A stretch of 64,000 bases of DNA. It comes from Phyllobacterium myrsinacearum. GTDB taxonomy: Bacteria > Pseudomonadota > Alphaproteobacteria > Rhizobiales > Rhizobiaceae. The stretch spans positions 248,001-312,000 of the forward strand of contig NZ_PVBT01000005.1 in assembly GCF_002980555.1 (NCBI RefSeq), given 5' to 3'. This document shows, one piece after another, positions 1-64,000 of this stretch. Made by a program: the position numbers and the translations under genes. Every line of letters starts with the position of its first letter. Position 1 is the first letter of the stretch. Under the pieces are notes generated by a model. It did not search any database, was not told the DNA's origin, and saw only the letters and a program-made list of their open reading frames with translations.

Positions 1-994
1 GCGCCCGCTTCATCTCGGCGCCGATGAGTTCTGGCGTCACCACGCCAACGATGCTGGCCGTGATGTCGTCCTGGACGGCGAAAATATCGTCCATCTGCCT
101 GTCGAACTGCTCGGCCCAGATGTGATTGCCGGTCGCCGCATCAATCAGCTGCGCGGTGATCCGCACCCGGGGACCGCTGCGCCGCACACTGCCTTCCAGC
201 ACATAGCGCACACCGAGTTCTCCCGCGACCTGCTTTATGTCAACGGCACCGCCCCTATATGTGAAGGATGAATTGCGGGCGATGACGAAGAATGCCTGGT
301 TGCGTGCCAGGCCTGTAATAATGTCTTCGGCAATACCGTCGGCAAAATACTCCTGGTCCTTGCCGGCGCTCATATCCTGGAACGGCAGGACGGCGATGGC
401 CGGCTTGGCGACATCCCCGGCCGATGGCGCATCGGATCGGGGGCGTCTGGCACCCGCCATGATCTCCAGCACAACCCGATAGACGCGTATACGCTTCCTG
501 ATGTTCTTGACCTGCCGTTCGCCAAGATCTTCAAAGGTAAAGGCCACCTTGCCGGCGACCTGTTCAAACACATTCGCGGTGATCGAGATTCCACCCGGTT
601 CAGCCAAGGCTTCCATCCTTGCGGCGATATTGACGCCGTCGCCAAAGATATCATCACCATCAATGACGATATCGCCTATGTTGATGCCTGCACGATATTG
701 AATGCGATGTTCGCGCGGCATATCCGCTTCAGCGTCTGCCACGCCGCGCTGGATCAGAACCGCGCTTTCGACTGCGTCGACCACGCTGGCGAATTCGACA
801 AGCAGCCCGTCGCCCGTCGTCTTGACGATGCGTCCATTGTGTTCCCGCAGAACCGGATCGATGAGCTGCTGACGATGAACGCGCATGCGCGCTATCGTGG
901 CAGCCTCGTCGGTTTCCATATGGCGCGAATAACTGACCATATCGATTGCCAGAATGGCAACCAGTTTGCGTGCAACGCGGTCGATAGCCAACAC
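1..994 (-). CDS. Class III adenylate/guanylate cyclase with TolB-like domain (partial, C-terminus off window)
   Basis: Reading the minus strand from a GTG at 994 gives an open frame of 331 codons that runs off the left edge. Residues about 10-170 are a class III nucleotide cyclase domain. The metal-binding aspartates are visible in AIDMVSYSRHM (D18) and TTGDGLLVEF (D62), followed by GINIGDIV and GDGVNIAARM. From about residue 200 a TolB-like segment begins (AIAVLPFQDMSAGKDQEYF, then VRYVLEGSVRRSG), the usual rhizobial architecture that continues into TPR repeats. It probably makes cAMP, and the C-terminal part probably senses or binds partners. No in-frame ATG lies nearby upstream, so GTG is chosen; the ribosome site (GGGGAG) is rather close, so the exact start is uncertain. 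The next gene is divergent. Confidence 0.85.
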   Translation of the reverse strand, partial: MLAIDRVARKLVAILAIDMVSYSRHMETDEAATIARMRVHRQQLIDPVLREHNGRIVKTTGDGLLVEFASVVDAVESAVLIQRGVADAEADMPREHRIQYRAGINIGDIVIDGDDIFGDGVNIAARMEALAEPGGISITANVFEQVAGKVAFTFEDLGERQVKNIRKRIRVYRVVLEIMAGARRPRSDAPSAGDVAKPAIAVLPFQDMSAGKDQEYFADGIAEDIITGLARNQAFFVIARNSSFTYRGGAVDIKQVAGELGVRYVLEGSVRRSGPRVRITAQLIDAATGNHIWAEQFDRQMDDIFAVQDDITASIVGVVTPELIGAEMKRA

Positions 995-1471
995 TGCTCC
1001 CCATCTGAATGGCTCTGCAACCGACTTTATGAGTCTCTGCCAGCCAAGTCCATGTGAAACAGGCGATCGGAACAGCAATCACCAAGCCGCGATCCCATCG
1101 ATAACTTCGGTCTCTAGGTGGAACTACCAATTTCCAAATCGATTTAAATGACTAAAGTGTGTTGTGAGGGCTTTAGTCTTCACATGCACTCTTTTTCAAT
1201 GACCAAGATCTTTTTCAACGATCGAAGGCACCGGTCTGGCAACAGACCGGTGTTTTATTGTGTATTCCCCTGCGGCAATCCCAGGTGGATGGCGTCCCAA
1301 CAACCATGCCACGTTGATTATATTCAGCAATTTCGAAAGCTTTCATCAAAACGGATTTAAAGCGCCGATCCCACGATTTTGCCGGAATCGAGGAGCACGA
1401 TTTTTGCGTGCCGCCTTCAAAGCACACCCTAGTCCTGCTGCACATCTGTGCTTTGCAATGAGGTGATCAAG
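995..1471. other. Gene-free divergent intergenic region with an orphan terminator
   Basis: These 477 bases lie between the divergent cyclase and caspase-like genes. I see no convincing protein gene. The region carries a near-repeat (CTTTTTCAATGACCAAG at about 1191-1207, then TCTTTTTCAACGATCGAAG at about 1210-1228). A strong + strand terminator hairpin follows immediately (1229-1257). A terminator with no + strand gene in front of it suggests a short untranslated transcript. Confidence 0.5.
1229..1257 (+). terminator. Strong intrinsic terminator without an upstream gene
   Basis: A perfect 10-bp stem (CACCGGTCTG at 1229-1238, CAGACCGGTG at 1243-1252) closes a GCAA tetraloop and is followed by TTTTATTG. 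This is a textbook Rho-independent terminator for transcription on the + strand. The minus side has no T-run. No + strand protein gene ends here, so it may end a small RNA. Confidence 0.75.
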
Positions 1472-3742
1472 ATGCGAATGATCCGGACTTGTCTTGCCGT
1501 GCTTCTGATGCTCGGCTCCCTCTCCATTCCCGGTCTGGCCCGGGCCCAGGCGCCGCTGGAGAAGAGAATCGCTCTCGTCATCGGCAATTCGGCCTATCAG
1601 ACCGCTCCGCTGCCGACACCGGCCAACGATGCCGGCCTGATTGCACAAACATTGCAGGCCGCCGGGTTTGATGTCGTTGGAGCGAGGGATCTCGATCAGG
1701 ATTCATTGCGCCACACGTTCCGGGATTTTCTCGACAAGGCAACGGCCGCCGGACCCGACGCCGTCGTCTTCGTCTATCTCTCCGGTTACGGACTGCAATA
1801 TGAGGGCGAAAACTATTTCGCCGGGATCGATGCGAAAATGACCCGTGCGACCGACGTTCCCGTCGAAACCATACGGGTCTCCGACTTCACCAAATCGCTT
1901 GCCGCATTGCAGAACAAGGGCACCATTCTGGTGCTGGACGCAGCCCGAACCAATCCGTTCGTCCGATCGGATCAACCGCTGGCAGGCGGATTGTCCATCG
2001 TCGATCCCGACCCCAATGTCCTGATCGGCTTCAACGCAGCGCCCGGCACCGTCGCGCCGCCGGAGGCCGGACCTTACGGTGCCTATGCGCACGCCCTTGC
2101 CGAGATGATGCGTGTCGGCGGGCTGGCGCTTGATGACGTCTTCGATCGCACGCGCCTGCGGGTGAGCGATGCGACCAAGGGCGGGGAACTGCCCTGGAAT
2201 GCCTCGAAATTCCGCACACCCTTCCTTTTCTTCGACAAAGGCCCCGATGCGCCGGCACAACAGGTCTCCGCGCTGCAAGGCAGCGCCATGCGCGCCAAGG
2301 CCATCCGCGATTTCGATGCCCGCGATGCCTATCTCGCCGCGCTCGATCGCGATACGCTGCGCGGGTATGAAGATTTTCTCGCCGCTTATCCCAATGACCC
2401 CATGGCCAAACGCGTACGGGCCATTGTCGCTGCCCGGCGCGAGGCGATCACGTGGCGGCAAACCTGGGTCGCCGATACACCGGAAGCCTATTGGTCATAT
2501 CTGCGCCGCTATCCGCATGGTCCGCATGGCTGGGATGCCCGCCGGAGGCTTGACCATTTTGAAGCCGCGCTGGAGCCGCCCGCATCCTTCACGGTGATTG
2601 CCTACGACGTGCCGCCGCCGCCCGAAACGGAAATCATCTATGTCGACCGGCCGGTCCTCTATTTCGATGATCCCGAGTTCGACTTTGCGCCGCCACCACC
2701 GCCGCCGGTGATTTTTCTGCCGCCGCCCCCGCCGGATTTCGTCGTGCTGGCGCCACCGCCCGCACCCGTCGATCTCTACGTCCTGCCGGTGCCTGCCTTC
2801 GTACCCGTGGCCGAGTGGGTGCGCCCGGCGCGTGACATTGCCCCGCCCGAGAACAATGTGATCTTCAACAATATTCATAACACGGTGATCAACAACACCA
2901 CGACAATCGTGCAGGATCCTGCGGCCGCCCCCAGCCCCGGTCTGAGCACCGGCGCGAAAGTGGCAGGCGCCGCCGTTGTGGCCGGAGCAGCGGCCGCTGC
3001 CCTGCACGTTGCCCTGCCGCCATCGGTGCAGAAGAAGGCGGCAGTCATGCCAAAGCAAAATCCCGTTGCGCCCGCCAAACCCGCCGCGCCGGGCCCGATA
3101 CCCGCAGCGGTCAAACCGCAGGACAGCCATTCGCTCCCCGGCACCAATGGCAGCCGCCTGCCTCTCATCAATGGCAAAGCCGCACTGCGAAACCCGGCGC
3201 CGGCGCAGACACCGGCCCCGCAGGCTGGAACCAAAGCACCCGGGAAAGCCAGCACCGCGGCGGTCAAGCCGCCTTTGCCGGGGCACGCACTCCCGGCCCA
3301 GGCGACCCCAGGCAGTGCCGCACCGCTTGCGCCCGGCAAAACGGCGGTCTCCACCGGCTCGGGCAAAGCGAGGAAAAATGCCCTGCGCGCTGCCACCCAG
3401 CCCAATGTCACGGTACAGGCTAGCCACAAGGCCGCGCCAAACGTTCAACCACGCCGGATTCCGCCAGTGGCTGCAAAACTGAATGCCAGTCCGCGCCCGC
3501 ACGATCAGGCGGCTCTCCGTCCGCCGGTTCAACGGGTGCGGCAACAGAACCAGGCACGGGTCAATGCGCCGGTGAGCAGACCGTCCGGTGCCATGCCGCA
3601 AGCGCATGCGCAAATGCAAATGCAGCCGCGCCGCCAGGTCCAGGCACGGCCGCCGGCCGCAAGGCCCCAGGCGCATGCGCCGCAAAAACCCGGCATGAAG
3701 AAAGAGTGCGGTGGCCGGGATCAGCCCGCCTGCCCCAAATGA
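1472..3742 (+). CDS. Secreted caspase-fold (C14-like) protein with both catalytic residues replaced
   Basis: The start at 1472 is chosen because GAGGTG lies six bases upstream and a signal peptide follows directly (MRMIRTCLAVLLMLGSLSI, then AQA). The frame is open back to a GTG at 1448. The mature N-terminus is a bacterial caspase-family domain: KRIALVIGNSAYQ opens it and the usual core strands follow. The histidine motif normally reads YFSGHG but here reads YLSGYG. The cysteine motif normally reads LVLDACRNNPF but here reads LVLDAARTNPF. The codons are TAT and GCA, so neither is a borderline reading. The protein should not be a protease. After about residue 380 it turns into a long Pro/Ala-rich tail with polyproline runs, an Asn-rich patch and many QA/PA stretches, ending in a small Cys-containing tip. 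It is probably periplasmic or surface-exposed. The DUF1800 gene follows after 65 bases. Confidence 0.85.
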   Translation: MRMIRTCLAVLLMLGSLSIPGLARAQAPLEKRIALVIGNSAYQTAPLPTPANDAGLIAQTLQAAGFDVVGARDLDQDSLRHTFRDFLDKATAAGPDAVVFVYLSGYGLQYEGENYFAGIDAKMTRATDVPVETIRVSDFTKSLAALQNKGTILVLDAARTNPFVRSDQPLAGGLSIVDPDPNVLIGFNAAPGTVAPPEAGPYGAYAHALAEMMRVGGLALDDVFDRTRLRVSDATKGGELPWNASKFRTPFLFFDKGPDAPAQQVSALQGSAMRAKAIRDFDARDAYLAALDRDTLRGYEDFLAAYPNDPMAKRVRAIVAARREAITWRQTWVADTPEAYWSYLRRYPHGPHGWDARRRLDHFEAALEPPASFTVIAYDVPPPPETEIIYVDRPVLYFDDPEFDFAPPPPPPVIFLPPPPPDFVVLAPPPAPVDLYVLPVPAFVPVAEWVRPARDIAPPENNVIFNNIHNTVINNTTTIVQDPAAAPSPGLSTGAKVAGAAVVAGAAAAALHVALPPSVQKKAAVMPKQNPVAPAKPAAPGPIPAAVKPQDSHSLPGTNGSRLPLINGKAALRNPAPAQTPAPQAGTKAPGKASTAAVKPPLPGHALPAQATPGSAAPLAPGKTAVSTGSGKARKNALRAATQPNVTVQASHKAAPNVQPRRIPPVAAKLNASPRPHDQAALRPPVQRVRQQNQARVNAPVSRPSGAMPQAHAQMQMQPRRQVQARPPAARPQAHAPQKPGMKKECGGRDQPACPK

Positions 3743-3807
3743 GAATCGGCATCTGCAACGGGAAACGCCGTTGCGATGCACCACCCTTTATTCGGCGGAG
3801 TGAGAGC

Positions 3808-5343
3808 ATGCGCAGAGGTCGAATAGCACTTTTTTCAATCTGTGGGCTGGTCCTGCTCAGCCCGTTCCATGCCGCAGCGGCGCCTGCCGCCGACAACCCT
3901 GCGGTGCAGATCGTGCGCGATCTTGCGCTGGTTGACGCGGTCACATGGGGCGTCAATCCATCGGCCATGGCGGCCTATCACACACTTGGCCGGGAAAAAT
4001 GGCTGCAAACGCAACTCCATCCCGCGTCTGACGTCCTGCCGGCGGCGGTCCGGACACAGATCGATGCCTTGCCGGTCAGCCAGAAATCCGCCTTTGATCT
4101 TGCCACGGACTTCGACGCACAGGCGCGCGCCGCCAGCCAGACGGCCGATCCCGACCAGAAAGCCATTGCGCAAAAGGCTTTTCAGGATGGCATGAGCGAT
4201 ATGGCCCGGCAGGCCGCAACCGCCAGCCTGTTGCGGGCGCTCTATTCGCCCGATCAGCTGCGCGAGCGGATGACGTGGTTCTGGTTCAATCATTTCAACG
4301 TGCACCAGTACAAGGCCAATCTGCGCATCCTCGTCGGCGATTACGAGAACAAGGCCATCCGCGCGCACGCGCTCGGCCGGTTTCATGACCTGCTGGAGGC
4401 GACGCTGCGTCACCCCGCCATGATCCGCTACCTCGACAATGCCGACAACGCCGTCGGCCATATCAACGAGAATTACGCCCGGGAGATCATGGAGCTGCAC
4501 ACAATGGGCGTCGGCTCCGGCTATACGCAGAAGGATGTCGAGGAACTGGCACGTATCCTCACCGGTGTCGGGATCGATCTCAAACCGGACAATCCCAAGC
4601 TGAAACCGGACCAGCAGCCGCTGCTCGTGCGTGACGGCTTGTTTGAATTCAATCCGGCACGCCATGATTTCGGCGACAAGGTGTTCCTGGGGCGAACGAT
4701 CAAAGGGCGCGGTTTTGCCGAAGTTGAAGAGGCGCTCGACATACTGTGCAAACAGCCGGCAACGGCCCAGCATGTGTCCCGGCAGCTCGCCACCTATTTT
4801 GTCGCCGATGTCCCGCCCCCAGCCCTGGTTGACCGGATGGCGCAGACCTTCATGCGGACGGATGGCAATATCGCCAGCGTCCTCGACACACTGTTCCATT
4901 CCCCCGAATTTACGGCTTCGCTTGGCGGGCATTTCAAAGATCCGGTCCGCTATGTTCTTTCCGCCATCCGTCTTGCCTATGACACGAAAGTCATCGTCAA
5001 CAGCGCACCGGTGCAGAACTGGCTGAACCGCCTGGCGGAGGGCCTCTATAACCACCAGACCCCCGACGGCTATTCCATGATGTCGACGACGTGGAACGGA
5101 TCGGGGGCAATGATGACGCGCTTTGAGATCGCCCACCAGATCGGGTCCAATTCAGCCGGGCTTTTCAAGGCGGCAACACCCGACGCAGTGGACCAGCCGG
5201 CATTTCCGCTCATCGAAAACGGGCTGTATTTCTCCAGCCTGCATCTGAAGCTTTCAACGCCGACACAGACCGCCCTGGACAAGGCGATTTCACCGCAGGA
5301 CTGGAACACCCTGTTCCTGTCCTCGCCCGAATTCATGCAGTAG
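3808..5343 (+). CDS. DUF1800 family exported protein
   Basis: The 511-residue protein belongs to the DUF1800 family. Diagnostic stretches include TWFWFNHFNV, NENYAREIMELHTMGVGSGY and ARILTGVGID. The start at 3808 follows a GGAG site and gives a normal signal peptide (RRGRIALFSICGLVLLSP, cleavage near HAAAA). An upstream ATG at 3706 would overlap the previous gene and bury the signal, so I rejected it. DUF1800 genes are almost always paired with a DUF1501 gene, as here, 24 bases downstream. The pair is thought to act in the envelope, but the biochemical role is not established. The upstream neighbour is a secreted pseudo-caspase with the same orientation, so all three may be co-transcribed. 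Confidence 0.9.
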   Translation: MRRGRIALFSICGLVLLSPFHAAAAPAADNPAVQIVRDLALVDAVTWGVNPSAMAAYHTLGREKWLQTQLHPASDVLPAAVRTQIDALPVSQKSAFDLATDFDAQARAASQTADPDQKAIAQKAFQDGMSDMARQAATASLLRALYSPDQLRERMTWFWFNHFNVHQYKANLRILVGDYENKAIRAHALGRFHDLLEATLRHPAMIRYLDNADNAVGHINENYAREIMELHTMGVGSGYTQKDVEELARILTGVGIDLKPDNPKLKPDQQPLLVRDGLFEFNPARHDFGDKVFLGRTIKGRGFAEVEEALDILCKQPATAQHVSRQLATYFVADVPPPALVDRMAQTFMRTDGNIASVLDTLFHSPEFTASLGGHFKDPVRYVLSAIRLAYDTKVIVNSAPVQNWLNRLAEGLYNHQTPDGYSMMSTTWNGSGAMMTRFEIAHQIGSNSAGLFKAATPDAVDQPAFPLIENGLYFSSLHLKLSTPTQTALDKAISPQDWNTLFLSSPEFMQ

Positions 5344-5367
5344 TGGCAACCCGAGGAGAAGACGATC

Positions 5368-6561
5368 ATGCATATCAATCGCCGTGATCTCATTGGTGGA
5401 CTGGCAGCCCTGACCTCCATGACGGTTGCCGGGCGTGTCTGGGCGGCGCCCAAAACGGACGCACGCCTGCTCGTGGTGTTCCTGCGCGGCGCCTATGACG
5501 CCGCCAATGTGGTGATTCCAGTCAGCAGCGATTTCTACTACGCGTCGCGGCCGAACCTTGCCATCGCCCGTCCCGACGCGGCCAATGCCGCCTCGGCGCT
5601 CTCCCTCGACGTCAACTGGGGCCTGCATCCGGCCCTGAAGGACACGATCCTGCCTTTCTATCAGAAGGGGCAGGCAGCCTTCATTCCATTCGCCGGTACC
5701 GACGACCTCACACGCAGCCACTTTGAAACCCAAGACACCATCGAGCTTGGACAGGACGTCAACGGCACACGGGATTACCGGTCCGGCTTCATGGCGCGCC
5801 TCGCCGGCGCCCTCACGCGCGTGCGGCCCATCTCCTTCACCGACCAGATGCCCCTCACCTTCCAGGGCGGCGAGCCGGTCCCCAACATCGCCATCAACAG
5901 CGTGGGCAAGCCAGGCATCGACAGCCGCCAGGCGAGTCTCATCAGCGCCATGTATGACGGACAGCCATTGGCCGGCTCGGTGCGGGAAGGCTTTCGCGTC
6001 CGCGACGATGTCTACCATGCGATCACCGATCACATGATGGAAGCCAGCCGCGGCGCTGTCTCCGCCAAGGGGTTCGAGCTGTCCGCACGCCGGATTGGCC
6101 GCCTCATGCGCGAGCAGTTCAACCTGGGTTTCGTCGATGTCGGCGGCTGGGACACCCATGTGAACCAGGGCGCGGCAAACGGTTATCTCGCCGACAGGCT
6201 GAGCGAGCTTGGCCGGGGAATTGCCGGGTTCGCCGAAGAGATCGGCCCGCAATGGCAGGACACGGTCGTGGTGGTCCTGTCCGAATTCGGCCGCACGTTC
6301 CGCGAGAACGGCAATCGCGGCACGGATCACGGCCATGGCAGTGTCTACTGGGTTCTGGGCGGCGGTATCAAGGGCGGCCGCATCGCCGGTGAACAGATCG
6401 CGGTCGATCAGGCCCATCTTTTCCAGAATCGCGACTATCCCGTTCTGACCGATTACCGCTCCCTGCTCGGCGGACTGTTCCAGCGCATGTATGGCCTGGA
6501 CCAGACCGGGCTCAACCGCGTCTTTGCCGCCGTGCAGCCGCGCGACCTCGCCTTGATATGA
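5368..6561 (+). CDS. DUF1501 family Tat-exported protein
   Basis: This 397-residue protein is the usual partner of DUF1800. The N-terminus INRRDLIGGLAALTSM is a twin-arginine signal (RRDLIG), so it should be exported folded. The body shows the DUF1501/sulfatase-like pattern: LLVVFLRGAYDAANVVIP near the mature start, FVDVGGWDTHVNQG in the middle and VVVLSEFGRTFRENGNRGTD then HGHGS toward the end. The Asp/His clusters (GGWDTH, TDHGHG) look like metal ligands of an alkaline-phosphatase-type fold. A GAGGAG site lies just upstream of the ATG. The substrate is unknown. Confidence 0.9.
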   Translation: MHINRRDLIGGLAALTSMTVAGRVWAAPKTDARLLVVFLRGAYDAANVVIPVSSDFYYASRPNLAIARPDAANAASALSLDVNWGLHPALKDTILPFYQKGQAAFIPFAGTDDLTRSHFETQDTIELGQDVNGTRDYRSGFMARLAGALTRVRPISFTDQMPLTFQGGEPVPNIAINSVGKPGIDSRQASLISAMYDGQPLAGSVREGFRVRDDVYHAITDHMMEASRGAVSAKGFELSARRIGRLMREQFNLGFVDVGGWDTHVNQGAANGYLADRLSELGRGIAGFAEEIGPQWQDTVVVVLSEFGRTFRENGNRGTDHGHGSVYWVLGGGIKGGRIAGEQIAVDQAHLFQNRDYPVLTDYRSLLGGLFQRMYGLDQTGLNRVFAAVQPRDLALI

Positions 6562-6591
6562 AAGCCGGCCAGCGCCAATGTCTCCGTAGAC

Positions 6592-7152
6592 TCAGCTTCC
6601 GGCCAGGCTCTTGATCGAGTCCCAGAATGGCTTCATCTGATCGGACTGGGTGGAGAAATAGCCCGGAGCGATGACGAGAAACGCCCAGAGGAAGCCCGAC
6701 GGAATATTGGCGAGCTGAAATCTGAATTCGCTCATTCCAGCCACCCCGGCGACAACCGGAATGACGGCCCGGACCGGACCAAAGAAATGGCCGAGAAAAA
6801 CGCTGAAGACGCCGTATCGCTCGAAAAACCGCTCCGACCGCTCGACCATGGCCGGATAGCGGGAAAATGGCCAGTTTCTCAATATGGGCTCGTGAAAGTA
6901 CCGCCCCACCCAAAAGGAAAGCGTATAGCCCACGCATGCGCCGATACCGCCGGAAACAAGCAGCGGCCAGAAGGGAAGCCCGCTCGCTCCGAAGAGGCCG
7001 CCTATGCCCAGAAGGATAATCGTGGAGGGAACAAGCAGGGAGAGCAGGGCCAGGGATTCAACCAAGCCGAGCGCAAAGACGATGACTGGCGCCCATTTTT
7101 CATGTTCCCGCGTGAAGGAAATCGTCGCTTCGATAATATTGGAAAGGTCCAT
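6592..7152 (-). CDS. DedA family membrane protein
   Basis: A 186-residue polytopic inner-membrane protein of the DedA/SNARE-associated (VTT) family. The family motifs are present: a glycine-rich re-entrant segment with FGASGLPFWPLLVSGG, then YFHEPILRNWPFSRY, ERFFERYGVFSVFLGHFFGP and a hydrophobic stretch starting RAVIPVVAGVAGM. The Arg in FFGPVRAVIP is the conserved family position. DedA proteins act in lipid flipping, including undecaprenyl phosphate recycling, and in membrane homeostasis. The start at 7152 has an AGG site six bases before it; upstream residues in the same frame look non-coding. A stem-loop separates it from ctpA on the same strand. Confidence 0.9.
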   Translation of the reverse strand: MDLSNIIEATISFTREHEKWAPVIVFALGLVESLALLSLLVPSTIILLGIGGLFGASGLPFWPLLVSGGIGACVGYTLSFWVGRYFHEPILRNWPFSRYPAMVERSERFFERYGVFSVFLGHFFGPVRAVIPVVAGVAGMSEFRFQLANIPSGFLWAFLVIAPGYFSTQSDQMKPFWDSIKSLAGS

Positions 7153-7202
7153 TGTACCTGACAAGAATGAGAAATCGTGGTGGTTGCAAAATGGCGGCAA
7201 CA

Positions 7203-7235
7203 GAAAGGGACAGACCGGACAGGCCTGTCCCTTTC
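7203..7235 (-). terminator. Stem-loop downstream of ctpA
   Basis: Inverted arms GAAAGGGACAG (7203-7213) and CTGTCCCTTTC (7225-7235) form an 11-bp stem between the ctpA stop (7258) and the dedA start (7152). On the minus strand the stem runs into CTTTCTGTT, a weak T-rich tail. It is probably a terminator or attenuator for ctpA. Confidence 0.55.
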
Positions 7236-7257
7236 ATGGTGGTCTCCGGCCTTCCGG

Positions 7258-8583
7258 TTATTTCGAGAAACCTTTTGTCGGATCTGCCGGGAATGCCGCA
7301 TTGGCCTGTTCGCCGCGCAGCAGTTTCAGGGCTTCGATCAGCTGCAGGTCGTCCTTCGGATCCGGCGGGACATAGGCGATCGAGCCCGATCCTTCCGCAT
7401 CCTCCTGAACGCCCTTGATATGGCCCTTCAGGCTGGATTCGCTCATCGGTTCGGCCCGGCCCTTCAGATCGTCCGGCAGCGGCTGTTCGACCGTGATATC
7501 CGGCACGATGCCCTTGCCCTGGATCGACTTGCCCGCCGGGGTGTAATACAGCGCCGTCGTCAGCCGCAGCGCGCCGTTCTCGCCTAGCGGAATGATCGTC
7601 TGCACCGAGCCCTTGCCGAAGGACCGCGTGCCCAGCACCGTCGCCCGGCGTTGATCCTGCAATGCGCCTGCAACGATTTCAGCCGCACTGGCGGAACCGC
7701 CATTGATCAAGACGATCATCGGCTTGCCATTGATCAGATCGCCCGGACGGGCATCGAAGCGGGTGATGTCCTGCGGGTCGCGGGCACGGGTCGAGACGAT
7801 CTCGCCCTTGTCGAGGAAGGCGTCGGAGACGGCAACCGCTTGGTCCAGGAGGCCGCCGGGGTTAAGGCGCAGATCGAGCACAAAGCCCTTGAGCTTGTCG
7901 GCGGGAACCTTGCTCTGAATGTCCTTGATCGCCTTCTGCAGGTCTTCGAAGGTCTGCTCGGTGAAGGAAATGACCCTGACATAGCCGACATCGTTCTCGA
8001 CGCGGTATTTGACGGCCTTTACCTTGACCACATCGCGCACGATGGTCAGCTTGATCGGCTTGTCGGCGCCCTGGCGGATCAGGGTCAGCTCGATGGGAGT
8101 GTTGACATCGCCGCGCATCTTGTCGACGGCATCGTTCAGCGTCAGGCCGCGAACTTCGGTCCCGTCGATCTGCGAGATATAATCGCCAGCCAGAACCCCC
8201 GCCTTGAAAGCGGGCCCGTCTTCCGTTGGCGTGATTACCTTCAACAGCTGGTTTTCCATGGTGACTTCAATGCCAAGGCCGCCAAACTCGCCCTTGGTCT
8301 GCACCGACATTTCCTTCGCCTGGTCGGCGTTCATGTAGGACGAATGCGGATCGAGCGATGTCAGCATGCCATTGATGGCGCTTTCGATCAGCTTCTGGTC
8401 ATCCGGCGGCGTGACATACTGGTTGCGCACGCGCTCGAACACTTCACCGAAAAGCGACAGCTGCTTGTATGTGTCACTGCCCGCAGCTTGCGCGGCGGTT
8501 ATATGCAGCCCGCCCTGCACAGCCACCATTGCCGTCGCCCCCATCAGGGCCCCGGCCATGAGAAGCGTTAACCTGCGTACCAT
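7258..8583 (-). CDS. ctpA: S41 family C-terminal processing protease CtpA
   Basis: A 441-residue carboxy-terminal processing peptidase. In order it has a signal anchor (VRRLTLLMAGALMGATAMVA), the helical dimer region, a PDZ domain (GGLGIEVTMENQLLKVITP and AGVLAGDYISQIDGTEV) and the S41 core. The nucleophile serine is in NGGSASAAEIVAGAL, and the general-base lysine is in GTRSFGKGSVQTII, so the enzyme should be active. It works in the periplasm on misfolded proteins and cell-wall hydrolases. The start at 8583 has GGAAGG seven bases upstream. In many relatives ctpA sits next to a murein hydrolase activator gene; here it does not. Confidence 0.92.
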   Translation of the reverse strand: MVRRLTLLMAGALMGATAMVAVQGGLHITAAQAAGSDTYKQLSLFGEVFERVRNQYVTPPDDQKLIESAINGMLTSLDPHSSYMNADQAKEMSVQTKGEFGGLGIEVTMENQLLKVITPTEDGPAFKAGVLAGDYISQIDGTEVRGLTLNDAVDKMRGDVNTPIELTLIRQGADKPIKLTIVRDVVKVKAVKYRVENDVGYVRVISFTEQTFEDLQKAIKDIQSKVPADKLKGFVLDLRLNPGGLLDQAVAVSDAFLDKGEIVSTRARDPQDITRFDARPGDLINGKPMIVLINGGSASAAEIVAGALQDQRRATVLGTRSFGKGSVQTIIPLGENGALRLTTALYYTPAGKSIQGKGIVPDITVEQPLPDDLKGRAEPMSESSLKGHIKGVQEDAEGSGSIAYVPPDPKDDLQLIEALKLLRGEQANAAFPADPTKGFSK

Positions 8584-8780
8584 TTGCATTCCTTCCAGAA
8601 AATCTGCGTGCCCAAAAAAGAGCAACAGGATCATTATATGCCAACCAAGGCAGGATTAACACGACCAGAATATGACCGACGCAGGCCGCGATCCAGAATG
8701 ATACACTGCCGCTTCCGGTAAATTACACAAGAGCCGTTCACATGGCTTTTTGGCCTGAGTGCAACATATTTCGCTTGCTC

Positions 8781-9324
8781 CTATAGCCACTGGAGGATGC
8801 AGATTGGCAGCCGATTGTCAAACAGCAGCCGTGTGTTGACGCCCTCAAACGACGAGCGGCGCGCAAATTCCGGTGGCAGGGCGGTGCGCAATGCAGAACA
8901 GTGGCAGTGAACTGGACCATATCCTGGCAAAGCGCCGCCAATTGCGCCAGAACACGGCGCAGGCGCTTGCGCGCATCCAGAAAGCGCACCGGCAGCACCG
9001 CCAAATCCGTACCCCGCACATCCGGTCCGGTTTTCACCTCCAGCTGTGGCTGCAGGCGTGCCTGCGCTCCATGGAGGTCAGGGCCTGCGCGCATCTGGTT
9101 GCCCTGTTGAACTGGTGTTCCCTGCGCCTCGTCTGGTTTGCGCTGCCCCGGCTGGCCGCCGGCCGCCTGACAAAGCGGCATGCCCGAACCTTGCGGCGGG
9201 TCATCGGAAAACTCAACCGGATTGGCATGGGGATTGTGCGCTGGCAACTGCGCCGCCATGGTTGAAACAGCGGCAGCCAATCCGGCGATCCGCGCAATTT
9301 TTTCCGCTGCCCATTTTCCGTCAT
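8781..9324 (-). pseudogene. Probable decayed reading frame for a small exported protein
   Basis: An ATG at 9324 starts MTENGQRKK and then meets a run of six A (T6 at 9298-9303 on the + strand). Adding one base there would join it to a frame reading IARIAGLAAAVSTMAAQLPA, a good signal peptide, and on through DLAVLPVRFLDARKRLRRVL. Near 8880 that frame becomes unconvincing, while another minus frame reads TALPPEFARRSSFEGVNT and stops at 8781. This looks like a gene with two frameshifts, or with sequencing errors. I do not recognise the family. The 855 bases between ctpA and the next gene hold nothing else I can support. A competing + strand frame (8873-9265) has no recognisable features. Confidence 0.3.
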
Positions 9325-9438
9325 GACACTGTCATGATCGTCCTTCTTAAGTCCCTTGCAAATGCTTCGGCAACGATGGCAGAGTACCGCGAATAGCGTT
9401 CTTTATTCATTGCATTCAAGCCATTAAGGGCCTGGCTC

Positions 9439-11172
9439 ATGGCGTTTCAAAAGTATACACCGCCTGCCATCGGGCGCTCGATGTGGCTGAGCATGTGGGA
9501 TCTGATGGCTTTGCTGCTGGTAATCGGCGCCATTGTGCTGATCGCCTACGGTGCCCGCGTGACCACGGTTCCGCTGTCGACACTTGAGGCTGCCCCGCTC
9601 TCCCTCGATCCATCCAACCTGCCGGTTTACGCGCTTCGCACCATGCTGCGCATGCTTCTGGCCATCGCCCTGTCGCTTGTCTTCACGTTCATCTATGCCG
9701 CAGCCGCCGCCAAGAGCCGGCGTGCCGAGATGGTGCTGGTTCCCATTCTCGATATTCTCCAGTCCGTGCCAATCCTCGGCTTCCTGACCTTCACGGTCAC
9801 CTTCTTCCTCAACCTGTTTCCCGGCAGTGTTCTCGGCGCTGAACTGGCGTCCGTGTTTGCCATCTTTACCAGCCAGGCCTGGAACATGACGTTCAGCATG
9901 TACCAATCCATGCGCAACGAGCCGAAAGACCTTGAGGAGGCAACGCAGAGCTTCCACCTGACGGGCTGGCAACGCTTCTGGCGGCTGGACGTCCCGTTTG
10001 CGATGCCCGGTCTTGTCTGGAACACCATGATGTCAATGTCGGGAGGCTGGTTCTTCGTCGTGGCCTCGGAGGCGATCACCGTCGGCGACACCACCGTGAC
10101 CTTGCCGGGGGTCGGCTCCTACGTCGCCCTTGCCATCAAAGAGCAGAACATCATGGCAATCTTCTATGCCACGATGGCCATGCTCGCCGTCATCCTGCTC
10201 TACGATCAGTTCCTGTTCCGGCCACTCGTCGCCTGGGCCGACAAGTTCCGCTTTGAAACAACTTCGTCGGAGACCGTTCCGAGTTCCTGGATGCTCGACC
10301 TCTTTCGCCGGGCCCGGATCACACGCTTGCTGGCCGCCCCGCTCGCCTTTCTTTCCCGTCTGGTCTGGAACCTGCGCTTGCCGGCGCTGCCGACATTCGG
10401 CTCGGGTGATGCAAAGCCCGCGACCTCGCGCCTTCTCGACCGGCTCTGGCTCGCCTTCATCGTTTTGGCCGCAGGCTATGCCGCCTATATCAGCATCATC
10501 TATCTCAAGGCCAACATCGCCTGGTCCGATGTTGCAACCGCCGTCGGCAACGGGTTCATCACCCTGTTGCGGGTGACCGTTCTGATGATACTTGCGACCC
10601 TTGTCTGGGTACCTGTCGGTGTATGGATCGGATTGCGGCCGAAACTCGCGCAGAAAGTCCAGCCGCTAGCCCAGTTTCTGGCCGCTTTTCCAGCGAACAT
10701 CGCATTCCCCGCCTTTGTCGTGCTGATCGTGCATTTCGGACTTAACGCCAATATCTGGCTCAGCCCGCTGATGATCCTCGGCACGCAGTGGTACATTCTT
10801 TTCAATGTCATTGCCGGGGCCAGTGCCTTTCCCAGCGATCTCAAGGAAGCCGCGAACAGCTTTCATCTCCGTGGCTGGCGCTGGTGGTTCAAGGTCATTC
10901 TCCCCGGCATTTTCCCCTATTACATCACCGGCGCGATCACGGCATCCGGCGGCGCATGGAACGCCAGTATCGTTGCCGAAGTGGCCAGCTGGGGTGATAC
11001 GCAGCTGACGACACCGGGGCTTGGATCATACATCGCCAATGCCACCACGGCCGGAGATTTCCCGCGTGTCGTGCTTGGCATCGCCGTCATGTGCATCTTT
11101 GTTACGCTGTTCAATCGCCTGTTCTGGCGCCCGCTCTACGCCTTTGGCGAGCGGCGCCTTCGTCTCGGTTAG
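9439..11172 (+). CDS. NitT/TauT-type ABC transporter permease with two fused permease domains
   Basis: A 577-residue membrane protein made of two binding-protein-dependent permease domains in tandem. The first EAA-type loop is EEATQSFHLTGWQRFWRLDV (about residue 172), and the second is KEAANSFHLRGWRWWFKVIL (about residue 470). Each is embedded in five or six hydrophobic helices. The repeated SFHL.GW pattern shows the domains are duplicates. This fused permease class normally works with an ATPase carrying a C-terminal AAA-associated domain, which is exactly the next gene, 30 bases on. No periplasmic binding protein gene is present nearby. The substrate is unknown; relatives are annotated for nitrate, sulfonate, taurine or bicarbonate. 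Confidence 0.9.
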   Translation: MAFQKYTPPAIGRSMWLSMWDLMALLLVIGAIVLIAYGARVTTVPLSTLEAAPLSLDPSNLPVYALRTMLRMLLAIALSLVFTFIYAAAAAKSRRAEMVLVPILDILQSVPILGFLTFTVTFFLNLFPGSVLGAELASVFAIFTSQAWNMTFSMYQSMRNEPKDLEEATQSFHLTGWQRFWRLDVPFAMPGLVWNTMMSMSGGWFFVVASEAITVGDTTVTLPGVGSYVALAIKEQNIMAIFYATMAMLAVILLYDQFLFRPLVAWADKFRFETTSSETVPSSWMLDLFRRARITRLLAAPLAFLSRLVWNLRLPALPTFGSGDAKPATSRLLDRLWLAFIVLAAGYAAYISIIYLKANIAWSDVATAVGNGFITLLRVTVLMILATLVWVPVGVWIGLRPKLAQKVQPLAQFLAAFPANIAFPAFVVLIVHFGLNANIWLSPLMILGTQWYILFNVIAGASAFPSDLKEAANSFHLRGWRWWFKVILPGIFPYYITGAITASGGAWNASIVAEVASWGDTQLTTPGLGSYIANATTAGDFPRVVLGIAVMCIFVTLFNRLFWRPLYAFGERRLRLG

Positions 11173-11202
11173 TGCCGGATTATCGGATCAAAGGAATGTT
11201 CA

Positions 11203-12513
11203 ATGCTTGATCAAGCTGACAGAAACCTGCTCGTCGACATCCGCAATGTTTCCCGGTCCTTCAAGAAGGGCAGCGGCAACGATGTCATGGTGCTCGACGA
11301 TGTCGATCTGAGCATCAGGGAAGGCGAGATCGTCGGGCTGCTCGGACGCTCCGGCTCGGGAAAGTCGACGCTGCTGCGGATCATCGCCGGTCTCATCGCA
11401 CCGTCTTCGGGGGAAGCAAAGTGCCGTGGTTCCGTCATCCAGGGGCCGCCCCTCGGCATTTCCATGGTGTTTCAGTCCTTTGCGCTTTTTCCCTGGCTGA
11501 CAGTCCTCCAGAACGTGGAACTTGGTCTTGAAGCGCAGGATGTCGACCGGTCGGAGCGGCGCAAGCGGGCGCTTGCGGCCATCGATCTCATCGGTCTGGA
11601 CGGGTTCGAGAACGCCTACCCCAAGGAACTGTCCGGCGGCATGCGCCAGCGTGTCGGTTTTGCCCGGGCGCTGGTGGTTCATCCCGACCTCCTGCTGATG
11701 GACGAACCCTTCTCGGCCCTTGATGTCCTCACCGCCGAGACCCTGCGCACCGACATGATCGACCTGTGGATCGAAGGGCGCCTGCCGATCAAATCGGTGC
11801 TGATCGTGACCCACAACATCGAAGAAGCGGTGCTGATGTGCGACCGCATCCTGATTTTCTCGTCCAACCCCGGACGGGTCGCGCAGGAACTCAGGGTCGA
11901 TCTTCCGCACCCGCGCAATCGCCTCGATCCGGTCTTCCGGCAACTGGTCGACAATATCTATGCCCGCATGACCCAGCGCACCGAGCCGCGGCTGCCATCC
12001 GTGGAAGGCATTCCGGGCACGGGAATGGGCATGATCTTGAACCCGGTTTCAACCAATATCCTGGCTGGCCTGATCGAGTCTCTGGCGGGCGAACCATATA
12101 ATGGGCGCGCCGACCTGCCTGTGCTTGCCGGCACGCTGCAGATGGAGGCCGACGAGCTGTTTCATCTCGGCGAAGCCCTGCAGCTCCTGCGCTTTGCCCA
12201 TCTGAACGAGGGCGACCTCGTCCTGACCGACGCCGGCATGCGCTTTGCCCATCTCGATACCGATGCGCGCAAGAAGGTTTTCGCCGAACACCTCGTCACC
12301 TATGTTCCGCTCATCGGCCTTATCAGGCGCGTGCTTGACGAGCGGCCGACACATACGGCTCCAGCAGCCCGTTTCCGCAACGAACTGGAAGATTTCATGA
12401 GCGAAGACTATGCGGATGAGACGTTGAAGACGGTGGTGTCCTGGGCGCGCTATGCCGAGCTGTTTGCCTATGACGAGCAGGCCGAGCTTTTCAGCCTGGA
12501 AAACCCTCAGTAA
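11203..12513 (+). CDS. NitT/TauT-type ABC transporter ATP-binding protein with AAA-associated C-terminal domain
   Basis: A 436-residue protein. Residues about 8-250 are an ABC ATPase with Walker A GRSGSGKST, Q-loop MVFQSFALFPWL, signature ELSGGMRQRVGFARAL, Walker B LLLMDEPFSALD and switch histidine in VTHNIEEA. About 180 further residues form the AAA-associated C-terminal domain, including LADLIE-type helices and QLLRFAHLNEGDLVLTDAG, which looks like a winged-helix fold. The extra domain is typical of ATPases that pair with double permeases such as the upstream gene. Whether it senses a ligand is not established. The two genes form a compact operon. Confidence 0.9.
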   Translation: MLDQADRNLLVDIRNVSRSFKKGSGNDVMVLDDVDLSIREGEIVGLLGRSGSGKSTLLRIIAGLIAPSSGEAKCRGSVIQGPPLGISMVFQSFALFPWLTVLQNVELGLEAQDVDRSERRKRALAAIDLIGLDGFENAYPKELSGGMRQRVGFARALVVHPDLLLMDEPFSALDVLTAETLRTDMIDLWIEGRLPIKSVLIVTHNIEEAVLMCDRILIFSSNPGRVAQELRVDLPHPRNRLDPVFRQLVDNIYARMTQRTEPRLPSVEGIPGTGMGMILNPVSTNILAGLIESLAGEPYNGRADLPVLAGTLQMEADELFHLGEALQLLRFAHLNEGDLVLTDAGMRFAHLDTDARKKVFAEHLVTYVPLIGLIRRVLDERPTHTAPAARFRNELEDFMSEDYADETLKTVVSWARYAELFAYDEQAELFSLENPQ

Positions 12514-12538
12514 GGGTTGAGCCGTGGACGATCGGCAT

Positions 12539-12823
12539 TTATGGGAGTTGGGGCCGGTTTCGCGGCGAACCGCCCTTGGCGCGTTTCAAGATCAGTATGG
12601 CGATGAAGCCGGATGCCACGACGCCGAGCAAAATCGCGCTCGGCGCTTCGATGCCAAACAGGGATGCAACCCCAAAAAGCAGCAGAAGCCCCAGCAAAGC
12701 CAGACCGGCCGTCCGCTCGGTCCGCCATTGATACCGGCATGATGCCCACAGAACGGCCATGCCGACGGCAAGCGCCAGCACGCCGATAATCATTGAGCTC
12801 AAGACTTCCGAAAACTCTGCCAC
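12539..12823 (-). CDS. Small hydrophobic membrane protein, function unknown
   Basis: A 94-residue frame with three likely membrane segments: SSMIIGVLALAVGMAVLWA, AGLALLGLLLLFGVASLFG and APSAILLGVVASGFIAILIL. It ends in a basic tail (KRAKGGSPRNRP). The start is a GTG at 12823 with AGGA five bases upstream. It is convergent with the ABC ATPase gene (25 bases between stops). I recognise no family; the clean hydrophobic pattern and ribosome site argue for a real gene. Confidence 0.6.
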   Translation of the reverse strand: MAEFSEVLSSMIIGVLALAVGMAVLWASCRYQWRTERTAGLALLGLLLLFGVASLFGIEAPSAILLGVVASGFIAILILKRAKGGSPRNRPQLP

Positions 12824-12922
12824 TGCGATCCTGCCAACGGTCGATGGTGCGCTTTAAACTTCACACAATCATGATGCCATATACTGCATCGCGAGATGCG
12901 GCTTAATAAAGTCGCAGCCGCG

Positions 12923-13069
12923 TCAATTGCGTGGCGGACATTGCCGGACAACCGTGACATTTCGCGCCGCTGTTTTCTGTTGTTTCAGCAGCTCCAGACG
13001 CGCATGGCGTCTACACTCGGAACACATTTGCCTGTAGCCTACACCGCGCTCGAAGCAATCGATCGACAT
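12923..13069 (-). CDS. Possible 48-residue Cys-containing small protein
   Basis: A short frame starting at an ATG at 13069 encodes a basic peptide with a CxxC pair (YRQMCSECRRHARLEL) and two other cysteines. It lies in the 274-base gap before uppP, on the opposite strand. Codon use is only weakly coding-like and no clear ribosome site is visible. It may be a zinc-binding microprotein or chance. Confidence 0.2.
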   Translation of the reverse strand: MSIDCFERGVGYRQMCSECRRHARLELLKQQKTAARNVTVVRQCPPRN

Positions 13070-13097
13070 CCATGAGCCAGATTGAGGGAAACACTTT

Positions 13098-13958
13098 ATG
13101 AGTGGCGTATGCACGCAAGGGGTAGACACCGGCTTTGTGGCCTTGGGTACTGCCAAGGTCGCCGTGCTGGGCGTGGTGCAGGGCATTACGGAATTGCTGC
13201 CGATATCATCAACCGCGCATATGCGGCTGGTTCCGGCGCTTCTCGGCTGGCAGGATCCGGGATCGGCTTTTTCGGCGGCAATGCAGCTGGCCGCTTTGAC
13301 GGCGGTGATCTGCTATTTCCGGCGCGATATTTATACCATAACCGGGGGATCGCTCAGTGCGATCAGGACAGGCGACTGGATGTCGCCCCAGCTGCGCATG
13401 GCCATCGGCATCGTGCTCGGCACTGTGCCGATCGTCATTGCCGGCCTGCTTCTGGCGCCAGTTCTCAACGCCTGCGACAGTCCCTTGCGGACCTTGCCGG
13501 TCATCGGCTTTTCCTGTCTCCTCATGGGTGTTCTGCTCGCCGTTGCCGAATGGGTGTGCCAGCATAAACGCCCAGCGGAGAGCATGCGGCTGCGCGATGC
13601 GCTCATCGTCGGCGTCGCCCAGGTCGGCGCCCTGATCCCCGGCGTTTCACGCTCCGGCTCAACCCTGACAGCGGCCCTGTTTCGCGATTTCACGCGGCAG
13701 GACGCTGCGCGCTTTTCCTTTCTGCTCGGCATTCCGGCAATCGCGCTGGCGGGCCTGCATGAGCTTGTTGTCCTCGCCCGCGCACATCTTCCCTTTGAAG
13801 GCTGGATGATCCTGCTCGTCGGACTTGTCGTCGGATCGCTGTCATCCTTTGCCGCGCTGTGGGGACTGATGCGTATTCTGGAGCGTTTTTCAACGCTGCC
13901 CTTCATCTGCTACCGGATTCTGCTCGGCGTGGTGATCCTCTGGATCTCATACGCCTGA
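13098..13958 (+). CDS. uppP: Undecaprenyl-diphosphatase UppP (BacA family)
   Basis: A 286-residue integral membrane phosphatase that recycles undecaprenyl diphosphate to the monophosphate carrier for peptidoglycan and O-antigen synthesis, and gives bacitracin resistance. The two signature regions are VQGITELLPISSTAHM (canonical Glu-rich and PISSxAH motif; here SST instead of SSS) and PGVSRSGSTL, with the essential Arg and Ser. Several hydrophobic helices cover the rest. A GAGGG site precedes the ATG at 13098. The gene is monocistronic and ends at a shared hairpin. DedA, another protein linked to undecaprenyl phosphate, is encoded 6 kb upstream. Confidence 0.93.
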   Translation: MSGVCTQGVDTGFVALGTAKVAVLGVVQGITELLPISSTAHMRLVPALLGWQDPGSAFSAAMQLAALTAVICYFRRDIYTITGGSLSAIRTGDWMSPQLRMAIGIVLGTVPIVIAGLLLAPVLNACDSPLRTLPVIGFSCLLMGVLLAVAEWVCQHKRPAESMRLRDALIVGVAQVGALIPGVSRSGSTLTAALFRDFTRQDAARFSFLLGIPAIALAGLHELVVLARAHLPFEGWMILLVGLVVGSLSSFAALWGLMRILERFSTLPFICYRILLGVVILWISYA

Positions 13959-13976
13959 CGGATCTGCAGTGAAGGA

Positions 13977-14013
13977 CGGGCGATAAACAGGGCGCTGTCC
14001 CGTTTATCGCCCG
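13977..14013. terminator. Bidirectional terminator hairpin between uppP and DUF2076 gene
   Basis: A perfect 12-bp inverted repeat, CGGGCGATAAAC (13977-13988) and GTTTATCGCCCG (14002-14013), lies between two convergent genes. An inner GGG/CCC pair can extend the hairpin. There is no T-run on either side, so it may work as a Rho-assisted or 3'-end-stabilising element for both transcripts. Confidence 0.6.
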
Positions 14014-14018
14014 GAGTA

Positions 14019-14732
14019 TCACGCTACATTGTCGTCATCAGTATCGCTGTCCTGTGCATCATCATAGGCGTCATCAAGACGATCCATTTCGGCATAGTCG
14101 TTCTGCGTACCGGTGCCTTTGTCATCATTGTAGTAATTGTTGATGACCGTCTCGCCGGCTTGCGGCGTATTGCCGGTGGCGCCGCCCGAGCCGCCAAACA
14201 GCGAATTGCCGCCCATCATATTCTTGATGCCTTCAAACATGAGCGCACCACCGGCCACGCCGGCTGCCGTGGTCAAGGCGCCCTGCAGAAAGCCACCGCC
14301 CTGGGCCTGCGGTTGCGGCGGTGCTGCCCAGCGCCCGGCCTGCGGCGGCTGTCCTTGTGGTGCATAGGCGTCCTGGGGTGCTGCCCCGCCACCGCCCCAA
14401 GGCCCGCTGAACCGGCCGGGAGACGGCTGGGACGGCTGCGCACTTTGGGAACTGCCGAAGATCGATCCCAGCAAGCCGCCCGACTGTTGTTGCGGCGGCG
14501 GCGCATTCTGCAAATCCTTCACCTGCGCTTCCAGGGCCTGGATACGCTCGTTGCAAGCATTCAGGCCATGTTCCTGGACGATGACGGCCTGAGCCAGGAG
14601 ATAGGGGGCCGAGGGCTGGCTCTTGATCTGTTCCAGAATGAAGCGCTCGGCTTCCGGGTCCCGGGGCGTATCGGCCGCCTGCCTTGTACGGTCAAAGAGG
14701 CCACTGAGAAGTTTCTGTTCATCGGCATTCAT
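14019..14732 (-). CDS. DUF2076 family protein
   Basis: A 237-residue protein of the DUF2076 family. The N-terminal 90 residues are helical (ADEQKLLSGLFDRTRQA, then RFILEQIKSQPSAPYLLAQA and a short coiled coil). A low-complexity Gly/Pro/Gln linker follows, then a glycine-rich hydrophobic stretch (FLQGALTTAAGVAGGALMFE) and a very acidic tail. The family is widespread in proteobacteria and described as periplasmic or ligand-binding, without a firm function. The start at 14732 is set by a near-perfect AAGGAGGTGA site nine bases upstream; a GTG two codons earlier is too close to that site. Confidence 0.85.
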   Translation of the reverse strand: MNADEQKLLSGLFDRTRQAADTPRDPEAERFILEQIKSQPSAPYLLAQAVIVQEHGLNACNERIQALEAQVKDLQNAPPPQQQSGGLLGSIFGSSQSAQPSQPSPGRFSGPWGGGGAAPQDAYAPQGQPPQAGRWAAPPQPQAQGGGFLQGALTTAAGVAGGALMFEGIKNMMGGNSLFGGSGGATGNTPQAGETVINNYYNDDKGTGTQNDYAEMDRLDDAYDDAQDSDTDDDNVA

Positions 14733-14916
14733 TTTCACTCACCTCCTTTTAGGGGAAGCGTGATCTCGATCCAGATTCATGGCATTTAGATGGCCTTAAC
14801 AAAATGTAATTTTGCAGCCGCAGCGGCCTTCCCGGCAATGTTTTTAGCCGCATAAATGGTTGCGGGCGCCGGAATAGCCGAAGCGCTCGCGTTCACGCCA
14901 TCCGGCACTTCGTCCC

Positions 14917-16473
14917 CTAGAACGAGTTGACAATCGGGCCGGTCTGCATCCGCGCGATCATCGTATGGGCGTGATAATGCATCGCGCATTTTATGGCATA
15001 GATCTGCATCACCACCGGCGAGCGGCGGCGCTTCAACATGCTCCATATCCGCCGGCGATAGGTGCGGCGCAATTCCCTGTCGGGAACCTGGCGCATCAGG
15101 CGCAGAAAGATGCCGGCGGCTTCGAGCATCCATTCCGCGTTGAGTTTTGCAAATTGCAAGGGATGGCGGCGCAAATGGCGCAGCCGCGTCCGCTCGGGTT
15201 CTATGCGTTCATCGAGATAAAGCGCGTCGAGCCGGTCGAAATAAGCCTGCGGCTTGTGAAGATCCTGCATGACGGCGAGATAGCCGTCGCGCAGTGCCTC
15301 GCGGCTGAGGTTGAGCGGAATGACATTGGTGCCAAATGGCTGCTGATCCTCGGGATCCAGCCGCCCCTCCTTGAGCAGCCGCGTGTAGAGCGGCGTCTTC
15401 GGTATGGCCGCCAGCATGCCGACCATCGCGTTGACAATCCGCGCTTCCTTAATGAAGGCGCGCTGCGCGTCGAAAATCGAGGCATCGTCGCTGTCAAAGC
15501 CGAGGATCATGCCGCACCACACTTCCATGCCTGAACGCTGGATCATATGCACCTTTTCCAGCATGGTGGCGCCTTTGCGCACATTCTGCAGCTTTTTCGT
15601 CTCGCGCAGCGCCGCCTCGTTCGGGGTTTCAATGCCGATGAAGACGACGCGAATGTTGGTATCGACCATCAATTGCATCAGTTCGGGATCATCCGCCAGA
15701 TCAATGGAGGCTTCGGTCACGAACGTCATGGGGTAATTGTGCGCGACCTGCCAGGCGATGACCTCACGCAAAACCTCCTTTATCGCCTTCTTATTGCCAA
15801 TGAGGTTGTCATCGACAATAAAGGCCGTGTCCATGCCTGTTGCCAGCAATGCCTCCACTTCGGCCAAAATCTGTCGACCCGTCTTGATACGGGGCTTGCG
15901 GCCAAAGACAACGATGATATCGCAGAACTCGCAGGTAAAGGGACAACCGCGCGAGAACTGGATGCTTCCCACCGCATAATCGTCCATTTTCAGAAGATCG
16001 AAACGCGGCACCGGAACCGTGCTCATATCGGTCTTGTCTGCCTGCTCATACCGGCGCGAATGCCGGTGTTCAGCCCATTCGGTCAGGAATTGCGGCCAGG
16101 TTTCTTCGGCTTCACCAATAAATGCCACATCAGCGAGATTGGCGAAATAGTTCTCCTGGACGGTGATCCATGGACCTCCGACCACGACAAAGCAGCCGCG
16201 CTTCTTCAACTCCGTGATGATTTCCTTCATGCGGAAGCGCTGCACGATCATGCCGGTGACCCCGACAATGTCGGCGCTGGCGCACAGGTCATAGTCGATG
16301 TCTTCAACGTTCTCATCGATGAGCGTGACCGTGTGTTCGGCAGGGGTCAGGGCCGCCAGCAAAGGCAGGCAGGCGACGGGAAGGTTGGCCTTTGCGTCGA
16401 ATATGGGCAGGGCATGTTCCAGCCCCCAGTAAGACGCTTCAAAGCGCGGATTAATCAGCACGATATGGGGCAT
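14917..16473 (-). CDS. B12-binding radical SAM protein with DUF4070 (HpnP-like)
   Basis: A 518-residue enzyme. Residues 1-135 are a cobalamin-binding Rossmann domain (PHIVLINPRFEASYWG, LLAALTPAEHTVTLIDEN, VVVGGPWITVQ). The radical SAM core starts at about 165 with the 4Fe-4S cysteines C177, C181 and C184 in SRGCPFTCEFCD. The C-terminal part resembles DUF4070. This arrangement is shared with the hopanoid C-2 methylase HpnP and related class B radical SAM methylases. No hopanoid genes are visible here, so a lipid role is only a possibility. The start at 16473 follows AAAAGGG; a GTG three codons upstream overlaps that site. Confidence 0.85.
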   Translation of the reverse strand: MPHIVLINPRFEASYWGLEHALPIFDAKANLPVACLPLLAALTPAEHTVTLIDENVEDIDYDLCASADIVGVTGMIVQRFRMKEIITELKKRGCFVVVGGPWITVQENYFANLADVAFIGEAEETWPQFLTEWAEHRHSRRYEQADKTDMSTVPVPRFDLLKMDDYAVGSIQFSRGCPFTCEFCDIIVVFGRKPRIKTGRQILAEVEALLATGMDTAFIVDDNLIGNKKAIKEVLREVIAWQVAHNYPMTFVTEASIDLADDPELMQLMVDTNIRVVFIGIETPNEAALRETKKLQNVRKGATMLEKVHMIQRSGMEVWCGMILGFDSDDASIFDAQRAFIKEARIVNAMVGMLAAIPKTPLYTRLLKEGRLDPEDQQPFGTNVIPLNLSREALRDGYLAVMQDLHKPQAYFDRLDALYLDERIEPERTRLRHLRRHPLQFAKLNAEWMLEAAGIFLRLMRQVPDRELRRTYRRRIWSMLKRRRSPVVMQIYAIKCAMHYHAHTMIARMQTGPIVNSF

Positions 16474-16682
16474 TGCAGTCACCCTTTTGTTTGCTGTTAA
16501 AATGCTATGTGTCTGTCCCGTTTCCGCTTGCGAATGGCATGCCTGTCCCTGAGGCTGATCCCTGCGACCTCATCGCCTTGAGAAAAATCCTGTTCCCGCC
16601 TGTATACTCCCCAATATCCGTCAATGATATCTCCAACTCTCGGCCAAAATGTGATGCGGAGAACAGCAAATTCATTGCGGAC

Positions 16683-17630
16683 TCAGCTCCGGACACCGCT
16701 CCTCTGACGCGTGAACCAGCGGATGCTGCCGGCAACCGCAAAAGCGAGCAGCGGCCACTCTGCCCAGAACGTCCCGCGCCAGGTAATAAGATTGATGGCA
16801 AGGAGGACGGAACCGACAATGGCCAGCAAGGCGACAAAACGGTCGAGACGGGTGGTTCGCACCCATAGAAGAGCAGCAAGAGCCGCAATGGCCAGAAGCG
16901 GCCAGGCTGCCCAGAAATAGCCGTCCCATGTGAGAAAATTGATGGCGGCAAGCCCGGCGGCGATCGCGCCCAGCACACCGAGCCGTCCTCCTTTGAACGG
17001 CAACGGTTGCGCCTGTGCCCGGGTTTGGGCTCCGCGCAAACGGTCATGCAGCGGCGGCTGCCCGGATTGCGGCGCTCTTTGCGGTCGAAGCCCCTTGTCT
17101 TCGCCAATCCGCACGGCGTAGCTCGGGATGCCGCCTTCAATGTTCTTGAGCGAAAGCTGGCCCAGATAATCAAACCCGACGGTCAGCTTGTTGCGGACCT
17201 GATCGAAAACCGTGCTGGAAATCACGATGCCGCCGGGAGGGGCCGAAGCCTGCAACCGCGCGGCAACATTCACCCCGTCGCCATAGATATCGTCGCCTTC
17301 GGCAATCACATCCCCAAGATTGATGCCGATGCGGAAAAGCATGCGGGCATCGTTCAAACGTTTGGCGTTATAACCGGCGAGTTCGTTCTGTACATCGATC
17401 GCCGCACGCACCGCCTCGACGACGCTGGAAAACTCGGCGATGAGCCCATCGCCCCAGGTGTTGATGACCCGGCCGGCATGCGCTTCGATCAGCCGCTTCA
17501 TCGCATCGCGGTACTGGTTGAGCGTGTCGAGCGTCCGCTCTTCATCCGCCTGCATGAGACGGGTGTAGTCCTGGACATCCGCGGAGAAAATCGTGGTGAG
17601 CTTGCGGCGCGTTTCAGACATGGTTTTCAT
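16683..17630 (-). CDS. Class III adenylate cyclase with C-terminal membrane hairpins
   Basis: A 315-residue protein. Residues about 8-175 are a class III cyclase domain with FSADVQDYTRLMQADEERT, the second metal aspartate in NTWGDGLIAEFSSVVEAV, GINLGDVIAEGDDIYGDG and VNVAARLQ. After a basic linker come two similar pairs of membrane helices (LAAINFLTWDGYFWAAWPLL and LLAINLITWRGTFWAEWPLL), an internal duplication of a 2TM-type module. It probably makes cAMP at the membrane. The ATG at 17630 follows GGGAAA. The frame stays open much further upstream, but that part overlaps the divergent padR gene. Confidence 0.85.
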   Translation of the reverse strand: MKTMSETRRKLTTIFSADVQDYTRLMQADEERTLDTLNQYRDAMKRLIEAHAGRVINTWGDGLIAEFSSVVEAVRAAIDVQNELAGYNAKRLNDARMLFRIGINLGDVIAEGDDIYGDGVNVAARLQASAPPGGIVISSTVFDQVRNKLTVGFDYLGQLSLKNIEGGIPSYAVRIGEDKGLRPQRAPQSGQPPLHDRLRGAQTRAQAQPLPFKGGRLGVLGAIAAGLAAINFLTWDGYFWAAWPLLAIAALAALLWVRTTRLDRFVALLAIVGSVLLAINLITWRGTFWAEWPLLAFAVAGSIRWFTRQRSGVRS

Positions 17631-17770
17631 TTTCCCGGTTCCTGGCTCTGGTAAGAAATCCATCCGATGTGGGGCGGAGAATATAGCGTGTCGCTGAAAG
17701 TGGGAAGCACCTGCCGGGGCAGGAGAACAAATATCGGGATCTGCCGTTCGGGCAGCGCATCGCAATGGGC

Positions 17771-17800
17771 TTGACATAGTATTTTTATTACTAGTATATG
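17771..17800 (+). promoter_or_regulatory. Promoter of the padR gene, probably giving a leaderless mRNA
   Basis: A perfect -35 TTGACA (17771-17776) is followed after 18 bases by TATATG (17795-17800). The padR ATG is at 17808, so transcription should start within a base or two of it. No ribosome-binding site is visible. The AT-rich stretch CTAGTATATGTATAACTATG resembles PadR-type operators, so autorepression is likely. Confidence 0.6.
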
Positions 17801-17807
17801 TATAACT

Positions 17808-18434
17808 ATGAAAACAATCAAACGCTCCCCGATCGCCCTCGCAATCCTCGCCATGCTGTATGAGGCACCCATGCATCCCTACCGCATGCAGCAACTCATC
17901 AAGGAACGCGGCAAAGATGAGGTCATCAATGTCGCCCAGCGCGCCAGTCTCTATCAGACGGTCAACCGGTTGGAACGGGAGGGTTTGATTGCCTCGCAGG
18001 GCGTCTCCCGCGATGAGAACCGGCCCGAACGCACCATCTATGAGCTTAGCCCGGCCGGGCGCGCAATCATGCTGCAATGGATGCGGGAAATCCTTTCCAC
18101 GCCATCACAGGAATTCCCGGATTTTCCCGCGGCGATCTCGTTTCTGCCGCTGCTGACGCCCGACGATGCCCGGCAGCAACTCGAACAGCGCGCTGTCGCG
18201 CTGCAGGCGGAAATCGACCGGATCGAACAGAATTTGCGCCACGCAATCGCGATGCCGGTGCCCCGTCTCTTTCTCCTGGAAATGGAATATCTGAACGCAA
18301 CCTACAGCACGCAGCTTGCATGGGTGCGTGCCGTCATCGCCGACCTTCAATCCGGCAAACTGACCTGGAGCGAAGCCTGGCTTCGCCAGATTGCAATGGA
18401 GCTTTCCCAGCCCAGCGAACACTCTTCTTCCTAG
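17808..18434 (+). CDS. PadR family transcriptional regulator
   Basis: A 208-residue regulator. The N-terminal winged helix covers residues about 5-85, with LAILAMLYEAPMHPYRMQ, RASLYQTVNRLEREGLIA and TIYELSPAGR, the typical PadR helix-wing pattern. The C-terminal half is the Vir-like all-helical dimerisation region (AEIDRIEQNLRHAIAM). PadR proteins repress genes for phenolic acid or drug detoxification and are released by the inducer. The FAD monooxygenase gene 15 bases downstream is the likely target as well as operon partner. It probably has a leaderless start (see promoter). Confidence 0.9.
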   Translation: MKTIKRSPIALAILAMLYEAPMHPYRMQQLIKERGKDEVINVAQRASLYQTVNRLEREGLIASQGVSRDENRPERTIYELSPAGRAIMLQWMREILSTPSQEFPDFPAAISFLPLLTPDDARQQLEQRAVALQAEIDRIEQNLRHAIAMPVPRLFLLEMEYLNATYSTQLAWVRAVIADLQSGKLTWSEAWLRQIAMELSQPSEHSSS

Positions 18435-18449
18435 CGAAAGGCCAAGACC

Positions 18450-19805
18450 ATGAAAACGAATAGCTTGCAGGTGATTATCATCGGCGCAGGGACCGGAGGG
18501 CTTTGCCTTGCGCATAGTCTGAAGCGGGCCGGCATCGGCGTCCGGGTGTACGAACGTGACCACACGCGGCGCGACGGCCTGCATGGCTATCGCGTCGGCA
18601 TCAGCCCTGCGGGAAGCCAGGCGCTCAAGAGCTGCCTGCCGCCCGAGCTTTTTGATCTCTTTGTTGCCACCTGCGCGCGGGCACCGCGCCATTTCAACAT
18701 GCTGACGGAGAACATGTCCGAGCTGATATCCATGCCGGTCCCCGGCAGCGATGATCCGGTCGACAGCGAAAAATCGGTCAGCCGCATGACGCTGCGCCAG
18801 GTCCTGCTCACCGGACTTGAGGATTGCGTCGTGTTCGGCAAGACATTCTCAAGCTACCGGAACAATGAAGACGGTACTGTCACCGTCGTCTTCGATGACG
18901 GTTCAACGGATACGGGCGATGTGCTGGTCGGTGCCGACGGCGCCAACTCGCGCGTTCGCCAGCAACGCCTGCCGGACGCACGCATGGAGGATACGGGCAT
19001 CGTCTCCATCGGCGGCAAGGTTGCGCTCACACCCGAAACCAGAGCGCTTCTTCCCGACAAGGTTTTTCACGGCATATCGATGATCATGGCACCGAAGGGC
19101 TATGGCGCCATTCTTCACGTCATGGAATTCAAATGGGACAATGACGGCGTGAAGCAAGGGGTTGGCGGCAATGACGCCGATCTGATTGCCGGGTGGCCCG
19201 GACTGCTTTTCGACAACACCCGCGATTACGTCATGTGGGGTGTCTGGGGTGCGCGCAAGAACCTGCCGGAGGACCCCGCTTCCCTCCCCGGCTCGGACCT
19301 CGCCAGGATCGCCGCAAAGATGACCCGGAACTGGCATCCCGACCTGCGCCGTCTGATAGCGCTTTCCGATCCCACCACCATCTTTCGTGTCAATATCCGC
19401 ACGTCGGTGCCGGTTTCCCCATGGCAGTCGTCGAACGTGACGCTGCTCGGCGATGCCATACACACGATGACACCCGGGCGCGGCGTTGGTGCCAATACCG
19501 CCATGCGGGATGCTGCCCTGCTCTGCCGGCGGCTCACCGAGGTACGCGGCGGCAGGCCGCTGGTTGAGGCCCTGCACGACTACGAAGCTGAAATGCTGGA
19601 ATACAGCGCGCGGGCAGTGCTGGAATCACGCAAGCAGATGGACGCAAACGGCCTCAGCCACAGGCCCGCGCTCGGCCGCATCCAGCTGGCTGTCATGCGC
19701 GGCGCATTGCGCATCATCAATGCCGTTCCGGCCCTCAAGCGCCGCATGGAGGACGCCGAAACCCGCCTGCGCAAAATCGACCACACGCATGAATTTACGG
19801 CCTAG
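18450..19805 (+). CDS. FAD-dependent aromatic-type monooxygenase
   Basis: A 451-residue class A flavoprotein monooxygenase. The N-terminal dinucleotide-binding motif is VIIIGAGTGGLCLAHSLKRA. The second FAD/NADPH contact motif is DVLVGADGANSRVR (about residue 155), and the third is VTLLGDAIHTMTPGRGVGAN (about residue 330), where Asp binds the FAD ribityl chain. It lacks a signal peptide and is cytosolic. Control by the upstream PadR suggests it hydroxylates a phenolic compound or an antibiotic; TetX-like enzymes are relatives. The stop codon overlaps the convergent DUF2161 gene by four bases. Confidence 0.9.
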   Translation: MKTNSLQVIIIGAGTGGLCLAHSLKRAGIGVRVYERDHTRRDGLHGYRVGISPAGSQALKSCLPPELFDLFVATCARAPRHFNMLTENMSELISMPVPGSDDPVDSEKSVSRMTLRQVLLTGLEDCVVFGKTFSSYRNNEDGTVTVVFDDGSTDTGDVLVGADGANSRVRQQRLPDARMEDTGIVSIGGKVALTPETRALLPDKVFHGISMIMAPKGYGAILHVMEFKWDNDGVKQGVGGNDADLIAGWPGLLFDNTRDYVMWGVWGARKNLPEDPASLPGSDLARIAAKMTRNWHPDLRRLIALSDPTTIFRVNIRTSVPVSPWQSSNVTLLGDAIHTMTPGRGVGANTAMRDAALLCRRLTEVRGGRPLVEALHDYEAEMLEYSARAVLESRKQMDANGLSHRPALGRIQLAVMRGALRIINAVPALKRRMEDAETRLRKIDHTHEFTA

Positions 19806-20491
19806 GCCGGATCGCTTGCCGGGGATGGAGGCCAGCGCTTGAGCGCATCCATTCCCGCCTGCGTCAGGGCATAGACACCCCTGTCGACACGCTCGAACCA
19901 TCCGTAGACATTGCCGCGCAATATCTGCGGAGCATTGGGGGCCACCGCGCGCAGATCGCGCGGCCGCAAGTGACCGCGCTGCAGCGCCTCGGCACAGGCA
20001 AGCGCCTGTTGGCGGTATGCCGTCATTATCGGCTCGCGGGAACCGCCGCCCGATGTCGGATCTCCCTTGCGGCGCCGGTGCTCCGCGACCAGCCGGGAGC
20101 GCTTGCGCGCATTGTTTCGCGGCATCGGCGCCGCCGGGCTGACAATGATGCTGACCACGCCGCCATCCGATACGCCCAGCATGCCGAAACCCAGCCGGCG
20201 GCAGAGGTCACGGAACCGGCGATCGCTTTCGCGCCCCTTGCCCCGCGCCGACATGCGCGCCGCAAGCCAGACTTCATCGCTGAAAGCCGCTCTGTTCACC
20301 GCCTGCAGGATAAGCTCGAGATTGAAACTGAGCTTGAGTTCGCAAATGACCACCAAAGGCGGTTCACCGTCACTTAGCGCGACGATGTCACAGCCGACAA
20401 CCTCACCTTTGACGCTGTAGCCGGCCTCTTCAAGAAAGCCTTTGATCGGGAGATAGAGTGCAGTCTCCAAGGTGCATCCTTTGCCATACAT
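19802..20491 (-). CDS. DUF2161 family PD-(D/E)XK nuclease-fold protein
   Basis: A 229-residue protein of the DUF2161 family, a predicted PD-(D/E)XK phosphodiesterase. The core shows CDIVALSDGEPPLVVICELK, which supplies the Asp and the ELK of the active site. LILQAVNRAAFSDEVWLA and RRLGFGMLGVSDGGVVSIIV follow. The C-terminal 70 residues are a small winged-helix-like segment (YGWFERVDRGVYALTQAG). The biological role is unknown. The ATG at 20491 has GGGGGAT just upstream; an earlier TTG has none. No restriction or toxin partner is adjacent. Confidence 0.85.
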   Translation of the reverse strand: MYGKGCTLETALYLPIKGFLEEAGYSVKGEVVGCDIVALSDGEPPLVVICELKLSFNLELILQAVNRAAFSDEVWLAARMSARGKGRESDRRFRDLCRRLGFGMLGVSDGGVVSIIVSPAAPMPRNNARKRSRLVAEHRRRKGDPTSGGGSREPIMTAYRQQALACAEALQRGHLRPRDLRAVAPNAPQILRGNVYGWFERVDRGVYALTQAGMDALKRWPPSPASDPA

Positions 20492-20569
20492 GCCATCCCC
20501 CCGCGTTCGCAAAGCGACCGTGAGAGCGGGTGTCGCCCTATAGCATTTGAGCAGGCAGAGCGAAAAGGG

Positions 20570-21643
20570 TCAGACGACGGCAAGCTCCGTTTCCGGATCG
20601 AACAGGTGCACATTGCCCGGCGCGATAAAGAGTTCTGTCTTGCGGCCCTTGCTCACCCCGGGCCTGCCGCTATGGGCCGCCACCACCGGCTGGGAGGCTA
20701 TGGATGCCGTCACGAATGTCATGCTGCCGGTGGACTCGACGGCGTCCACAACGACCTTGATCGCCAGGTCGCCTGTTTCGCGCGTGAAGGCAAGATGCTC
20801 CGGGCGCAGGCCGGCCAGCAAACGCCGGCCGGGAGCCAGTGTACGGTCGAGTGCAAGGGATTGAGCCTGATCCTGCTCCAGCATCAGCCTGTTGCCATCG
20901 GGCCCAACCGTCACCGGAATGAAATTCATGGCGGGCGAACCGATAAATCCGGCAACGAACCTGTTGGCGGGCCGGTCGTAAAGATCAAGCGGGCTGCCCT
21001 GCTGTTCCACCACCCCGGCGCGCATGACAACGATATGGTCGGCCATCGTCATGGCCTCGACCTGATCATGCGTCACGTAGACCGATGTCGCCTGCAAGCG
21101 TTCGTGCAGCTTGCGGATCTCGCTGCGCATATGCACCCGCAGCGCCGCATCGAGGTTGGAAAGGGGCTCGTCGAAGAGAAACACCTTGGGGTTGCGCACG
21201 ATGGCACGTCCCATGGCGACGCGCTGGCGCTGGCCGCCGGACAGGGCTTTCGGCAGCCGGTCAAGCAGGGTGCCAAGACCCAGCGTTTCCGCTGCCGCCC
21301 GCGTGCGTTCGGCAATCTCCTGCCGCGGGCGCCGCTTCAGGCGCATCGAATAATTCATATTGTGCTCGACATCCATGTGCGGATAGAGCGCATAGGACTG
21401 GAACACCATCGCCACATCCCGCTCGCGTGGCGGCTTGCTGACAACGCTTTCCCCGGCGATGCGCAGATCGCCAGAACTAGTCTTTTCGAGGCCAGCAAGG
21501 GTGCGCAGCAATGTCGACTTGCCGCAGCCGGACGGCCCCACCAGCGCAACGAAGGCACCCTGCTTGATGGCAATATTGATGTCCTTCAGCGCGTGAAACC
21601 CGCCATAATGCTTGTTCAGGTGGTCGATTTCGATCTGAAACAT
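20570..21643 (-). CDS. Carbohydrate ABC transporter ATP-binding protein (MalK/UgpC family)
   Basis: A 357-residue CUT1-type ATPase. The nucleotide-binding domain has Walker [11 protein letters not shown]-loop MVFQSYALYPHMDV, signature ALSGGQRQRVAMGRA, Walker [13 protein letters not shown] and switch His in YVTHDQVEA. The last 120 residues are the TOBE/MalK regulatory domain (LLAGLRPEHLAF). It is the last gene of a six-gene minus-strand operon running from 26711 to 20570, eight bases after the permease gene. It energises uptake by the two permeases upstream. Confidence 0.92.
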   Translation of the reverse strand: MFQIEIDHLNKHYGGFHALKDINIAIKQGAFVALVGPSGCGKSTLLRTLAGLEKTSSGDLRIAGESVVSKPPRERDVAMVFQSYALYPHMDVEHNMNYSMRLKRRPRQEIAERTRAAAETLGLGTLLDRLPKALSGGQRQRVAMGRAIVRNPKVFLFDEPLSNLDAALRVHMRSEIRKLHERLQATSVYVTHDQVEAMTMADHIVVMRAGVVEQQGSPLDLYDRPANRFVAGFIGSPAMNFIPVTVGPDGNRLMLEQDQAQSLALDRTLAPGRRLLAGLRPEHLAFTRETGDLAIKVVVDAVESTGSMTFVTASIASQPVVAAHSGRPGVSKGRKTELFIAPGNVHLFDPETELAVV

Positions 21644-21651
21644 GGTTCACC

Positions 21652-22464
21652 TCATTTCAGCGCGCCGGCGGTAAGACCGCTGACGATGCGCCGTTGCAGC
21701 AGCATGAATACGAAAAGGATGGGTGTGACGTAGATGGCGGCATAGGTCATGATCCCGTTCCAGTCGCTGGCGTCCGGACCCATGAAGGTTTGCAGGCCGA
21801 CCGTCGCCACCTGCAGCTCGTTCTTGGCAATCAGCGACCGGGCATAGACATATTCACCGAAGGATTGCAGGAAGATCAGCACCGAGGTGACGAGAATACC
21901 GTTGCGCGCCAAAGGCAGCATGATGTTGAAGAACGCGCCGATGCGCGAGGAGCCGTCAACGAGGGCTGCATCCTCTAGCTCGCGCGGCACCTGCACAAAT
22001 GTGGCCCGGCACAGAACGATGTAAAGGGGCAGCATCTTGGCCGTCTGCGCCAGGATCACCGCCACGCGCGGGCTGGCCAGGAGTCCGATCTGATTGAACA
22101 TGACGAAGATCGGCGTCACCATCAGGGAGGACGGCAGCACCTGCATCATCAGGATGGCGAAGAGCGCCATGTCCATCCAGATATTGCGGACGCGCGAGAG
22201 AACATAGGCGCATCCCGTTCCCATGAACGTGACGAGAATGGTGACCCCAACCGCGATCAACAGCGAATTCCAGATATACCGCCCCATGCCGCGGGCCTGC
22301 CACACCTCGACAAAACTCCACTGGGGGGCGGTTGGCCAGAACGTCGGCGGATACTGAAAGATCTCCGAACTGCCTTTGAAGGCGGTGAGATACATCCAGT
22401 ACAACGGGAACAGGTAGATGGCCGTCATCACCAGACCGATAGCGAGGAGGATGTAGCGTTTCAC
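21652..22464 (-). CDS. Carbohydrate ABC transporter permease (MalG-like)
   Basis: A 270-residue permease with six hydrophobic helices. The EAA loop is ELEDAALVDGSSRIGAFFNI, which docks on the ATPase. The N-terminus KRYILLAIGLVMTAIYLFPL and the early segment with STEIFQYPP-like FKGSSEIFQYPPTFWPT are typical of the MalG class. It sits between the other permease (11 bases upstream) and the ATPase (8 bases downstream). The substrate is not readable from the protein; the operon enzymes point to a sugar or cyclic polyol. Confidence 0.92.
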   Translation of the reverse strand: MKRYILLAIGLVMTAIYLFPLYWMYLTAFKGSSEIFQYPPTFWPTAPQWSFVEVWQARGMGRYIWNSLLIAVGVTILVTFMGTGCAYVLSRVRNIWMDMALFAILMMQVLPSSLMVTPIFVMFNQIGLLASPRVAVILAQTAKMLPLYIVLCRATFVQVPRELEDAALVDGSSRIGAFFNIMLPLARNGILVTSVLIFLQSFGEYVYARSLIAKNELQVATVGLQTFMGPDASDWNGIMTYAAIYVTPILFVFMLLQRRIVSGLTAGALK

Positions 22465-22475
22465 CGGCTCTCTCC

Positions 22476-23378
22476 TCAGTAACTGTGTTCGTGGCGGGTG
22501 GAACGGACATAGACGGCGGCAACGACAATGACGAAAAGGATCATCATGACCGAAACCGCACTGCCCAGCGATATTTCATAGGTCTGGAACGACAATTGCC
22601 ACGACCAGTATTGCGCGACATTGGAACTGTCGGCGGGCCCGCCCTGCGTCAGGGCCGCAATAAGATCGAACTGCTGCAGGGTGAAGATCACACCGAGTGA
22701 AATGACTGCGCCAAGCTGCGCCCGCATCAGCGGCAGCGTGATCGACCGGAAGCGTTCGAAAGGCCCAGCCCCGTCAAGTTCGGCGGCCTCGTAGACATCG
22801 CGCGGAATGGCAGCAAGGCCAACGGAGAGCAGGATCATGTTGAAGGGAATGCCGAGCCACACATTGGCAATGATCACCGCATAGAGCGCCACGTCCGGAT
22901 CGGACAGCCAGAAGACGCGCTCACCGGCAATCCCAAGCGACATCAGCACATAATTGATGACACCGAAATCCCCGGCGAACAGCCATTTCCAGATCGCTCC
23001 GACCACCAGAGCCGGCATGATCCAGCCCGCCAGGAACAACCCGCGCAGATAGGTGGCTCCGGGGAAATCCTGCTGGAAAAACAGCGCAAGGCCAAAACCG
23101 ATAGACAGCTGGAAGACAATTGACAGGACGACGAACTTGACGGTGTTCCACAGCACCGCCGTCGCAATCGGTTGCGATATCACATCATAGTAATTCTGCA
23201 GGCCGACGAAGGGGCGGCTGAATGAGGTGATCGTGAACATGTCCACCGTCTGCAGCGACATGATGATGTTGTAGACAATGGGAAATGCCGAAAATGCGAT
23301 CAGATAAAGCAGTGCCAGGCCGAGCAGCAGGATATCGAAGCCGCTGCCATCCCTGATGGTCCTGATGATGCCCTGCAT
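22476..23378 (-). CDS. Carbohydrate ABC transporter permease (MalF-like)
   Basis: A 300-residue permease with about six membrane helices. The conserved cytoplasmic loop is DVYEAAELDGAGPFERFRSI. The ATG at 23378 is preceded by GGGAGGG at a proper distance; a GTG or ATG further upstream is less well placed. It forms the heterodimeric channel with the MalG-like partner downstream. The gene follows the solute-binding protein gene, the usual CUT1 order. Confidence 0.92.
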   Translation of the reverse strand: MQGIIRTIRDGSGFDILLLGLALLYLIAFSAFPIVYNIIMSLQTVDMFTITSFSRPFVGLQNYYDVISQPIATAVLWNTVKFVVLSIVFQLSIGFGLALFFQQDFPGATYLRGLFLAGWIMPALVVGAIWKWLFAGDFGVINYVLMSLGIAGERVFWLSDPDVALYAVIIANVWLGIPFNMILLSVGLAAIPRDVYEAAELDGAGPFERFRSITLPLMRAQLGAVISLGVIFTLQQFDLIAALTQGGPADSSNVAQYWSWQLSFQTYEISLGSAVSVMMILFVIVVAAVYVRSTRHEHSY

Positions 23379-23446
23379 AGTGCCCTCCCGCCCCATGTGG
23401 ATTGTTGGCCTGTCCCCGCAGAACGAATGCGAGGACAGGATGCAGT

Positions 23447-24658
23447 CTACTTTTTCAGAACCACGTCAATCTGCTTCTGCGCCGCCGCCAGCGCCGCTTT
23501 CGGATCGCTCTTATGGGTCAGCGACGACTGAATGGCGGTGTAGATGGCCTTCGAGATTTTCGGCCATTCCGGATGCGGACCGCGATTGCGCGCATATTTC
23601 ATGCTTTCCTCGAAGACCGCGTAGATGGCCGGAATCTTGGGATTGTTGGACTGAATCCTCGCGGCAGGCAGAAAGCCGAACCGGTTCCAGACATCCGGCA
23701 TCTTGCCGTAGAGAAACTCCAGCAGGATGAAGGCTTCCTTCGGGTGCTTGCTGTTAGCGAGAATGACATTGTCACCCTCGCCCAGGGCCGAAGCTCGGGT
23801 GGCGCCCTCATGCGGAACCGGCAGCAGTGCGGCGCGGAAATCGAACTTCGCTTCCTTGCTCATGCGCGGCAGCTCCCATGGCCCGGAGATCGCCATGGCC
23901 GCATTGCCGGCATTGAAGGTGCCGGTCGAGTCATATTGCCCGCGGATGAGCGTATCGGGCGAAGCCAGCTTTTCGTCCAGCAGCTTGCTCCAGAACTGCA
24001 GGACTTTGACGCCGCCATCCGTATCCACCTTGTTGTAGTCGCCGCCCGCCATCTGCAGCCACGGCAGAAACTGGAACGTCCCCTCCTCCGTTGCAACGGC
24101 GGAAAAGGCCATCCCGTAAATGTTCTTTGCCGGATCGTTCAGCGCCCTGGCCGCGGCATAAAGCTCATCCCAGGTCCGCGGCGGCTTGTCAGGGTCAAGC
24201 CCCTTCGCCTTGAACATGTCCGCGTTGTAGTAGAGCGCCAGCGTGTTGGCGCCGCGCGGAACGCCATAAATCTTGCTGTCCCACGTTACCGACGACAGCG
24301 GGCCCGGGAAAATATCATCCTTCTTGATCACCTTCGATTCCGCCAGCATCGGCGAGAGATCAAGAAGCAGGCCGCGCGAGGCGAAGAGCGCCACTTCGGG
24401 ATTGTCGATATAGGTGACATCAGGCGATTCACCGGTCGCGGTGGCGCGGGCAAGGTCGTTGACCATGTCGCGGAACTGCACGGTTTTGACGTTCAGTTTG
24501 ATGTCCGGGTGCGCCTGCTCGAACTCGTCTTTCAGAAGATAGATATACTGATCCGGCCGGTCGATGGTCCAGATATCAAGCGTCACCGGCTCGGCATGCG
24601 CTGCCGTGCCGGACAGCATCAATGCGGCAGCGGCAATCCAATGCGAAATGCTCTTCAT
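23447..24658 (-). CDS. Carbohydrate ABC transporter solute-binding protein
   Basis: A 403-residue family 1 extracellular binding protein. Starting at 24658, with AGGAGG six bases upstream, it has a clean signal peptide (KSISHWIAAAALMLSGTAA, then HAEP). The mature protein has VTLDIWTIDRPDQY, SPDVTYIDNPEVALFASRG and KIYGVPRGANTLALYYNAD, all typical of the maltose-type fold. Several Trp and Tyr residues (PWLQMAGGDYN) fit sugar stacking. It captures the substrate in the periplasm for the permeases encoded just downstream. Confidence 0.92.
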   Translation of the reverse strand: MKSISHWIAAAALMLSGTAAHAEPVTLDIWTIDRPDQYIYLLKDEFEQAHPDIKLNVKTVQFRDMVNDLARATATGESPDVTYIDNPEVALFASRGLLLDLSPMLAESKVIKKDDIFPGPLSSVTWDSKIYGVPRGANTLALYYNADMFKAKGLDPDKPPRTWDELYAAARALNDPAKNIYGMAFSAVATEEGTFQFLPWLQMAGGDYNKVDTDGGVKVLQFWSKLLDEKLASPDTLIRGQYDSTGTFNAGNAAMAISGPWELPRMSKEAKFDFRAALLPVPHEGATRASALGEGDNVILANSKHPKEAFILLEFLYGKMPDVWNRFGFLPAARIQSNNPKIPAIYAVFEESMKYARNRGPHPEWPKISKAIYTAIQSSLTHKSDPKAALAAAQKQIDVVLKK

Positions 24659-24780
24659 AGGCTTCCTCCTCATGTTGCTTGACGCTGGCAGCGTGCTTCT
24701 TGGCGGCACCTATACCTTCGTCGCGTTTGCTCTCCATTGTCACCGGAACGCCCGTCCGGATGCGGGCCCGTTCGGGGAAA

Positions 24781-25677
24781 TCAGGGGTTGGCGATAAAAT
24801 CACCGCCACGGCTGTGTTTGAGGTAATTCAGCGAATGCACCTGCCCGGTCATTTCCAGATCGTTGCGATAGACCGGATCGTGCCAGCCCTCGATATCAAT
24901 CGACCCAGACCAGCCGGCCAGGCGCAGTTCCGATATGACATCGGTCCAGTTGGTATCGCCGAATCCCGGCGAGCGCATGAACACGAACTTCTCCTTGCCG
25001 AAAATCCCGTGTTCACGAATGACCTCCCAGCGGATCGTGGCATCCTTGCCGTGAACGTGGAAAATCTTGGGCGCCCATTTGCGGATCTGCGGCAGGGGAT
25101 CGATGAGATAGACCATCTGGTGACAGGGCTCCCACTCAAGCCCGAGATTATCGGCCGGCACTTCGTTGAAAATCATCTCCCATGCATCCGGCGTATGGGC
25201 AATGTTCCAGTCGCCGGTTGCCCAGTTGCCATCCATGGCACAGTTCTCAAAGGCAAGTCGCACACCCTTGTCGGCCGCCCGGCGCGCGAGTTCGCCCCAG
25301 ACTTTCTTGAACTGGGGCAGACTGTCTTCAATCCGCTTGCCGCGCACCCGGCCGGTGAACCCGGCAATGGTGGTGGCGCCGAAGAGATGGGCATTGTCGA
25401 TCAATGCTTCCCAGCCTTTCAGCGTCTCACGATCAATATCGGTATCCTCCAGCGGATTGCCGAACATGCCGAGGGTCGAGATTGTCACATCGGCGTCGCC
25501 GATGGCATCCTTCAACTGCCCTGCGAGCGCCGGCAGGTCCTTGTTCATCACCTGCCAGAAGAACGGCTCGATGCTCTCGAAGCCATGCGGCAGGATGGTT
25601 TTGACATAGGCGGCAGGATCAGGCGCATTGCCTCTGATCATGGTGCCGATGCGGATCGATTGTGCCGGATTGCTCAT
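24781..25677 (-). CDS. Sugar phosphate isomerase/epimerase (xylose isomerase-like TIM barrel)
   Basis: A 298-residue member of the AP endonuclease family 2 / IolE-IolI superfamily. Metal-site residues are visible in VRLAFENCAMDGNWATGDWN (Glu), LGLEWEPCHQMVYLIDPLPQ (Glu/Asp/His) and KIFHVHGKDATIRW (His). The end has SIDIEGWHDPVY (Glu/His). It probably isomerises or dehydrates a keto-sugar or keto-inositol made by the neighbouring dehydrogenase. The gene is 11 bases downstream of the Gfo/Idh gene in the same operon and 122 bases before the binding protein gene. Confidence 0.88.
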   Translation of the reverse strand: MSNPAQSIRIGTMIRGNAPDPAAYVKTILPHGFESIEPFFWQVMNKDLPALAGQLKDAIGDADVTISTLGMFGNPLEDTDIDRETLKGWEALIDNAHLFGATTIAGFTGRVRGKRIEDSLPQFKKVWGELARRAADKGVRLAFENCAMDGNWATGDWNIAHTPDAWEMIFNEVPADNLGLEWEPCHQMVYLIDPLPQIRKWAPKIFHVHGKDATIRWEVIREHGIFGKEKFVFMRSPGFGDTNWTDVISELRLAGWSGSIDIEGWHDPVYRNDLEMTGQVHSLNYLKHSRGGDFIANP

Positions 25678-25688
25678 GCCAAATTCCT

Positions 25689-26711
25689 TCAGATCGTGAT
25701 TTCAATGCGCCGTCCGCTTTCGGCGCTTTGAATCGCACCGAACACCATGGCGAGGCTTTTGATATTTTCGCTTCCGGCCGTTTCCGGCGCGTCACCGCCC
25801 CGGCTTGCCGCGATGAAATCCTGCATCACTCCGAGGTGACCGCCGATGCGGTGGGACGCATCAAGGGGAGGTATCTCGACGGCGGTCACCCCGGAGAACA
25901 GGCCGTCCTTGCCGGAGGTGACGGCTTCGGCCCGTATGTCATCATGCCCGTCCCAGACGATCGTTCCCCTGCTGCCAACGATCCGCCAGCTGCTTTCCCA
26001 GCTGGTCCGCAGGCCGTCGGCGCACCAGCTGCCGCGATAGGTGAAGACTGCGCCATTGGTGAATTCGAAGATGGCGGCGGCTGAAGAACCCTGACTGTAC
26101 CAGGAATTGCCCGGCTCCCACTCCCGCGCATAGACCGCGCTGGCGGCGTCCCCGGCAAGAAAGCGCGCCGCATCGAACGTGTGGATTGCCATGTCCAGGA
26201 ACAGCACATGGCGCATTTCCTCGCGAAAACCACCGAAATGCGGCCCGAGAAAGAAATCACAATGCAGGCTGGTCACCTCGCCAATGACTCCGGAGGCAAC
26301 AAGCTGACGGATGCGGCGGATCTGGGCGAGATAGCGCCTGTTCTGCACGACCGCATGGATACGCCCGGCCTTTCCTGCACGCCCGACAAGATCGCGCGCC
26401 TCGTCCATGGTTTCAGCCATCGGCTTTTCCGACAGCACGTGGCAGCCGGCATCAAGCCCGGCGGCCACGGTCGCATGGCGGGCGCCTGGAACGACGACAT
26501 CGAACAAAAGGTCAGGATTGGTCTTTGCCAGAACAGCGGAAAGATTGTCGGAGGCGATGGCCGCGGTAAGACCAAATTCTGCGATGCGCGCCTGCGCGCG
26601 CTCCTTCGCCAGATCGACAACACCGACAATTTCGATGTCACCCATGGTCCTTGCTGCCTCAAACCATGCTTTGCTCATGGCTCCGCAGCCGACTAAAACG
26701 GCACGCTGCAT
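25689..26711 (-). CDS. Gfo/Idh/MocA family oxidoreductase
   Basis: A 340-residue NAD(P)-dependent dehydrogenase. The Rossmann N-terminus is RAVLVGCGAMSKAWFEAA; the conserved lysine lies in HVLSEKPMAETMDEA; and the C-terminal alpha/beta domain includes HVLFLDMAIHTFDAARFL with the catalytic-region Asp/His. It is the first gene of the operon. The ATG at 26711 has GGGAGGAG upstream. A divergent LacI regulator gene and an obvious LacI-type palindrome control it. The substrate is probably the imported sugar or an inositol-type polyol. Confidence 0.9.
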   Translation of the reverse strand: MQRAVLVGCGAMSKAWFEAARTMGDIEIVGVVDLAKERAQARIAEFGLTAAIASDNLSAVLAKTNPDLLFDVVVPGARHATVAAGLDAGCHVLSEKPMAETMDEARDLVGRAGKAGRIHAVVQNRRYLAQIRRIRQLVASGVIGEVTSLHCDFFLGPHFGGFREEMRHVLFLDMAIHTFDAARFLAGDAASAVYAREWEPGNSWYSQGSSAAAIFEFTNGAVFTYRGSWCADGLRTSWESSWRIVGSRGTIVWDGHDDIRAEAVTSGKDGLFSGVTAVEIPPLDASHRIGGHLGVMQDFIAASRGGDAPETAGSENIKSLAMVFGAIQSAESGRRIEITI

Positions 26712-26769
26712 TGTCTCTCCTCCCAACGAAATTCACCAGAAACCGGTTAAATCGGTTGCAAATGCCTTC

Positions 26770-26783
26770 CGTAAACGTTTACG
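26770..26783. promoter_or_regulatory. LacI-type operator in the divergent promoter region
   Basis: The perfect 14-bp palindrome CGTAAACGTTTACG lies between the Gfo/Idh and lacI-type genes, 58 bases before the Gfo/Idh start. It has the central CG and AAACGTTT core typical of LacI/GalR family operators. A second short palindrome, AACCGGTT, lies at 26741-26748 beside a TTGCAA and could be an auxiliary site. Confidence 0.75.
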
Positions 26784-26875
26784 ATTTCATATCGGCGAAT
26801 TATTTTTGTCAATCCCCCTTTCGGTGTTTTAAGAATGAAAGGGCATCAGCGCCGAGTCGCACAGGGAGAAAAAGC

Positions 26876-27898
26876 GTGAGCATCCGGGACCTTGCCCGCC
26901 ATCTCGACATTTCGATCGGAACAGTTTCCCGAGCCCTCAACGGGAAGGCTGACGTCAACCAGGAAACGCGCGAGCGTGTGCTTGAGGCGGCGAAGCAACT
27001 TGGCTATGTGCCAAACCAGTCCGGCCGCAGCCTCCGACAGGGTACCACCAACACGATCGGCTTCATGATTGAATCAACCATCGAGACGGTCGATACCGGC
27101 GGCAGCTTTTTCATGCCCGTGTTCGAAGGTGTCCAGTCGGTGTTCCGACGCCATCACCTCGACCTTGTTGCACTTCTGTGCGGGACCGACGAAGAGCCTG
27201 CCGCCTATCTCAACCGTGTGGTTGCGCGTCGCTTCGTCGACGGTCTGATCATATCGGCAACCACACGCCACGACCCCCGCATCGATTTCCTGCTGGAACG
27301 CAAGATTCCCTTCATCACGCTGGGCCGCAGCGAAACAGCGGGTGACTACCCCTGGATTGACCTGGATTTCGAAGGTGTCGCCACGGCGGCGGTCCGGCGG
27401 CTTGCCGGGCTGGGTCACAGCCGCATAGCCATTGCTGTACCGGCCAGTGACATCAATCTCGGCTACATCTTTCTCGATGCCTACAAACAGGCGCTCGCCG
27501 CCAGCGGCATCGCCTTTGATCCGGCCTATGTGTTCCGGTCCCATGCCAATGAGGAGGGCGGTTACCAGATTGCAAGCGCGGTCCTTGCACAGGCGCAGAT
27601 GCCGACAGCCATCATCCTCGTCAATGAAAACATGGCCCTCGGATTATACCGGCGCTTCTACGAGTCCGACGTTCATCCCGGCCGCGACATTGCCGTCATC
27701 GGTTTCCGGGAAAGCACCCAGAGCCGGTTTCTGTCGCCCACGCTGACCTGTTTCAGGATTTCCCTGCGCGACCTTGGCATCAAGCTGGCGGAATCCCTGC
27801 TGTCAACCATGCCCGCTTATGAAGACCATTATCCGCAGGATAGGGTGCAGCTTGTCTGGCCGATGCAGCTGATCCCCGGCGAGAGCGACAGATCTTGA
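26876..27898 (+). CDS. LacI family transcriptional regulator
   Basis: A 340-residue repressor. The helix-turn-helix and hinge are SIRDLARHLDISIGTVSRAL then YVPNQSGRSLRQGTTNTIGF. The periplasmic-binding-like effector domain follows to the end (DGLIISATTR, FITLGRSETAGDYPWIDLDF, IAVIGFRESTQSRFL). The start is the GTG at 26876 with GGGAG seven bases upstream; no in-frame ATG fits the family length. It is divergent from the sugar operon and should bind the 26770-26783 palindrome, releasing it when the imported sugar or a derivative is present. Confidence 0.9.
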   Translation: MSIRDLARHLDISIGTVSRALNGKADVNQETRERVLEAAKQLGYVPNQSGRSLRQGTTNTIGFMIESTIETVDTGGSFFMPVFEGVQSVFRRHHLDLVALLCGTDEEPAAYLNRVVARRFVDGLIISATTRHDPRIDFLLERKIPFITLGRSETAGDYPWIDLDFEGVATAAVRRLAGLGHSRIAIAVPASDINLGYIFLDAYKQALAASGIAFDPAYVFRSHANEEGGYQIASAVLAQAQMPTAIILVNENMALGLYRRFYESDVHPGRDIAVIGFRESTQSRFLSPTLTCFRISLRDLGIKLAESLLSTMPAYEDHYPQDRVQLVWPMQLIPGESDRS

Positions 27899-27914
27899 TA
27901 CACGACCTCGATGA

Positions 27915-28265
27915 TTATCCCGCCGCAAAAGGAGGTGCGACGCACACTTTCGAGCGCGTCAGGAACCGCACTTCACGGCCATTATCCAGCGAAAACATGC
28001 CGCCGCGGCCCGGCACGACATCGATGATCAGCTCGGTATGTTTCCACACATCGTATTGGGAGGCGCTGATATAAACCGGCGCGCCGCCGATTTCGCCCAG
28101 ACAGACATCCTGATCGCCGACGATGAAGTCCCCTTGGGCGTAGCACATCGGCGACGAGCCGTCGCAACAGCCGCCCGACTGGTGAAACATGATCGGCCCG
28201 TATTCCGCCTGCAGCGTCCCAATGAGATCGAGAGCCGCTGCCGTGGCACTGACCTGGTTTTGCAT
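27915..28265 (-). CDS. DUF779 family protein
   Basis: A 116-residue protein of the DUF779 family. The hallmark is the Cys-rich segment MFHQSGGCCDGSSPMCYAQG, which looks like a metal or iron-sulfur ligand set, followed by VYISASQYDVWKHTELIIDV. Genes of this family regularly sit next to an NAD aldehyde dehydrogenase gene of the acetaldehyde type, as here. The function is unknown; a chaperone or redox role for the dehydrogenase is a guess from context. A stem-loop separates the two genes. Confidence 0.85.
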   Translation of the reverse strand: MQNQVSATAAALDLIGTLQAEYGPIMFHQSGGCCDGSSPMCYAQGDFIVGDQDVCLGEIGGAPVYISASQYDVWKHTELIIDVVPGRGGMFSLDNGREVRFLTRSKVCVAPPFAAG

Positions 28266-28285
28266 GATGCCTCCCCAATGGTGAT

Positions 28286-28314
28286 GCTGGCGGCACCACG
28301 CAGGCGCCGCCAGC
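28286..28314 (-). terminator. Stem-loop between aldehyde dehydrogenase and DUF779 genes
   Basis: GCTGGCGGC (28286-28294) and GCCGCCAGC (28306-28314) form a 9-bp GC-rich stem with an 11-base loop. It lies in the 67-base gap after the dehydrogenase stop. There is no T-run on the minus strand, so it may attenuate the downstream gene or protect the upstream mRNA. Confidence 0.4.
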
Positions 28315-28332
28315 TTTGCAACGTCAGAGCGC

Positions 28333-29850
28333 TCAGAAGAACCCGAGCTTCTTCGGGCTGTAGCTCACCAGCATGTTCTTGGTCTGCTGATAGTGATCCA
28401 GCATCTTCAGGTGGTTTTCCCGGCCGATGCCCGACTGCTTGTATCCGCCGAATGCCGCATGCGCCGGATAGGCGTGGTAGCAGTTGGTCCAGACACGCCC
28501 TGCCTGAATGGCCCGGCCAAAGCGGTAGCAGGTGTTTGCATCCCGGCTCCATATGCCGGCACCAAGGCCATAGAGCGTATCATTGGCAATCGACAGCGCT
28601 TCGTCATTGTCCTTGAAGGTGGTGACCGAAACAACGGGGCCAAAGATTTCCTCCTGGAAAATGCGCATCCGGTTATGACCCTTGAACACCGTCGGCTTCA
28701 CATAGAAACCGCCAGCGAGATCGCCGGCCAATGCGTTGCGCTCGCCGCCGGTCAGCACTTCCGCACCTTCCTGCTTGCCGATATCGATGTAGGACAGGAT
28801 TTTTTCCAGCTGCTCGCTGGACGCCTGGGCACCGATCATCGTGGCGGGATCAAGCGGGTCACCCTGGACGATTGCCTCGACACGCTTCAGCGCGCGTTCC
28901 ATGAACTTGTCATAGATGGATTCATGGATGAGGGCGCGGCTTGGGCAGGTGCAGACCTCGCCCTGATTGAGGGCAAACATGACGAAGCCTTCAATCGCCT
29001 TGTCGAAGAAATCATCATCCTCCGATGTCACATCCTTGAAGAAGATGTTGGGTGACTTGCCGCCCAGCTCCAACGTCACCGGAATGAGATTCTGGCTGGC
29101 ATATTGCATGATCAGGCGACCGGTTGTCGTCTCGCCGGTAAAGGCAATCTTGGCAATGCGCGGACTGGATGCAAGCGGCTTGCCTGCCTCGAGGCCGAAG
29201 CCGTTGACGATGTTCAGAACGCCCGGCGGCAGGAGATCCCCGATCAATTCGGCCAGCACCAGAATGGAAGCCGGTGTCTGTTCCGCGGGTTTCAGCACCA
29301 CGCAATTGCCAGCGGCCAGTGCCGGCGCGAGTTTCCAGATCGCCATCAGGAGCGGGAAATTCCACGGGATGATCTGGCCGACAACACCGAGCGGCTCGTG
29401 GAAGTGATAGGCGACGGTATCATGGTCGATCTCGGAAATGCCCCCCTCCTGCGCCCGGACGACACCGGCAAAATAGCGCAAGTGATCAATTGCCAGGGGC
29501 AGGTCTGCGGCGGTTGTTTCGCGGATCGGCTTGCCGTTGTCCCAGGTTTCAGCCTGCGCCAGCAGCGTCAGATTATCCTCCATGACCTGTGCGATCTTGT
29601 TGAGGATGACGCTGCGTTCGGCAACGCTGGTGCGGCCCCACGCGTCCTTGGCGGCATGGGCCGCGTCAAGTGCGGCCTCGACATCGCTGGCATCGGACCG
29701 GGCGATCTCGCACAGGACCTGGCCATTCACCGGCGAGGTATTGTCGAAATACCGCCCTGCCTTCGGCTCAACAAACTTGCCGCCAATGAAATTGCCGTAG
29801 CGTTTCTTGAAATTGGGTCGAACGGTACGGTTGAATTCTACCTTGTTCAT
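28333..29850 (-). CDS. NAD-dependent aldehyde dehydrogenase (acetaldehyde type, AcoD/ExaC-like)
   Basis: A 505-residue aldehyde dehydrogenase, the usual length of the acetaldehyde dehydrogenase II group. The cofactor site is [20 protein letters not shown] with KPAEQTP. The general base is E261 in [12 protein letters not shown], and the nucleophile is C300 in [11 protein letters not shown]. It oxidises short-chain aldehydes to acids in the cytosol. The ATG at 29850 has GGGAGG upstream; the frame continues upstream but without family similarity. A 22-bp palindrome lies in the promoter region, and an AcoR-like regulator gene lies directly upstream on the same strand. Confidence 0.92.
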
Positions 29851-29995
29851 GGTGTTCCTCCCTGTTGCAGGACCTGGCGTCGTGAAAACACCGGAAAGGC
29901 CATCTGCACACTGATTGATACCGCCTCCTGCGGCCTGGAGAGGATCGCGCGCAGAGGTGCAGGTGTCATCCCGCAGGAACCATGCGGGCGAGCGC

Positions 29996-30017
29996 ATTGT
30001 CTCACTTTTGAGACAAT
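29996..30017. promoter_or_regulatory. Palindromic operator upstream of the aldehyde dehydrogenase gene
   Basis: ATTGTCTCA-N4-TGAGACAAT is a perfect inverted repeat with 9-bp arms, about 150 bases before the dehydrogenase start. The length and symmetry fit a dimeric Fis-type helix-turn-helix. The adjacent regulator at 30050-31024 carries such a domain and is the likely binder. I found no -24/-12 promoter here, which matches that regulator's lack of a sigma-54 interaction module. Confidence 0.65.
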
Positions 30018-30049
30018 TGCCGGTGGCAATCAGCCAGTACGCCGCAGCG

Positions 30050-31024
30050 TCAGTGAATACCGAGTTTCTTCAACTTGCGATGGAGAGTGGCGCGGCCCAT
30101 ACCCATCATCGTGGCGGCAAGCGAGATATTGCCATCGGCTTTGGCAAGCACGCGCTGGATGACGCTGCGCTCAGCCGCAGCAAATTCCTGCTCCACATCC
30201 ATGCTTTGCCCCAGGAGGCTGGCCGCCGGCAGCGGCTTGCTCAAGGATTCATCGGTCAGACCCAGAACATGCCGGACAGTGCGGGACGCCCCGATGACAA
30301 GGTCGTCTTCGTCGACGGCAATCAGCGCGCTGGCACTGCGCTCATAGCTCACATCCGGCCCGAGCTTGGCGAGCATGATCCGCGCCTTTGGGAAGGCGAG
30401 GCGAAAATTTTCTGCTTCCACACGGCGCGCGGCATCAACGACAGCCATGGCGATCAGTTTGACGAAATCTTCCGTGAGGTCGTGACGCGCGGATGACACG
30501 TCAATGGCCGCCATCAGGCGCCCGCAATGATCGAATATGGGGGCAACCGTGCAGGACAAGGCCGTATTGCGGCTGCGGAAATGCTGATCCCGGTGAATTG
30601 TCAAAGCCCGCTGTTCGGCCAGGGCGGTCCCAATGCCGTTCGTGCCTTCGCGTTCCTCGCTCCACACGGCACCGGTCCACAGACCGATCTTGCAGAAGGT
30701 CGCATCGTCCGAAACGCTGCCGCGGCGGTCGACCGGCACCCCGTCCTTATCCGCCAGGAGCACGCAGCATCCGGCACCGCCAACGGCGGAATAGAGGCGA
30801 TCCAGTGTGGCTTGGGCCGTGGTGATCAATGACCCCAGCCGTTCGCGGGCGTCCGTCAATTCGCGTTCGCTCAAAAAATCCGGCGGCGTCCCCTCCTCGG
30901 GATTCAATCCGTATAGGCGCATGGAGCGCCCCCAGGAGGCAACCAGCGCAGACTGTGCTGCAGCGCTTCCCAGAAGGGCGGACTGGATGTGTTCTGCATG
31001 CTGTCCATCGTAGCGCGAAGCCAT
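30050..31024 (-). CDS. AcoR-like regulator lacking the AAA+ (sigma-54 interaction) domain
   Basis: A 324-residue regulator. Residues about 55-200 are a GAF domain like that of AcoR ([38 protein letters not shown]). A PAS-like stretch follows ([20 protein letters not shown]). The last 45 residues are a Fis-type helix-turn-helix ([20 protein letters not shown], then [14 protein letters not shown]). The roughly 230-residue AAA+ domain with GAFTGA that normally lies between them is absent. The frame is continuous, so this is not a frameshift product. It cannot drive sigma-54 promoters on its own and may repress or activate a sigma-70 promoter of the aldehyde dehydrogenase gene. A GGGAGGAG site precedes the ATG. 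Confidence 0.85.
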
Positions 31025-31108
31025 CGGTCTCCTCCCAAAGTCCCGGCGTCCTCATGCTAGGGTAAGCTAGTTTGCTTTTCGGTCAAGGGTACGCCCTGGC
31101 GGATAAAC

Positions 31109-31137
31109 CGGCACGCGGCGGCAATGGCCGCGTGCCG
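31109..31137 (-). terminator. Terminator hairpin downstream of the flavin monooxygenase gene
   Basis: CGGCACGCGGC (31109-31119) and GCCGCGTGCCG (31127-31137) form an 11-bp GC-rich stem with a 7-base loop, 14 bases after the monooxygenase stop. On the minus strand it runs into GGTTTATCC, a weak T tract. It probably ends the diol dehydrogenase/monooxygenase operon. Confidence 0.55.
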
Positions 31138-31150
31138 CGTTGATTTCGCC

Positions 31151-32953
31151 CTAGGACAGGTGGTGCACGGTCTGAAGCCCATAGACCGGCGTTGGGATGC
31201 CCTCCATGCGGGCTTTCAGTTGGAGTGACAGGTACTGCGAATAGTGGCGGGACTGGTGCAGATTTCCGCCATGGAACCACAGGGCCTGCTGCTGCGTCGG
31301 CTTCCACATATTGCGCTGTTCGCCTTCCCATGGGCCCGGGTCCTTCGTGGTATCCGAACCGAGCCCCCAGCATTTTCCGACCTTGTCGGCGACCTCGCGG
31401 GAGATCAGATCCGCCGCCCAGCCGTTCATCGAGCCGTAGCCCGTGGCGTAGACAATCAGATCCGCCGGAAGCTCCCGTCCGTCCTCCAGCACCACGCCGC
31501 CTTCGTTCAGCTCGCGGATATTCACGCCGCTGACCAGCTTGATCTTGCCGTCGGCGATGAGGTCGCAAGCGCCGACATCGATGTAATAGCCGGAGCCGCG
31601 GCGCAGATATTTCATGAACAGTCCGGAGTCGTCGTCACCGAAGTCCAGCATGAAGCCAACCTTTTCCAGCCGCTCGTAAAAGGCCGCATCCTTTTGGCGG
31701 ATCTTGTCGTAAACCGGTTTCTGGAACTCATGCATGATGCGATAGGGCAACGAGGCAAAGATCAGATCGGCCTTGCGCGTGGTCATGCCGTTGGCGACGG
31801 CGCGTTCGGAATAAAGATCGCCCAGGCCGATGTCCATCAGGGAATCGGATTTGACGATGTGGGTCGAGGAACGCTGCAGCATGGTCACGTCAGCGCCCGC
31901 TTCCCACAGCGCTGCGCAGATATCGTGGGCGGAATTGTTGGACCCCACGACCACGACTTTCTTGCCCGCATAGGCTTCGGGGCCGGGGTGCTGGGACGAA
32001 TGTTGCTGCTCGCCCTTGAATACGTCCATTCCCTTGAATTTCGGCCAGTTGGCTTTGCCGGACATGCCGGTTGCCAGGACAAGCTGTTTCGGGCGCAGCA
32101 TGATTTCCTTGCCGTCGCGCTCGACGATGACGGTCCATTCACCCCGCGCGTCGTCATAATGTGCCGATTTGCAGACCGTGGAACTCCAGTAATTCAGCTC
32201 CATCACTTTCGTGTACATCTCGAGCCAGTCGCCAATCTTGTCCTTGGGGGCAAAGACCGGCCAGTTATCGGGGAACGGGATGTAGGGCAGATGGTCGTAC
32301 CAGACCGGATCGTGCAGGCACAAAGACTTGTAGCGTTTGCGCCAGCTGTCCCCCGGACGCTCGTTCTTTTCGATGATGATGGTTGGCACGCCAAGCTGCC
32401 GCAAACGGGCCCCGAGGGCGATGCCGCCCTGCCCGCCGCCAACGATGACGCAATAGGGCTGGACGGAATAGCCAAGCTCAGCCGCTTCCGCCTCACGCCT
32501 TTCCTTCCAGCTCTTCCGTCCGGGTTCGCTGCCGTGCTGTGCCCCCATGGGCCGTAGAAAACCCTTCGGTTCCTCATGTCCCTTCAATTCGGACATGGTC
32601 GTCAGCAGCGACCATATGCGGCCGTTCCTGAGGCGGATGTGCCCGTATCCGCGCGCCGTGCCGGTATCAAATTCGATCCAGCCCTGGGTGACACCGTCCT
32701 CTTCGGTGGCCACTTCCTTCATGTCCTGCCGCAGGTCATGCGGCTTGATGCGCGCCAGCTGTTCGGTCAGCATGGCGCGGATCTGGTCATGGCCTTCAAG
32801 GGTCTTCAGGTTCCACGTGAACGTGACAAGATCACGCCAGTAGCAATCCTCCTGAAACAGGTTGACTGCCGCTTCAATATCGCCGTTCGCGAAAGCCTTT
32901 TCGAGCTTCCCGAGTACTGTTTCAATCTTCTGGTGGGGGCTGTCGTCAAGCAT
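31151..32953 (-). CDS. Flavin-containing monooxygenase with N-terminal NTF2/SnoaL-like domain
   Basis: A 600-residue two-domain protein. Residues 1-130 resemble an NTF2/SnoaL fold (VLGKLEKAFANGDIEAAVNL, then YWRDLVTFTWNLKTLEGHDQ). From about 165 comes a flavin monooxygenase: FAD motif CVIVGGGQGGIALGARLR, a GDSWRKRYKSLCLHDP segment, NADPH motif VVVVGSNNSAHDICAALW and a C-terminal VYATGYGSMNGWA. This fusion is known in bacteria and is often annotated as NAD(P)/FAD-dependent oxidoreductase; some members act as Baeyer-Villiger or N-oxidising enzymes. It is 75 bases downstream of the diol dehydrogenase gene and probably shares its sigma-54 promoter, so a ketone or aldol made by that enzyme is a plausible substrate. 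Confidence 0.9.
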   Translation of the reverse strand: MLDDSPHQKIETVLGKLEKAFANGDIEAAVNLFQEDCYWRDLVTFTWNLKTLEGHDQIRAMLTEQLARIKPHDLRQDMKEVATEEDGVTQGWIEFDTGTARGYGHIRLRNGRIWSLLTTMSELKGHEEPKGFLRPMGAQHGSEPGRKSWKERREAEAAELGYSVQPYCVIVGGGQGGIALGARLRQLGVPTIIIEKNERPGDSWRKRYKSLCLHDPVWYDHLPYIPFPDNWPVFAPKDKIGDWLEMYTKVMELNYWSSTVCKSAHYDDARGEWTVIVERDGKEIMLRPKQLVLATGMSGKANWPKFKGMDVFKGEQQHSSQHPGPEAYAGKKVVVVGSNNSAHDICAALWEAGADVTMLQRSSTHIVKSDSLMDIGLGDLYSERAVANGMTTRKADLIFASLPYRIMHEFQKPVYDKIRQKDAAFYERLEKVGFMLDFGDDDSGLFMKYLRRGSGYYIDVGACDLIADGKIKLVSGVNIRELNEGGVVLEDGRELPADLIVYATGYGSMNGWAADLISREVADKVGKCWGLGSDTTKDPGPWEGEQRNMWKPTQQQALWFHGGNLHQSRHYSQYLSLQLKARMEGIPTPVYGLQTVHHLS

Positions 32954-33028
32954 GAAATCTCCTCCATTCTGCCTGCCAATCGTATGAACTCTGTAAGATC
33001 GGATGCGGGCTCCTCCAGCCCGCCTGAC

Positions 33029-34105
33029 CTATGACGTCAAATCGATCAAAATCTTGAGATGTTTTCCCGCGGGATCGAGAAGGGTATCGAAACCCTCCGT
33101 TACCGCCTCATCCAAAGTGATCCGCTTGGTAACGACCTTATGCGCAGGCAAGAGGCCTGAACTGATCAGTCTGATGACCCGCGGCCAATAATGCGTCGGG
33201 TAGGCCCACGACCCGCGGATATCGATGTCCTTGAAAGTAACCTGGAACCAGTCGAGCGGATTTTCATGCGGATGAAGCCCCGTCTGCACCACCACCCCCT
33301 GCTTGCGGACGGCATCGGTGCAGGCTTTCAAAGCGTGCTCGTTGCCCACGCATTCAATGGCCACATCGCAACCGACGCCGCCTTCGGTCCTCGACCGGAC
33401 GATGTCGCCGACCAGTTCGCGCTTCGGGTTGATGGTGATCAAATCCGGCAGGATGCTGACGGCCAGTTCCAGCCGCGTATCGTTGATATCGGAGAGGAAC
33501 AATTGGGCGGCACCGGCCGCCCTTGCTGCAAGCAGTGTCAACACGCCAATCGGACCCGCGCCGGTCACAAGGACACTGCTTCCCGCCGTCACCCCGCCGC
33601 GATCACAGGCATAAACCGCCACGGCCGCCGGTTCGACCAGCGCCGCTTCCTCGTCGGTCATTTCGTCCGGGATGCGCTGCACATTGTATTCATTCAGCAG
33701 CGCATATTCCGCCATGCCGCCGGATTGCCAGCTCAGCCCCGCCAGGGCCAAATCCGTACTCAGGTGGAAAAGACCCCGATCGGCAAAATAATCGCCGGAC
33801 CGCGGCATGATCAAAGGCTGGACCGAAATCCGGTCACCCGGTTTAACCGACGTCACCCCCGCGCCGACTGCTTCAACAACACCACCAAATTCATGTCCCA
33901 AAATCTGCGGCCCCTTGGCCCCGGTGAAGGGATGCGGCTCTACCGGGATAAAGATAGGCCCGGACACATATTCGTGCAGATCCGTTCCGCAAATGCCGAC
34001 AAACCGGTTGCGGATCAGCACCTGCCCGACCTGCAGGGCCGGCGAAGGCGCATCAATATCTTCAAGACGAAGGTCTTTCGCCGCATGAAAACGCAGTGCT
34101 TTCAT
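33029..34105 (-). CDS. 2,3-butanediol dehydrogenase-like zinc alcohol dehydrogenase
   Basis: A 358-residue medium-chain dehydrogenase. Catalytic zinc ligands are in RFVGICGTDLHEYVSGPIFI and ILGHEFGGVVEAVG. The cofactor site is VLVTGAGPIGVLTLLAARAA, with an acidic residue after the next strand (FLSDIND) favouring NAD. The HEYVSGPIFIP signature and absence of the structural-zinc cysteine lobe match (R,R)-butanediol dehydrogenases such as Bacillus BdhA. It interconverts acetoin and butanediol or related vicinal diols. It is the first gene after a sigma-54 promoter and an AcoR-like activator gene. Confidence 0.88.
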   Translation of the reverse strand: MKALRFHAAKDLRLEDIDAPSPALQVGQVLIRNRFVGICGTDLHEYVSGPIFIPVEPHPFTGAKGPQILGHEFGGVVEAVGAGVTSVKPGDRISVQPLIMPRSGDYFADRGLFHLSTDLALAGLSWQSGGMAEYALLNEYNVQRIPDEMTDEEAALVEPAAVAVYACDRGGVTAGSSVLVTGAGPIGVLTLLAARAAGAAQLFLSDINDTRLELAVSILPDLITINPKRELVGDIVRSRTEGGVGCDVAIECVGNEHALKACTDAVRKQGVVVQTGLHPHENPLDWFQVTFKDIDIRGSWAYPTHYWPRVIRLISSGLLPAHKVVTKRITLDEAVTEGFDTLLDPAGKHLKILIDLTS

Positions 34106-34203
34106 TCATTCCTCCCGGCCCTGCTCGCGGCAGTGCCTGTCTGTTGGTCACCTCAAGCGTCCAGCCATGCGATCAACACACGCGGCTGGCCCCGCAAAAC
34201 CAG

Positions 34204-34219
34204 TGCAAGGAACATGCCA
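34204..34219 (-). promoter_or_regulatory. Sigma-54 (-24/-12) promoter for the diol dehydrogenase operon
   Basis: Read on the minus strand, TGGCATGTTCCTTGCA has the invariant GG and GC dinucleotides exactly ten bases apart and matches the TGGCAC-N5-TTGCA consensus except for one position. Transcription would start about 12 bases downstream, leaving a leader of roughly 85 bases before the ATG at 34105. The upstream gene encodes a complete sigma-54 activator, which supports the call. Confidence 0.8.
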
Positions 34220-34291
34220 GCGGCAGAAATTATCTTATCCACATGATTTCAAAAGACTTTTGTGGAGACGGCAAAACCGGCGCCAGCGTGA

Positions 34292-34339
34292 CTGTTGCAA
34301 TCTGCCACAGCTGTGGCGCAGCACCCTGCAACAGTTGCA
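34292..34339. promoter_or_regulatory. Upstream activator sites for the AcoR-like sigma-54 regulator
   Basis: Within 48 bases there are three symmetric elements: a half-site CTGTTGCA (34292-34299), a perfect palindrome GCCACAGCTGTGGC (34304-34317), and TGCAACAGTTGCA (34327-34339, TGCAAC-A-GTTGCA). They start about 75 bases upstream of the -24 element, the usual enhancer distance. The GCAACA half-sites are the likely recognition units of the Fis-type domain of the regulator encoded next door. Confidence 0.6.
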
Positions 34340-34358
34340 ACACCCGGGAAGCCTGCAA

Positions 34359-36266
34359 TCAGTGCGCGGCTTTTTGGCGGATACGGCGCAGTTGCCTGTG
34401 AACGGTTGAACGGTCGACACCAAGCAGACGGGCCGCGGCAGAAATGTTTCCGTCCGTCGCCGCCAGTGCAGCGGTCAGCCGCGCATGTTCATCAAGCAGT
34501 TCGTGTCCGGTGCTGACCGGACAGTTCCCGGCGCGCCGCTGGATGTGCTCGGGAAGATCAGTGAGATCGACACAGCCGTTTTCACACAGGGCCGACGCAA
34601 CATCCAGAACATTGAAAAGCTCGCGGATATTGCCCGGCCAATCGTGCTGCCGCAACGCCAATACGGCTTGCGTTGAAACAACGGGAGCCGATCCCGTATC
34701 CGCCGTGCATTTCTTCAGGATTTCCGCGAGCAGCCAGTCAAAATCGCTGCGGTCCCGCAACGCCGGCAGTGACAGGGTGGCAGCGTTCAGGCGATAGAAC
34801 AGGTCCTGACGAAACGTGCCGTTACGCACGAGTTCGGCAAGGTCGCGGTGCGATGCGGAGAGGATGCGGACATTGACCGGTTTGGCGCGCGACGCCCCGA
34901 GAGGCAAAACCTCGCCTTCGGCCAGAACGCGCAAAAGCCGGCTCTGCAGCGCCACAGGCATGTCACCGATTTCATCGAGAAACAGCGTTCCGCCGTCGGC
35001 TTCCTCGACCAGCCCCTTGCGTCCTTTCGCCAGGGCTCCAGTAAAGGCACCTGGTGCATAGCCGAACAGTTCGCTCTCGATAAGCTGCTCCGGCATAGCT
35101 GCGCAATTGACGGCGATAAAGCGTCCGCTGGCACCGCTGCTGTCGTGGATGGCACGAGCCAGATATTCCTTGCCTGTTCCGGTTTCGCCCTGGATCAGAA
35201 TCGGCAATGACTTGCCGGCAAGCTTTGCCGCCTTTGTCTGCAGCCCAGCCAGATGCGGATCGCCGCCGCTCAACCGGCGCAGCGAGGCGGGGATGCGCTC
35301 CTGAACAACCGGCACGCCGCGCGAGGGGTAGTGCGGCTCTATCGCATGGGCGAACAGAACATTGCCGTCACGCGCAAACACCAGCCGGTCTTCGGAGGGC
35401 CTTGTGCGGGTGAGATTGCCGAGATCATCCACGTCCATATCGAAGAAGCGCGAAATGGACTGCCCGATCAGGTTCGCCGGACGGCGCCAGTCGAGCCCCG
35501 AGGCCCGCGCCATGATCTTTGCGCCATCATGGGTCATGCCGATAATGCGTCCCGCGCCGTCGATCGAGATCGCCGCCTCCGGATCGACGTCGAGAAACTC
35601 GGGAGAACGCGAAAACCGCAGCACCCATTCATTGCGTGTCTGGGCCATGAGATTGGCAAGCTCGATCCGCCGCGCTGTTGCCGTCACCAGATGCAGTGCC
35701 AAGTTCTGGCTCGCCTTGATCTGCGGTGAACGCAGCAGCGAAATATCAAGCACGGCCGACAGCTGCCCCTGCGCATCATAGATGGGCGCGGCAGTGCAGG
35801 TCAGCGGTGTGTGGGTGTTGTCAAAATGATCGGTCTGGTGGATCGTTAAGGGCTCGCCCGTTTCCAGGCAGGAGCCAACGGCGCAGGTGCCCGCCCGCGC
35901 CTCCGACCATTCCGAGCCGAGATAAAGGCCCGCCTTGCGCAGATTGTTGTCAAAGAGCGGATCGCCGAGGAATTCGACGGCGATCCCGTCGCGATCGGAC
36001 AACAGGAGCACGTAGTTCTGGCCGGCAACATGGCGAAACAGGTTTTCAAGCCCCGACCGCGCGATTGAAATCAGCTGCTCGGACTGCTGCCGGTGCTCGC
36101 GCAGCTGTGTTTCGGGAACGATATAAGCCTCGCATGCCTGTGCCGGGTCCAGCCTGTGCTGCTTGATGCAGCGCAACCAGGATTCGACCACGGTTTCATC
36201 GCGATCGGTCGAGCCTCCCAGACTTACCGTCTCGATTTCACGAATATGCTCCGAATGCAGCGACAT
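34359..36266 (-). CDS. Sigma-54-dependent AcoR-like transcriptional activator
   Basis: A 635-residue activator with all expected modules. Residues about 60-200 are a GAF domain (GTCAVGSCLETGEPLTIHQT). Residues about 225-320 are PAS-like (AAISIDGAGRIIGMTHDGAK). Residues 340-560 are the AAA+ domain with Walker A GETGTGKE (360-367), the sigma-54 contact loop GAFTGA (406-411) and Walker B GTLFLDEIGD. A Fis-type helix-turn-helix ends the protein (ATDGNISAAARLLGVDRSTV). It should activate the downstream dehydrogenase/monooxygenase operon from the enhancer palindromes in response to a diol or ketone. The absence of a receiver domain argues for direct ligand sensing by GAF. Confidence 0.93.
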   Translation of the reverse strand: MSLHSEHIREIETVSLGGSTDRDETVVESWLRCIKQHRLDPAQACEAYIVPETQLREHRQQSEQLISIARSGLENLFRHVAGQNYVLLLSDRDGIAVEFLGDPLFDNNLRKAGLYLGSEWSEARAGTCAVGSCLETGEPLTIHQTDHFDNTHTPLTCTAAPIYDAQGQLSAVLDISLLRSPQIKASQNLALHLVTATARRIELANLMAQTRNEWVLRFSRSPEFLDVDPEAAISIDGAGRIIGMTHDGAKIMARASGLDWRRPANLIGQSISRFFDMDVDDLGNLTRTRPSEDRLVFARDGNVLFAHAIEPHYPSRGVPVVQERIPASLRRLSGGDPHLAGLQTKAAKLAGKSLPILIQGETGTGKEYLARAIHDSSGASGRFIAVNCAAMPEQLIESELFGYAPGAFTGALAKGRKGLVEEADGGTLFLDEIGDMPVALQSRLLRVLAEGEVLPLGASRAKPVNVRILSASHRDLAELVRNGTFRQDLFYRLNAATLSLPALRDRSDFDWLLAEILKKCTADTGSAPVVSTQAVLALRQHDWPGNIRELFNVLDVASALCENGCVDLTDLPEHIQRRAGNCPVSTGHELLDEHARLTAALAATDGNISAAARLLGVDRSTVHRQLRRIRQKAAH

Positions 36267-36417
36267 GAGATTTTGCCATGCGCCTCCCAGCGCACCGCTC
36301 TCCCTTCTTCAGCCAGGCCAGTCTGCACGAGTTGCGCCAATTGTAAATGCGCAAGGGCTTCACAACCAATGCAACCGCAAGCCAAGCTGCTGTGCCGCCG
36401 CCGGAATAACCGGCGCC

Positions 36418-37260
36418 CTAACCCGCGCGCCGGATGGCCAGAATGTCGGCGAGGAAATTCTGAACGTGGTCGAGCACCTGCATCCGGTCGTGCGAAATGC
36501 CGGGAACAAGATCGAATTTCACCGCCACACCGGCATTTTCAAACGAGCGCCGCAGCGATGACAGCCGCTCGGGCCGCGTGCGCCCCGCATCATTTGCTCC
36601 CGGCATCCAATTCGTGCTGCCCTCCGCAATGGTGATTTCCCATGTTTCCAGATCGGCATCGCCGACGACCATATGCATGGGAATACGGGCCAGCCCCTCC
36701 CGGTCGAACCTGATGCCAAATCGTTCCTGCAGATTGCGGATGCCCACCCACCAGTCCTTGTCCGGATCAAGCAGGGTCACCGAACCAGGCGCACCGATTG
36801 ATGCGGCCCAAAGTTTTTGCGGATGCAGTATGGCAAAGCGGTGGGTGAAGTGACCGCCGCCGGAGAACCCGAACATGGCGAACATATCCCAATTCTGCTG
36901 GTATTTTGCGGCGACCTCCGCAACCATGTCCAGAAGAAGAAGATCGTAGCGGATATCGCCCTCGATCATGAACTTGTAGCCGCTGCGCGCATCATCGCCC
37001 CGGACGCCGACGGGGAAAACGGGGCAAAGAATGGCGCAGTTGTTCCAGCGGCCGAATTCGGCAAAGCCATCGCGGAAATCGAGAAACGATGTGCGTCCCG
37101 TACCGTGCACAGCCACCAGAAGATCGACCTTCCCGCCCTCGCCTGCAATGGGAGGCACGTAAAGGCAATAATGAAACCGGGGATCGGATTTGCAGGCAAA
37201 AATGGCCGTGCGGCCAAGATCATAGATCGCTTGCGCCCGGCTTTCGGATGATGGTGACAT
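36418..37260 (-). CDS. Alpha/beta hydrolase (PHB depolymerase/prolyl oligopeptidase-like)
   Basis: A 280-residue cytosolic hydrolase without a signal peptide. The core strand is VDLLVAVHGTGRTSFLDF (oxyanion region HGTGR). The nucleophile elbow is MFGFSGGGHFTHRF (GFSGG). The acid is probably in MVVGDADLETWEI, and the final His is in GISHDRMQVL. It ends a six-gene operon with a C45 hydrolase and a peptide-type ABC transporter, 21 bases after the ATPase gene. It may cleave an ester or amide in the imported compound. The ATG at 37260 has GAGGA upstream. Confidence 0.85.
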   Translation of the reverse strand: MSPSSESRAQAIYDLGRTAIFACKSDPRFHYCLYVPPIAGEGGKVDLLVAVHGTGRTSFLDFRDGFAEFGRWNNCAILCPVFPVGVRGDDARSGYKFMIEGDIRYDLLLLDMVAEVAAKYQQNWDMFAMFGFSGGGHFTHRFAILHPQKLWAASIGAPGSVTLLDPDKDWWVGIRNLQERFGIRFDREGLARIPMHMVVGDADLETWEITIAEGSTNWMPGANDAGRTRPERLSSLRRSFENAGVAVKFDLVPGISHDRMQVLDHVQNFLADILAIRRAG

Positions 37261-37281
37261 GCTATTCCTCACGACAATGTT

Positions 37282-38952
37282 TCAAGGCCGGCCACCGGCC
37301 GATTTCCTGCCAACCTCGTCAAAACGCCATCCCAGTTCGACGCCACCATTGTCGGTGCTGAACAGAGCCGGAATGGCCTGCAGCAGTTTGCGGGTATAGT
37401 CCTGTTGCGGATGATCGAAGATCGCGTCACGGCTGCCCTCTTCAACGATGACGCCATTGTTCATGACGATCACCCGGTCGGCGATCTGTTCGACCACCGC
37501 CAGATCGTGGCTGATGAACAGGCACGAGAAGCCGTGTTTTCGCTGCAGCTCGGCGAACAGCTTGAGCACCTGCGCGCGGACCGTCACATCCAGCGCCGAA
37601 ACCGGCTCGTCGGCAATGACGAATTGCGGCCGCCTGACAACGGCGCGGGCAATGGCCACGCGCTGGCGCTGGCCGCCGGAAAGCTGGTGCGGGAAACGCG
37701 TAGCGAACGCTGCAGACAGGCCCACCTCGTCAAGCACCTCCGCAACGCGGGCGCTCTTCTCTTTGCTCGTCAGTTCCGTGGAATGGCGGAGCGCTTCCCC
37801 GATCAGGCTGCCTATCGTCATGCGCGGATCAAGCGAGGAGTAAGGATCCTGAAACACCATCTGGCAATTGAGCCGATAATCCGCATAGTCCGCCGCCGAT
37901 GGCTGGACGGACTTGCCATTGAAGAGGATCTGGCCGTCCGTCGGTTCGATCAATCCGGCAATGGTGCGTCCCAGCGTGGTCTTGCCCGATCCCGATCCGC
38001 CGACCACCGCAACGACCTCTCCGGGCATCACACTCAGGCTGACACCGTTCAGAGCCCGCTTGGGCTGCCCCTTGCGCAACAGGCTCCGGCGCGCGGCAAA
38101 GTCGACGATGAGGCCGTCAACGGTGATCCTTGCCATGGGCGAAACCTCTACAGCTCTTGCAGGCATGCGGTGCGGCAGGGCGGAAAGCAGTTTGCGGGTA
38201 TAGGGATGCTGCGGTGCGCGCAGCAGATCCCGGGTATCCCCCTGCTCGACGATTTCGCCCTGCGACATGACCACGACCCGGTCTGAATATTTTGCCACCA
38301 TCGCCAGATCGTGGCTGATCATCAGAACCGCCGTGTTGTTCTCACGCGTCAGGTCAACCATCAGTTCGAGCACATCGCGCTGGACGACGGCATCCAATGC
38401 GGTGGTCGGCTCATCGGCAATCAGCAAGGCTGGTTTGAGCAACATCACGGCAGCCAGCATGATGCGCTGGCGCATGCCGCCGGAAAAATGATGCGGCATG
38501 GCCGCGAGCGCCGTCCGCGGGTCGCTCAGGCCAACCCGGGCCAGCATGTCGACAATGAGCCTGTGGCGCTCCCGTCCCGTCAGCCGCCGGTGCAGCCGCA
38601 GCCCTTCTTCCAGCTGGCGGCCGATTGTCATCGACGGATTGAGGGATGTCATCGGCTCCTGAAAAACCATGCCGATCCGGGCACCGCGCAATGCCTGCAG
38701 ATCGCGCTTGTGCATGCCGCCGATTTCCCGGCCTTCGAAACATATCGTTCCCGCGGTACGCTGCACCGCGGGCGGATTGAGGGCGATGACCGCACGGGCT
38801 GCCATCGACTTTCCCGAACCGGACTCGCCGACAATCCCGACGATCTCACCCGCTTTGACATCGAAGCTGATGGTCTTGAGTATTTTGATTCCCGTGCGTG
38901 CCACTTCGAGGGAAAGTCCGCGCACGTCGAGCAGTGGTGCGTTCTCCTGCAT
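37282..38952 (-). CDS. Peptide/nickel-type ABC transporter, fused double ATP-binding protein
   Basis: A 556-residue protein with two complete ABC ATPase domains, the DppD-DppF fusion type (as in GsiA). The first has Walker A GESGSGKSM, signature HFSGGMRQRIMLAAVM and Walker B LLIADEPTTALD. The second has [26 protein letters not shown] and FVIADEPVSALD. Oligopeptide-type C-terminal extensions follow each (HPYTRKLLSALPHRMP and QQDYTRKLLQAIPALF). It powers the permeases encoded immediately upstream (gap of two bases). Confidence 0.93.
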   Translation of the reverse strand: MQENAPLLDVRGLSLEVARTGIKILKTISFDVKAGEIVGIVGESGSGKSMAARAVIALNPPAVQRTAGTICFEGREIGGMHKRDLQALRGARIGMVFQEPMTSLNPSMTIGRQLEEGLRLHRRLTGRERHRLIVDMLARVGLSDPRTALAAMPHHFSGGMRQRIMLAAVMLLKPALLIADEPTTALDAVVQRDVLELMVDLTRENNTAVLMISHDLAMVAKYSDRVVVMSQGEIVEQGDTRDLLRAPQHPYTRKLLSALPHRMPARAVEVSPMARITVDGLIVDFAARRSLLRKGQPKRALNGVSLSVMPGEVVAVVGGSGSGKTTLGRTIAGLIEPTDGQILFNGKSVQPSAADYADYRLNCQMVFQDPYSSLDPRMTIGSLIGEALRHSTELTSKEKSARVAEVLDEVGLSAAFATRFPHQLSGGQRQRVAIARAVVRRPQFVIADEPVSALDVTVRAQVLKLFAELQRKHGFSCLFISHDLAVVEQIADRVIVMNNGVIVEEGSRDAIFDHPQQDYTRKLLQAIPALFSTDNGGVELGWRFDEVGRKSAGGRP

Positions 38953-38954
38953 CG

Positions 38955-39767
38955 TCAGCCCCTCATCCTTGGATCAAGTTTGTCACGCAGCGCATCGCCG
39001 AGAAGATTGATCCCGAGCAGGGTCAGTGAGATGCAGAGACCGGGAAATATGGCCAGCCACACCGCCTGGGATATGAAGGGCCGTCCGCTCGCCAGCATGT
39101 TGCCCCATGTCGGCGCGGGCGGCGGCACGCCGAGGCCGAGGAAGCTGAGCGCGCTTTCGGCAAGCAGCACCCAGCCGAACATCGACGTGGCGAGGACCGT
39201 AAGCGGTGCGACACAGTTGGGCAGGATGTGGCGGCCCATCGTATAGGCGTTCGAATTGCCCATGACCCGCGAGGCCTCGATGAATTCCCGCTCGCGCAAT
39301 GACAGGACGTTGCCGCGGACAATCCGCACGACAGTCGGGGTATAGGCGAGGCCAAGCGCCAGAATGATGCCATACTTGTTCGCCCCGACAATCGCGAGCA
39401 GGCCGAGCGCCAGGAGGATGCCGGGGAAGGCAAGCAGCGCGTCATTGAAGGTCATGACGATGCGATCGACCCAGCCGCGGAAATAGCCCGTCAATATCCC
39501 GATCAGGGTGCCGGCGGTTACGGCCAGCGCCACGGTGAGCAGGCTTATCCAGAAACTGGTCGCCGCTCCGGCCAGCAGCCGGCTGAGCACATCACGGCCG
39601 AACTCGTCCGTTCCCAGCCAATGGGCAGCACTTGGCCCGGCAAGCCTGAGTTTGAAGTTGAGGCCGAGCGGATCATAGGGCGTCCACACCGCCCCCATGA
39701 ACGCTCCGGCCAGCAATGTTCCAATCAGTGCGCTACCGAGAAGCGCGTTCGGAGCCAGATTTCTCAT
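38955..39767 (-). CDS. Peptide-type ABC transporter permease (DppC-like)
   Basis: A 270-residue permease. The N-terminal helix is followed by the DppC-type periplasmic loop (SAAHWLGTDEFGRDVLSRLL). The cytoplasmic coupling loop is EFIEASRVMGNSNAYTMGRH. It ends with LLGDALRDKLDPRMRG, the classical DppC/OppC C-terminus. It overlaps the partner permease gene by four bases (ATGA), which indicates translational coupling. Confidence 0.93.
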   Translation of the reverse strand: MRNLAPNALLGSALIGTLLAGAFMGAVWTPYDPLGLNFKLRLAGPSAAHWLGTDEFGRDVLSRLLAGAATSFWISLLTVALAVTAGTLIGILTGYFRGWVDRIVMTFNDALLAFPGILLALGLLAIVGANKYGIILALGLAYTPTVVRIVRGNVLSLREREFIEASRVMGNSNAYTMGRHILPNCVAPLTVLATSMFGWVLLAESALSFLGLGVPPPAPTWGNMLASGRPFISQAVWLAIFPGLCISLTLLGINLLGDALRDKLDPRMRG

Positions 39768-40708
39768 TCGGCAGTCACCCTCGGATCAAATAGGGGATAA
39801 AACAGATCGACGACGAGGTTCACCAGCACATACACCGTTGCAATGAGCAGGAGGCAGCCCTGGATGACGGGATAGTCCCTGGCGAAAATGGCATCGACAA
39901 GCAGACGCCCGAGACCGGGTATGGTGAACACCGTTTCAACCACAGCGATACCGCCGAGCAGATTGCCGAGGACGATGCCGATCAGGGTCCAGGTCGGGCC
40001 AAAGGCATTCTTGAAGGCGTGCCGCCAGAGAACTGCGGATTCCGACAGGCCCTTGGCCCGGGCGTGGGTAATGTAATCCAGCTGCATGACTTCCAGCGTC
40101 GAGGCGCGCGCCATGCGCAGGATCACACCGATCTCATGCAGGAAAAGCGTTACCACCGGCAGGATGATATAGAGCAGTCCCTGCGGAAGATTCTGTGACA
40201 TGGAGACATAGCCAAGCACCGGAAGCCAACCCATCTTCAGCCCGAAAAACAGCAGCAGGAGCAGCCCCATCCAGAACGCCGGAATGGAGAGCAGGATGGT
40301 TGCACCGCCGACCAGTGCCACGTCCGTCATGCTGTTTTGCCGCCAGGCCGCGATCATCCCTGCCGGTACGGCAACAATGCTGGCCAGGAAAACCGCAATC
40401 AGCACGATTTCCGCACTGATGCGCAGGCGTGCCAGTATCAGCGGCAGAACCTCCTGCTGATTGGTGATCGACCGGCCAAAATCCCCGTGCAGCAGATTAC
40501 CGAGCCAGATCGCAAACTGGGCGGGAATGGGCTGATCGAGCCCCAGCCTGGCGCGCAGATCCGCAAGGCTCGCCGGATCCGCCAGGTCACCCAGCATCAG
40601 CGATGCCGGATCACCGGGAATGAGGCGGATGAGAAAGAACACGGACACCGCCACGATGAACAATGTCGGGATTGCTGTGCCAATGCGGGTAATGGCGAAC
40701 TTCAGCAT
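39764..40708 (-). CDS. Peptide-type ABC transporter permease (DppB-like)
   Basis: A 314-residue permease with the DppB signature N-terminus (AVSVFFLIRLIPGDPASLML), the segment QFAIWLGNLLHGDFGRSI, coupling loop DYITHARAKGLSESAVLWRH and terminal VDLFYPLFDPRVTAE. It pairs with the DppC-like protein. The gene is 32 bases downstream of the binding-protein gene. Confidence 0.93.
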   Translation of the reverse strand: MLKFAITRIGTAIPTLFIVAVSVFFLIRLIPGDPASLMLGDLADPASLADLRARLGLDQPIPAQFAIWLGNLLHGDFGRSITNQQEVLPLILARLRISAEIVLIAVFLASIVAVPAGMIAAWRQNSMTDVALVGGATILLSIPAFWMGLLLLLFFGLKMGWLPVLGYVSMSQNLPQGLLYIILPVVTLFLHEIGVILRMARASTLEVMQLDYITHARAKGLSESAVLWRHAFKNAFGPTWTLIGIVLGNLLGGIAVVETVFTIPGLGRLLVDAIFARDYPVIQGCLLLIATVYVLVNLVVDLFYPLFDPRVTAE

Positions 40709-40740
40709 GCTGACCTCTCAAGCCTGCGGGAACGCGGCCA

Positions 40741-42282
40741 CTATTGTTCGAGACTGAGTTCCCAAAGACGCAGCTTGGACTGCCAGACAGGCGTGCCCTT
40801 CAGCCGTTTGCCGTTGACGGTTTCGCCGGTCCCGTTGCAGTAAATGATCAGGGGAACATCGTGCAGCAGCTTTTTGTGAAGCTCGTCGAAGATGGCCTGC
40901 CGCTGCGCCTGATCCGACACTTCCATGGCTTTGGCAATCAGCTCCAGCGCTTCGGGGTTGTCCCAGACCTTGCGCGGCTGTTTGTCCTTGGGCCCGGAGA
41001 ACTGCTCGAAGCTCAGAGCCGGATCGAGGCGCGCGGAATAGGAGAAGGACATCATCTGGTATTTGCCGGAATTGTAGCGGTCGAGCTGTGTTGACCAATC
41101 GAGGACCTCAATGCGGGCATTGATCCCCACGGCCTGAAGCATGGCCTGTGCCACCACCGCCGCATCGAAACTTGGTGCGGTGGGCCGCTTGTTGGCGATG
41201 ATGTTGATTTCCTCGCCCTTGTAGCCGGCCTTGGCGAGCAGGTCCGCCACCTTTGCCGGATCAGGGGCGAAGGCTTCTTTCTGGATGTCGCTGTAGTAGC
41301 GCGAGCCGGGGAAGATGGCGGAATTGTTGGGACGGCCGGTACCGTTGGTCGCCTGTGCGACAAGGGTCGGAAGATCGAGCGCCGCAGCAATGGCTTGCCG
41401 CATCTCCACCTTGGAAAGCAGCGGATCCCTGGTCTGCATCAGGAATGTATGCTTGGAGGCTTCCGCTCCTGCTGTCACGGTGAAATTCGCATTGGCTGAA
41501 AACTCCGGAATGTCGGTGCTTAGAACCGATGCGACGTCAAGGGCGCCGGACAAAAGTCCGGCTTTCACCGTGGCCGGATCTGGCACGACGAGGAATTTGA
41601 TTTCCTTGATCAGCGGGCGCTTGGAGCCGACATAGCCATCGGCCTTGTCTCCCGCTGGCGACACGTAGTTTTCAAAGGCGTCGAGGGTGATGTATTCCCC
41701 GCGCTTCCAGTTGCCAAACTTGTATGGGCCGGTGCCGATGGGCCTGTCCCAGCTTCCGTCAGCCTTGACAGACGCTTTCTGCAGCACGGCGGTCATTCCG
41801 CAATCCGTGCGCGCCAGCGTGTCGAGAAAAATCGCGCTCGGGTGATTGATCTTCATGACCACGGTTTGCGGGTCGGGCGTCGTGACGGCATCCACCTTGA
41901 GACCGTTGCGGCCGTCAAATTCCGGCAGGCAGCGCCACTCGGTCTTGGGGTCCATGTAGCGGGTCCAGCTCCACAGCACATCGGCGGCGGTCAACGGTTC
42001 GCCATTGTGAAAGGTGACGCCGGACCTGAGCTTGAATGTATAGGTCAGCCCATCCGGCGAAAGCTCGAAGCTTTGCGCAAGCAGCGGACCGACGGAGCCG
42101 TCTTCCTTGTAGCCGACAAGCCCCTCCACCGTGTGCAGAACCACCGCATCCGTATAATCGTCACGGTTGACACCGGGATTGGAACTGCGAATGTCAGCCG
42201 GAATTGCCGCCGTGATCGACTGGGCGGCGGCGGGGACCGCAAGCAGCCCCAATGCCAATGACATCAAAATAGCATTCTTCAT
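40741..42282 (-). CDS. Peptide-type ABC transporter solute-binding protein (family 5)
   Basis: A 513-residue family 5 binding protein (DppA/OppA/NikA type). With the start at 42282 the signal peptide is KNAILMSLALGLLAVPAAAQ. Family motifs are LLAQSFELSPDGLTYTFKLR, VTFHNGEPLTAADVLWSW and RPIGTGPYKFGNWKRGEYI. An ATG seven codons upstream is also possible. Its neighbours, a C45 hydrolase before and an alpha/beta hydrolase after, suggest the ligand is a peptide-like or N-acylated compound rather than nickel. Confidence 0.92.
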   Translation of the reverse strand: MKNAILMSLALGLLAVPAAAQSITAAIPADIRSSNPGVNRDDYTDAVVLHTVEGLVGYKEDGSVGPLLAQSFELSPDGLTYTFKLRSGVTFHNGEPLTAADVLWSWTRYMDPKTEWRCLPEFDGRNGLKVDAVTTPDPQTVVMKINHPSAIFLDTLARTDCGMTAVLQKASVKADGSWDRPIGTGPYKFGNWKRGEYITLDAFENYVSPAGDKADGYVGSKRPLIKEIKFLVVPDPATVKAGLLSGALDVASVLSTDIPEFSANANFTVTAGAEASKHTFLMQTRDPLLSKVEMRQAIAAALDLPTLVAQATNGTGRPNNSAIFPGSRYYSDIQKEAFAPDPAKVADLLAKAGYKGEEINIIANKRPTAPSFDAAVVAQAMLQAVGINARIEVLDWSTQLDRYNSGKYQMMSFSYSARLDPALSFEQFSGPKDKQPRKVWDNPEALELIAKAMEVSDQAQRQAIFDELHKKLLHDVPLIIYCNGTGETVNGKRLKGTPVWQSKLRLWELSLEQ

Positions 42283-42349
42283 GTTCTGAACCCCATTATT
42301 CATCCGGGCTTAGGTGCCCGTTGGTTGAAGAAGGAAAGATTTCCGTCCT

Positions 42350-43495
42350 TTAAGCGGCTGCGACTTGAACCGGCTCCGACCGAAGGCTGTAGCGGGTGAA
42401 GTTGCGGTTGATGGCCGGCAGGCATGCAACCTCCATGGTGCCGCTGGCGGGGTGCATGATGACCATGGCAACCGTGGCCGAAAGATTGCCTTCGGTGTTC
42501 AATCTCGGCGGCCTGCAAACGGCATAGGGCGTCAGAAAGTCATCGAAGAAGGCGCGCTTAATATCGGCGATGCCGAGTTTTTCCCCGGCTTCCTCCAGTA
42601 TCTTGCGCACGCGCCAGTCCCGGTATGGGCTTTCCGGCACATGCGGCAGCCCCGTATCCCGCAGTTTCGACAGTGCCACGGGACTCACCCAGTGATTGGC
42701 GTGAACAACCAGACCATTGGCCGGCAATATCTGGAACACCTCGTCAGGTGCGCATTCAAGATCGATGGCAAAGCCCGCGCCGGTCGAGAGGATCATGTTG
42801 TTGGAACAAGCCTTCGGCGTTCCCGCCACCGCCCGCATCGCAAGGGCAAAATGCTCCTGCTCCAATGCCTTGCGACGGATCAGCGCCAGGGGAACACCCT
42901 GCTGCCGGTAGTCGCGATCGGATTCAAGATAGTTTGCAGTGATGCAGACACCGGCGCTGTTCATGCCGTTCCGCGCAAGACCGCCTGCTTCGACGAATGT
43001 CAGGAAATCAGGGCCGTCCTCCTGTAGAACCCGCAGGACAATGGCCGTCTCGGCGCACTCCGTCTTCCAGTCCCAGTTCTGGCCATGAATGACGGTGCCA
43101 TCCAGGCTTCTCTCGGGAAGAATGACCGCCCCGGTGCACCCGTCATCGATCTCATCCTCTTCGTCCAGTGGCGCGTTCTTTTCCAGACGCGCCTTGGCAA
43201 TGACTTCAGTGCGGGCATTGATCATGACGATATCGTCGAAAGCAACGCCGGCGCCCTCGGCGATGCCGCGCATCTCCTCGATGTAGTGCGCACCGAAATT
43301 CGCAATTTCACCGGCAAACTCCTCGATGAGGCGGGTCTTTTCCGCTGCGCTGTAGCCCAGCTTGGCAAGCTGGTCGCCATACAGCGCAACACTTTTTTTC
43401 ACACGCTCGGGTACCGCAGCGCCGTATTGGCGCCCGCGCTCAAATGGCGTCCCTGAGACGGTTACGAAGGGAAAGGATGTCGGATAGGAATTCAT
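42350..43495 (-). CDS. C45 family Ntn-hydrolase (acyl-CoA:6-APA acyltransferase-like)
   Basis: A 381-residue peptidase C45 homologue. The predicted autoproteolytic site and N-terminal nucleophile is C120 in DEIDDGCTGAVILP, as in isopenicillin N acyltransferase (GCT). The N-terminal part shows GTPFERGRQYGAAVPERVKK, typical of the family. Further motifs are HGQNWDWKTEC and EAGGLARNGMNSAGVCITAN. Family members hydrolyse or transfer acyl or beta-alanyl amides (penicillin, carcinine, beta-alanyl-dopamine). There is no signal peptide. It is the first gene of the operon, divergent from the GntR gene. Confidence 0.88.
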   Translation of the reverse strand: MNSYPTSFPFVTVSGTPFERGRQYGAAVPERVKKSVALYGDQLAKLGYSAAEKTRLIEEFAGEIANFGAHYIEEMRGIAEGAGVAFDDIVMINARTEVIAKARLEKNAPLDEEDEIDDGCTGAVILPERSLDGTVIHGQNWDWKTECAETAIVLRVLQEDGPDFLTFVEAGGLARNGMNSAGVCITANYLESDRDYRQQGVPLALIRRKALEQEHFALAMRAVAGTPKACSNNMILSTGAGFAIDLECAPDEVFQILPANGLVVHANHWVSPVALSKLRDTGLPHVPESPYRDWRVRKILEEAGEKLGIADIKRAFFDDFLTPYAVCRPPRLNTEGNLSATVAMVIMHPASGTMEVACLPAINRNFTRYSLRSEPVQVAAA

Positions 43496-43509
43496 CGTTG
43501 CGCCTTATA

Positions 43510-43545
43510 GTGTATTTTGTTTAATTTACGTACACTTTAATACAC
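43510..43545. promoter_or_regulatory. Inverted repeat in the C45/GntR divergent promoter
   Basis: GTGTATT (43510-43516) and AATACAC (43539-43545) are perfect inverted arms 22 bases apart. A GTAC core lies between them at 43530-43533. The region is strongly AT-rich against GC-rich surroundings. It is the probable operator of the adjacent GntR regulator; the wide spacing might fit its two DNA-binding domains. Confidence 0.5.
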
Positions 43546-43594
43546 AATGATTGCGTGTCAATTGGCTTTTATGCAAAAATAAGCCGCATAGGAT

Positions 43595-44485
43595 ATGGAG
43601 CCAGAATTGACCGTCAGTGACCTGCAAATAGAAATCGCCCGCCAGATCGTTTCCTTGGCCTCGTCGGAGCGGTGGCCTGTCGGAGAGCGCGTGTCGGATT
43701 TTGCCCTGGCCAGAAGGCTGGGTGTCTCGCGGTCACCCATCCGCTCGGCCCTTGCCTTGCTGGCAAGCCGCGGCGTTCTGGCCCACGCGCCTGGACGGGG
43801 CTACGTCCTCGCTCTCCTGCCGGATGGCAATGGCGATATCGATGGCATCGCCCCGCCTTCGGAACTGGAGGATATCCACAAACGGCTGATGGCCGACCGG
43901 GCGACAGGCGCAATACCGATGGAGGTGTCAGAGACGCAGCTGGCAGAGCGCTATGACGCCACGCGGGGTACCATTCGCAAAGTCCTGCTGCGGTTTGCCG
44001 CCGAGGGTCTGGTCCAGCGCCAGAGAGGCCATGGCTGGGCTTTTGCCGAAAGCCTCGATACCGACCAGGTTGAGGAGGAAAGCTATCAGTTCCGCATGAT
44101 CCTGGAATGCGGCGCTCTGCGCCATCCGGGTTTCAGGGCGGACAAGGATCATCTTGCATCCATCCGCGCGGCGCAGGCGGATATCATGCGCATTCCGCCC
44201 GCCTCGGTCCAGCGGGATCAGTGGTTCAGCGTCAATGCGTCGTTCCACGAAGCGCTGGCCGTCTGGTCCGGCAATCGCTTTCTTGTCCAGGCCGTTCGCC
44301 AGCAGAACAGCCTGCGGCGCATTACCGAATATGCCTATTTCGAGCGGCTTCCGCACGAACGCATCCGTCAGGTCTGCATCGAACACATCGCCATTCTCGA
44401 CGCCCTTTCCGAAAACGACCTGACCTTTGCCGAGGCGCTTTTGCGCCGTCACATCGAAGGCGCCAGCCGCTATGAGGTGGACTAA
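43595..44485 (+). CDS. GntR family regulator with two winged-helix domains and FCD domain
   Basis: A 296-residue regulator. The first winged helix (residues about 10-72) has RRLGVSRSPIRSALALLASR and GRGYVLALLP. A second one (about 88-150) has LAERYDATRGTIRKVLLRFA and RQRGHGWAFAE. Residues 155-290 are an FCD effector domain (YQFRMILECGALRHPGF, FHEALAVWSGNRFL, HIAILDALSENDL). Most GntR/FadR proteins have only one DNA-binding domain. It should repress the divergent C45/ABC operon. Confidence 0.88.
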   Translation: MEPELTVSDLQIEIARQIVSLASSERWPVGERVSDFALARRLGVSRSPIRSALALLASRGVLAHAPGRGYVLALLPDGNGDIDGIAPPSELEDIHKRLMADRATGAIPMEVSETQLAERYDATRGTIRKVLLRFAAEGLVQRQRGHGWAFAESLDTDQVEEESYQFRMILECGALRHPGFRADKDHLASIRAAQADIMRIPPASVQRDQWFSVNASFHEALAVWSGNRFLVQAVRQQNSLRRITEYAYFERLPHERIRQVCIEHIAILDALSENDLTFAEALLRRHIEGASRYEVD

Positions 44486-44645
44486 CGGGATGCTGGGAAC
44501 ACCATCCGCCCGGTCATAATCAACCCGTTTTTCCAGTGATTCCCAAAAAAACAACCATAACTAGAAATAAAGACTCCAGACGATAGAAACTGCCGGCATA
44601 TTCGCGTATTGCAGACAACGATAAATATGTGCGGGGGTGCATCCA

Positions 44646-44897
44646 ATGAATGAAGCCATTCGGGAACTTTTGGCTAAGGTAGGCGGCTTGCCGGTCGCCG
44701 TCGAACAGATCAGCGATGAAGAAGACCTATACAATGCCGGGTTGTCTTCATTCGCGTCTGTCCAGCTGATGCTGGGCATCGAGGACAGATTCGACATTGA
44801 ATTCTCGGACCAGTTCCTCAACCGCAAATCCTTTGCCAGCATCAAGGCTATCGAGCGGACAGTGGAAGCGATCCTCAAGAACAATGAGGATGCCTGA
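44646..44897 (+). CDS. Aminoacyl carrier protein (ACP-like)
   Basis: An 83-residue acidic four-helix carrier protein. The phosphopantetheine attachment site is in YNAGLSSFASVQLM; S34/S35 stand where ACPs have DSL, with S35 in register. The following helix is IEDRFDIEFSD, and the last helix is ASIKAIERTVEAIL. Carriers of this GLSS type are the substrates of amino acid:[carrier protein] ligases, one of which is encoded two genes downstream. The ATG at 44646 has GGGGGTG six bases upstream; a GTG nine bases earlier is inside that site. It overlaps the next gene by one base (TGATG). Confidence 0.9.
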   Translation: MNEAIRELLAKVGGLPVAVEQISDEEDLYNAGLSSFASVQLMLGIEDRFDIEFSDQFLNRKSFASIKAIERTVEAILKNNEDA

Positions 44898-46069
44898 TGA
44901 ACGCCGGCGCCGGTAACAGCCTGCAGCAGCGCGCAACACGCGTTGCCGCCATCGCCGCCCAGTTCGCCGACAATGTCGATACCCAGGCACGCTTTCCGCG
45001 CGAAGCTATCAGCGCGATGAAGGCCGAACATCTGCTTGGTATCCAGATTCCCGCCGATCTTGGCGGCGAGGCGGCACAGGTCGAGCAGATTGCAGAAATA
45101 TGTTCCATCATCGGACAGTCCTGTGCTGCCAGCGCGATGATTTTCGCGATGCATCACATCAAGCTGTCGAGTCTTGTCGAACATGGCCAATCTGCGCAAT
45201 GGCACCGGGCCTTTATGCGCCGGGTTGCGGCCGAGCAGTTGCTGCTGGCTTCTGCAACCACCGAAGGCGGCATTGGCGGGGATTTGCGCAACAGCATATG
45301 CGCCATCGAAATTGACGGCGATGTCTGCCGCCTTGAAAAGAATGCGACAGTCATTTCCTACGGCACCGAAGCCGATGCGATCCTGATCACCTCCCGCTCG
45401 GGCGCGGAGGCCGCATCCTCCGACCAGGTCATGACCGTTTTTGTCAAGGATCAGTATACGCTCGAGAAGACAAACGGCTGGGATACCCTCGGCATGCGCG
45501 GCACCTGCTCGGAAGGGTTCGTTTTCCGGGGAGCTGGCAGCACGGAGCAGATCCTGCCCCACCCTTTCGCGGAAATCGCGGCGCAATCCATGCTTGCCAT
45601 GGCGCATCTCCTCTGGAGCGCGCTCTGGTACGGGATTGCAGTCGATGCCGTCACCCGGGCCCAGTCCTTCGTCAGGGCAGCAGCCAAGCGTGCGCCCGGC
45701 GTTCAGCAGCCGGGAGCATTGCGCGTCGCCGAAGCGTCGAACATGCTGCAGATGCTGAAGTCCGAAATCGTCGCCTGCCTCAACACCTACCGGCATGCCA
45801 AGGACGACAGCGACAAGCTTGCCTCCATGGGCTTTGCCATCACGATGAACAACCTGAAGGTTGGCGCGTCGCAGTCCATTCTGCAGATCATCAATCATGC
45901 CATGCTTGTCTGTGGCATCATGGGTTACAAGAACGGAACACCCTACAGCCTCGGCCGGCATTTGCGCGACGCCAATTCGGCACAGCTCATGGTTTCCAAT
46001 GAGCGCATTCTTGGCAACACCGCCACGATGCTGCTCATCCATAAACAGAACACCAGTCTTTTGGGGTAA
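44897..46069 (+). CDS. Acyl-CoA dehydrogenase family flavoprotein
   Basis: A 390-residue acyl-CoA dehydrogenase fold. The N-terminal helical domain has ISAMKAEHLLGIQIPADLGG and EICSIIGQSCAASAMIFAMH. The middle beta domain has LLASATTEGGIGGDLRNS and GWDTLGMRGTCSEGFVF. The C-terminal helical domain ends with RHLRDANSAQLMVSNERIL. It is translationally coupled to the carrier protein gene. My inference is that it acts on an acyl group held on the carrier, as known for aminoacyl- or prolyl-carrier dehydrogenases, rather than in fatty acid oxidation, since no other beta-oxidation gene is present. Confidence 0.88.
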   Translation: MNAGAGNSLQQRATRVAAIAAQFADNVDTQARFPREAISAMKAEHLLGIQIPADLGGEAAQVEQIAEICSIIGQSCAASAMIFAMHHIKLSSLVEHGQSAQWHRAFMRRVAAEQLLLASATTEGGIGGDLRNSICAIEIDGDVCRLEKNATVISYGTEADAILITSRSGAEAASSDQVMTVFVKDQYTLEKTNGWDTLGMRGTCSEGFVFRGAGSTEQILPHPFAEIAAQSMLAMAHLLWSALWYGIAVDAVTRAQSFVRAAAKRAPGVQQPGALRVAEASNMLQMLKSEIVACLNTYRHAKDDSDKLASMGFAITMNNLKVGASQSILQIINHAMLVCGIMGYKNGTPYSLGRHLRDANSAQLMVSNERILGNTATMLLIHKQNTSLLG

Positions 46070-46083
46070 CGGGGTAACACGGC

Positions 46084-46992
46084 ATGGACGCTCAAATATC
46101 TTTTCTCGACCGCTTGTTTTCGGCCGGTCTCCTGCTCGATACCGGCGTTGACGGTCTTTATGGACGCAGCGGCCGTTTCGAGGACGTCATCGCCGCATTC
46201 GAGCGGCTGATTGACCGCACCGGCGGCGGCGATGGTGCAGAAGCCATCCGCTTCCCGCCCGGGATGAACCGCGCCATCTTCGAAAAAAGCGGCTACATGA
46301 AGAGTTTTCCGCAATTGGCCGGAACCATCCACAGCTTCTGCGGATGCGAGCTTGACCATGTCAATCTCATCCAGTGCATGGATGCGGGCAAGGACTGGAC
46401 GAAGGAACAGGAAGCGACTGATATCGTGCTGACGCCGGCCGCCTGCTATCCGCTCTATCCCGTCATTGCCCAGCGCGGCGACCTGCCGGCAGACGGCGGA
46501 CTGTTCGACCTGCAATCCTATTGCTTCCGGCACGAACCGTCGAAAGACCCGGCACGCCAGCAGATGTTCCGCATGCGTGAATATGTCCGCATGGGCAAGG
46601 CCGACGACGTGATGGAATTCCGCCAGCTCTGGATCGAGCGGGGCACGGACATCATGCAGCGGGTGGGTCTTCCCGTTCACATCGACGTTGCCAACGATCC
46701 GTTCTTTGGCCGCGCCGGGCGCATGCTGGTCAACAATCAGCGCGATCAGAACCTGAAGTTCGAACTGCTTATCCCGATCACGTCAACCGAAAACCCGACC
46801 GCCTGCATGAGCTTCAACTATCATCAGGATCATTTCGGCACGAAATGGGGCATTCAATTCGCCGATGGCACGACGGTCCATACTGCCTGTGTCGGATTTG
46901 GCCTGGAGCGGATTGCACTCGCCCTGTTCCACCACCATGGCCTCGACATCGAAGCGTGGCCGGAGCAGGTTCGCCAGGAATTGTGGGGCTGA
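46084..46992 (+). CDS. Amino acid:[carrier protein] ligase (class II aaRS-like, atypical SerRS relative)
   Basis: A 302-residue protein homologous to the catalytic core of the archaeal-type seryl-tRNA synthetase but without a tRNA-binding domain. Family members activate glycine or alanine with ATP and transfer it to the phosphopantetheine of a small carrier protein. Predicted zinc ligands are C121 ([10 protein letters not shown]), E166 ([11 protein letters not shown]) and C269 ([11 protein letters not shown]). Their spacing equals that of the zinc ligands I recall for the Bradyrhizobium Bll0957 enzyme (131/176/279). Motif 2 is FRHEPS...MFRMRE and motif 3 is [12 protein letters not shown]. The partner carrier is encoded two genes upstream. 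The pathway fed by this ligase has, to my knowledge, no established function. Confidence 0.93.
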
Positions 46993-47000
46993 CCGGCGGC

Positions 47001-48008
47001 ATGCAAGCTGTTTTTCCCCATATCGATCCGCAGACATACCGGCCGCATGCCCTGCATGCGCAGGACCGGATTTGGCCGGAGACCAACTGCTACGTTGATC
47101 TGTGGATCGAGGTTCTTGCCGCACAGAACCTGCCGCCGGAAGCAATGCTGGGCTTCACCCTGAACCAGGATTTTGAAGGCGACCAGTTTACCTTTTTCAA
47201 GGTGCCGCTGGAGGATCTGGAGACGCTCTATGGCATTCGCGTCGGCGAGCTTGCCATCTTTGACACGGTGGAAAGCCACGTGGCCGCACAGATGGCACGG
47301 GGCCGCCTCACCCTCGTGGAAATGGACAGCTATTTCATGCCGGACACCCATGGGGTGGGCTACCGCAGCGAGCACGGCAAGACGACGGTTGCCATCAACC
47401 GCATGGATACGCAAAACCGCAGCCTCGATTATTTCCACAATGGCGGCTTCTTCCACCTGGACGGCGACGATTTTGACGGCCTGTTCCAGCGTCATCTGAC
47501 CGCTGAGGATATGCCGTTCCTGCCCTACACGGAATTTGCAAAATTCCCGGACAGGCCAGCCAGTGCGGCCTCGATACGCGAGATATCCGCGCGTCTGCTG
47601 CCCGGCCATTTCGCCCGCCGGCCCGCAGCAAATCCCATTCGCGCGTTCATGGATGTGTTTCCGCTGCAGGCCGAGGCCGTGGCGGAGCGGCCCTTTGCAT
47701 TCTTCCACAAATACGCCTTCAACACGATGCGCCAGCTGGGCGCAAACTTCGAACTCGCCGCCAGCCATCTCGCATGGCTGCGCCCGGACGGGTTCTTTGC
47801 GGCGGCCGCAAACGACGCGATCCGCATTGCCGAGGTTGCCAAGGCGGCGCAGTTCCAGCTTGCCCGTGCCGTCACGCGCAAGAAATTTGCTCCGCTGGCC
47901 GATGCGCTCATGCCCGCCGCCGATGCGTGGGATCGCATGATGGATGTTCTGGCTTCGGAACTCGGCCATCCCAAAGTGCATGCCGCCGAAAGCCGCGTGG
48001 ACGCTTGA
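47001..48008 (+). CDS. DUF1839 family protein
   Basis: A 335-residue protein of the DUF1839 family. Clear stretches are RIWPETNCYVDLWIEVLAAQ at the start, QDFEGDQFTFFKVPLEDLE, VEMDSYFMPDT and KTTVAINRMD. The C-terminal half is helical. It is cytosolic with no membrane segment. The family is found with amino acid:[carrier protein] ligases and may accept the aminoacyl group, but this is inferred from context only. The ATG at 47001 is eight bases after the ligase stop. A GTG at 46983 overlapping the ligase gene is an alternative start. Confidence 0.85.
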   Translation: MQAVFPHIDPQTYRPHALHAQDRIWPETNCYVDLWIEVLAAQNLPPEAMLGFTLNQDFEGDQFTFFKVPLEDLETLYGIRVGELAIFDTVESHVAAQMARGRLTLVEMDSYFMPDTHGVGYRSEHGKTTVAINRMDTQNRSLDYFHNGGFFHLDGDDFDGLFQRHLTAEDMPFLPYTEFAKFPDRPASAASIREISARLLPGHFARRPAANPIRAFMDVFPLQAEAVAERPFAFFHKYAFNTMRQLGANFELAASHLAWLRPDGFFAAAANDAIRIAEVAKAAQFQLARAVTRKKFAPLADALMPAADAWDRMMDVLASELGHPKVHAAESRVDA

Positions 48009-48013
48009 CGCGG

Positions 48014-50494
48014 ATGGAGAGCGTGCCGCGGCCGATCAGCACCGGAGACGGCCAGCACCTCGACGATGCATGGCATCTCATCCTGACGGCGTCGGGCGAG
48101 GCATCCGGGCCGGATCAGCTGCGCCGCGAAAGCGCTTTGCCGGATGTCCCGGTACCGGGCACGGTGGCCGAAGCCCTGGAACGGGCCGGCCGCTTTGAAC
48201 GCGGCGCTCCCTTTCCGCTCAATCAACAGGATGCCTGGTATATCCGAGCGTTCGGCAACGAACCGGCGGGAATGGCCATTCTTCGTTTCGAAGGGCTGGC
48301 GACAATTGCCGAAGTCTATTGGAACGGCAGCCGAGTTTTGCAGTCCGCCAATATGTTTCTGGCATCGGACGTTACAGTCGAATTGACCGGCAAGGACGAG
48401 CTTGCCATATGCTTTCGCGCATTGGCGCCTCTTCTTAACCGGAAAGGCCCCCGCGCACGCTGGCGTACCCAACTGATGAACGAACAGGGCCTGCGCCTGC
48501 TGCGGACCACACCTCTGGGCTACATGCCCGGCTGGTGTCCTGAAATTCATCCGGCAGGTCCATGGCGTCCTGTAAAGCTGTTGCGGCTGGACGAAGAGCC
48601 GATAGCCAACATCGACATCCACAGCGAATTGACCGGCGGAGGAGACGGCATCCTCAGCGTAAGTTTCGCTTATTCGGGATCGTTTGAACGCCCCGTTGTG
48701 GAATGTTCCGGCTGCAGCATCGAAGCCGTTCTGAACGAAGACGGTCGCTGGCATGCGCGTCTTGATATACCGGGCGCGACTCCGTGGTGGCCCCACACAC
48801 ATGGTTCACCGGTGCTGCATGATGTCGTGCTGCACGCCGGGCAGGAAACATATCGGCTGGGGCGCACCGGCTTCAGGAGCCTGGAAATCGACCGGGGTGG
48901 GGACAGCCAGGGCTTTGCCTTGATCGTCAACGGCAAGCGCATTTTCTGCCGGGGCGCGGTCTGGAGCTCCGCCGACATTGTCCGCCTGCCGGGCAAACGC
49001 AGGGATTACGCACCCTGGCTGCGCCTTGCCGCGGATGCCGGAATGAACATGATCCGCGTCAGCGGCATAACGGCCTATGAAAGCAATGATTTCTTCGATC
49101 TGTGCGACGAACTCGGCATCCTGGTCTGGCAGGATTTCATGTTCGCCAATTTCGATTACCCGGTGAAGGATGCCGAATTCGCAGCGCAGGTCGGCGCGGA
49201 AGCCCGGCAGTTCCTCAAGCGAACGCACGCGGCCCCATCTCTGGCGGTCCTGTGCGGCGGCAGCGAAATCTACCAGCAGGGCTCCATGCTGGGCTTGCCG
49301 GAAACCGTTTGGAAAGGGCCTCTGACCGAGGAAATCCTGCCATCCCTGTCACGCAGCCTGCGTCCCGACGTGCCGTACATTGCCAATTCACCATGCGACG
49401 GTGCCCTGCCCTTCATTGCCAATGCCGGCGTCAGCCACTATTACGGTGTCAGCGCCTATTGCCGGCCGCTGGACGATGCGCGCCGCGCCAATGTCCGCTT
49501 CGCTACCGAATGCCTGGCGTTTTCCAACGTTCCGGAAGCCCGCACATTGACAGCGCACCTGAATGTGCCTGCGGTCCACCATCCCCGCTGGAAAGCAAGG
49601 GTGCCCCGCGACAACAATGTATCCTGGGACTTCGAGGATGTGCGGGAAGCCTATCTTGCCATGCTGTACGGCTTCGATCCCACGACACTGCGCCGCGAAG
49701 ACATGCCATCCTACCTGCACCTGTCCCGGGCGGTAACCGCCGAAGTGATGGAAGCCACTTTTGCCGAATGGCGGCGGCCGGGAAGCAGTTGCTGGGGCGG
49801 ACTGGTCTGGATGCTGCAGGATCTTCTGCCGGGGGCGGGCTGGGGCATCATCGACAGCACGGGTGAACCGAAGGCCGCGTGGTACGGTTTGAAACGCGCC
49901 TGGCGCACCGTCAATCTCACCCTCACGGATGAGGGCATTAACGGGTTGGCGCTTCACATCGTCAATGAACGGCCGCAAGGGCTGGAAGCCAGCGTGGAGG
50001 TCACGTCCCTGCGCGCCGGGAAACAGCCGGTTGTATCGGGCCGCCGTGATCTGACGCTCAAACCGGGCCAATCCATGACACTGGCGGCAACGGATCTGTT
50101 CGGCGCTTTCTTTGATACAACCTATGCCTATCGTTTTGGCCCGCTTTCCCATGATGTGACCGTAGCGCGCTTGAAGGACCCGCAATCCGGTACGGTTCTC
50201 GCCGAGGCTTTCCATTTTCCGCAAGGCCGCACGAAAGCCTTCCATGACGCGGCAATTGAAACCGCCCTTACACTGGAAGGGAATGTCTGGTTCCTTGAGC
50301 TGACGACGCCCGTGCTCGCCCAGTCAGTCCATGTGGATATCGAGGGCTATCGCCCCGATGACAACTGGTTTCATCTGGCGCCTGGCGAGCCCAAGCGGCT
50401 CGGACTGAGCCCCCGGGACGGCACCACGCTTTCGGCCCGCCCAACCGGAGAGATCCGTATTGCTGGAAGTTCCCGCATCGTCTGGTTTGAGTGA
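48014..50494 (+). CDS. Glycoside hydrolase family 2 protein (beta-mannosidase-like), cytosolic
   Basis: An 826-residue GH2-type enzyme. The N-terminal jelly-roll has PVPGTVAEALERAGRFERG and LNQQDAWYIRAFGNEPAG, as in beta-mannosidases. An immunoglobulin-like domain follows, then the TIM barrel (LRLAADAGMNMIRVSGITAY, ELGILVWQDFMFANFDYP). The likely acid/base is E418 in LAVLCGGSEIYQQG, and the likely nucleophile is E499 in RFATECLAFSNVP. PGSSCWGGLVWMLQDLLPG closes the barrel. There is no signal peptide. It is five bases downstream of the DUF1839 gene, so it belongs to the aminoacyl-carrier operon, which is an unusual partner for a glycosidase. Confidence 0.88.
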   Translation: MESVPRPISTGDGQHLDDAWHLILTASGEASGPDQLRRESALPDVPVPGTVAEALERAGRFERGAPFPLNQQDAWYIRAFGNEPAGMAILRFEGLATIAEVYWNGSRVLQSANMFLASDVTVELTGKDELAICFRALAPLLNRKGPRARWRTQLMNEQGLRLLRTTPLGYMPGWCPEIHPAGPWRPVKLLRLDEEPIANIDIHSELTGGGDGILSVSFAYSGSFERPVVECSGCSIEAVLNEDGRWHARLDIPGATPWWPHTHGSPVLHDVVLHAGQETYRLGRTGFRSLEIDRGGDSQGFALIVNGKRIFCRGAVWSSADIVRLPGKRRDYAPWLRLAADAGMNMIRVSGITAYESNDFFDLCDELGILVWQDFMFANFDYPVKDAEFAAQVGAEARQFLKRTHAAPSLAVLCGGSEIYQQGSMLGLPETVWKGPLTEEILPSLSRSLRPDVPYIANSPCDGALPFIANAGVSHYYGVSAYCRPLDDARRANVRFATECLAFSNVPEARTLTAHLNVPAVHHPRWKARVPRDNNVSWDFEDVREAYLAMLYGFDPTTLRREDMPSYLHLSRAVTAEVMEATFAEWRRPGSSCWGGLVWMLQDLLPGAGWGIIDSTGEPKAAWYGLKRAWRTVNLTLTDEGINGLALHIVNERPQGLEASVEVTSLRAGKQPVVSGRRDLTLKPGQSMTLAATDLFGAFFDTTYAYRFGPLSHDVTVARLKDPQSGTVLAEAFHFPQGRTKAFHDAAIETALTLEGNVWFLELTTPVLAQSVHVDIEGYRPDDNWFHLAPGEPKRLGLSPRDGTTLSARPTGEIRIAGSSRIVWFE

Positions 50495-50497
50495 TCG

Positions 50498-52297
50498 TCA
50501 GCCCTGAAAACGCAGTGCCATCCGTTCGAGCGCGTCAATATAGATAGTGCGGGCATGTTGCGGTGTGAGATTGTGATCCGCATCGGGGATCTTCTTGACC
50601 GACACATTGGGATACCCGGCAATCCTGTCTTCCCGCGCATCGAAATAATAGCCGAAATATTCAAGCCCCGGATCCCGGTAGCTGTAGAGCAGTTCAACGG
50701 GAATCTGCCTGTCCTTCAGCACGCCGAATGCCTTGTAAACCGCCCGGCCTTCCGTCGTCCGGCCGCGAAGCAGATGCCGTGCCCGTTTGGCAATGCGCCG
50801 GCCCATTCCTCCGGCAACGTTTCGGGCAATGCCGGCAAAATCCAGTTCGCCGCGGACAAGACGTTTGAACGTCGAGGCGCGCAACAGGCGGCTGCCATAT
50901 TCTTCCAGGGTTCGGCTGCCTTCGCGCACGGCCTCGTCGACCGAACGTCCCGGTTCCCAGTAAAAGGTAATGGGATTGACGAGGACCGCACCGGACAGCC
51001 GCGGGTCGGCAACGGCGCTCTGAAACCCGAGATAAGCGCCGCTGCAGCGGCCCGCAGCGATGATCGCCGGCGTGCCGAGGCCATTGAGAAAAGACAGCGC
51101 TTCGGCAACATCGGCATTCTGCGCATCATGATAGAGTACCTGATCGGGAACGCCGGGGACTGGCGGACTATCGGATGCATTGGCCGTATCAAACCGGAGC
51201 GAGGCGACACCGCGCCGTGCCAGCGCGCGCGCTATGGTGACAATCGTTCGTCCCCATCCCGCATGCCGGTCATAGGCAGAGGTCAGGAACAAGACCGTCG
51301 CGCCGCGCCTTGCCCCCTGCGGCTCGCACAAAACGCCATAAAGCCGGTCACCACGACCGAAACGCAGCGGGGTTTCGCAGAAGTCATCGCCCTGCAGCGT
51401 CCCAGGTTTCACATCCCGTATGGCAGGTGCATGGACTTCAGGAGACGCGATGCGTCCCGCAACGCCGGCAGCCCAGTCGGCAATACGGCCGGCAACCGCA
51501 AGCGGCAGCTGCGAAATGACAGGATTGGAAACCAGCTTGTCATAGCTGGTATAGTCCTCAAGTATCGTGTCGATGCCGAGCTGGCTGAGATGCGCTGCGA
51601 ACTCCCGGTCGGACGGCCGGTCCACCCGCGCCAGAACCAGGCATTCCGGCGCAATTTTGCTGCCAAGCGTCATCAGGTTTGCCCGGCGCAATCCTTCCGC
51701 CACTTCCGCGGGCAGTTTCAGCGACGCAATAGACACGCCAGTTTTGTCGCGCTGGGCTTCCGGCAAGCCAAGGTCGGCGTCGACCATGCCGGACCAGATC
51801 GACAGTTCGCGCGTATAATGGCGGCCTGAAACGACCGGAGCCATGAACGCGATAGCGTCGAGCCCGCCGATGTGGCCCGCAGCGTCGGCGGCAATCACGC
51901 AACCCAGGCCCTGGCTCAGAACAATGACGCGCTGGCAGCCTGAGAGGTCCTTCAGCAATGCCGCCCCGGCCACAAGCGCATCACTCCAGACCGCCAGCCC
52001 TTTGGAAAAGTCACCACCATCCAGCGCGTCGCCGGTTCCCGGCCAATCGAAGCGGAAGGAGGGAATGCCCTTCTCTGCCAGTTGCTCTGCAATGATGCGC
52101 CAGAATTTGCGGGTACACAGTTCTTCAAGCCCCCATGGGCTGGCGAAAAGCACAGCTGTATTACCCGAATGATCCGTATCAGCCCGTTGAAAAAGTCCAA
52201 TCGTCTGATTGAAAACAACAGGCTGTGCGGCCGCCCGCCCCCCTATCCTTACAGCGTCCGCAAATTCCCCAGACTGCCTATGGATTTCCTTGTTCAT
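50498..52297 (-). CDS. Tandem alpha/beta hydrolase with degenerate first elbow and Cys in second
   Basis: A 599-residue protein of two alpha/beta hydrolase domains. The first (residues about 25-290) has FASPWGLEELCTRKFWRIIA, FRFDWPGTGDALDG and the elbow IVLSQGLGCV (S128), which lacks the usual leading Gly. The second (about 330-599) has VLFLTSAYDRHAGWGRTI, LRFDTANASDSPP and the elbow IIAAGRCSGAYLGF, where C418 replaces serine. The final His is in PDADHNLTPQHART. Such double hydrolases occur with surface polysaccharide or carrier-protein clusters. A Cys nucleophile would suit thioester transfer. It converges on the GH2 gene with three bases between stops. The ATG at 52297 follows GGGCGAGG. Confidence 0.85.
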   Translation of the reverse strand: MNKEIHRQSGEFADAVRIGGRAAAQPVVFNQTIGLFQRADTDHSGNTAVLFASPWGLEELCTRKFWRIIAEQLAEKGIPSFRFDWPGTGDALDGGDFSKGLAVWSDALVAGAALLKDLSGCQRVIVLSQGLGCVIAADAAGHIGGLDAIAFMAPVVSGRHYTRELSIWSGMVDADLGLPEAQRDKTGVSIASLKLPAEVAEGLRRANLMTLGSKIAPECLVLARVDRPSDREFAAHLSQLGIDTILEDYTSYDKLVSNPVISQLPLAVAGRIADWAAGVAGRIASPEVHAPAIRDVKPGTLQGDDFCETPLRFGRGDRLYGVLCEPQGARRGATVLFLTSAYDRHAGWGRTIVTIARALARRGVASLRFDTANASDSPPVPGVPDQVLYHDAQNADVAEALSFLNGLGTPAIIAAGRCSGAYLGFQSAVADPRLSGAVLVNPITFYWEPGRSVDEAVREGSRTLEEYGSRLLRASTFKRLVRGELDFAGIARNVAGGMGRRIAKRARHLLRGRTTEGRAVYKAFGVLKDRQIPVELLYSYRDPGLEYFGYYFDAREDRIAGYPNVSVKKIPDADHNLTPQHARTIYIDALERMALRFQG

Positions 52298-52561
52298 GGT
52301 CCGCCTCGCCCCCGATGCTGAATGGATTGATCTAGCAGAGGAACAGGGGCAATGGCCACCCGCGCTTGTCATTCCGGTTACCAAACACATAAGAATTCAG
52401 CCGGCTGCGCGTGAGGGCCAACAGCTGTAGTGACAATCGGCCCGAGTCTCCATTAACATCAGGCCCGGATTACCTTGGGGCGGCCAATGGTTGAATCAGA
52501 CTGTATGCCTGCTTCGCGCCGGACACCGCTGACCCGTATAGTGACATCGCGGGAGAAAAAC

Positions 52562-52789
52562 ATGGCCTCATACAAATATGGAAAGTACCTGCTGAGATAC
52601 GAGAGCGATCAGTTTGACAAGGAATTCGAGCCTGGGTCTGTCCCCTACAATTCCGGTATTTACCGCTGCAAAAACTGCGGGGAGGAAATAGCGGCACCGG
52701 AAGGCGTGCCGCTGCCGGCGCAACACCGGCATTCGAACAGCCTGCCAATCGTCTGGCAGCTGCTCGTCTATGCGGCTCCGAGAGACTGA
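52562..52789 (+). CDS. Small zinc-ribbon-like protein
   Basis: A 75-residue protein. After a charged N-terminus (YGKYLLRYESDQFDKEFEPG) comes GIYRCKNCGEEIAAPEGVPL followed by PAQHRH, a CxxC...HxH pattern that can bind zinc. Similar short proteins of unknown function are common in proteobacteria. The ATG at 52562 follows GGGAG. The 264 bases upstream hold no other gene. Confidence 0.75.
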   Translation: MASYKYGKYLLRYESDQFDKEFEPGSVPYNSGIYRCKNCGEEIAAPEGVPLPAQHRHSNSLPIVWQLLVYAAPRD

Positions 52790-52980
52790 ACATCCGCACA
52801 TCGCCAGCGGGCGGCGGGCCTATTACATCGCTGCCCATGAGCCGGCCGCGCGCGCCAGGAGCCTTTCACAACAATGAGTGTTCCACAGCCAAGCTGCCCG
52901 GATTCGCAAATTGAAAGCCTAAACGCTTTTCAATTACGCCGAATGCGGCCATAGTTACGGCGTTCGAATTGGAGGATTAA

Positions 52981-53883
52981 ATGAAAAAAATTCTGATCAC
53001 GGCAACAATACTCTTTGCTGCTCTTGGGTCAGCGGCACAGGCTGACGGAACTCTGGACAAGATCAAGTCCTCTGGCACCATCACGCAGGGTGTACGAGAG
53101 TCATCCGGATTGGCCTATACGCTCGGCAACGGCGTCTATACCGGCTATCACTACGATGTCTGTCAGAATATCATCGCGGACATCAAGAAGAAGCTTGGGC
53201 TTGAAAAGCTGGATATCCGGTATCAGCCCGTCACATCGCAGAACCGCGTGCCCCTGGTCCAGAACGGCACCGTCGATCTTGAATGTGGTTCGACCACAAA
53301 CAATGCCGCCCGCGCAAAGGATGTGGCATTTGCCGATACCGTGTATGTCGAGGAAGTGAAAATCGCTGTCCGCGCCAACTCGAACATCAGCAAGCTGGAA
53401 GACCTGAACGGCAAGAACGTGGCGACCACGACCGGCACCACCTCCGTGCAGACCCTGCGCAAGAACAAGCGCGGCAAGGACATCAGCTTCAACGAGGTCT
53501 ATGGCAAGGATCACGCCGACAGCTTCCTCTTGCTGCAGAGTGGCCGCGCCGATGCCTTCGTGATGGACGCCTCGATCCTCGCAGCCAATATTGCCCGCGC
53601 ACAGAAGCCAAGCGATTTCAAGGTCCTGCCGGAGGTCCTTTCGGTTGAGCCCATCGCCATCATGATCCGGAAGGATGACCCCGAGTTCAAGAAGGCGGTC
53701 GACGAAAGCATCGTGGAACAGATCAAGGCGGGTACAATCGCCAAACTCTACGACAAGTGGTTCATGCAGCCCATTCCACCGAACAATGTTTCGCTGAACA
53801 TGCCGGCGTCGGAAGCCACCAAGGAAGCATGGGCCAATCCGAACGACAAGCCGACCGAAGACTACAAGCAGCCCGGTCAATAG
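52981..53883 (+). CDS. gltI: Glutamate/aspartate ABC transporter substrate-binding protein
   Basis: A 300-residue family 3 amino acid binding protein. The signal peptide is KKILITATILFAALGSAAQA. The mature start DGTLDKIKSSGTITQGVRES is typical of GltI. Ligand-site motifs are QPVTSQNRVPLVQNGTVDLE, CGSTTNNAAR (Ser/Thr/Arg contacts) and VATTTGTTSVQTLR. It binds glutamate or aspartate in the periplasm. A GGAGG site lies upstream of the ATG. A stem-loop follows before gltJ. Confidence 0.92.
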   Translation: MKKILITATILFAALGSAAQADGTLDKIKSSGTITQGVRESSGLAYTLGNGVYTGYHYDVCQNIIADIKKKLGLEKLDIRYQPVTSQNRVPLVQNGTVDLECGSTTNNAARAKDVAFADTVYVEEVKIAVRANSNISKLEDLNGKNVATTTGTTSVQTLRKNKRGKDISFNEVYGKDHADSFLLLQSGRADAFVMDASILAANIARAQKPSDFKVLPEVLSVEPIAIMIRKDDPEFKKAVDESIVEQIKAGTIAKLYDKWFMQPIPPNNVSLNMPASEATKEAWANPNDKPTEDYKQPGQ

Positions 53884-53902
53884 GCTTGGGCTTACCAGGG
53901 AT

Positions 53903-53931
53903 CAGGGCCGGGAAACGCAGTACCGGCCCTG
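53903..53931 (+). terminator. Intercistronic stem-loop between gltI and gltJ
   Basis: CAGGGCCGG (53903-53911) and CCGGCCCTG (53923-53931) form a 9-bp stem with an 11-base loop, 19 bases after the gltI stop. TGTTAATG follows without a T-run. In amino acid ABC operons such hairpins commonly protect the binding-protein mRNA and reduce read-through, which gives an excess of binding protein. The 194-base gap holds no gene. Confidence 0.55.
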
Positions 53932-54077
53932 TTAATGCAACACGTGCGGATGGGCGATAAAGCCTGTCGGCTGACGGCGCGACTGCGGAGGCCGGCTGGG
54001 ACAAACCTCCGGTCACTGCCCGCAGCCGGATTCAAATTGGCCGGGCTGGGATCGGTTGGCGAGCGGGTGGGCAAGGT

Positions 54078-54815
54078 ATGATGGCGTATTGGCAGAACGT
54101 ATGGGATCGCTGGCAGTTTCTTTGGGATGACCGGGGTGACGGCGTCACCTACTTTCAATGGATGCTATCGGCTTGGGGCTATACGGTTGCCGTGGCCGCC
54201 GCCTCACTGGTCATCGCCCTGGTGTTCGGCATCCTCATTGGCACCTTGCGCACGCTGTCGGGACACCGGATCATCTCCGCCTTCGCGGCGGGATGGGTTG
54301 AACTTTTCCGCAATATTCCCATCCTCGTCCAGCTCTTCATCTGGTTCTTCGTGATTTCCGAACTTGTTCCGGGCATGCGGAGCGTACCGGGCTTCGTTTT
54401 GGCCTGCTGTGCGCTCGGCTTCTTCACGTCCGCCCGCATTGCCGAACAGATACGCGCCGGTATCCAGGCCTTGCCGACAGGCCAGCGTAACGCCGCCTAT
54501 GCCGTCGGCTTCACCCAGTTCCAGACCTACCGCTATGTGATCCTGCCACAGACCTTCCGCATCATCATTCCGCCACTGACCAGCGAAGCGATGAATATCG
54601 TCAAGAACTCGTCGGTCGCCTTCGCGGTCTCGATTCCCGAACTGATCAGCTTCGCCATGCAGACGCAGGAAGAGACCTCGCGCGGGGTCGAGGTCTATCT
54701 GGCAGCGACAGTGCTCTATGCGGTGACCGCGCTGGTGGTCAACCGGGTCATGGCCTTCATGGAACGGCGGATGCGCATACCCGGCCTGACACTCCAGACG
54801 CAGGGAGCGCATTGA
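54078..54815 (+). CDS. gltJ: Glutamate/aspartate ABC transporter permease GltJ
   Basis: A 245-residue HisM-type permease. The N-terminus (YFQWMLSAWGYTVAVAAASL) and the GltJ-type segment WVELFRNIPILVQLFIWFFV are clear. The coupling loop is RNAAYAVGFTQFQTYRYVIL, followed by QTFRIIIPPLTSEAMNIVKN. A second ATG one codon downstream may be the true start. It overlaps gltK by one base (TGATG). Confidence 0.92.
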   Translation: MMAYWQNVWDRWQFLWDDRGDGVTYFQWMLSAWGYTVAVAAASLVIALVFGILIGTLRTLSGHRIISAFAAGWVELFRNIPILVQLFIWFFVISELVPGMRSVPGFVLACCALGFFTSARIAEQIRAGIQALPTGQRNAAYAVGFTQFQTYRYVILPQTFRIIIPPLTSEAMNIVKNSSVAFAVSIPELISFAMQTQEETSRGVEVYLAATVLYAVTALVVNRVMAFMERRMRIPGLTLQTQGAH

Positions 54816-55507
54816 TGGCTACGCTCGACTTTTCATTCTATACATGGGCCAACATCAGCAATTATCTGCTCAGTGGCCTCTATTTCAGCGTCGCGCTCAC
54901 GATCGCCGCCACCGTTGGCGGCATTGCTCTTGGCACCATCATTGCCCTGATGCGGCTGTCCAACATCAAGCCGCTGGAATATATCGCGACCTGGTATGTC
55001 AATGTATTTCGCAGCGTGCCGCTGGTGATGGTGATCCTCTGGTTTTTCCTGCTGGTGCCGTCCGGTTTCTACGACCTGTTCCCCGGCGGAAGCGGCCAGA
55101 AATACCGGGCCGAGATTTGCGCCCTGATTACCTTCGTCGTGTTTGAAGCGGCCTTCTTCAGCGAGATCGTGCGCGCCGGCATCCAATCCCTGCCGCGCGG
55201 CCAAACCAATGCGGGGCAGGCTCTCGGCATGACCTATGCGCAGAACATGCGCTACATCATCCTGCCCCAGGCGATCCGCAACATGCTGCCGGTCTTCCTG
55301 ACCCAGACCATCGTGCTGTTCCAGGATACCTCGTTGGTCTATGCCATCGGTGCCTACGACATCCTCAAGGGTTTCGAAATCATGGGCAATACGTTCGGCA
55401 GGCGGATCGAAACCTATCTCCTGGCCGCCGTGGTCTATTTTATCATCTCCTTTTTCTTGTCCATGCTCGTCAAGAAATTGAACCAGAAAATCCGCATCGT
55501 GCGCTGA
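54815..55507 (+). CDS. gltK: Glutamate/aspartate ABC transporter permease GltK
   Basis: A 230-residue permease paired with GltJ. Motifs are [60 protein letters not shown] and [19 protein letters not shown]. The ATG shares its first base with the gltJ stop, so translation is coupled. The ATPase gene follows after 19 bases. Confidence 0.92.
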
Positions 55508-55526
55508 ACTGAAGGACGCAATCACA

Positions 55527-56264
<738 letters not shown>

Positions 56265-56301
56265 CGCCTGCGGCATCTGATGTCACCGGCAAGTGCCTGC
56301 G

Positions 56302-57198
56302 CTATATCCTGTTCGAGCGCGGCACTCCTGCCAGCTTTCTGTAACCGGATGGCGTCAAGCCGCACTCCCGTTTGAAGTGGCGGTTGAAATTGGAGATATT
56401 CTTGTATCCCACATTGAAACAGACCGACGTAATCGGCTCATCCAGCTCATTGATCATATTGCACGCCCGGCCAATCCGCAGCTTGTGAACATAATCGACG
56501 AAGTTCTTGCCCGTCGTTCGCTTGAAATAGCGCGAAAAAGTCGACGGCGTCATTTCCGCCAGTTCCGCGGCAACCGACATCCGGACCTCGTCGGTGATAT
56601 TCCCAAGGATATAGGCGGTAACCCGCTGCATAACGGCCGCACTGCCGGGGTCGAGATTGGGCGCGTAGTCATGGCTTGAAAGAACGGTCTTCTCATCCGT
56701 TTCGCTCATCAAGGCGATCAATTCGAGGAACAGCGCAAACCGCTGCAATCCCTGCGCTGCCCCGATCCTGCGCATCAGGTCAATGCCCTGCTTCTCAGCG
56801 CGGCCGTGAAACTGCAAGCCGCGCAGAGCCTGCTCCAGGAGTGCCCGGGGCGCGGCCATCTCGGGCATGGTGCCCGCGGCGCGCGCAAAGATCTGCGGAT
56901 CAAATTGCAGAACCATGTCCCGCCCCGACAAAGTTTGGTTGCCGAAATTCGTGCTGACCCATTCGTGCGGCAGATTGGAGCCGACAAGGCAGAGATTTCC
57001 CGGATGGAAATCTCCGATATAATCACCGACAAAAGCGGTGCCACTCGATTGGGTAATCAAGTGGATCTCATATTCCGGGTGATAGTTCCAACAGGCAAGC
57101 CGGTAGGGATAGTCGTGTGTAAACCAGCGGAAGGAGTGACCCGGATCACACAGAATGTGTTCGAGTTCCGCGCTCTTCGAAGCTCCTATTACGACCAT
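56302..57198 (-). CDS. AraC family transcriptional regulator
   Basis: A 298-residue regulator. The N-terminal cupin effector domain includes HPEYEIHLITQSSGTAFVGD and FHPGNLCLVGSNLPHEW. The C-terminal double helix-turn-helix has MSVAAELAEMTPSTFSRYFK, DYVHKLRIGRACNMI and VCFNVGYKNISNFNRHFKRE. It resembles regulators of sugar and polyol uptake operons. It is the last gene of the minus-strand operon that starts at 62403, 19 bases after the ATPase gene, so it is probably made together with the transporter it controls. Confidence 0.9.
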   Translation of the reverse strand: MVVIGASKSAELEHILCDPGHSFRWFTHDYPYRLACWNYHPEYEIHLITQSSGTAFVGDYIGDFHPGNLCLVGSNLPHEWVSTNFGNQTLSGRDMVLQFDPQIFARAAGTMPEMAAPRALLEQALRGLQFHGRAEKQGIDLMRRIGAAQGLQRFALFLELIALMSETDEKTVLSSHDYAPNLDPGSAAVMQRVTAYILGNITDEVRMSVAAELAEMTPSTFSRYFKRTTGKNFVDYVHKLRIGRACNMINELDEPITSVCFNVGYKNISNFNRHFKRECGLTPSGYRKLAGVPRSNRI

Positions 57199-57217
57199 TA
57201 TCCTCTTGCCTTGTTGT

Positions 57218-58312
57218 TCAGGACAAACTGCGGATCAATGTCAGTTCACTCTCCCGGTCGAATATATGAATATGTCTTTCATCGACCGTCAACCGGCAGG
57301 GTTGTTTGCGTTGCGGGCATGCGTTGGAATCGAGCAGCGCGCCAATTTCAACACCGCCAAGCTCAAAATTCACCAGTGCTTCGTTGCCGAGATACTCGAT
57401 GAGGTCAACGACGCCCGCAATAATGTTGCCGTCATTGCCGTCGGAAGCGGGGACCAGATGGGCAGGCCGGATACCGACAATGACCGTCTGTCCGTCTTGG
57501 AGACGGTAGCGCTCCTTGCTCACTCTCAATCGGGTTGCAGCATTGGTGAGCACGAAGCTCGCTCCATCCGACGAAACCACCATATCGATGAAATTCATGG
57601 ACGGTGTCCCGATGAAGCTCGCAACAAATTTGCTGCGGGGATTCTCGTAGATTTCCTTCGGTGTTCCCAATTGCTCGATACGGCCGTCTTTCAGAAGGAC
57701 GATCCGGTCGGCCAGCGTCATCGCTTCCAGTTGATCGTGGGTTACGTAGACAGTGGTGGTCCTGAGTGATTGATGCAACCGGGCGATTTCAACCCGCATA
57801 TGGTTGCGCAGCTTCGCATCGAGATTGGACAGGGGCTCATCAAAAAGAAACACGGCGGGTGTCTTGATCATGGCGCGGGCAATGGCCACCCGCTGCTGCT
57901 GCCCGCCGGACAGCGCCGCTGGCTTGCGCCCGAGATAAGGCTCAAGGCCAAGCATTGAGGCCACATCGTTCACCCGCTGTTCAATCTCGGATTTTGCAAC
58001 CTTCAGGCGCTTCAGACCAAAGGCAATATTGTCGAAAACACTCATATGCGGATAAAGCGCATAATTCTGAAACACCATGGCAATGTCCCGGTCGCGCGGC
58101 GGCAGATCATTCACCACCTTGCCCGCGATGCTCAACTCCCCGTCGGAGATTTCCTCCAGACCTGCCAGCATCCGCAGGATGGTGGACTTACCACAACCGG
58201 AAGGGCCGAGGAAAACCACGAATTCGTTTTCCCTGACCGCCAGGTTGAATGCGTGCACAACCTGATGATTGCCATAGCGCTTGGTGATTTCATTGCAAAC
58301 GATCGCGGCCAT
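57218..58312 (-). CDS. Carbohydrate ABC transporter ATP-binding protein (UgpC/SmoK-like)
   Basis: A 364-residue CUT1 ATPase. Walker [11 protein letters not shown]-loop [17 protein letters not shown], signature [16 protein letters not shown], Walker [13 protein letters not shown] and [12 protein letters not shown] are present. A TOBE domain follows ([15 protein letters not shown]). The ATG shares its first base with the stop of the dehydrogenase gene (TGATG). It is a paralogue of the ATPase at 20570-21643. Confidence 0.92.
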
Positions 58313-59358
58313 CACTGAGCGTCCTTCCCAAGATGTATCTGCAGTTTTATGTCACGCGGCCGCCCTTCAGCCGCCCGTTCAAATGCCTGCACGCTCTCTC
58401 CAAACGGATATGTTTCGGTGATCAGCGGCTTGAGATCGACCTTTCCCGAGGCAATGAGCGCCAATGCACGATCATAGACGTTGGCATAGCGGAACACCGT
58501 TTCGATCCGCACCTCCTTCGATTGCGCGGAGACGATATCCAGTTGAACCGGCTCAACCGGCATGCCGACAAACACTGCGGTTCCGCCAGGGCGAATGAAC
58601 TCAAAAATCCCCTTGAATGCGCTGGGATGCCCGCTTGCTTCAAAGACGACGTCAACACCCCAATTGCCGGTAAACTCCCGTATGAACCCGGCAAGGTCGC
58701 GCTCGCGGCTATTGACTGCAACAATGCCATCGTAACACCCGGCTATTTCAAGCTTGGGATTCTGGATATCCGAGATGATAACCGTACTGCATCCCCCTGC
58801 GAGGGCGGCAAGCGCCACCATGATCCCGATGGGTCCAGCGCCGATCACCAGCGCCACGTCACCCGGCGAAACGCGCGCCTTGGTGACAGCCTGCATACCG
58901 ACAGCAAGAGGCTCGATCATGGCACCCTCGGCAAAAGAAACATTATCCGGCAGCTTGAAGGTCAGGTTGGCGGGGTGAACGACATAAGGCGTCAGGCAGC
59001 CATGAATCGGCGGTGTCGCCCAGAAGACGACATCCGGGTCGAGATTATAGAGGCCGAGCCGGGTGGCGCGCGACTTGTCGTTGGCTATCCCCGGTTCCAT
59101 GCATACCCTGTCGCCCGGCTTGAGCGCACCAACATTTGCGCCGACCTCGACCACCACCCCGGAAGCCTCGTGCCCCAGCACCATGGGCTTTTCGACGACA
59201 TAGGGTCCAATACGGCCATGGGTATAATAATGCACATCGCTGCCGCAGATCCCGACGGTTTCAACCGCGATTTTCACGTCGTCAAGACCGAGAACAAGCG
59301 GCTGTTCCATGTCGCGCAGCGCCAGGTGACGGGTTTTTTCCAGAACAAGAGCCTTCAT
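58312..59358 (-). CDS. Zinc-dependent polyol (xylitol/sorbitol-type) dehydrogenase
   Basis: A 348-residue medium-chain dehydrogenase. The catalytic zinc site is in [20 protein letters not shown] and [14 protein letters not shown]. The active-site Glu pair is in [16 protein letters not shown], and the cofactor motif is [20 protein letters not shown] with SDIQ after it (NAD type). HYYTHGRIG and the [20 protein letters not shown] region are typical of xylitol/sorbitol dehydrogenases. The position inside a sugar ABC operon indicates it oxidises the imported polyol to a keto-sugar. The structural-zinc cysteines are not present. Confidence 0.9.
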
Positions 59359-59363
59359 GCCCA

Positions 59364-60179
59364 CTAGTCCTTTTTCTTGAGTGCTGAATTGATGAAACCG
59401 CTCATGACGCCAACGAAAATCAGCGGCGGCAGGGACAGAACGATGACCGACGCGTTCAAGATGCCCCACGGCACGTTGCGGCCGAGCAGGGTGAATTCCG
59501 AGGCGATGATCGGAAGCGTCTTGGCATCCGAGGTCGTGAGCATCAGCGCGATCAGGAATTCGTTCCAGACGAGAATGAAGCTGAAGATCACCGCACCGGT
59601 CAATGACTTCGCTGCGATCGGCAGAGCCACCTTGAAGAACACGGCATAGGCGCCATAACCGTCGACAATGGCCGCTTCCTCAACCTCGCGCGGCACACGC
59701 GTGAACGCCGGAATAGCAAGCCAGATGATCGTTGACATGGTCAACAGCGTATAGGTGATGATCAGTGCCGTCCTGCTGTCATACAGACCGAGATCCAGCC
59801 AGATGGCGATGAGAGGTATGGCCACGGCAACGGGCGGCAAAAAACGCAGCGACAAAACAAAAAACTGAATGTCATCGGAAAAGCGATTGGGATAGCGCGC
59901 AACCGCATAGGCGGCCGGTATGCCAAGCACCGCTCCGATCAGCACCGATGCGCCCGCGATGACAACCGAGTTGATCAATCCATGCTGAACGTTGTCACGT
60001 CCCAATACATAGATGTAATTGTCGAGCGTTGGCGTGAAGAACAGCTTCGGGGTCGTCGAGACAATATCGACGAGTTGCTTGAACGAGTTCAGGAACACCC
60101 AGAAAATCGGGAAAATGGCGATGAAAACGAGGATCGCGAGTGCCAACTTCGCCGTTGGAGATTTTGATTTTACTGCCAT
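59364..60179 (-). CDS. Carbohydrate ABC transporter permease (MalG/SmoG-like)
   Basis: A 271-residue permease with six helices. The coupling loop is [20 protein letters not shown]. The ATG at 60179 has GGGTG upstream and overlaps the preceding permease gene by ten bases. It is followed after five bases by the dehydrogenase gene. N-terminal Lys-rich residues precede [20 protein letters not shown]. Confidence 0.9.
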
Positions 60180-61039
60180 TTGCGCACCCATTTCCAAAGA
60201 ACCGTGAAGGTAATAATGGTGGCGAGCATCATCAGAACCGCCATGCTGGAGGCGTAGGAAATTTTGCCGGCTTCCACGAAACCTTGTGAAAAGGCATACA
60301 TATCGAGCGTTTCCGTTGCGATGCCGGGACCGCCGCGCGTCATGACATAGATGAGGTCGAATGCACGCAGTGACTCAACCATCTTGACGAACACGAGACT
60401 GATCAAGGGCGCCGCAAGCATGGGAATGCCGATATAGAAATGCACTTCCCAGGTCTTCGCATTGTCGAGCCGCGCCGCTTCAAAGGGTTGCGGCGGCAAG
60501 GTCTCAAGCAGTTTCAAGACAATGACCGAAAAGAAAAGTCCCCATTGCCAGACATCGACAACTGCGACCGATGCGAGTGCCGTTGCGGGCAGCGACAGAA
60601 AATCAATCGGCGCGCCAGTCAGCAGCTTGACCGGATAGTTGATCAAACCGAACAGCGGATTGAACATGAACTTCCAGACGAAGGCAGCGGAGACGCGGGG
60701 CAGCATCACCGGAATAATGAAGAGGATCGAAACCAGGCTTCGCATGCGCGGTGAAGCGGTCTCGAAGAGGAAGATTGCCAGGAGCACTGCCACCACCAAG
60801 GTGGCCGTCACCGTCACCACTTCCCAGATCAGCGATATCCATATCGCATTGACGAAACGCCGGTCACCGAACAGATCGATGAAGTTGGCAAACCAGACGT
60901 AGCTGCTGTTGGGAAAACTCAGTTCCCGATTCTGCAGCGCAATATTGACTGCAGCGATCGTCGGCACGAATGCCAGGATGGCCAGAATGATCAGTGGCGG
61001 TATTAGAAAAACCGCAGGAAGAGTTGTTTTTCGTTTCAT
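60170..61039 (-). CDS. Carbohydrate ABC transporter permease (MalF/SmoF-like)
   Basis: A 289-residue permease. Starting at 61039 it opens with KRKTTLPAVFLIPPLIILAI. The loop PPQPFEAARLDNAKTWEVHF contacts the ATPase, and VMTRGGPGIATETLDMYAFS is typical of polyol-type permeases. Its 3' end overlaps the next permease gene, showing a tight operon. The binding-protein gene is 98 bases upstream. Confidence 0.9.
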   Translation of the reverse strand: MKRKTTLPAVFLIPPLIILAILAFVPTIAAVNIALQNRELSFPNSSYVWFANFIDLFGDRRFVNAIWISLIWEVVTVTATLVVAVLLAIFLFETASPRMRSLVSILFIIPVMLPRVSAAFVWKFMFNPLFGLINYPVKLLTGAPIDFLSLPATALASVAVVDVWQWGLFFSVIVLKLLETLPPQPFEAARLDNAKTWEVHFYIGIPMLAAPLISLVFVKMVESLRAFDLIYVMTRGGPGIATETLDMYAFSQGFVEAGKISYASSMAVLMMLATIITFTVLWKWVRKWQ

Positions 61040-61137
61040 TCCGGCAATCCTGTCAAACGATTGGCCAGCTGCCCTGGGGCTCCGCATGACGATGATGCGA
61101 AGCCCCGGACAGCGCGACGGGAGGATGTCGCCATGGG

Positions 61138-62403
61138 TTAGCGGCGGGCGATCAGCTTGTTGGCGTACGCTTCGAGCTCATCGAGCCCGCCCTTGATGTC
61201 GGTGCGCGTGCCGGTGATCAGTTCTTCGAGAATGATACCCCAGCGGTCGCCCAGATCCGGCCAATCGGCATTGACCCAGAAGTTGACATCCGTGTATTGC
61301 GCCGTCTCGTTCAAGGCATTGCCGATTTCAGCGCCGTATTTCTGCTTGAAAGCATCGCTGTTGATGACACTGGTGCGATTGATGTCGCCAAAAATGCCCC
61401 GCTCCAGCCGTCGCTCTTCATTCTGTTTGGATGTCGCCCAAGCGATAAACGCGCCCGCGCATTTCCTCGCCGCATCATCGGCGTTGGCCTTTGCCCCGAT
61501 AGCGAGGCCATGTCCGTAGCCACCGCCAACCAATGGGCGCGGCGGAACGGTATAGCCAACCTTGCCGGCAACGGATGATTGCTTTGGATCTTCGGTCTGC
61601 CCGGCCAGCGGACTGGACTCGATGATCATGGCAACATTGCCTGAATTGAAGGCCTCGGTGACTTCCGTCCAGCTGCCGGTCTGGGTGCCGGGAGCGGAAT
61701 ACTGGAACAGTCGAAGATAGGTCTCCGTCGCTTTTACCGCGGCATCCGAGTTGAATGCCGGCTTGCCGTCAACAAACCACTGGCCGCCAAATGCCTTGAA
61801 ATAGGTCATCCATCGCCAGACATTGGCCCCGGAGCCACGGCCGCCGCGCAACGCCGTTCCATAAAATCCCTTGGCCGGATCATTCAGCTTGGCGAGTGCG
61901 GCCTCGTATTCATCCAATGTCTTCGGCGGCGTGATCCCTGCCTTTTCCAGAACGTCCTTGCGGTAGTACAGCAGATCGCCTCCGCCCTGGATCGGCGCGA
62001 AATAGGCGACGCCATTGTAACTGGCGACCTTTTTGCGGCCCGCATCGAAGTCATCATAACTGGCATCTGCAGGGTAATATTCAAGCAGCGGCACAATCCA
62101 TTTCGACTCGGCAAACAACGCGACATTGGCTTCGTCAATGTAGTAGACATTATACTTGCCTGTTGTGGCCGCCTCCGCCCTTGATTTGGCACGGCGGTCA
62201 TTTTCGTTCAGGTAATCGAATTCGAACGATGCGCCCGACAATTTCTTGAATTCATCTTTGTAGCTTTCAAGCAGGGTAAGACTGTCGCGCGGCTGGGCCA
62301 GAACCCGGACGGTACTGGTACATATCTGCGCATTCGCCACATTTGCAAAAACGAGCAGGCTGACACCGCTCACAAGAGCAGTGCAATAAGACATTCGTAG
62401 CAT
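61138..62403 (-). CDS. Carbohydrate (polyol-type) ABC transporter solute-binding protein
   Basis: A 421-residue family 1 binding protein with a signal peptide (SYCTALVSGVSLLVFANVAN, then AQI). Typical segments are YNVYYIDEANVALFAESKWI, YRKDVLEKAGITPPKTLDEY and RGGRGSGANVWRWMTYFKAF. It resembles the SmoE-type group of sorbitol/mannitol binding proteins. It is the first gene of the six-gene operon 62403-56302. GGGAGGA precedes the ATG. Confidence 0.9.
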   Translation of the reverse strand: MLRMSYCTALVSGVSLLVFANVANAQICTSTVRVLAQPRDSLTLLESYKDEFKKLSGASFEFDYLNENDRRAKSRAEAATTGKYNVYYIDEANVALFAESKWIVPLLEYYPADASYDDFDAGRKKVASYNGVAYFAPIQGGGDLLYYRKDVLEKAGITPPKTLDEYEAALAKLNDPAKGFYGTALRGGRGSGANVWRWMTYFKAFGGQWFVDGKPAFNSDAAVKATETYLRLFQYSAPGTQTGSWTEVTEAFNSGNVAMIIESSPLAGQTEDPKQSSVAGKVGYTVPPRPLVGGGYGHGLAIGAKANADDAARKCAGAFIAWATSKQNEERRLERGIFGDINRTSVINSDAFKQKYGAEIGNALNETAQYTDVNFWVNADWPDLGDRWGIILEELITGTRTDIKGGLDELEAYANKLIARR

Positions 62404-62554
62404 TGGTTATCCTCCCAAAGTTCCTTTTTCCCAGGATATGGCAGGCGTTTCTCCTCTCACCCGCTCAATCCGGCAAGAAAATTGGCAGAGGAAAATGAGC
62501 TCCGATAGCAGCAAATTTTCAAAAAACTGATACGAATTTGCAAGACTTACCCAT

Positions 62555-62578
62555 CATCGGCTGCTCCAGCAGCCGATG
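62555..62578 (-). terminator. Hairpin between the SH3-domain gene and the polyol transport operon
   Basis: CATCGGCTGCT (62555-62565) and AGCAGCCGATG (62568-62578) are perfect 11-bp inverted arms separated by two bases. It lies 63 bases after the SH3 gene stop. No T-run is present on the minus strand. It is probably a transcript end for the SH3 gene. Confidence 0.4.
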
Positions 62579-62641
62579 GCAAACCACGCAGGCTTATTGT
62601 CATTGCACCGGTAGGCAGCAAGCCCGCCTTTGGTCAGGCCG

Positions 62642-63424
62642 TCACTGGGCGCCGACCGGCCGCGGCGGGTAGATGGCCTGCACCTGCGCGGCCCTGGGTG
62701 CGCCTGATATCGCACCCGTTGTCATGGCCGAGGTTGCCGGGGCGGTTTTTCCGGCAACCAGCATGTCTTCGTGCACCCAACCGATCATGTCGGTGGCGGG
62801 AATCACGATATGATGCCATTTGCCGGTCTTGCCATAGGACCGCATTTCGCGTCCCTTTTCCACGGTACCCGCCGGTTCGGATTTATCCCACGCATTGCGC
62901 CGCAAAGTCAGCCTTTCCCGGGCATAGACCACCGACGGCGTCATGTTGGGCATATTGATCCCGCGTGGCAGGTGAATGCCTGTCCGGTCTGTAGGACCAA
63001 CGGACAAAGCTGGGCGTTGCAACGGTTGTGGCTGCTGCAATGCTGTCCGCTGCAGCGGTGTGGGCACCACCGGGCTCTGCGATTGCGCGCCGACGGGAAT
63101 GGAGGGGCGCGGAACCGGTGCAGTGAACGCGGTCGCGGGGCTACTGTCCTGGCGCGGCGCGGCTTTCGCAGTCTGTTTGCCATCTGTTTCAGGTTTTGCA
63201 GCCGCGGATCGGCTGGTCTGCGCCGCTGGACGCTCAAACCATCCGGCGAAGGCTTTCAGCGGGCCTTTGTGCTGGGTTGCCGACCATATGCTCAATGCAC
63301 CGACACCGGCAATCACGGCAAGAGCCAGAAATATACCGGTGGAGGACCCACGGGAGGCGGCCCGTGAGGATGTCCGCCTGGGCGAACGTGACGGTGAACG
63401 GGTGCTGCGCTTTCTCTTGGCCAT
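62642..63424 (-). CDS. Membrane-anchored SH3-domain protein
   Basis: A 260-residue protein. A strongly basic N-terminus (KRKRSTRSPSRSPRRTSSR) precedes one membrane helix (GIFLALAVIAGVGALSIWSA). A Pro/Gln/Ala-rich linker leads to a bacterial SH3-like domain (SVVYARERLTLRRNAWDKSE, then GREMRSYGKTGKWHHIVI and DMIGWVHEDMLV). It is probably inner-membrane anchored with SH3 facing the periplasm and binding peptidoglycan or a protein partner. The ATG at 63424 follows AGGATTT. Confidence 0.8.
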   Translation of the reverse strand: MAKRKRSTRSPSRSPRRTSSRAASRGSSTGIFLALAVIAGVGALSIWSATQHKGPLKAFAGWFERPAAQTSRSAAAKPETDGKQTAKAAPRQDSSPATAFTAPVPRPSIPVGAQSQSPVVPTPLQRTALQQPQPLQRPALSVGPTDRTGIHLPRGINMPNMTPSVVYARERLTLRRNAWDKSEPAGTVEKGREMRSYGKTGKWHHIVIPATDMIGWVHEDMLVAGKTAPATSAMTTGAISGAPRAAQVQAIYPPRPVGAQ

Positions 63425-63617
63425 ATAAATCCTGCCCTTTTCGGCCCGGTTGTGGTTGGGCCAGATCACTATCGGGTTTGACAACACGCCTGAGCGTCGA
63501 ATCGCGATGTCATCCAGCCTGACAGGGCTTCCTTGGTATTTCGTTACCGGGCAGCAAAGACACGACATAGCAGCGGCCCGAGGGATAAGACCGCTGGAGC
63601 CGCCGGCGCTTTCTGGA

Positions 63618-64000
63618 TCAGATCTGCGCTTCGATGGCGGCCTTGTCTATCACCGACCAGACCAGTGCAATCTTCCCGTCGCGAAACTGGTAGAACACGT
63701 TTTCGCTGAAAGACACCTTCCTGCCATTGATGGGAAGGCCAAAGAAATTTCCCTTGGGCGTCACGTTGAACAGGAGCCGGGCGGCGATATGGGATTGGTC
63801 GGAGACCAGCAGGTCAATATTGAAATACAGGTCCGGAATTTCGACGAAGTCCTTCACCAGCAGCCCTCGATAACCCGTCAACCCGATCAGCTTTCCGTTG
63901 TAATGCACGTCCTCCTGAACGAAATTTCCGAGGTTCGGCCAGTCCTGCCTGTTTAGGCAGGATATATAGGCCTTGTAGATTTCCGCGAGGTTTGTCTCAG
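63618..64000 (-). CDS. SnoaL-like / ester cyclase family protein (partial, N-terminus off window)
   Basis: The frame enters from the right edge without a start codon and runs 127 codons to the stop at 63618. It reads AEIYKAYISCLNRQDWPNLG, then DVHYNGKLIGLTGYRGLLVK and ends FSENVFYQFRDGKIALVWSV. This is the NTF2-fold SnoaL-like (ester cyclase) family pattern. Members act on small hydrophobic substrates, but most are uncharacterised. Only a few N-terminal residues appear to be missing. Confidence 0.75.
   Translation of the reverse strand, partial: ETNLAEIYKAYISCLNRQDWPNLGNFVQEDVHYNGKLIGLTGYRGLLVKDFVEIPDLYFNIDLLVSDQSHIAARLLFNVTPKGNFFGLPINGRKVSFSENVFYQFRDGKIALVWSVIDKAAIEAQI

Follow-up and report, generated by a model that had tools for sequence, protein, structure and literature searches.

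What is an amino acid used for in a bacterial cell, once it has been loaded on a small carrier protein by a relative of the aminoacyl-tRNA synthetases? Biochemically, amino acid:[carrier protein] ligases have been familiar since 2010, and it was established by others that homologues of the enzyme discussed here adenylate an amino acid and load it on the carrier. The question is raised by a gene cluster of Phyllobacterium myrsinacearum, delineated by open reading frame analysis of a 64 kb stretch of DNA (the window), in which five genes of the + strand are followed by a convergent one. A 2022 review (PMC9437257), in one passage, still describes the biological function of the charged carrier as unknown. 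In our opinion, the cluster probably encodes a carrier-protein route that attaches a small amino acid, or its oxidised derivative, to a sugar in a surface polysaccharide destined for export.

The sequence-only reading of this DNA described the five genes as closely packed, separated by -1 to 14 bases, and followed by a convergent gene for a double alpha/beta hydrolase, and both statements agree with the coordinates: gaps from the carrier gene to the GH2 gene are -1, 14, 8 and 5 bases, and the ends of the GH2 and hydrolase genes lie 3 bases apart. The cluster is flanked by peptide/amino-acid ABC transporter genes, as it is in the closest named relative, P. calauticae (L144). An upstream FCD/GntR regulator, a C45 acyltransferase and a peptide transporter were considered as further parts of the cluster and rejected because of their patchy occurrence in relatives. 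They are conserved in P. calauticae and none was seen among the genes listed for Phyllobacterium sp. 628 (L145), while blastp with the window's proteins found the C45 acyltransferase at 0/51 loci and FCD at one of the 51, weakly (L072).

The first and third genes are clear members of the Bll0957/Atu2571 system (NF005479/NF005480; structures 3mey, 4h2w and 2jq4). The carrier protein (83 aa; 44646-44897, + strand) scored 115.3 bits with NF005480 (cut-off 72), matched PP-binding (PF00550) as well, and in phmmer searches matched the aminoacyl carrier protein 4h2w_C and Atu2571 (2jq4); Ser35, its predicted phosphopantetheine site, is present in 126/126 rows of the alignment. The ligase (302 aa; 46084-46992, + strand), with a seryl-tRNA-synthetase-like core, reached 514.5 bits with NF005479, amino acid--[acyl-carrier-protein] ligase (cut-off 357), and its match in the PDB was Bll0957 (4h2w/3mey). 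Its Cys121, Glu151 and Cys269, which we take to be the counterparts of the Cys, Glu and Cys zinc ligands of Bll0957, were found in 126/126 rows. The ligase model also matches shadow frames weakly, and therefore the residue counts across 126 rows serve as further evidence that the five proteins are present. By homology, the ligase would adenylate a small amino acid, with glycine expected, and load it on the carrier phosphopantetheine.

A stop-to-stop search, which replaced a gene caller finding DUF1839 in only 73/80 loci, recovered all five genes at 80/80 loci of a named set (mostly Rhizobiaceae) and at 45/45 loci of a second set of this ligase clade. Several families are represented, and the genes are together also on two annotated plasmids. 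In a draw of 398 genomes, 16 carried DUF1839, and in 16/16 of them the ligase lay within about 130 bases of it. All 46 rows with DUF1839 and GH2 fall on one side of a branch (support 100/98) of a ligase tree that covers 9 of the 14 clade C loci (L081, L082, L135, L141 and L142 were dropped as fragments or weak matches) and in which L134, L140, and L124 with L125 are among the long branches. The single shared pathway proposed from the sequence alone is supported by this linkage, and the rare co-occurrence that would have told against it was not observed: GH2 and DUF1839 stand beside this ligase clade at 125/125 loci and the double hydrolase at 89/125, whereas none of the three was matched at 12/12 loci of the sister clade B, whose ligases are presumably of the Bll0957 type. 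The hydrolase is not an obligatory member, as it was not found within about 10 kb at 36/125 loci. This last count would speak for genes that are neighbours by chance and have separate functions, an explanation to which we give practically no credence, since five genes inseparable at 125/125 loci, in several families and on plasmids, already contradict it.

Another relative of the aminoacyl-tRNA synthetases, EpmA, acts in protein modification, and the ligase might likewise serve the modification of a protein such as EF-P. The genes efp, epmA and epmB indeed adjoin the cluster at 57/80 loci of the named set; however, they do so at only 4/45 loci of the second set, all from the window's own family, and the annotation on either side of the cluster in the window does not list them. 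We therefore take this adjacency as synteny, looking like a gene order shared by Rhizobiaceae, and reject the EF-P function as very improbable.

The chemistry to be expected on the carrier depends on the second gene (44897-46069, + strand), encoding a flavoprotein of 390 aa with the acyl-CoA-dehydrogenase fold. Its N-terminal domain matched Acyl-CoA_dh_N (PF02771; 36.9, cut-off 22.9), and the middle and C-terminal domains stayed below their cut-offs (18.4 vs 33.3, and 18.7 vs 22.4). An ordinary dehydrogenase could convert carrier-bound alanyl to dehydroalanyl, which would agree with the fold and with the three best PDB matches of the family profile, all of them dehydrogenases. Such a function seems unlikely, however, because in 126 rows position 366 is I/V (with one gap) and position 236 is S/A/T/C, so that neither bears an acid. 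We take these positions, placed by our own alignments to dehydrogenases of the PDB, to correspond to the catalytic Glu sites of the MCAD-376 and IVD-254 types. Moreover, the substrate expected here is glycine, which lacks a beta carbon. Thus, the oxidation assumed in the sequence-only reading finds no support in the form of ordinary acyl-CoA-dehydrogenase chemistry. A search of the PDB with the single sequence gave the nitrososynthase DnmZ as the best match (4.4e-14), with acyl-CoA dehydrogenases scoring similarly, and an assignment as a nitrososynthase was withdrawn after the profile search had put three dehydrogenases above or level with DnmZ. Since the protein is devoid of the catalytic glutamate, oxygenation or C-N oxidation of the carrier-bound amino acid appears likelier than alpha,beta-desaturation.

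The fourth gene (47001-48008, + strand) encodes a DUF1839 protein of 335 aa, our candidate for the aminoacyl transferase, with PF08893 (443.7 bits, cut-off 22.5) as the sole Pfam match at E <= 0.01. A papain-like assignment of this family, with a C-(T/S)-H triad, is given in a part of PMC10318531. Cys30 (124/126 rows), Thr129 (125/126) and His146 (126/126) form the triad according to our own assignment, Thr128 being also listed as conserved. The structure alignments relied on relatives hand-picked from the 80 loci: 14 for DUF1839, 20 for the hydrolase, 15 for GH2 and 27 for the flavoprotein. A papain-like fold has been proposed also for BtrH, an acyltransferase whose donor is an acyl carrier and whose acceptor is an aminoglycoside, but the order of the triad differs, as far as that part of PMC10318531 describes it, and the window's DUF1839 gave no match to BtrH_N. 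Viral contigs yielded no confirmed DUF1839 relative. With the published assignment and the conserved residues taken together, the transfer that the earlier reading ascribed to DUF1839 is plausible: Cys30 would accept the acyl group and hand it on, in the cytoplasm, to a sugar, at either an amino or a hydroxyl group.

The fifth product (826 aa; 48014-50494, + strand) is a GH2 enzyme of the beta-mannosidase type, matching Glyco_hydro_2_N2 (PF22666; 52.5, cut-off 27); its profile aligned with the beta-mannosidase 5n6u at 9.3e-73 over profile positions 37-798 of 821. Glu418 (126/126 rows) and Glu499 (124/126) align with the catalytic pair of the beta-mannosidase 2vjx, and presumably are the GH2 catalytic pair. 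The residue preceding the acid/base Glu is Ser417 in 124/126 rows, the window included, and Asn, as expected of beta-mannosidases, in 2/126. The protein has no N-terminal hydrophobic stretch. This beta-mannosidase-like enzyme may act in the cytoplasm, where preparation, trimming or proofreading of the acceptor glycoside could be its task.

The convergent gene (50498-52297, - strand) encodes the double alpha/beta hydrolase of 599 aa, both halves of which are alpha/beta-hydrolase-like. Among NCBIfam models, the nearest to the N half is TIGR03101 (55.0, cut-off 202.75) and to the C half TIGR03100 (76.2, cut-off 168.45), that is, exosortase-A-associated hydrolases 2 and 1. Members of the hydrolase 1 family have a Cys at the nucleophile position in 8 of the 10 loci above the cut-off, the other 2 being not alignable. 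Likewise, the C half here contains Cys418 (89/90 rows), an Asp and His575, while the nucleophile position of the N half is occupied by G in 65, S in 14 and R in 11 of 90 rows, and hence usually has no nucleophile. In contrast to the exosortase-A hydrolases, the present enzyme is one double protein which scores below both cut-offs and in part of its relatives is joined to Wzx. Fusion with a Wzx-type polysaccharide flippase was counted at 30/125 loci (28/80 in the named set, 2/45 in the second) by means of a family model derived from two relatives, one with the fusion and the other with separate genes, another Wzx model giving 0/125; at a further 13/80 and 2/45 loci the hydrolase adjoins a separate Wzx gene on the same strand. 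In the proposed route the hydrolase, which relatives have coupled to Wzx, would edit the acylation or bring it to completion at the step of export.

Polysaccharide genes are also frequent in the wider neighbourhood. The surveyed families, at a score of at least 100 bits and within about 10 kb, were found at 25 of the 35 loci used for model building and at 6/10 and 45/80 held-out loci, counts which are not independent, as the models were built from neighbours of this same ligase clade and Rhizobiaceae make up most of the named set. Control stretches, situated about half a contig away, were drawn from 20 genomes out of the 45 of this clade (clade A), one from each; they contained the families in 0/20 cases at 100 bits or more and in 1/20 at 50 bits or more (Fisher p = 3.5e-4 for the 10 held-out loci of the 45-locus set against the controls). 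Against the polysaccharide reading, none of the surveyed families was detected anywhere in the window itself, within about 10 kb at 14/45 and 35/80 loci, at the P. calauticae locus, or at the two annotated plasmid copies. A link to glucomannan attachment in R. leguminosarum was tried and dropped, only gmsA, of the terms looked for, occurring in passages of PMC11406972.

The cassettes devoid of such genes, in the window and on the plasmids, would fit a different product, namely a small and soluble compound, either a glycoside or a modified amino acid, secreted as a metabolite or signal. The pathway would then resemble that of butirosin, for which BtrH provides the precedent (in the part of PMC10318531 mentioned above): there, a papain-like enzyme takes an acyl group off the carrier and delivers it to an aminoglycoside. 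In the present cluster, GH2 would make or unmask the glycoside. We regard this as rather unlikely, since one repeatedly meets polysaccharide genes, and the fusion of Wzx with the hydrolase, throughout the clade, and the constant gene set includes no exporter or further biosynthetic gene. Of the three products suggested by the sequence-only reading, a modified amino acid, a small signal and a decorated glycan, the last is favoured by this gene context.

Decoration of a surface polysaccharide, which we prefer, could itself be one instance of something broader. With the original models only 1/12 clade B loci scored for polysaccharide families, and 6/12 once flippase and Wzz families were added, the latter figure being partly circular because these models come partly from the scored loci; the polysaccharide link thus is not confined to loci with DUF1839 and GH2. 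Where the ligase is a distant one, its gene adjoins that of a DltB-like MBOAT at five loci; members of the DltB-like family aminoacylate surface polymers, which agrees with the reading that we prefer. The candidate transferases differ by ligase clade: papain-like, possibly GNAT-like, and DltB-type. One may imagine a general aminoacyl-carrier module, fed by the synthetase-derived ligase, in which the flavoprotein would oxygenate the donor (e.g., to N-hydroxyglycyl) and the transferases would be interchangeable according to ligase ancestry. Exported polysaccharides would be served by DUF1839 together with GH2 and the Cys-hydrolase coupled to the flippase; clade B might use a GNAT-like enzyme, and the distant ligases would go with a DltB-type MBOAT. 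This broader proposal is possible, though we regard it as less likely than not.

The outline of the proposed route, in which a ligase charges a small carrier with an amino acid that ends up on a surface polymer, is that of D-alanylation of teichoic acids by the Dlt system. The ligase here, however, is derived from aminoacyl-tRNA synthetases rather than of the AMP-binding kind, the proposed transferase is the papain-like DUF1839 rather than a DltB MBOAT, and a flavoprotein and GH2 are added; by Pfam, neither a DltA-type AMP-binding ligase nor a DltB MBOAT is among the six proteins of the cluster. With AlmEFG of Vibrio cholerae, described in passages of PMC12930378 as transferring glycine to lipid A, the likeness extends to glycine, a carrier protein and a surface glycolipid target, but transferase and target are others, and no Alm-type gene was found in the cluster.

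The earlier statement that no downstream pathway is known for the ligase stands only with an addition, as a prediction has been published: a section of PMC2922099 reported the ligase neighbourhood in 2010, proposed much the same role, and named Atu2574 as a conserved uncharacterised ORF. Agrobacterium loci (L218) share the gene order of the window's cluster, and therefore Atu2574, judging by its number, should be the DUF1839 gene. To that report we add the hydrolase-flippase fusion, the active-site evidence and the clade-dependent candidate transferases.

Both the inseparability of the five genes and the joining of hydrolase and flippase indicate a single site, cytoplasmic polysaccharide assembly and export, and a single type of product, so that the question is open to experiment. 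If the general module existed, bacterial surface glycans would carry an oxidised amino-acid amide, a modification of which, to our knowledge, no description exists there. If the proposed pathway is right, it would add to Dlt and Alm a further carrier-protein route by which bacteria aminoacylate their surface polymers, with a different ligase and transferase, in a gene set that occurs in ordinary soil and root bacteria.

The sequence-only reading of this region described a tight gene cluster, an observation confirmed by the open reading frames, the gaps, the family matches and the co-occurrence of the genes in relatives. Five genes follow each other on the + strand with intergenic gaps of -1, 14, 8 and 5 bases: an aminoacyl carrier protein resembling the solved Agrobacterium carrier Atu2571 (44646-44897), a flavoprotein of the acyl-CoA-dehydrogenase fold (44897-46069), an amino acid:[carrier protein] ligase (46084-46992) matching the solved Bll0957 family (514.5 bits vs the curated cut-off of 357), DUF1839 (47001-48008) and a GH2 enzyme (48014-50494). 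The gene of a double alpha/beta hydrolase (50498-52297) converges on them from the - strand. The closest named relative is Phyllobacterium calauticae, with a ligase 98% identical. Directly upstream (39764-44485), a C45 autoproteolytic acyltransferase adjoins a peptide-type ABC transporter and a GntR/FCD regulator; this block is kept in P. calauticae (locus L144) and none was seen in Phyllobacterium sp. 628 (L145).

Among 249 genomes of the order, 52 had a ligase match, the window's included, and the other 51 loci were examined with about 10 kb per side, some stretches stopping at contig ends. They sort into the clade of the window's ligase (clade A, n=35), its sister clade B (n=12) and distant ligases (n=4). 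Carrier, flavoprotein, ligase, DUF1839 and GH2 were found in 35/35 clade A loci, on the same strand as the ligase. In a draw of 398 genomes from the phylum, the ligase exceeded the cut-off in 28 and 16 had DUF1839, and in all 16 the gene adjacent to DUF1839 was the ligase. A further scan with models of the six proteins added ten clade A loci from the phylum draw, giving 45 survey loci, and the best 80 of 474 named-genome relatives. The five genes were present in 45/45 survey loci and 80/80 of these best named-genome loci, and the hydrolase in 29/45 and 60/80, respectively. In the ligase tree of 67 rows, all 46 rows with DUF1839 and GH2 fell to one side of a branch with support 100/98. Annotated plasmids bear the cassette as well: the Azospirillum argentinense copy includes the hydrolase, and that of Rhizobium leguminosarum 23B lacks it. 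Such co-occurrence marks the five genes as a real unit, with the hydrolase as a frequent partner; by sequence, the ligase and its carrier are inherited together with the papain-like enzyme, the glycosidase and the Cys-type hydrolase.

Additional copies were noted in a few genomes. A second DUF1839 paralogue occurs in two genomes of family f109. In one (L127, genome G546) the two paralogues are some 4 kb apart and on opposite strands; in the other (L107, G476 contig 159) the second is on a different contig. Rhizobium lentis SEMIA 4036 has two five-gene copies on separate contigs (L178, L199), the second in a different setting and devoid of the hydrolase. In 57 of the best 80 of 474 named-genome loci and in 4/45 survey loci, the cluster is immediately preceded by efp, epmA and epmB (L210:5473-8295 and equivalents), which is probably a shared Rhizobiaceae gene order.

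Residues were counted over 126 rows (the window, 45 survey loci and the best 80 of 474 named-genome loci). Cys121, Glu151 and Cys269 of the ligase and Ser35 of the carrier are kept in 126/126. The GH2 enzyme is a relative of beta-mannosidases over nearly its full length, and its Glu418 and Glu499, kept in 126/126 and 124/126 rows, align at their catalytic positions, which we take to be the catalytic pair. The residue preceding the acid/base is Ser in 124/126 rows and Asn in 2/126, as against Asn in beta-mannosidases. As this Asn makes contact with the C2 hydroxyl in enzymes of the clan, its replacement would be compatible with a sugar substrate modified at C2. In the flavoprotein, we located by alignment what we take to be the two catalytic-Glu positions of acyl-CoA dehydrogenases: that of the medium- and short-chain enzymes holds Ile/Val in 125 rows and a gap in one, and the alternative position of isovaleryl-CoA dehydrogenase holds Ser, Ala, Thr or Cys (126 rows); His237 is invariant (126 rows). 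The C half of the hydrolase has a Cys nucleophile in 89/90 rows, with Asp542, Asp574 and His575 in 88, and the nucleophile position of its N half is occupied by Gly (65), Ser (14) or Arg (11 of the 90). The exosortase-A hydrolase 1 family has Cys at the same place as this C half, in 8/10 loci over cut-off, the other two being not alignable. DUF1839 keeps Cys30 in 124/126 rows, Thr128 and Thr129 each in 125/126, and His125 and His146 each in 126/126; a published survey assigns the family to the papain-like superfamily, whose triad is Cys-(Thr/Ser)-His, and from gene context suggests a role in glycan processing (PMC10318531). Conserved candidate active sites are thus present in the ligase and its carrier, in the papain-like enzyme, in the glycosidase and in the Cys-type hydrolase.

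The partners of the ligase differ between its groups. Clade B ligases are 45-52% identical to the window's (12 loci); flavoprotein and ligase occur in 12/12 and a divergent carrier was detected in 10/12, and DUF1839, GH2 and hydrolase gave no match in any of the 12. Eight of them (L060, L063, L065, L070, L071, L073, L075, L076) contain a family of about 300 residues, f20; of three members scanned, one matched GNAT weakly (20.4 bits, just below cut-off) and two gave no match. In L060 the called f20 frame overlaps the ligase end. An O-acetylhomoserine-sulfhydrylase-like enzyme and a MetA-like acyltransferase are encoded near the clade B ligases of L075, L076, L077 and L078, directly downstream in the last two. 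A DltB-type MBOAT adjoins the ligase in five distant-ligase loci (L079, L080, L081, L082, L134); that of L081, the only gene on which the DltB model was tried, is TIGR04091 at 182.6 bits. The first four show an operon-like row of MBOAT and a two-part protein weakly like DltD/DUF1574, with a carrier in 3/4 and incomplete ligases in L081 and L082, and in L134 (7424-12131) carrier and MBOAT lie on the strand opposite to the ligase. By gene content, these loci are a Dlt-like set with an aaRS-derived ligase. From f20 in clade B and MBOAT in the distant loci, the transferase appears to vary from one ligase group to the next, with the donor part kept.

What the unit acts upon is suggested by its surroundings. 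Models of glycosyltransferases, sugar transferase, flippases, polymerase and WecG (at least 100 bits, within about 10 kb) found polysaccharide genes near 25/35 clade A loci, from which these models were derived, and near held-out loci in 6/10 survey cases and 45 of the best 80 of 474 named-genome cases, the latter mostly Rhizobiaceae and hence not independent rows. As controls, one stretch roughly half a contig from the locus was taken in each of 20 survey genomes: 0/20 scored at that threshold, and 1/20 at 50 bits or more. In 28 of the best 80 of 474 named-genome loci and 2/45 survey loci, the hydrolase is the C-terminal portion of a fusion frame of 1101-1133 codons whose N-terminal portion is a Wzx-type flippase (Polysacc_synt_3 in L210, the sole member scanned with Pfam); in another 13/80 and 2/45, a separate Wzx-type flippase frame lies beside or overlaps the hydrolase on the same strand. 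Some of these loci also encode a GumK-like glucuronosyltransferase (L176), a Wzz protein (L165) or glycosyltransferases of family GT4 (L210). None of the surveyed families occurs anywhere in the 64-kb window, nor within about 10 kb of 14/45 survey and 35 of the best 80 of 474 named-genome loci. Such loci leave some room for the main rival explanation, that the product is a small glycoside, which we consider rather unlikely beside the control counts and the flippase fusions; that the cluster decorates an exported polysaccharide appears reasonably probable. The earlier interpretation is supported in part: one pathway and a decorated glycan are retained, narrowed to decoration of exported polysaccharide.

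For such decoration, glycine or another small amino acid would be loaded onto the carrier. The flavoprotein may act on the carrier-bound amino acid, since carrier, flavoprotein and ligase stay together in clade B without the rest. DUF1839 would be the transferase, and GH2 may act on the acceptor within the cytoplasm, the window's protein showing no hydrophobic N-terminus in a simple hydropathy scan; the hydrolase would act at the flippase. The cluster would thus work like the Dlt system (D-alanylation of teichoic acids) and the Alm system (glycine transfer to lipid A in Vibrio cholerae), yet it is a member of neither.

A 2010 note added in proof listed carrier, monooxygenase/dehydrogenase, the conserved uncharacterised Atu2574, glycosidase and liposaccharide genes as ligase neighbours, and proposed that an amino acid, probably monooxygenated, is amide-ligated to a cell-surface amino sugar (PMC2922099); a 2022 review, where it treats the loaded carrier, calls its role unknown (PMC9437257). 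Our counts and controls support the 2010 proposal. Our evidence adds to it the fusion of hydrolase and flippase, the absence of the dehydrogenase base from the flavoprotein, Ser in place of Asn in GH2, a Cys nucleophile that the hydrolase has in common with its exosortase-associated counterparts, and partners that differ from one ligase group to another.
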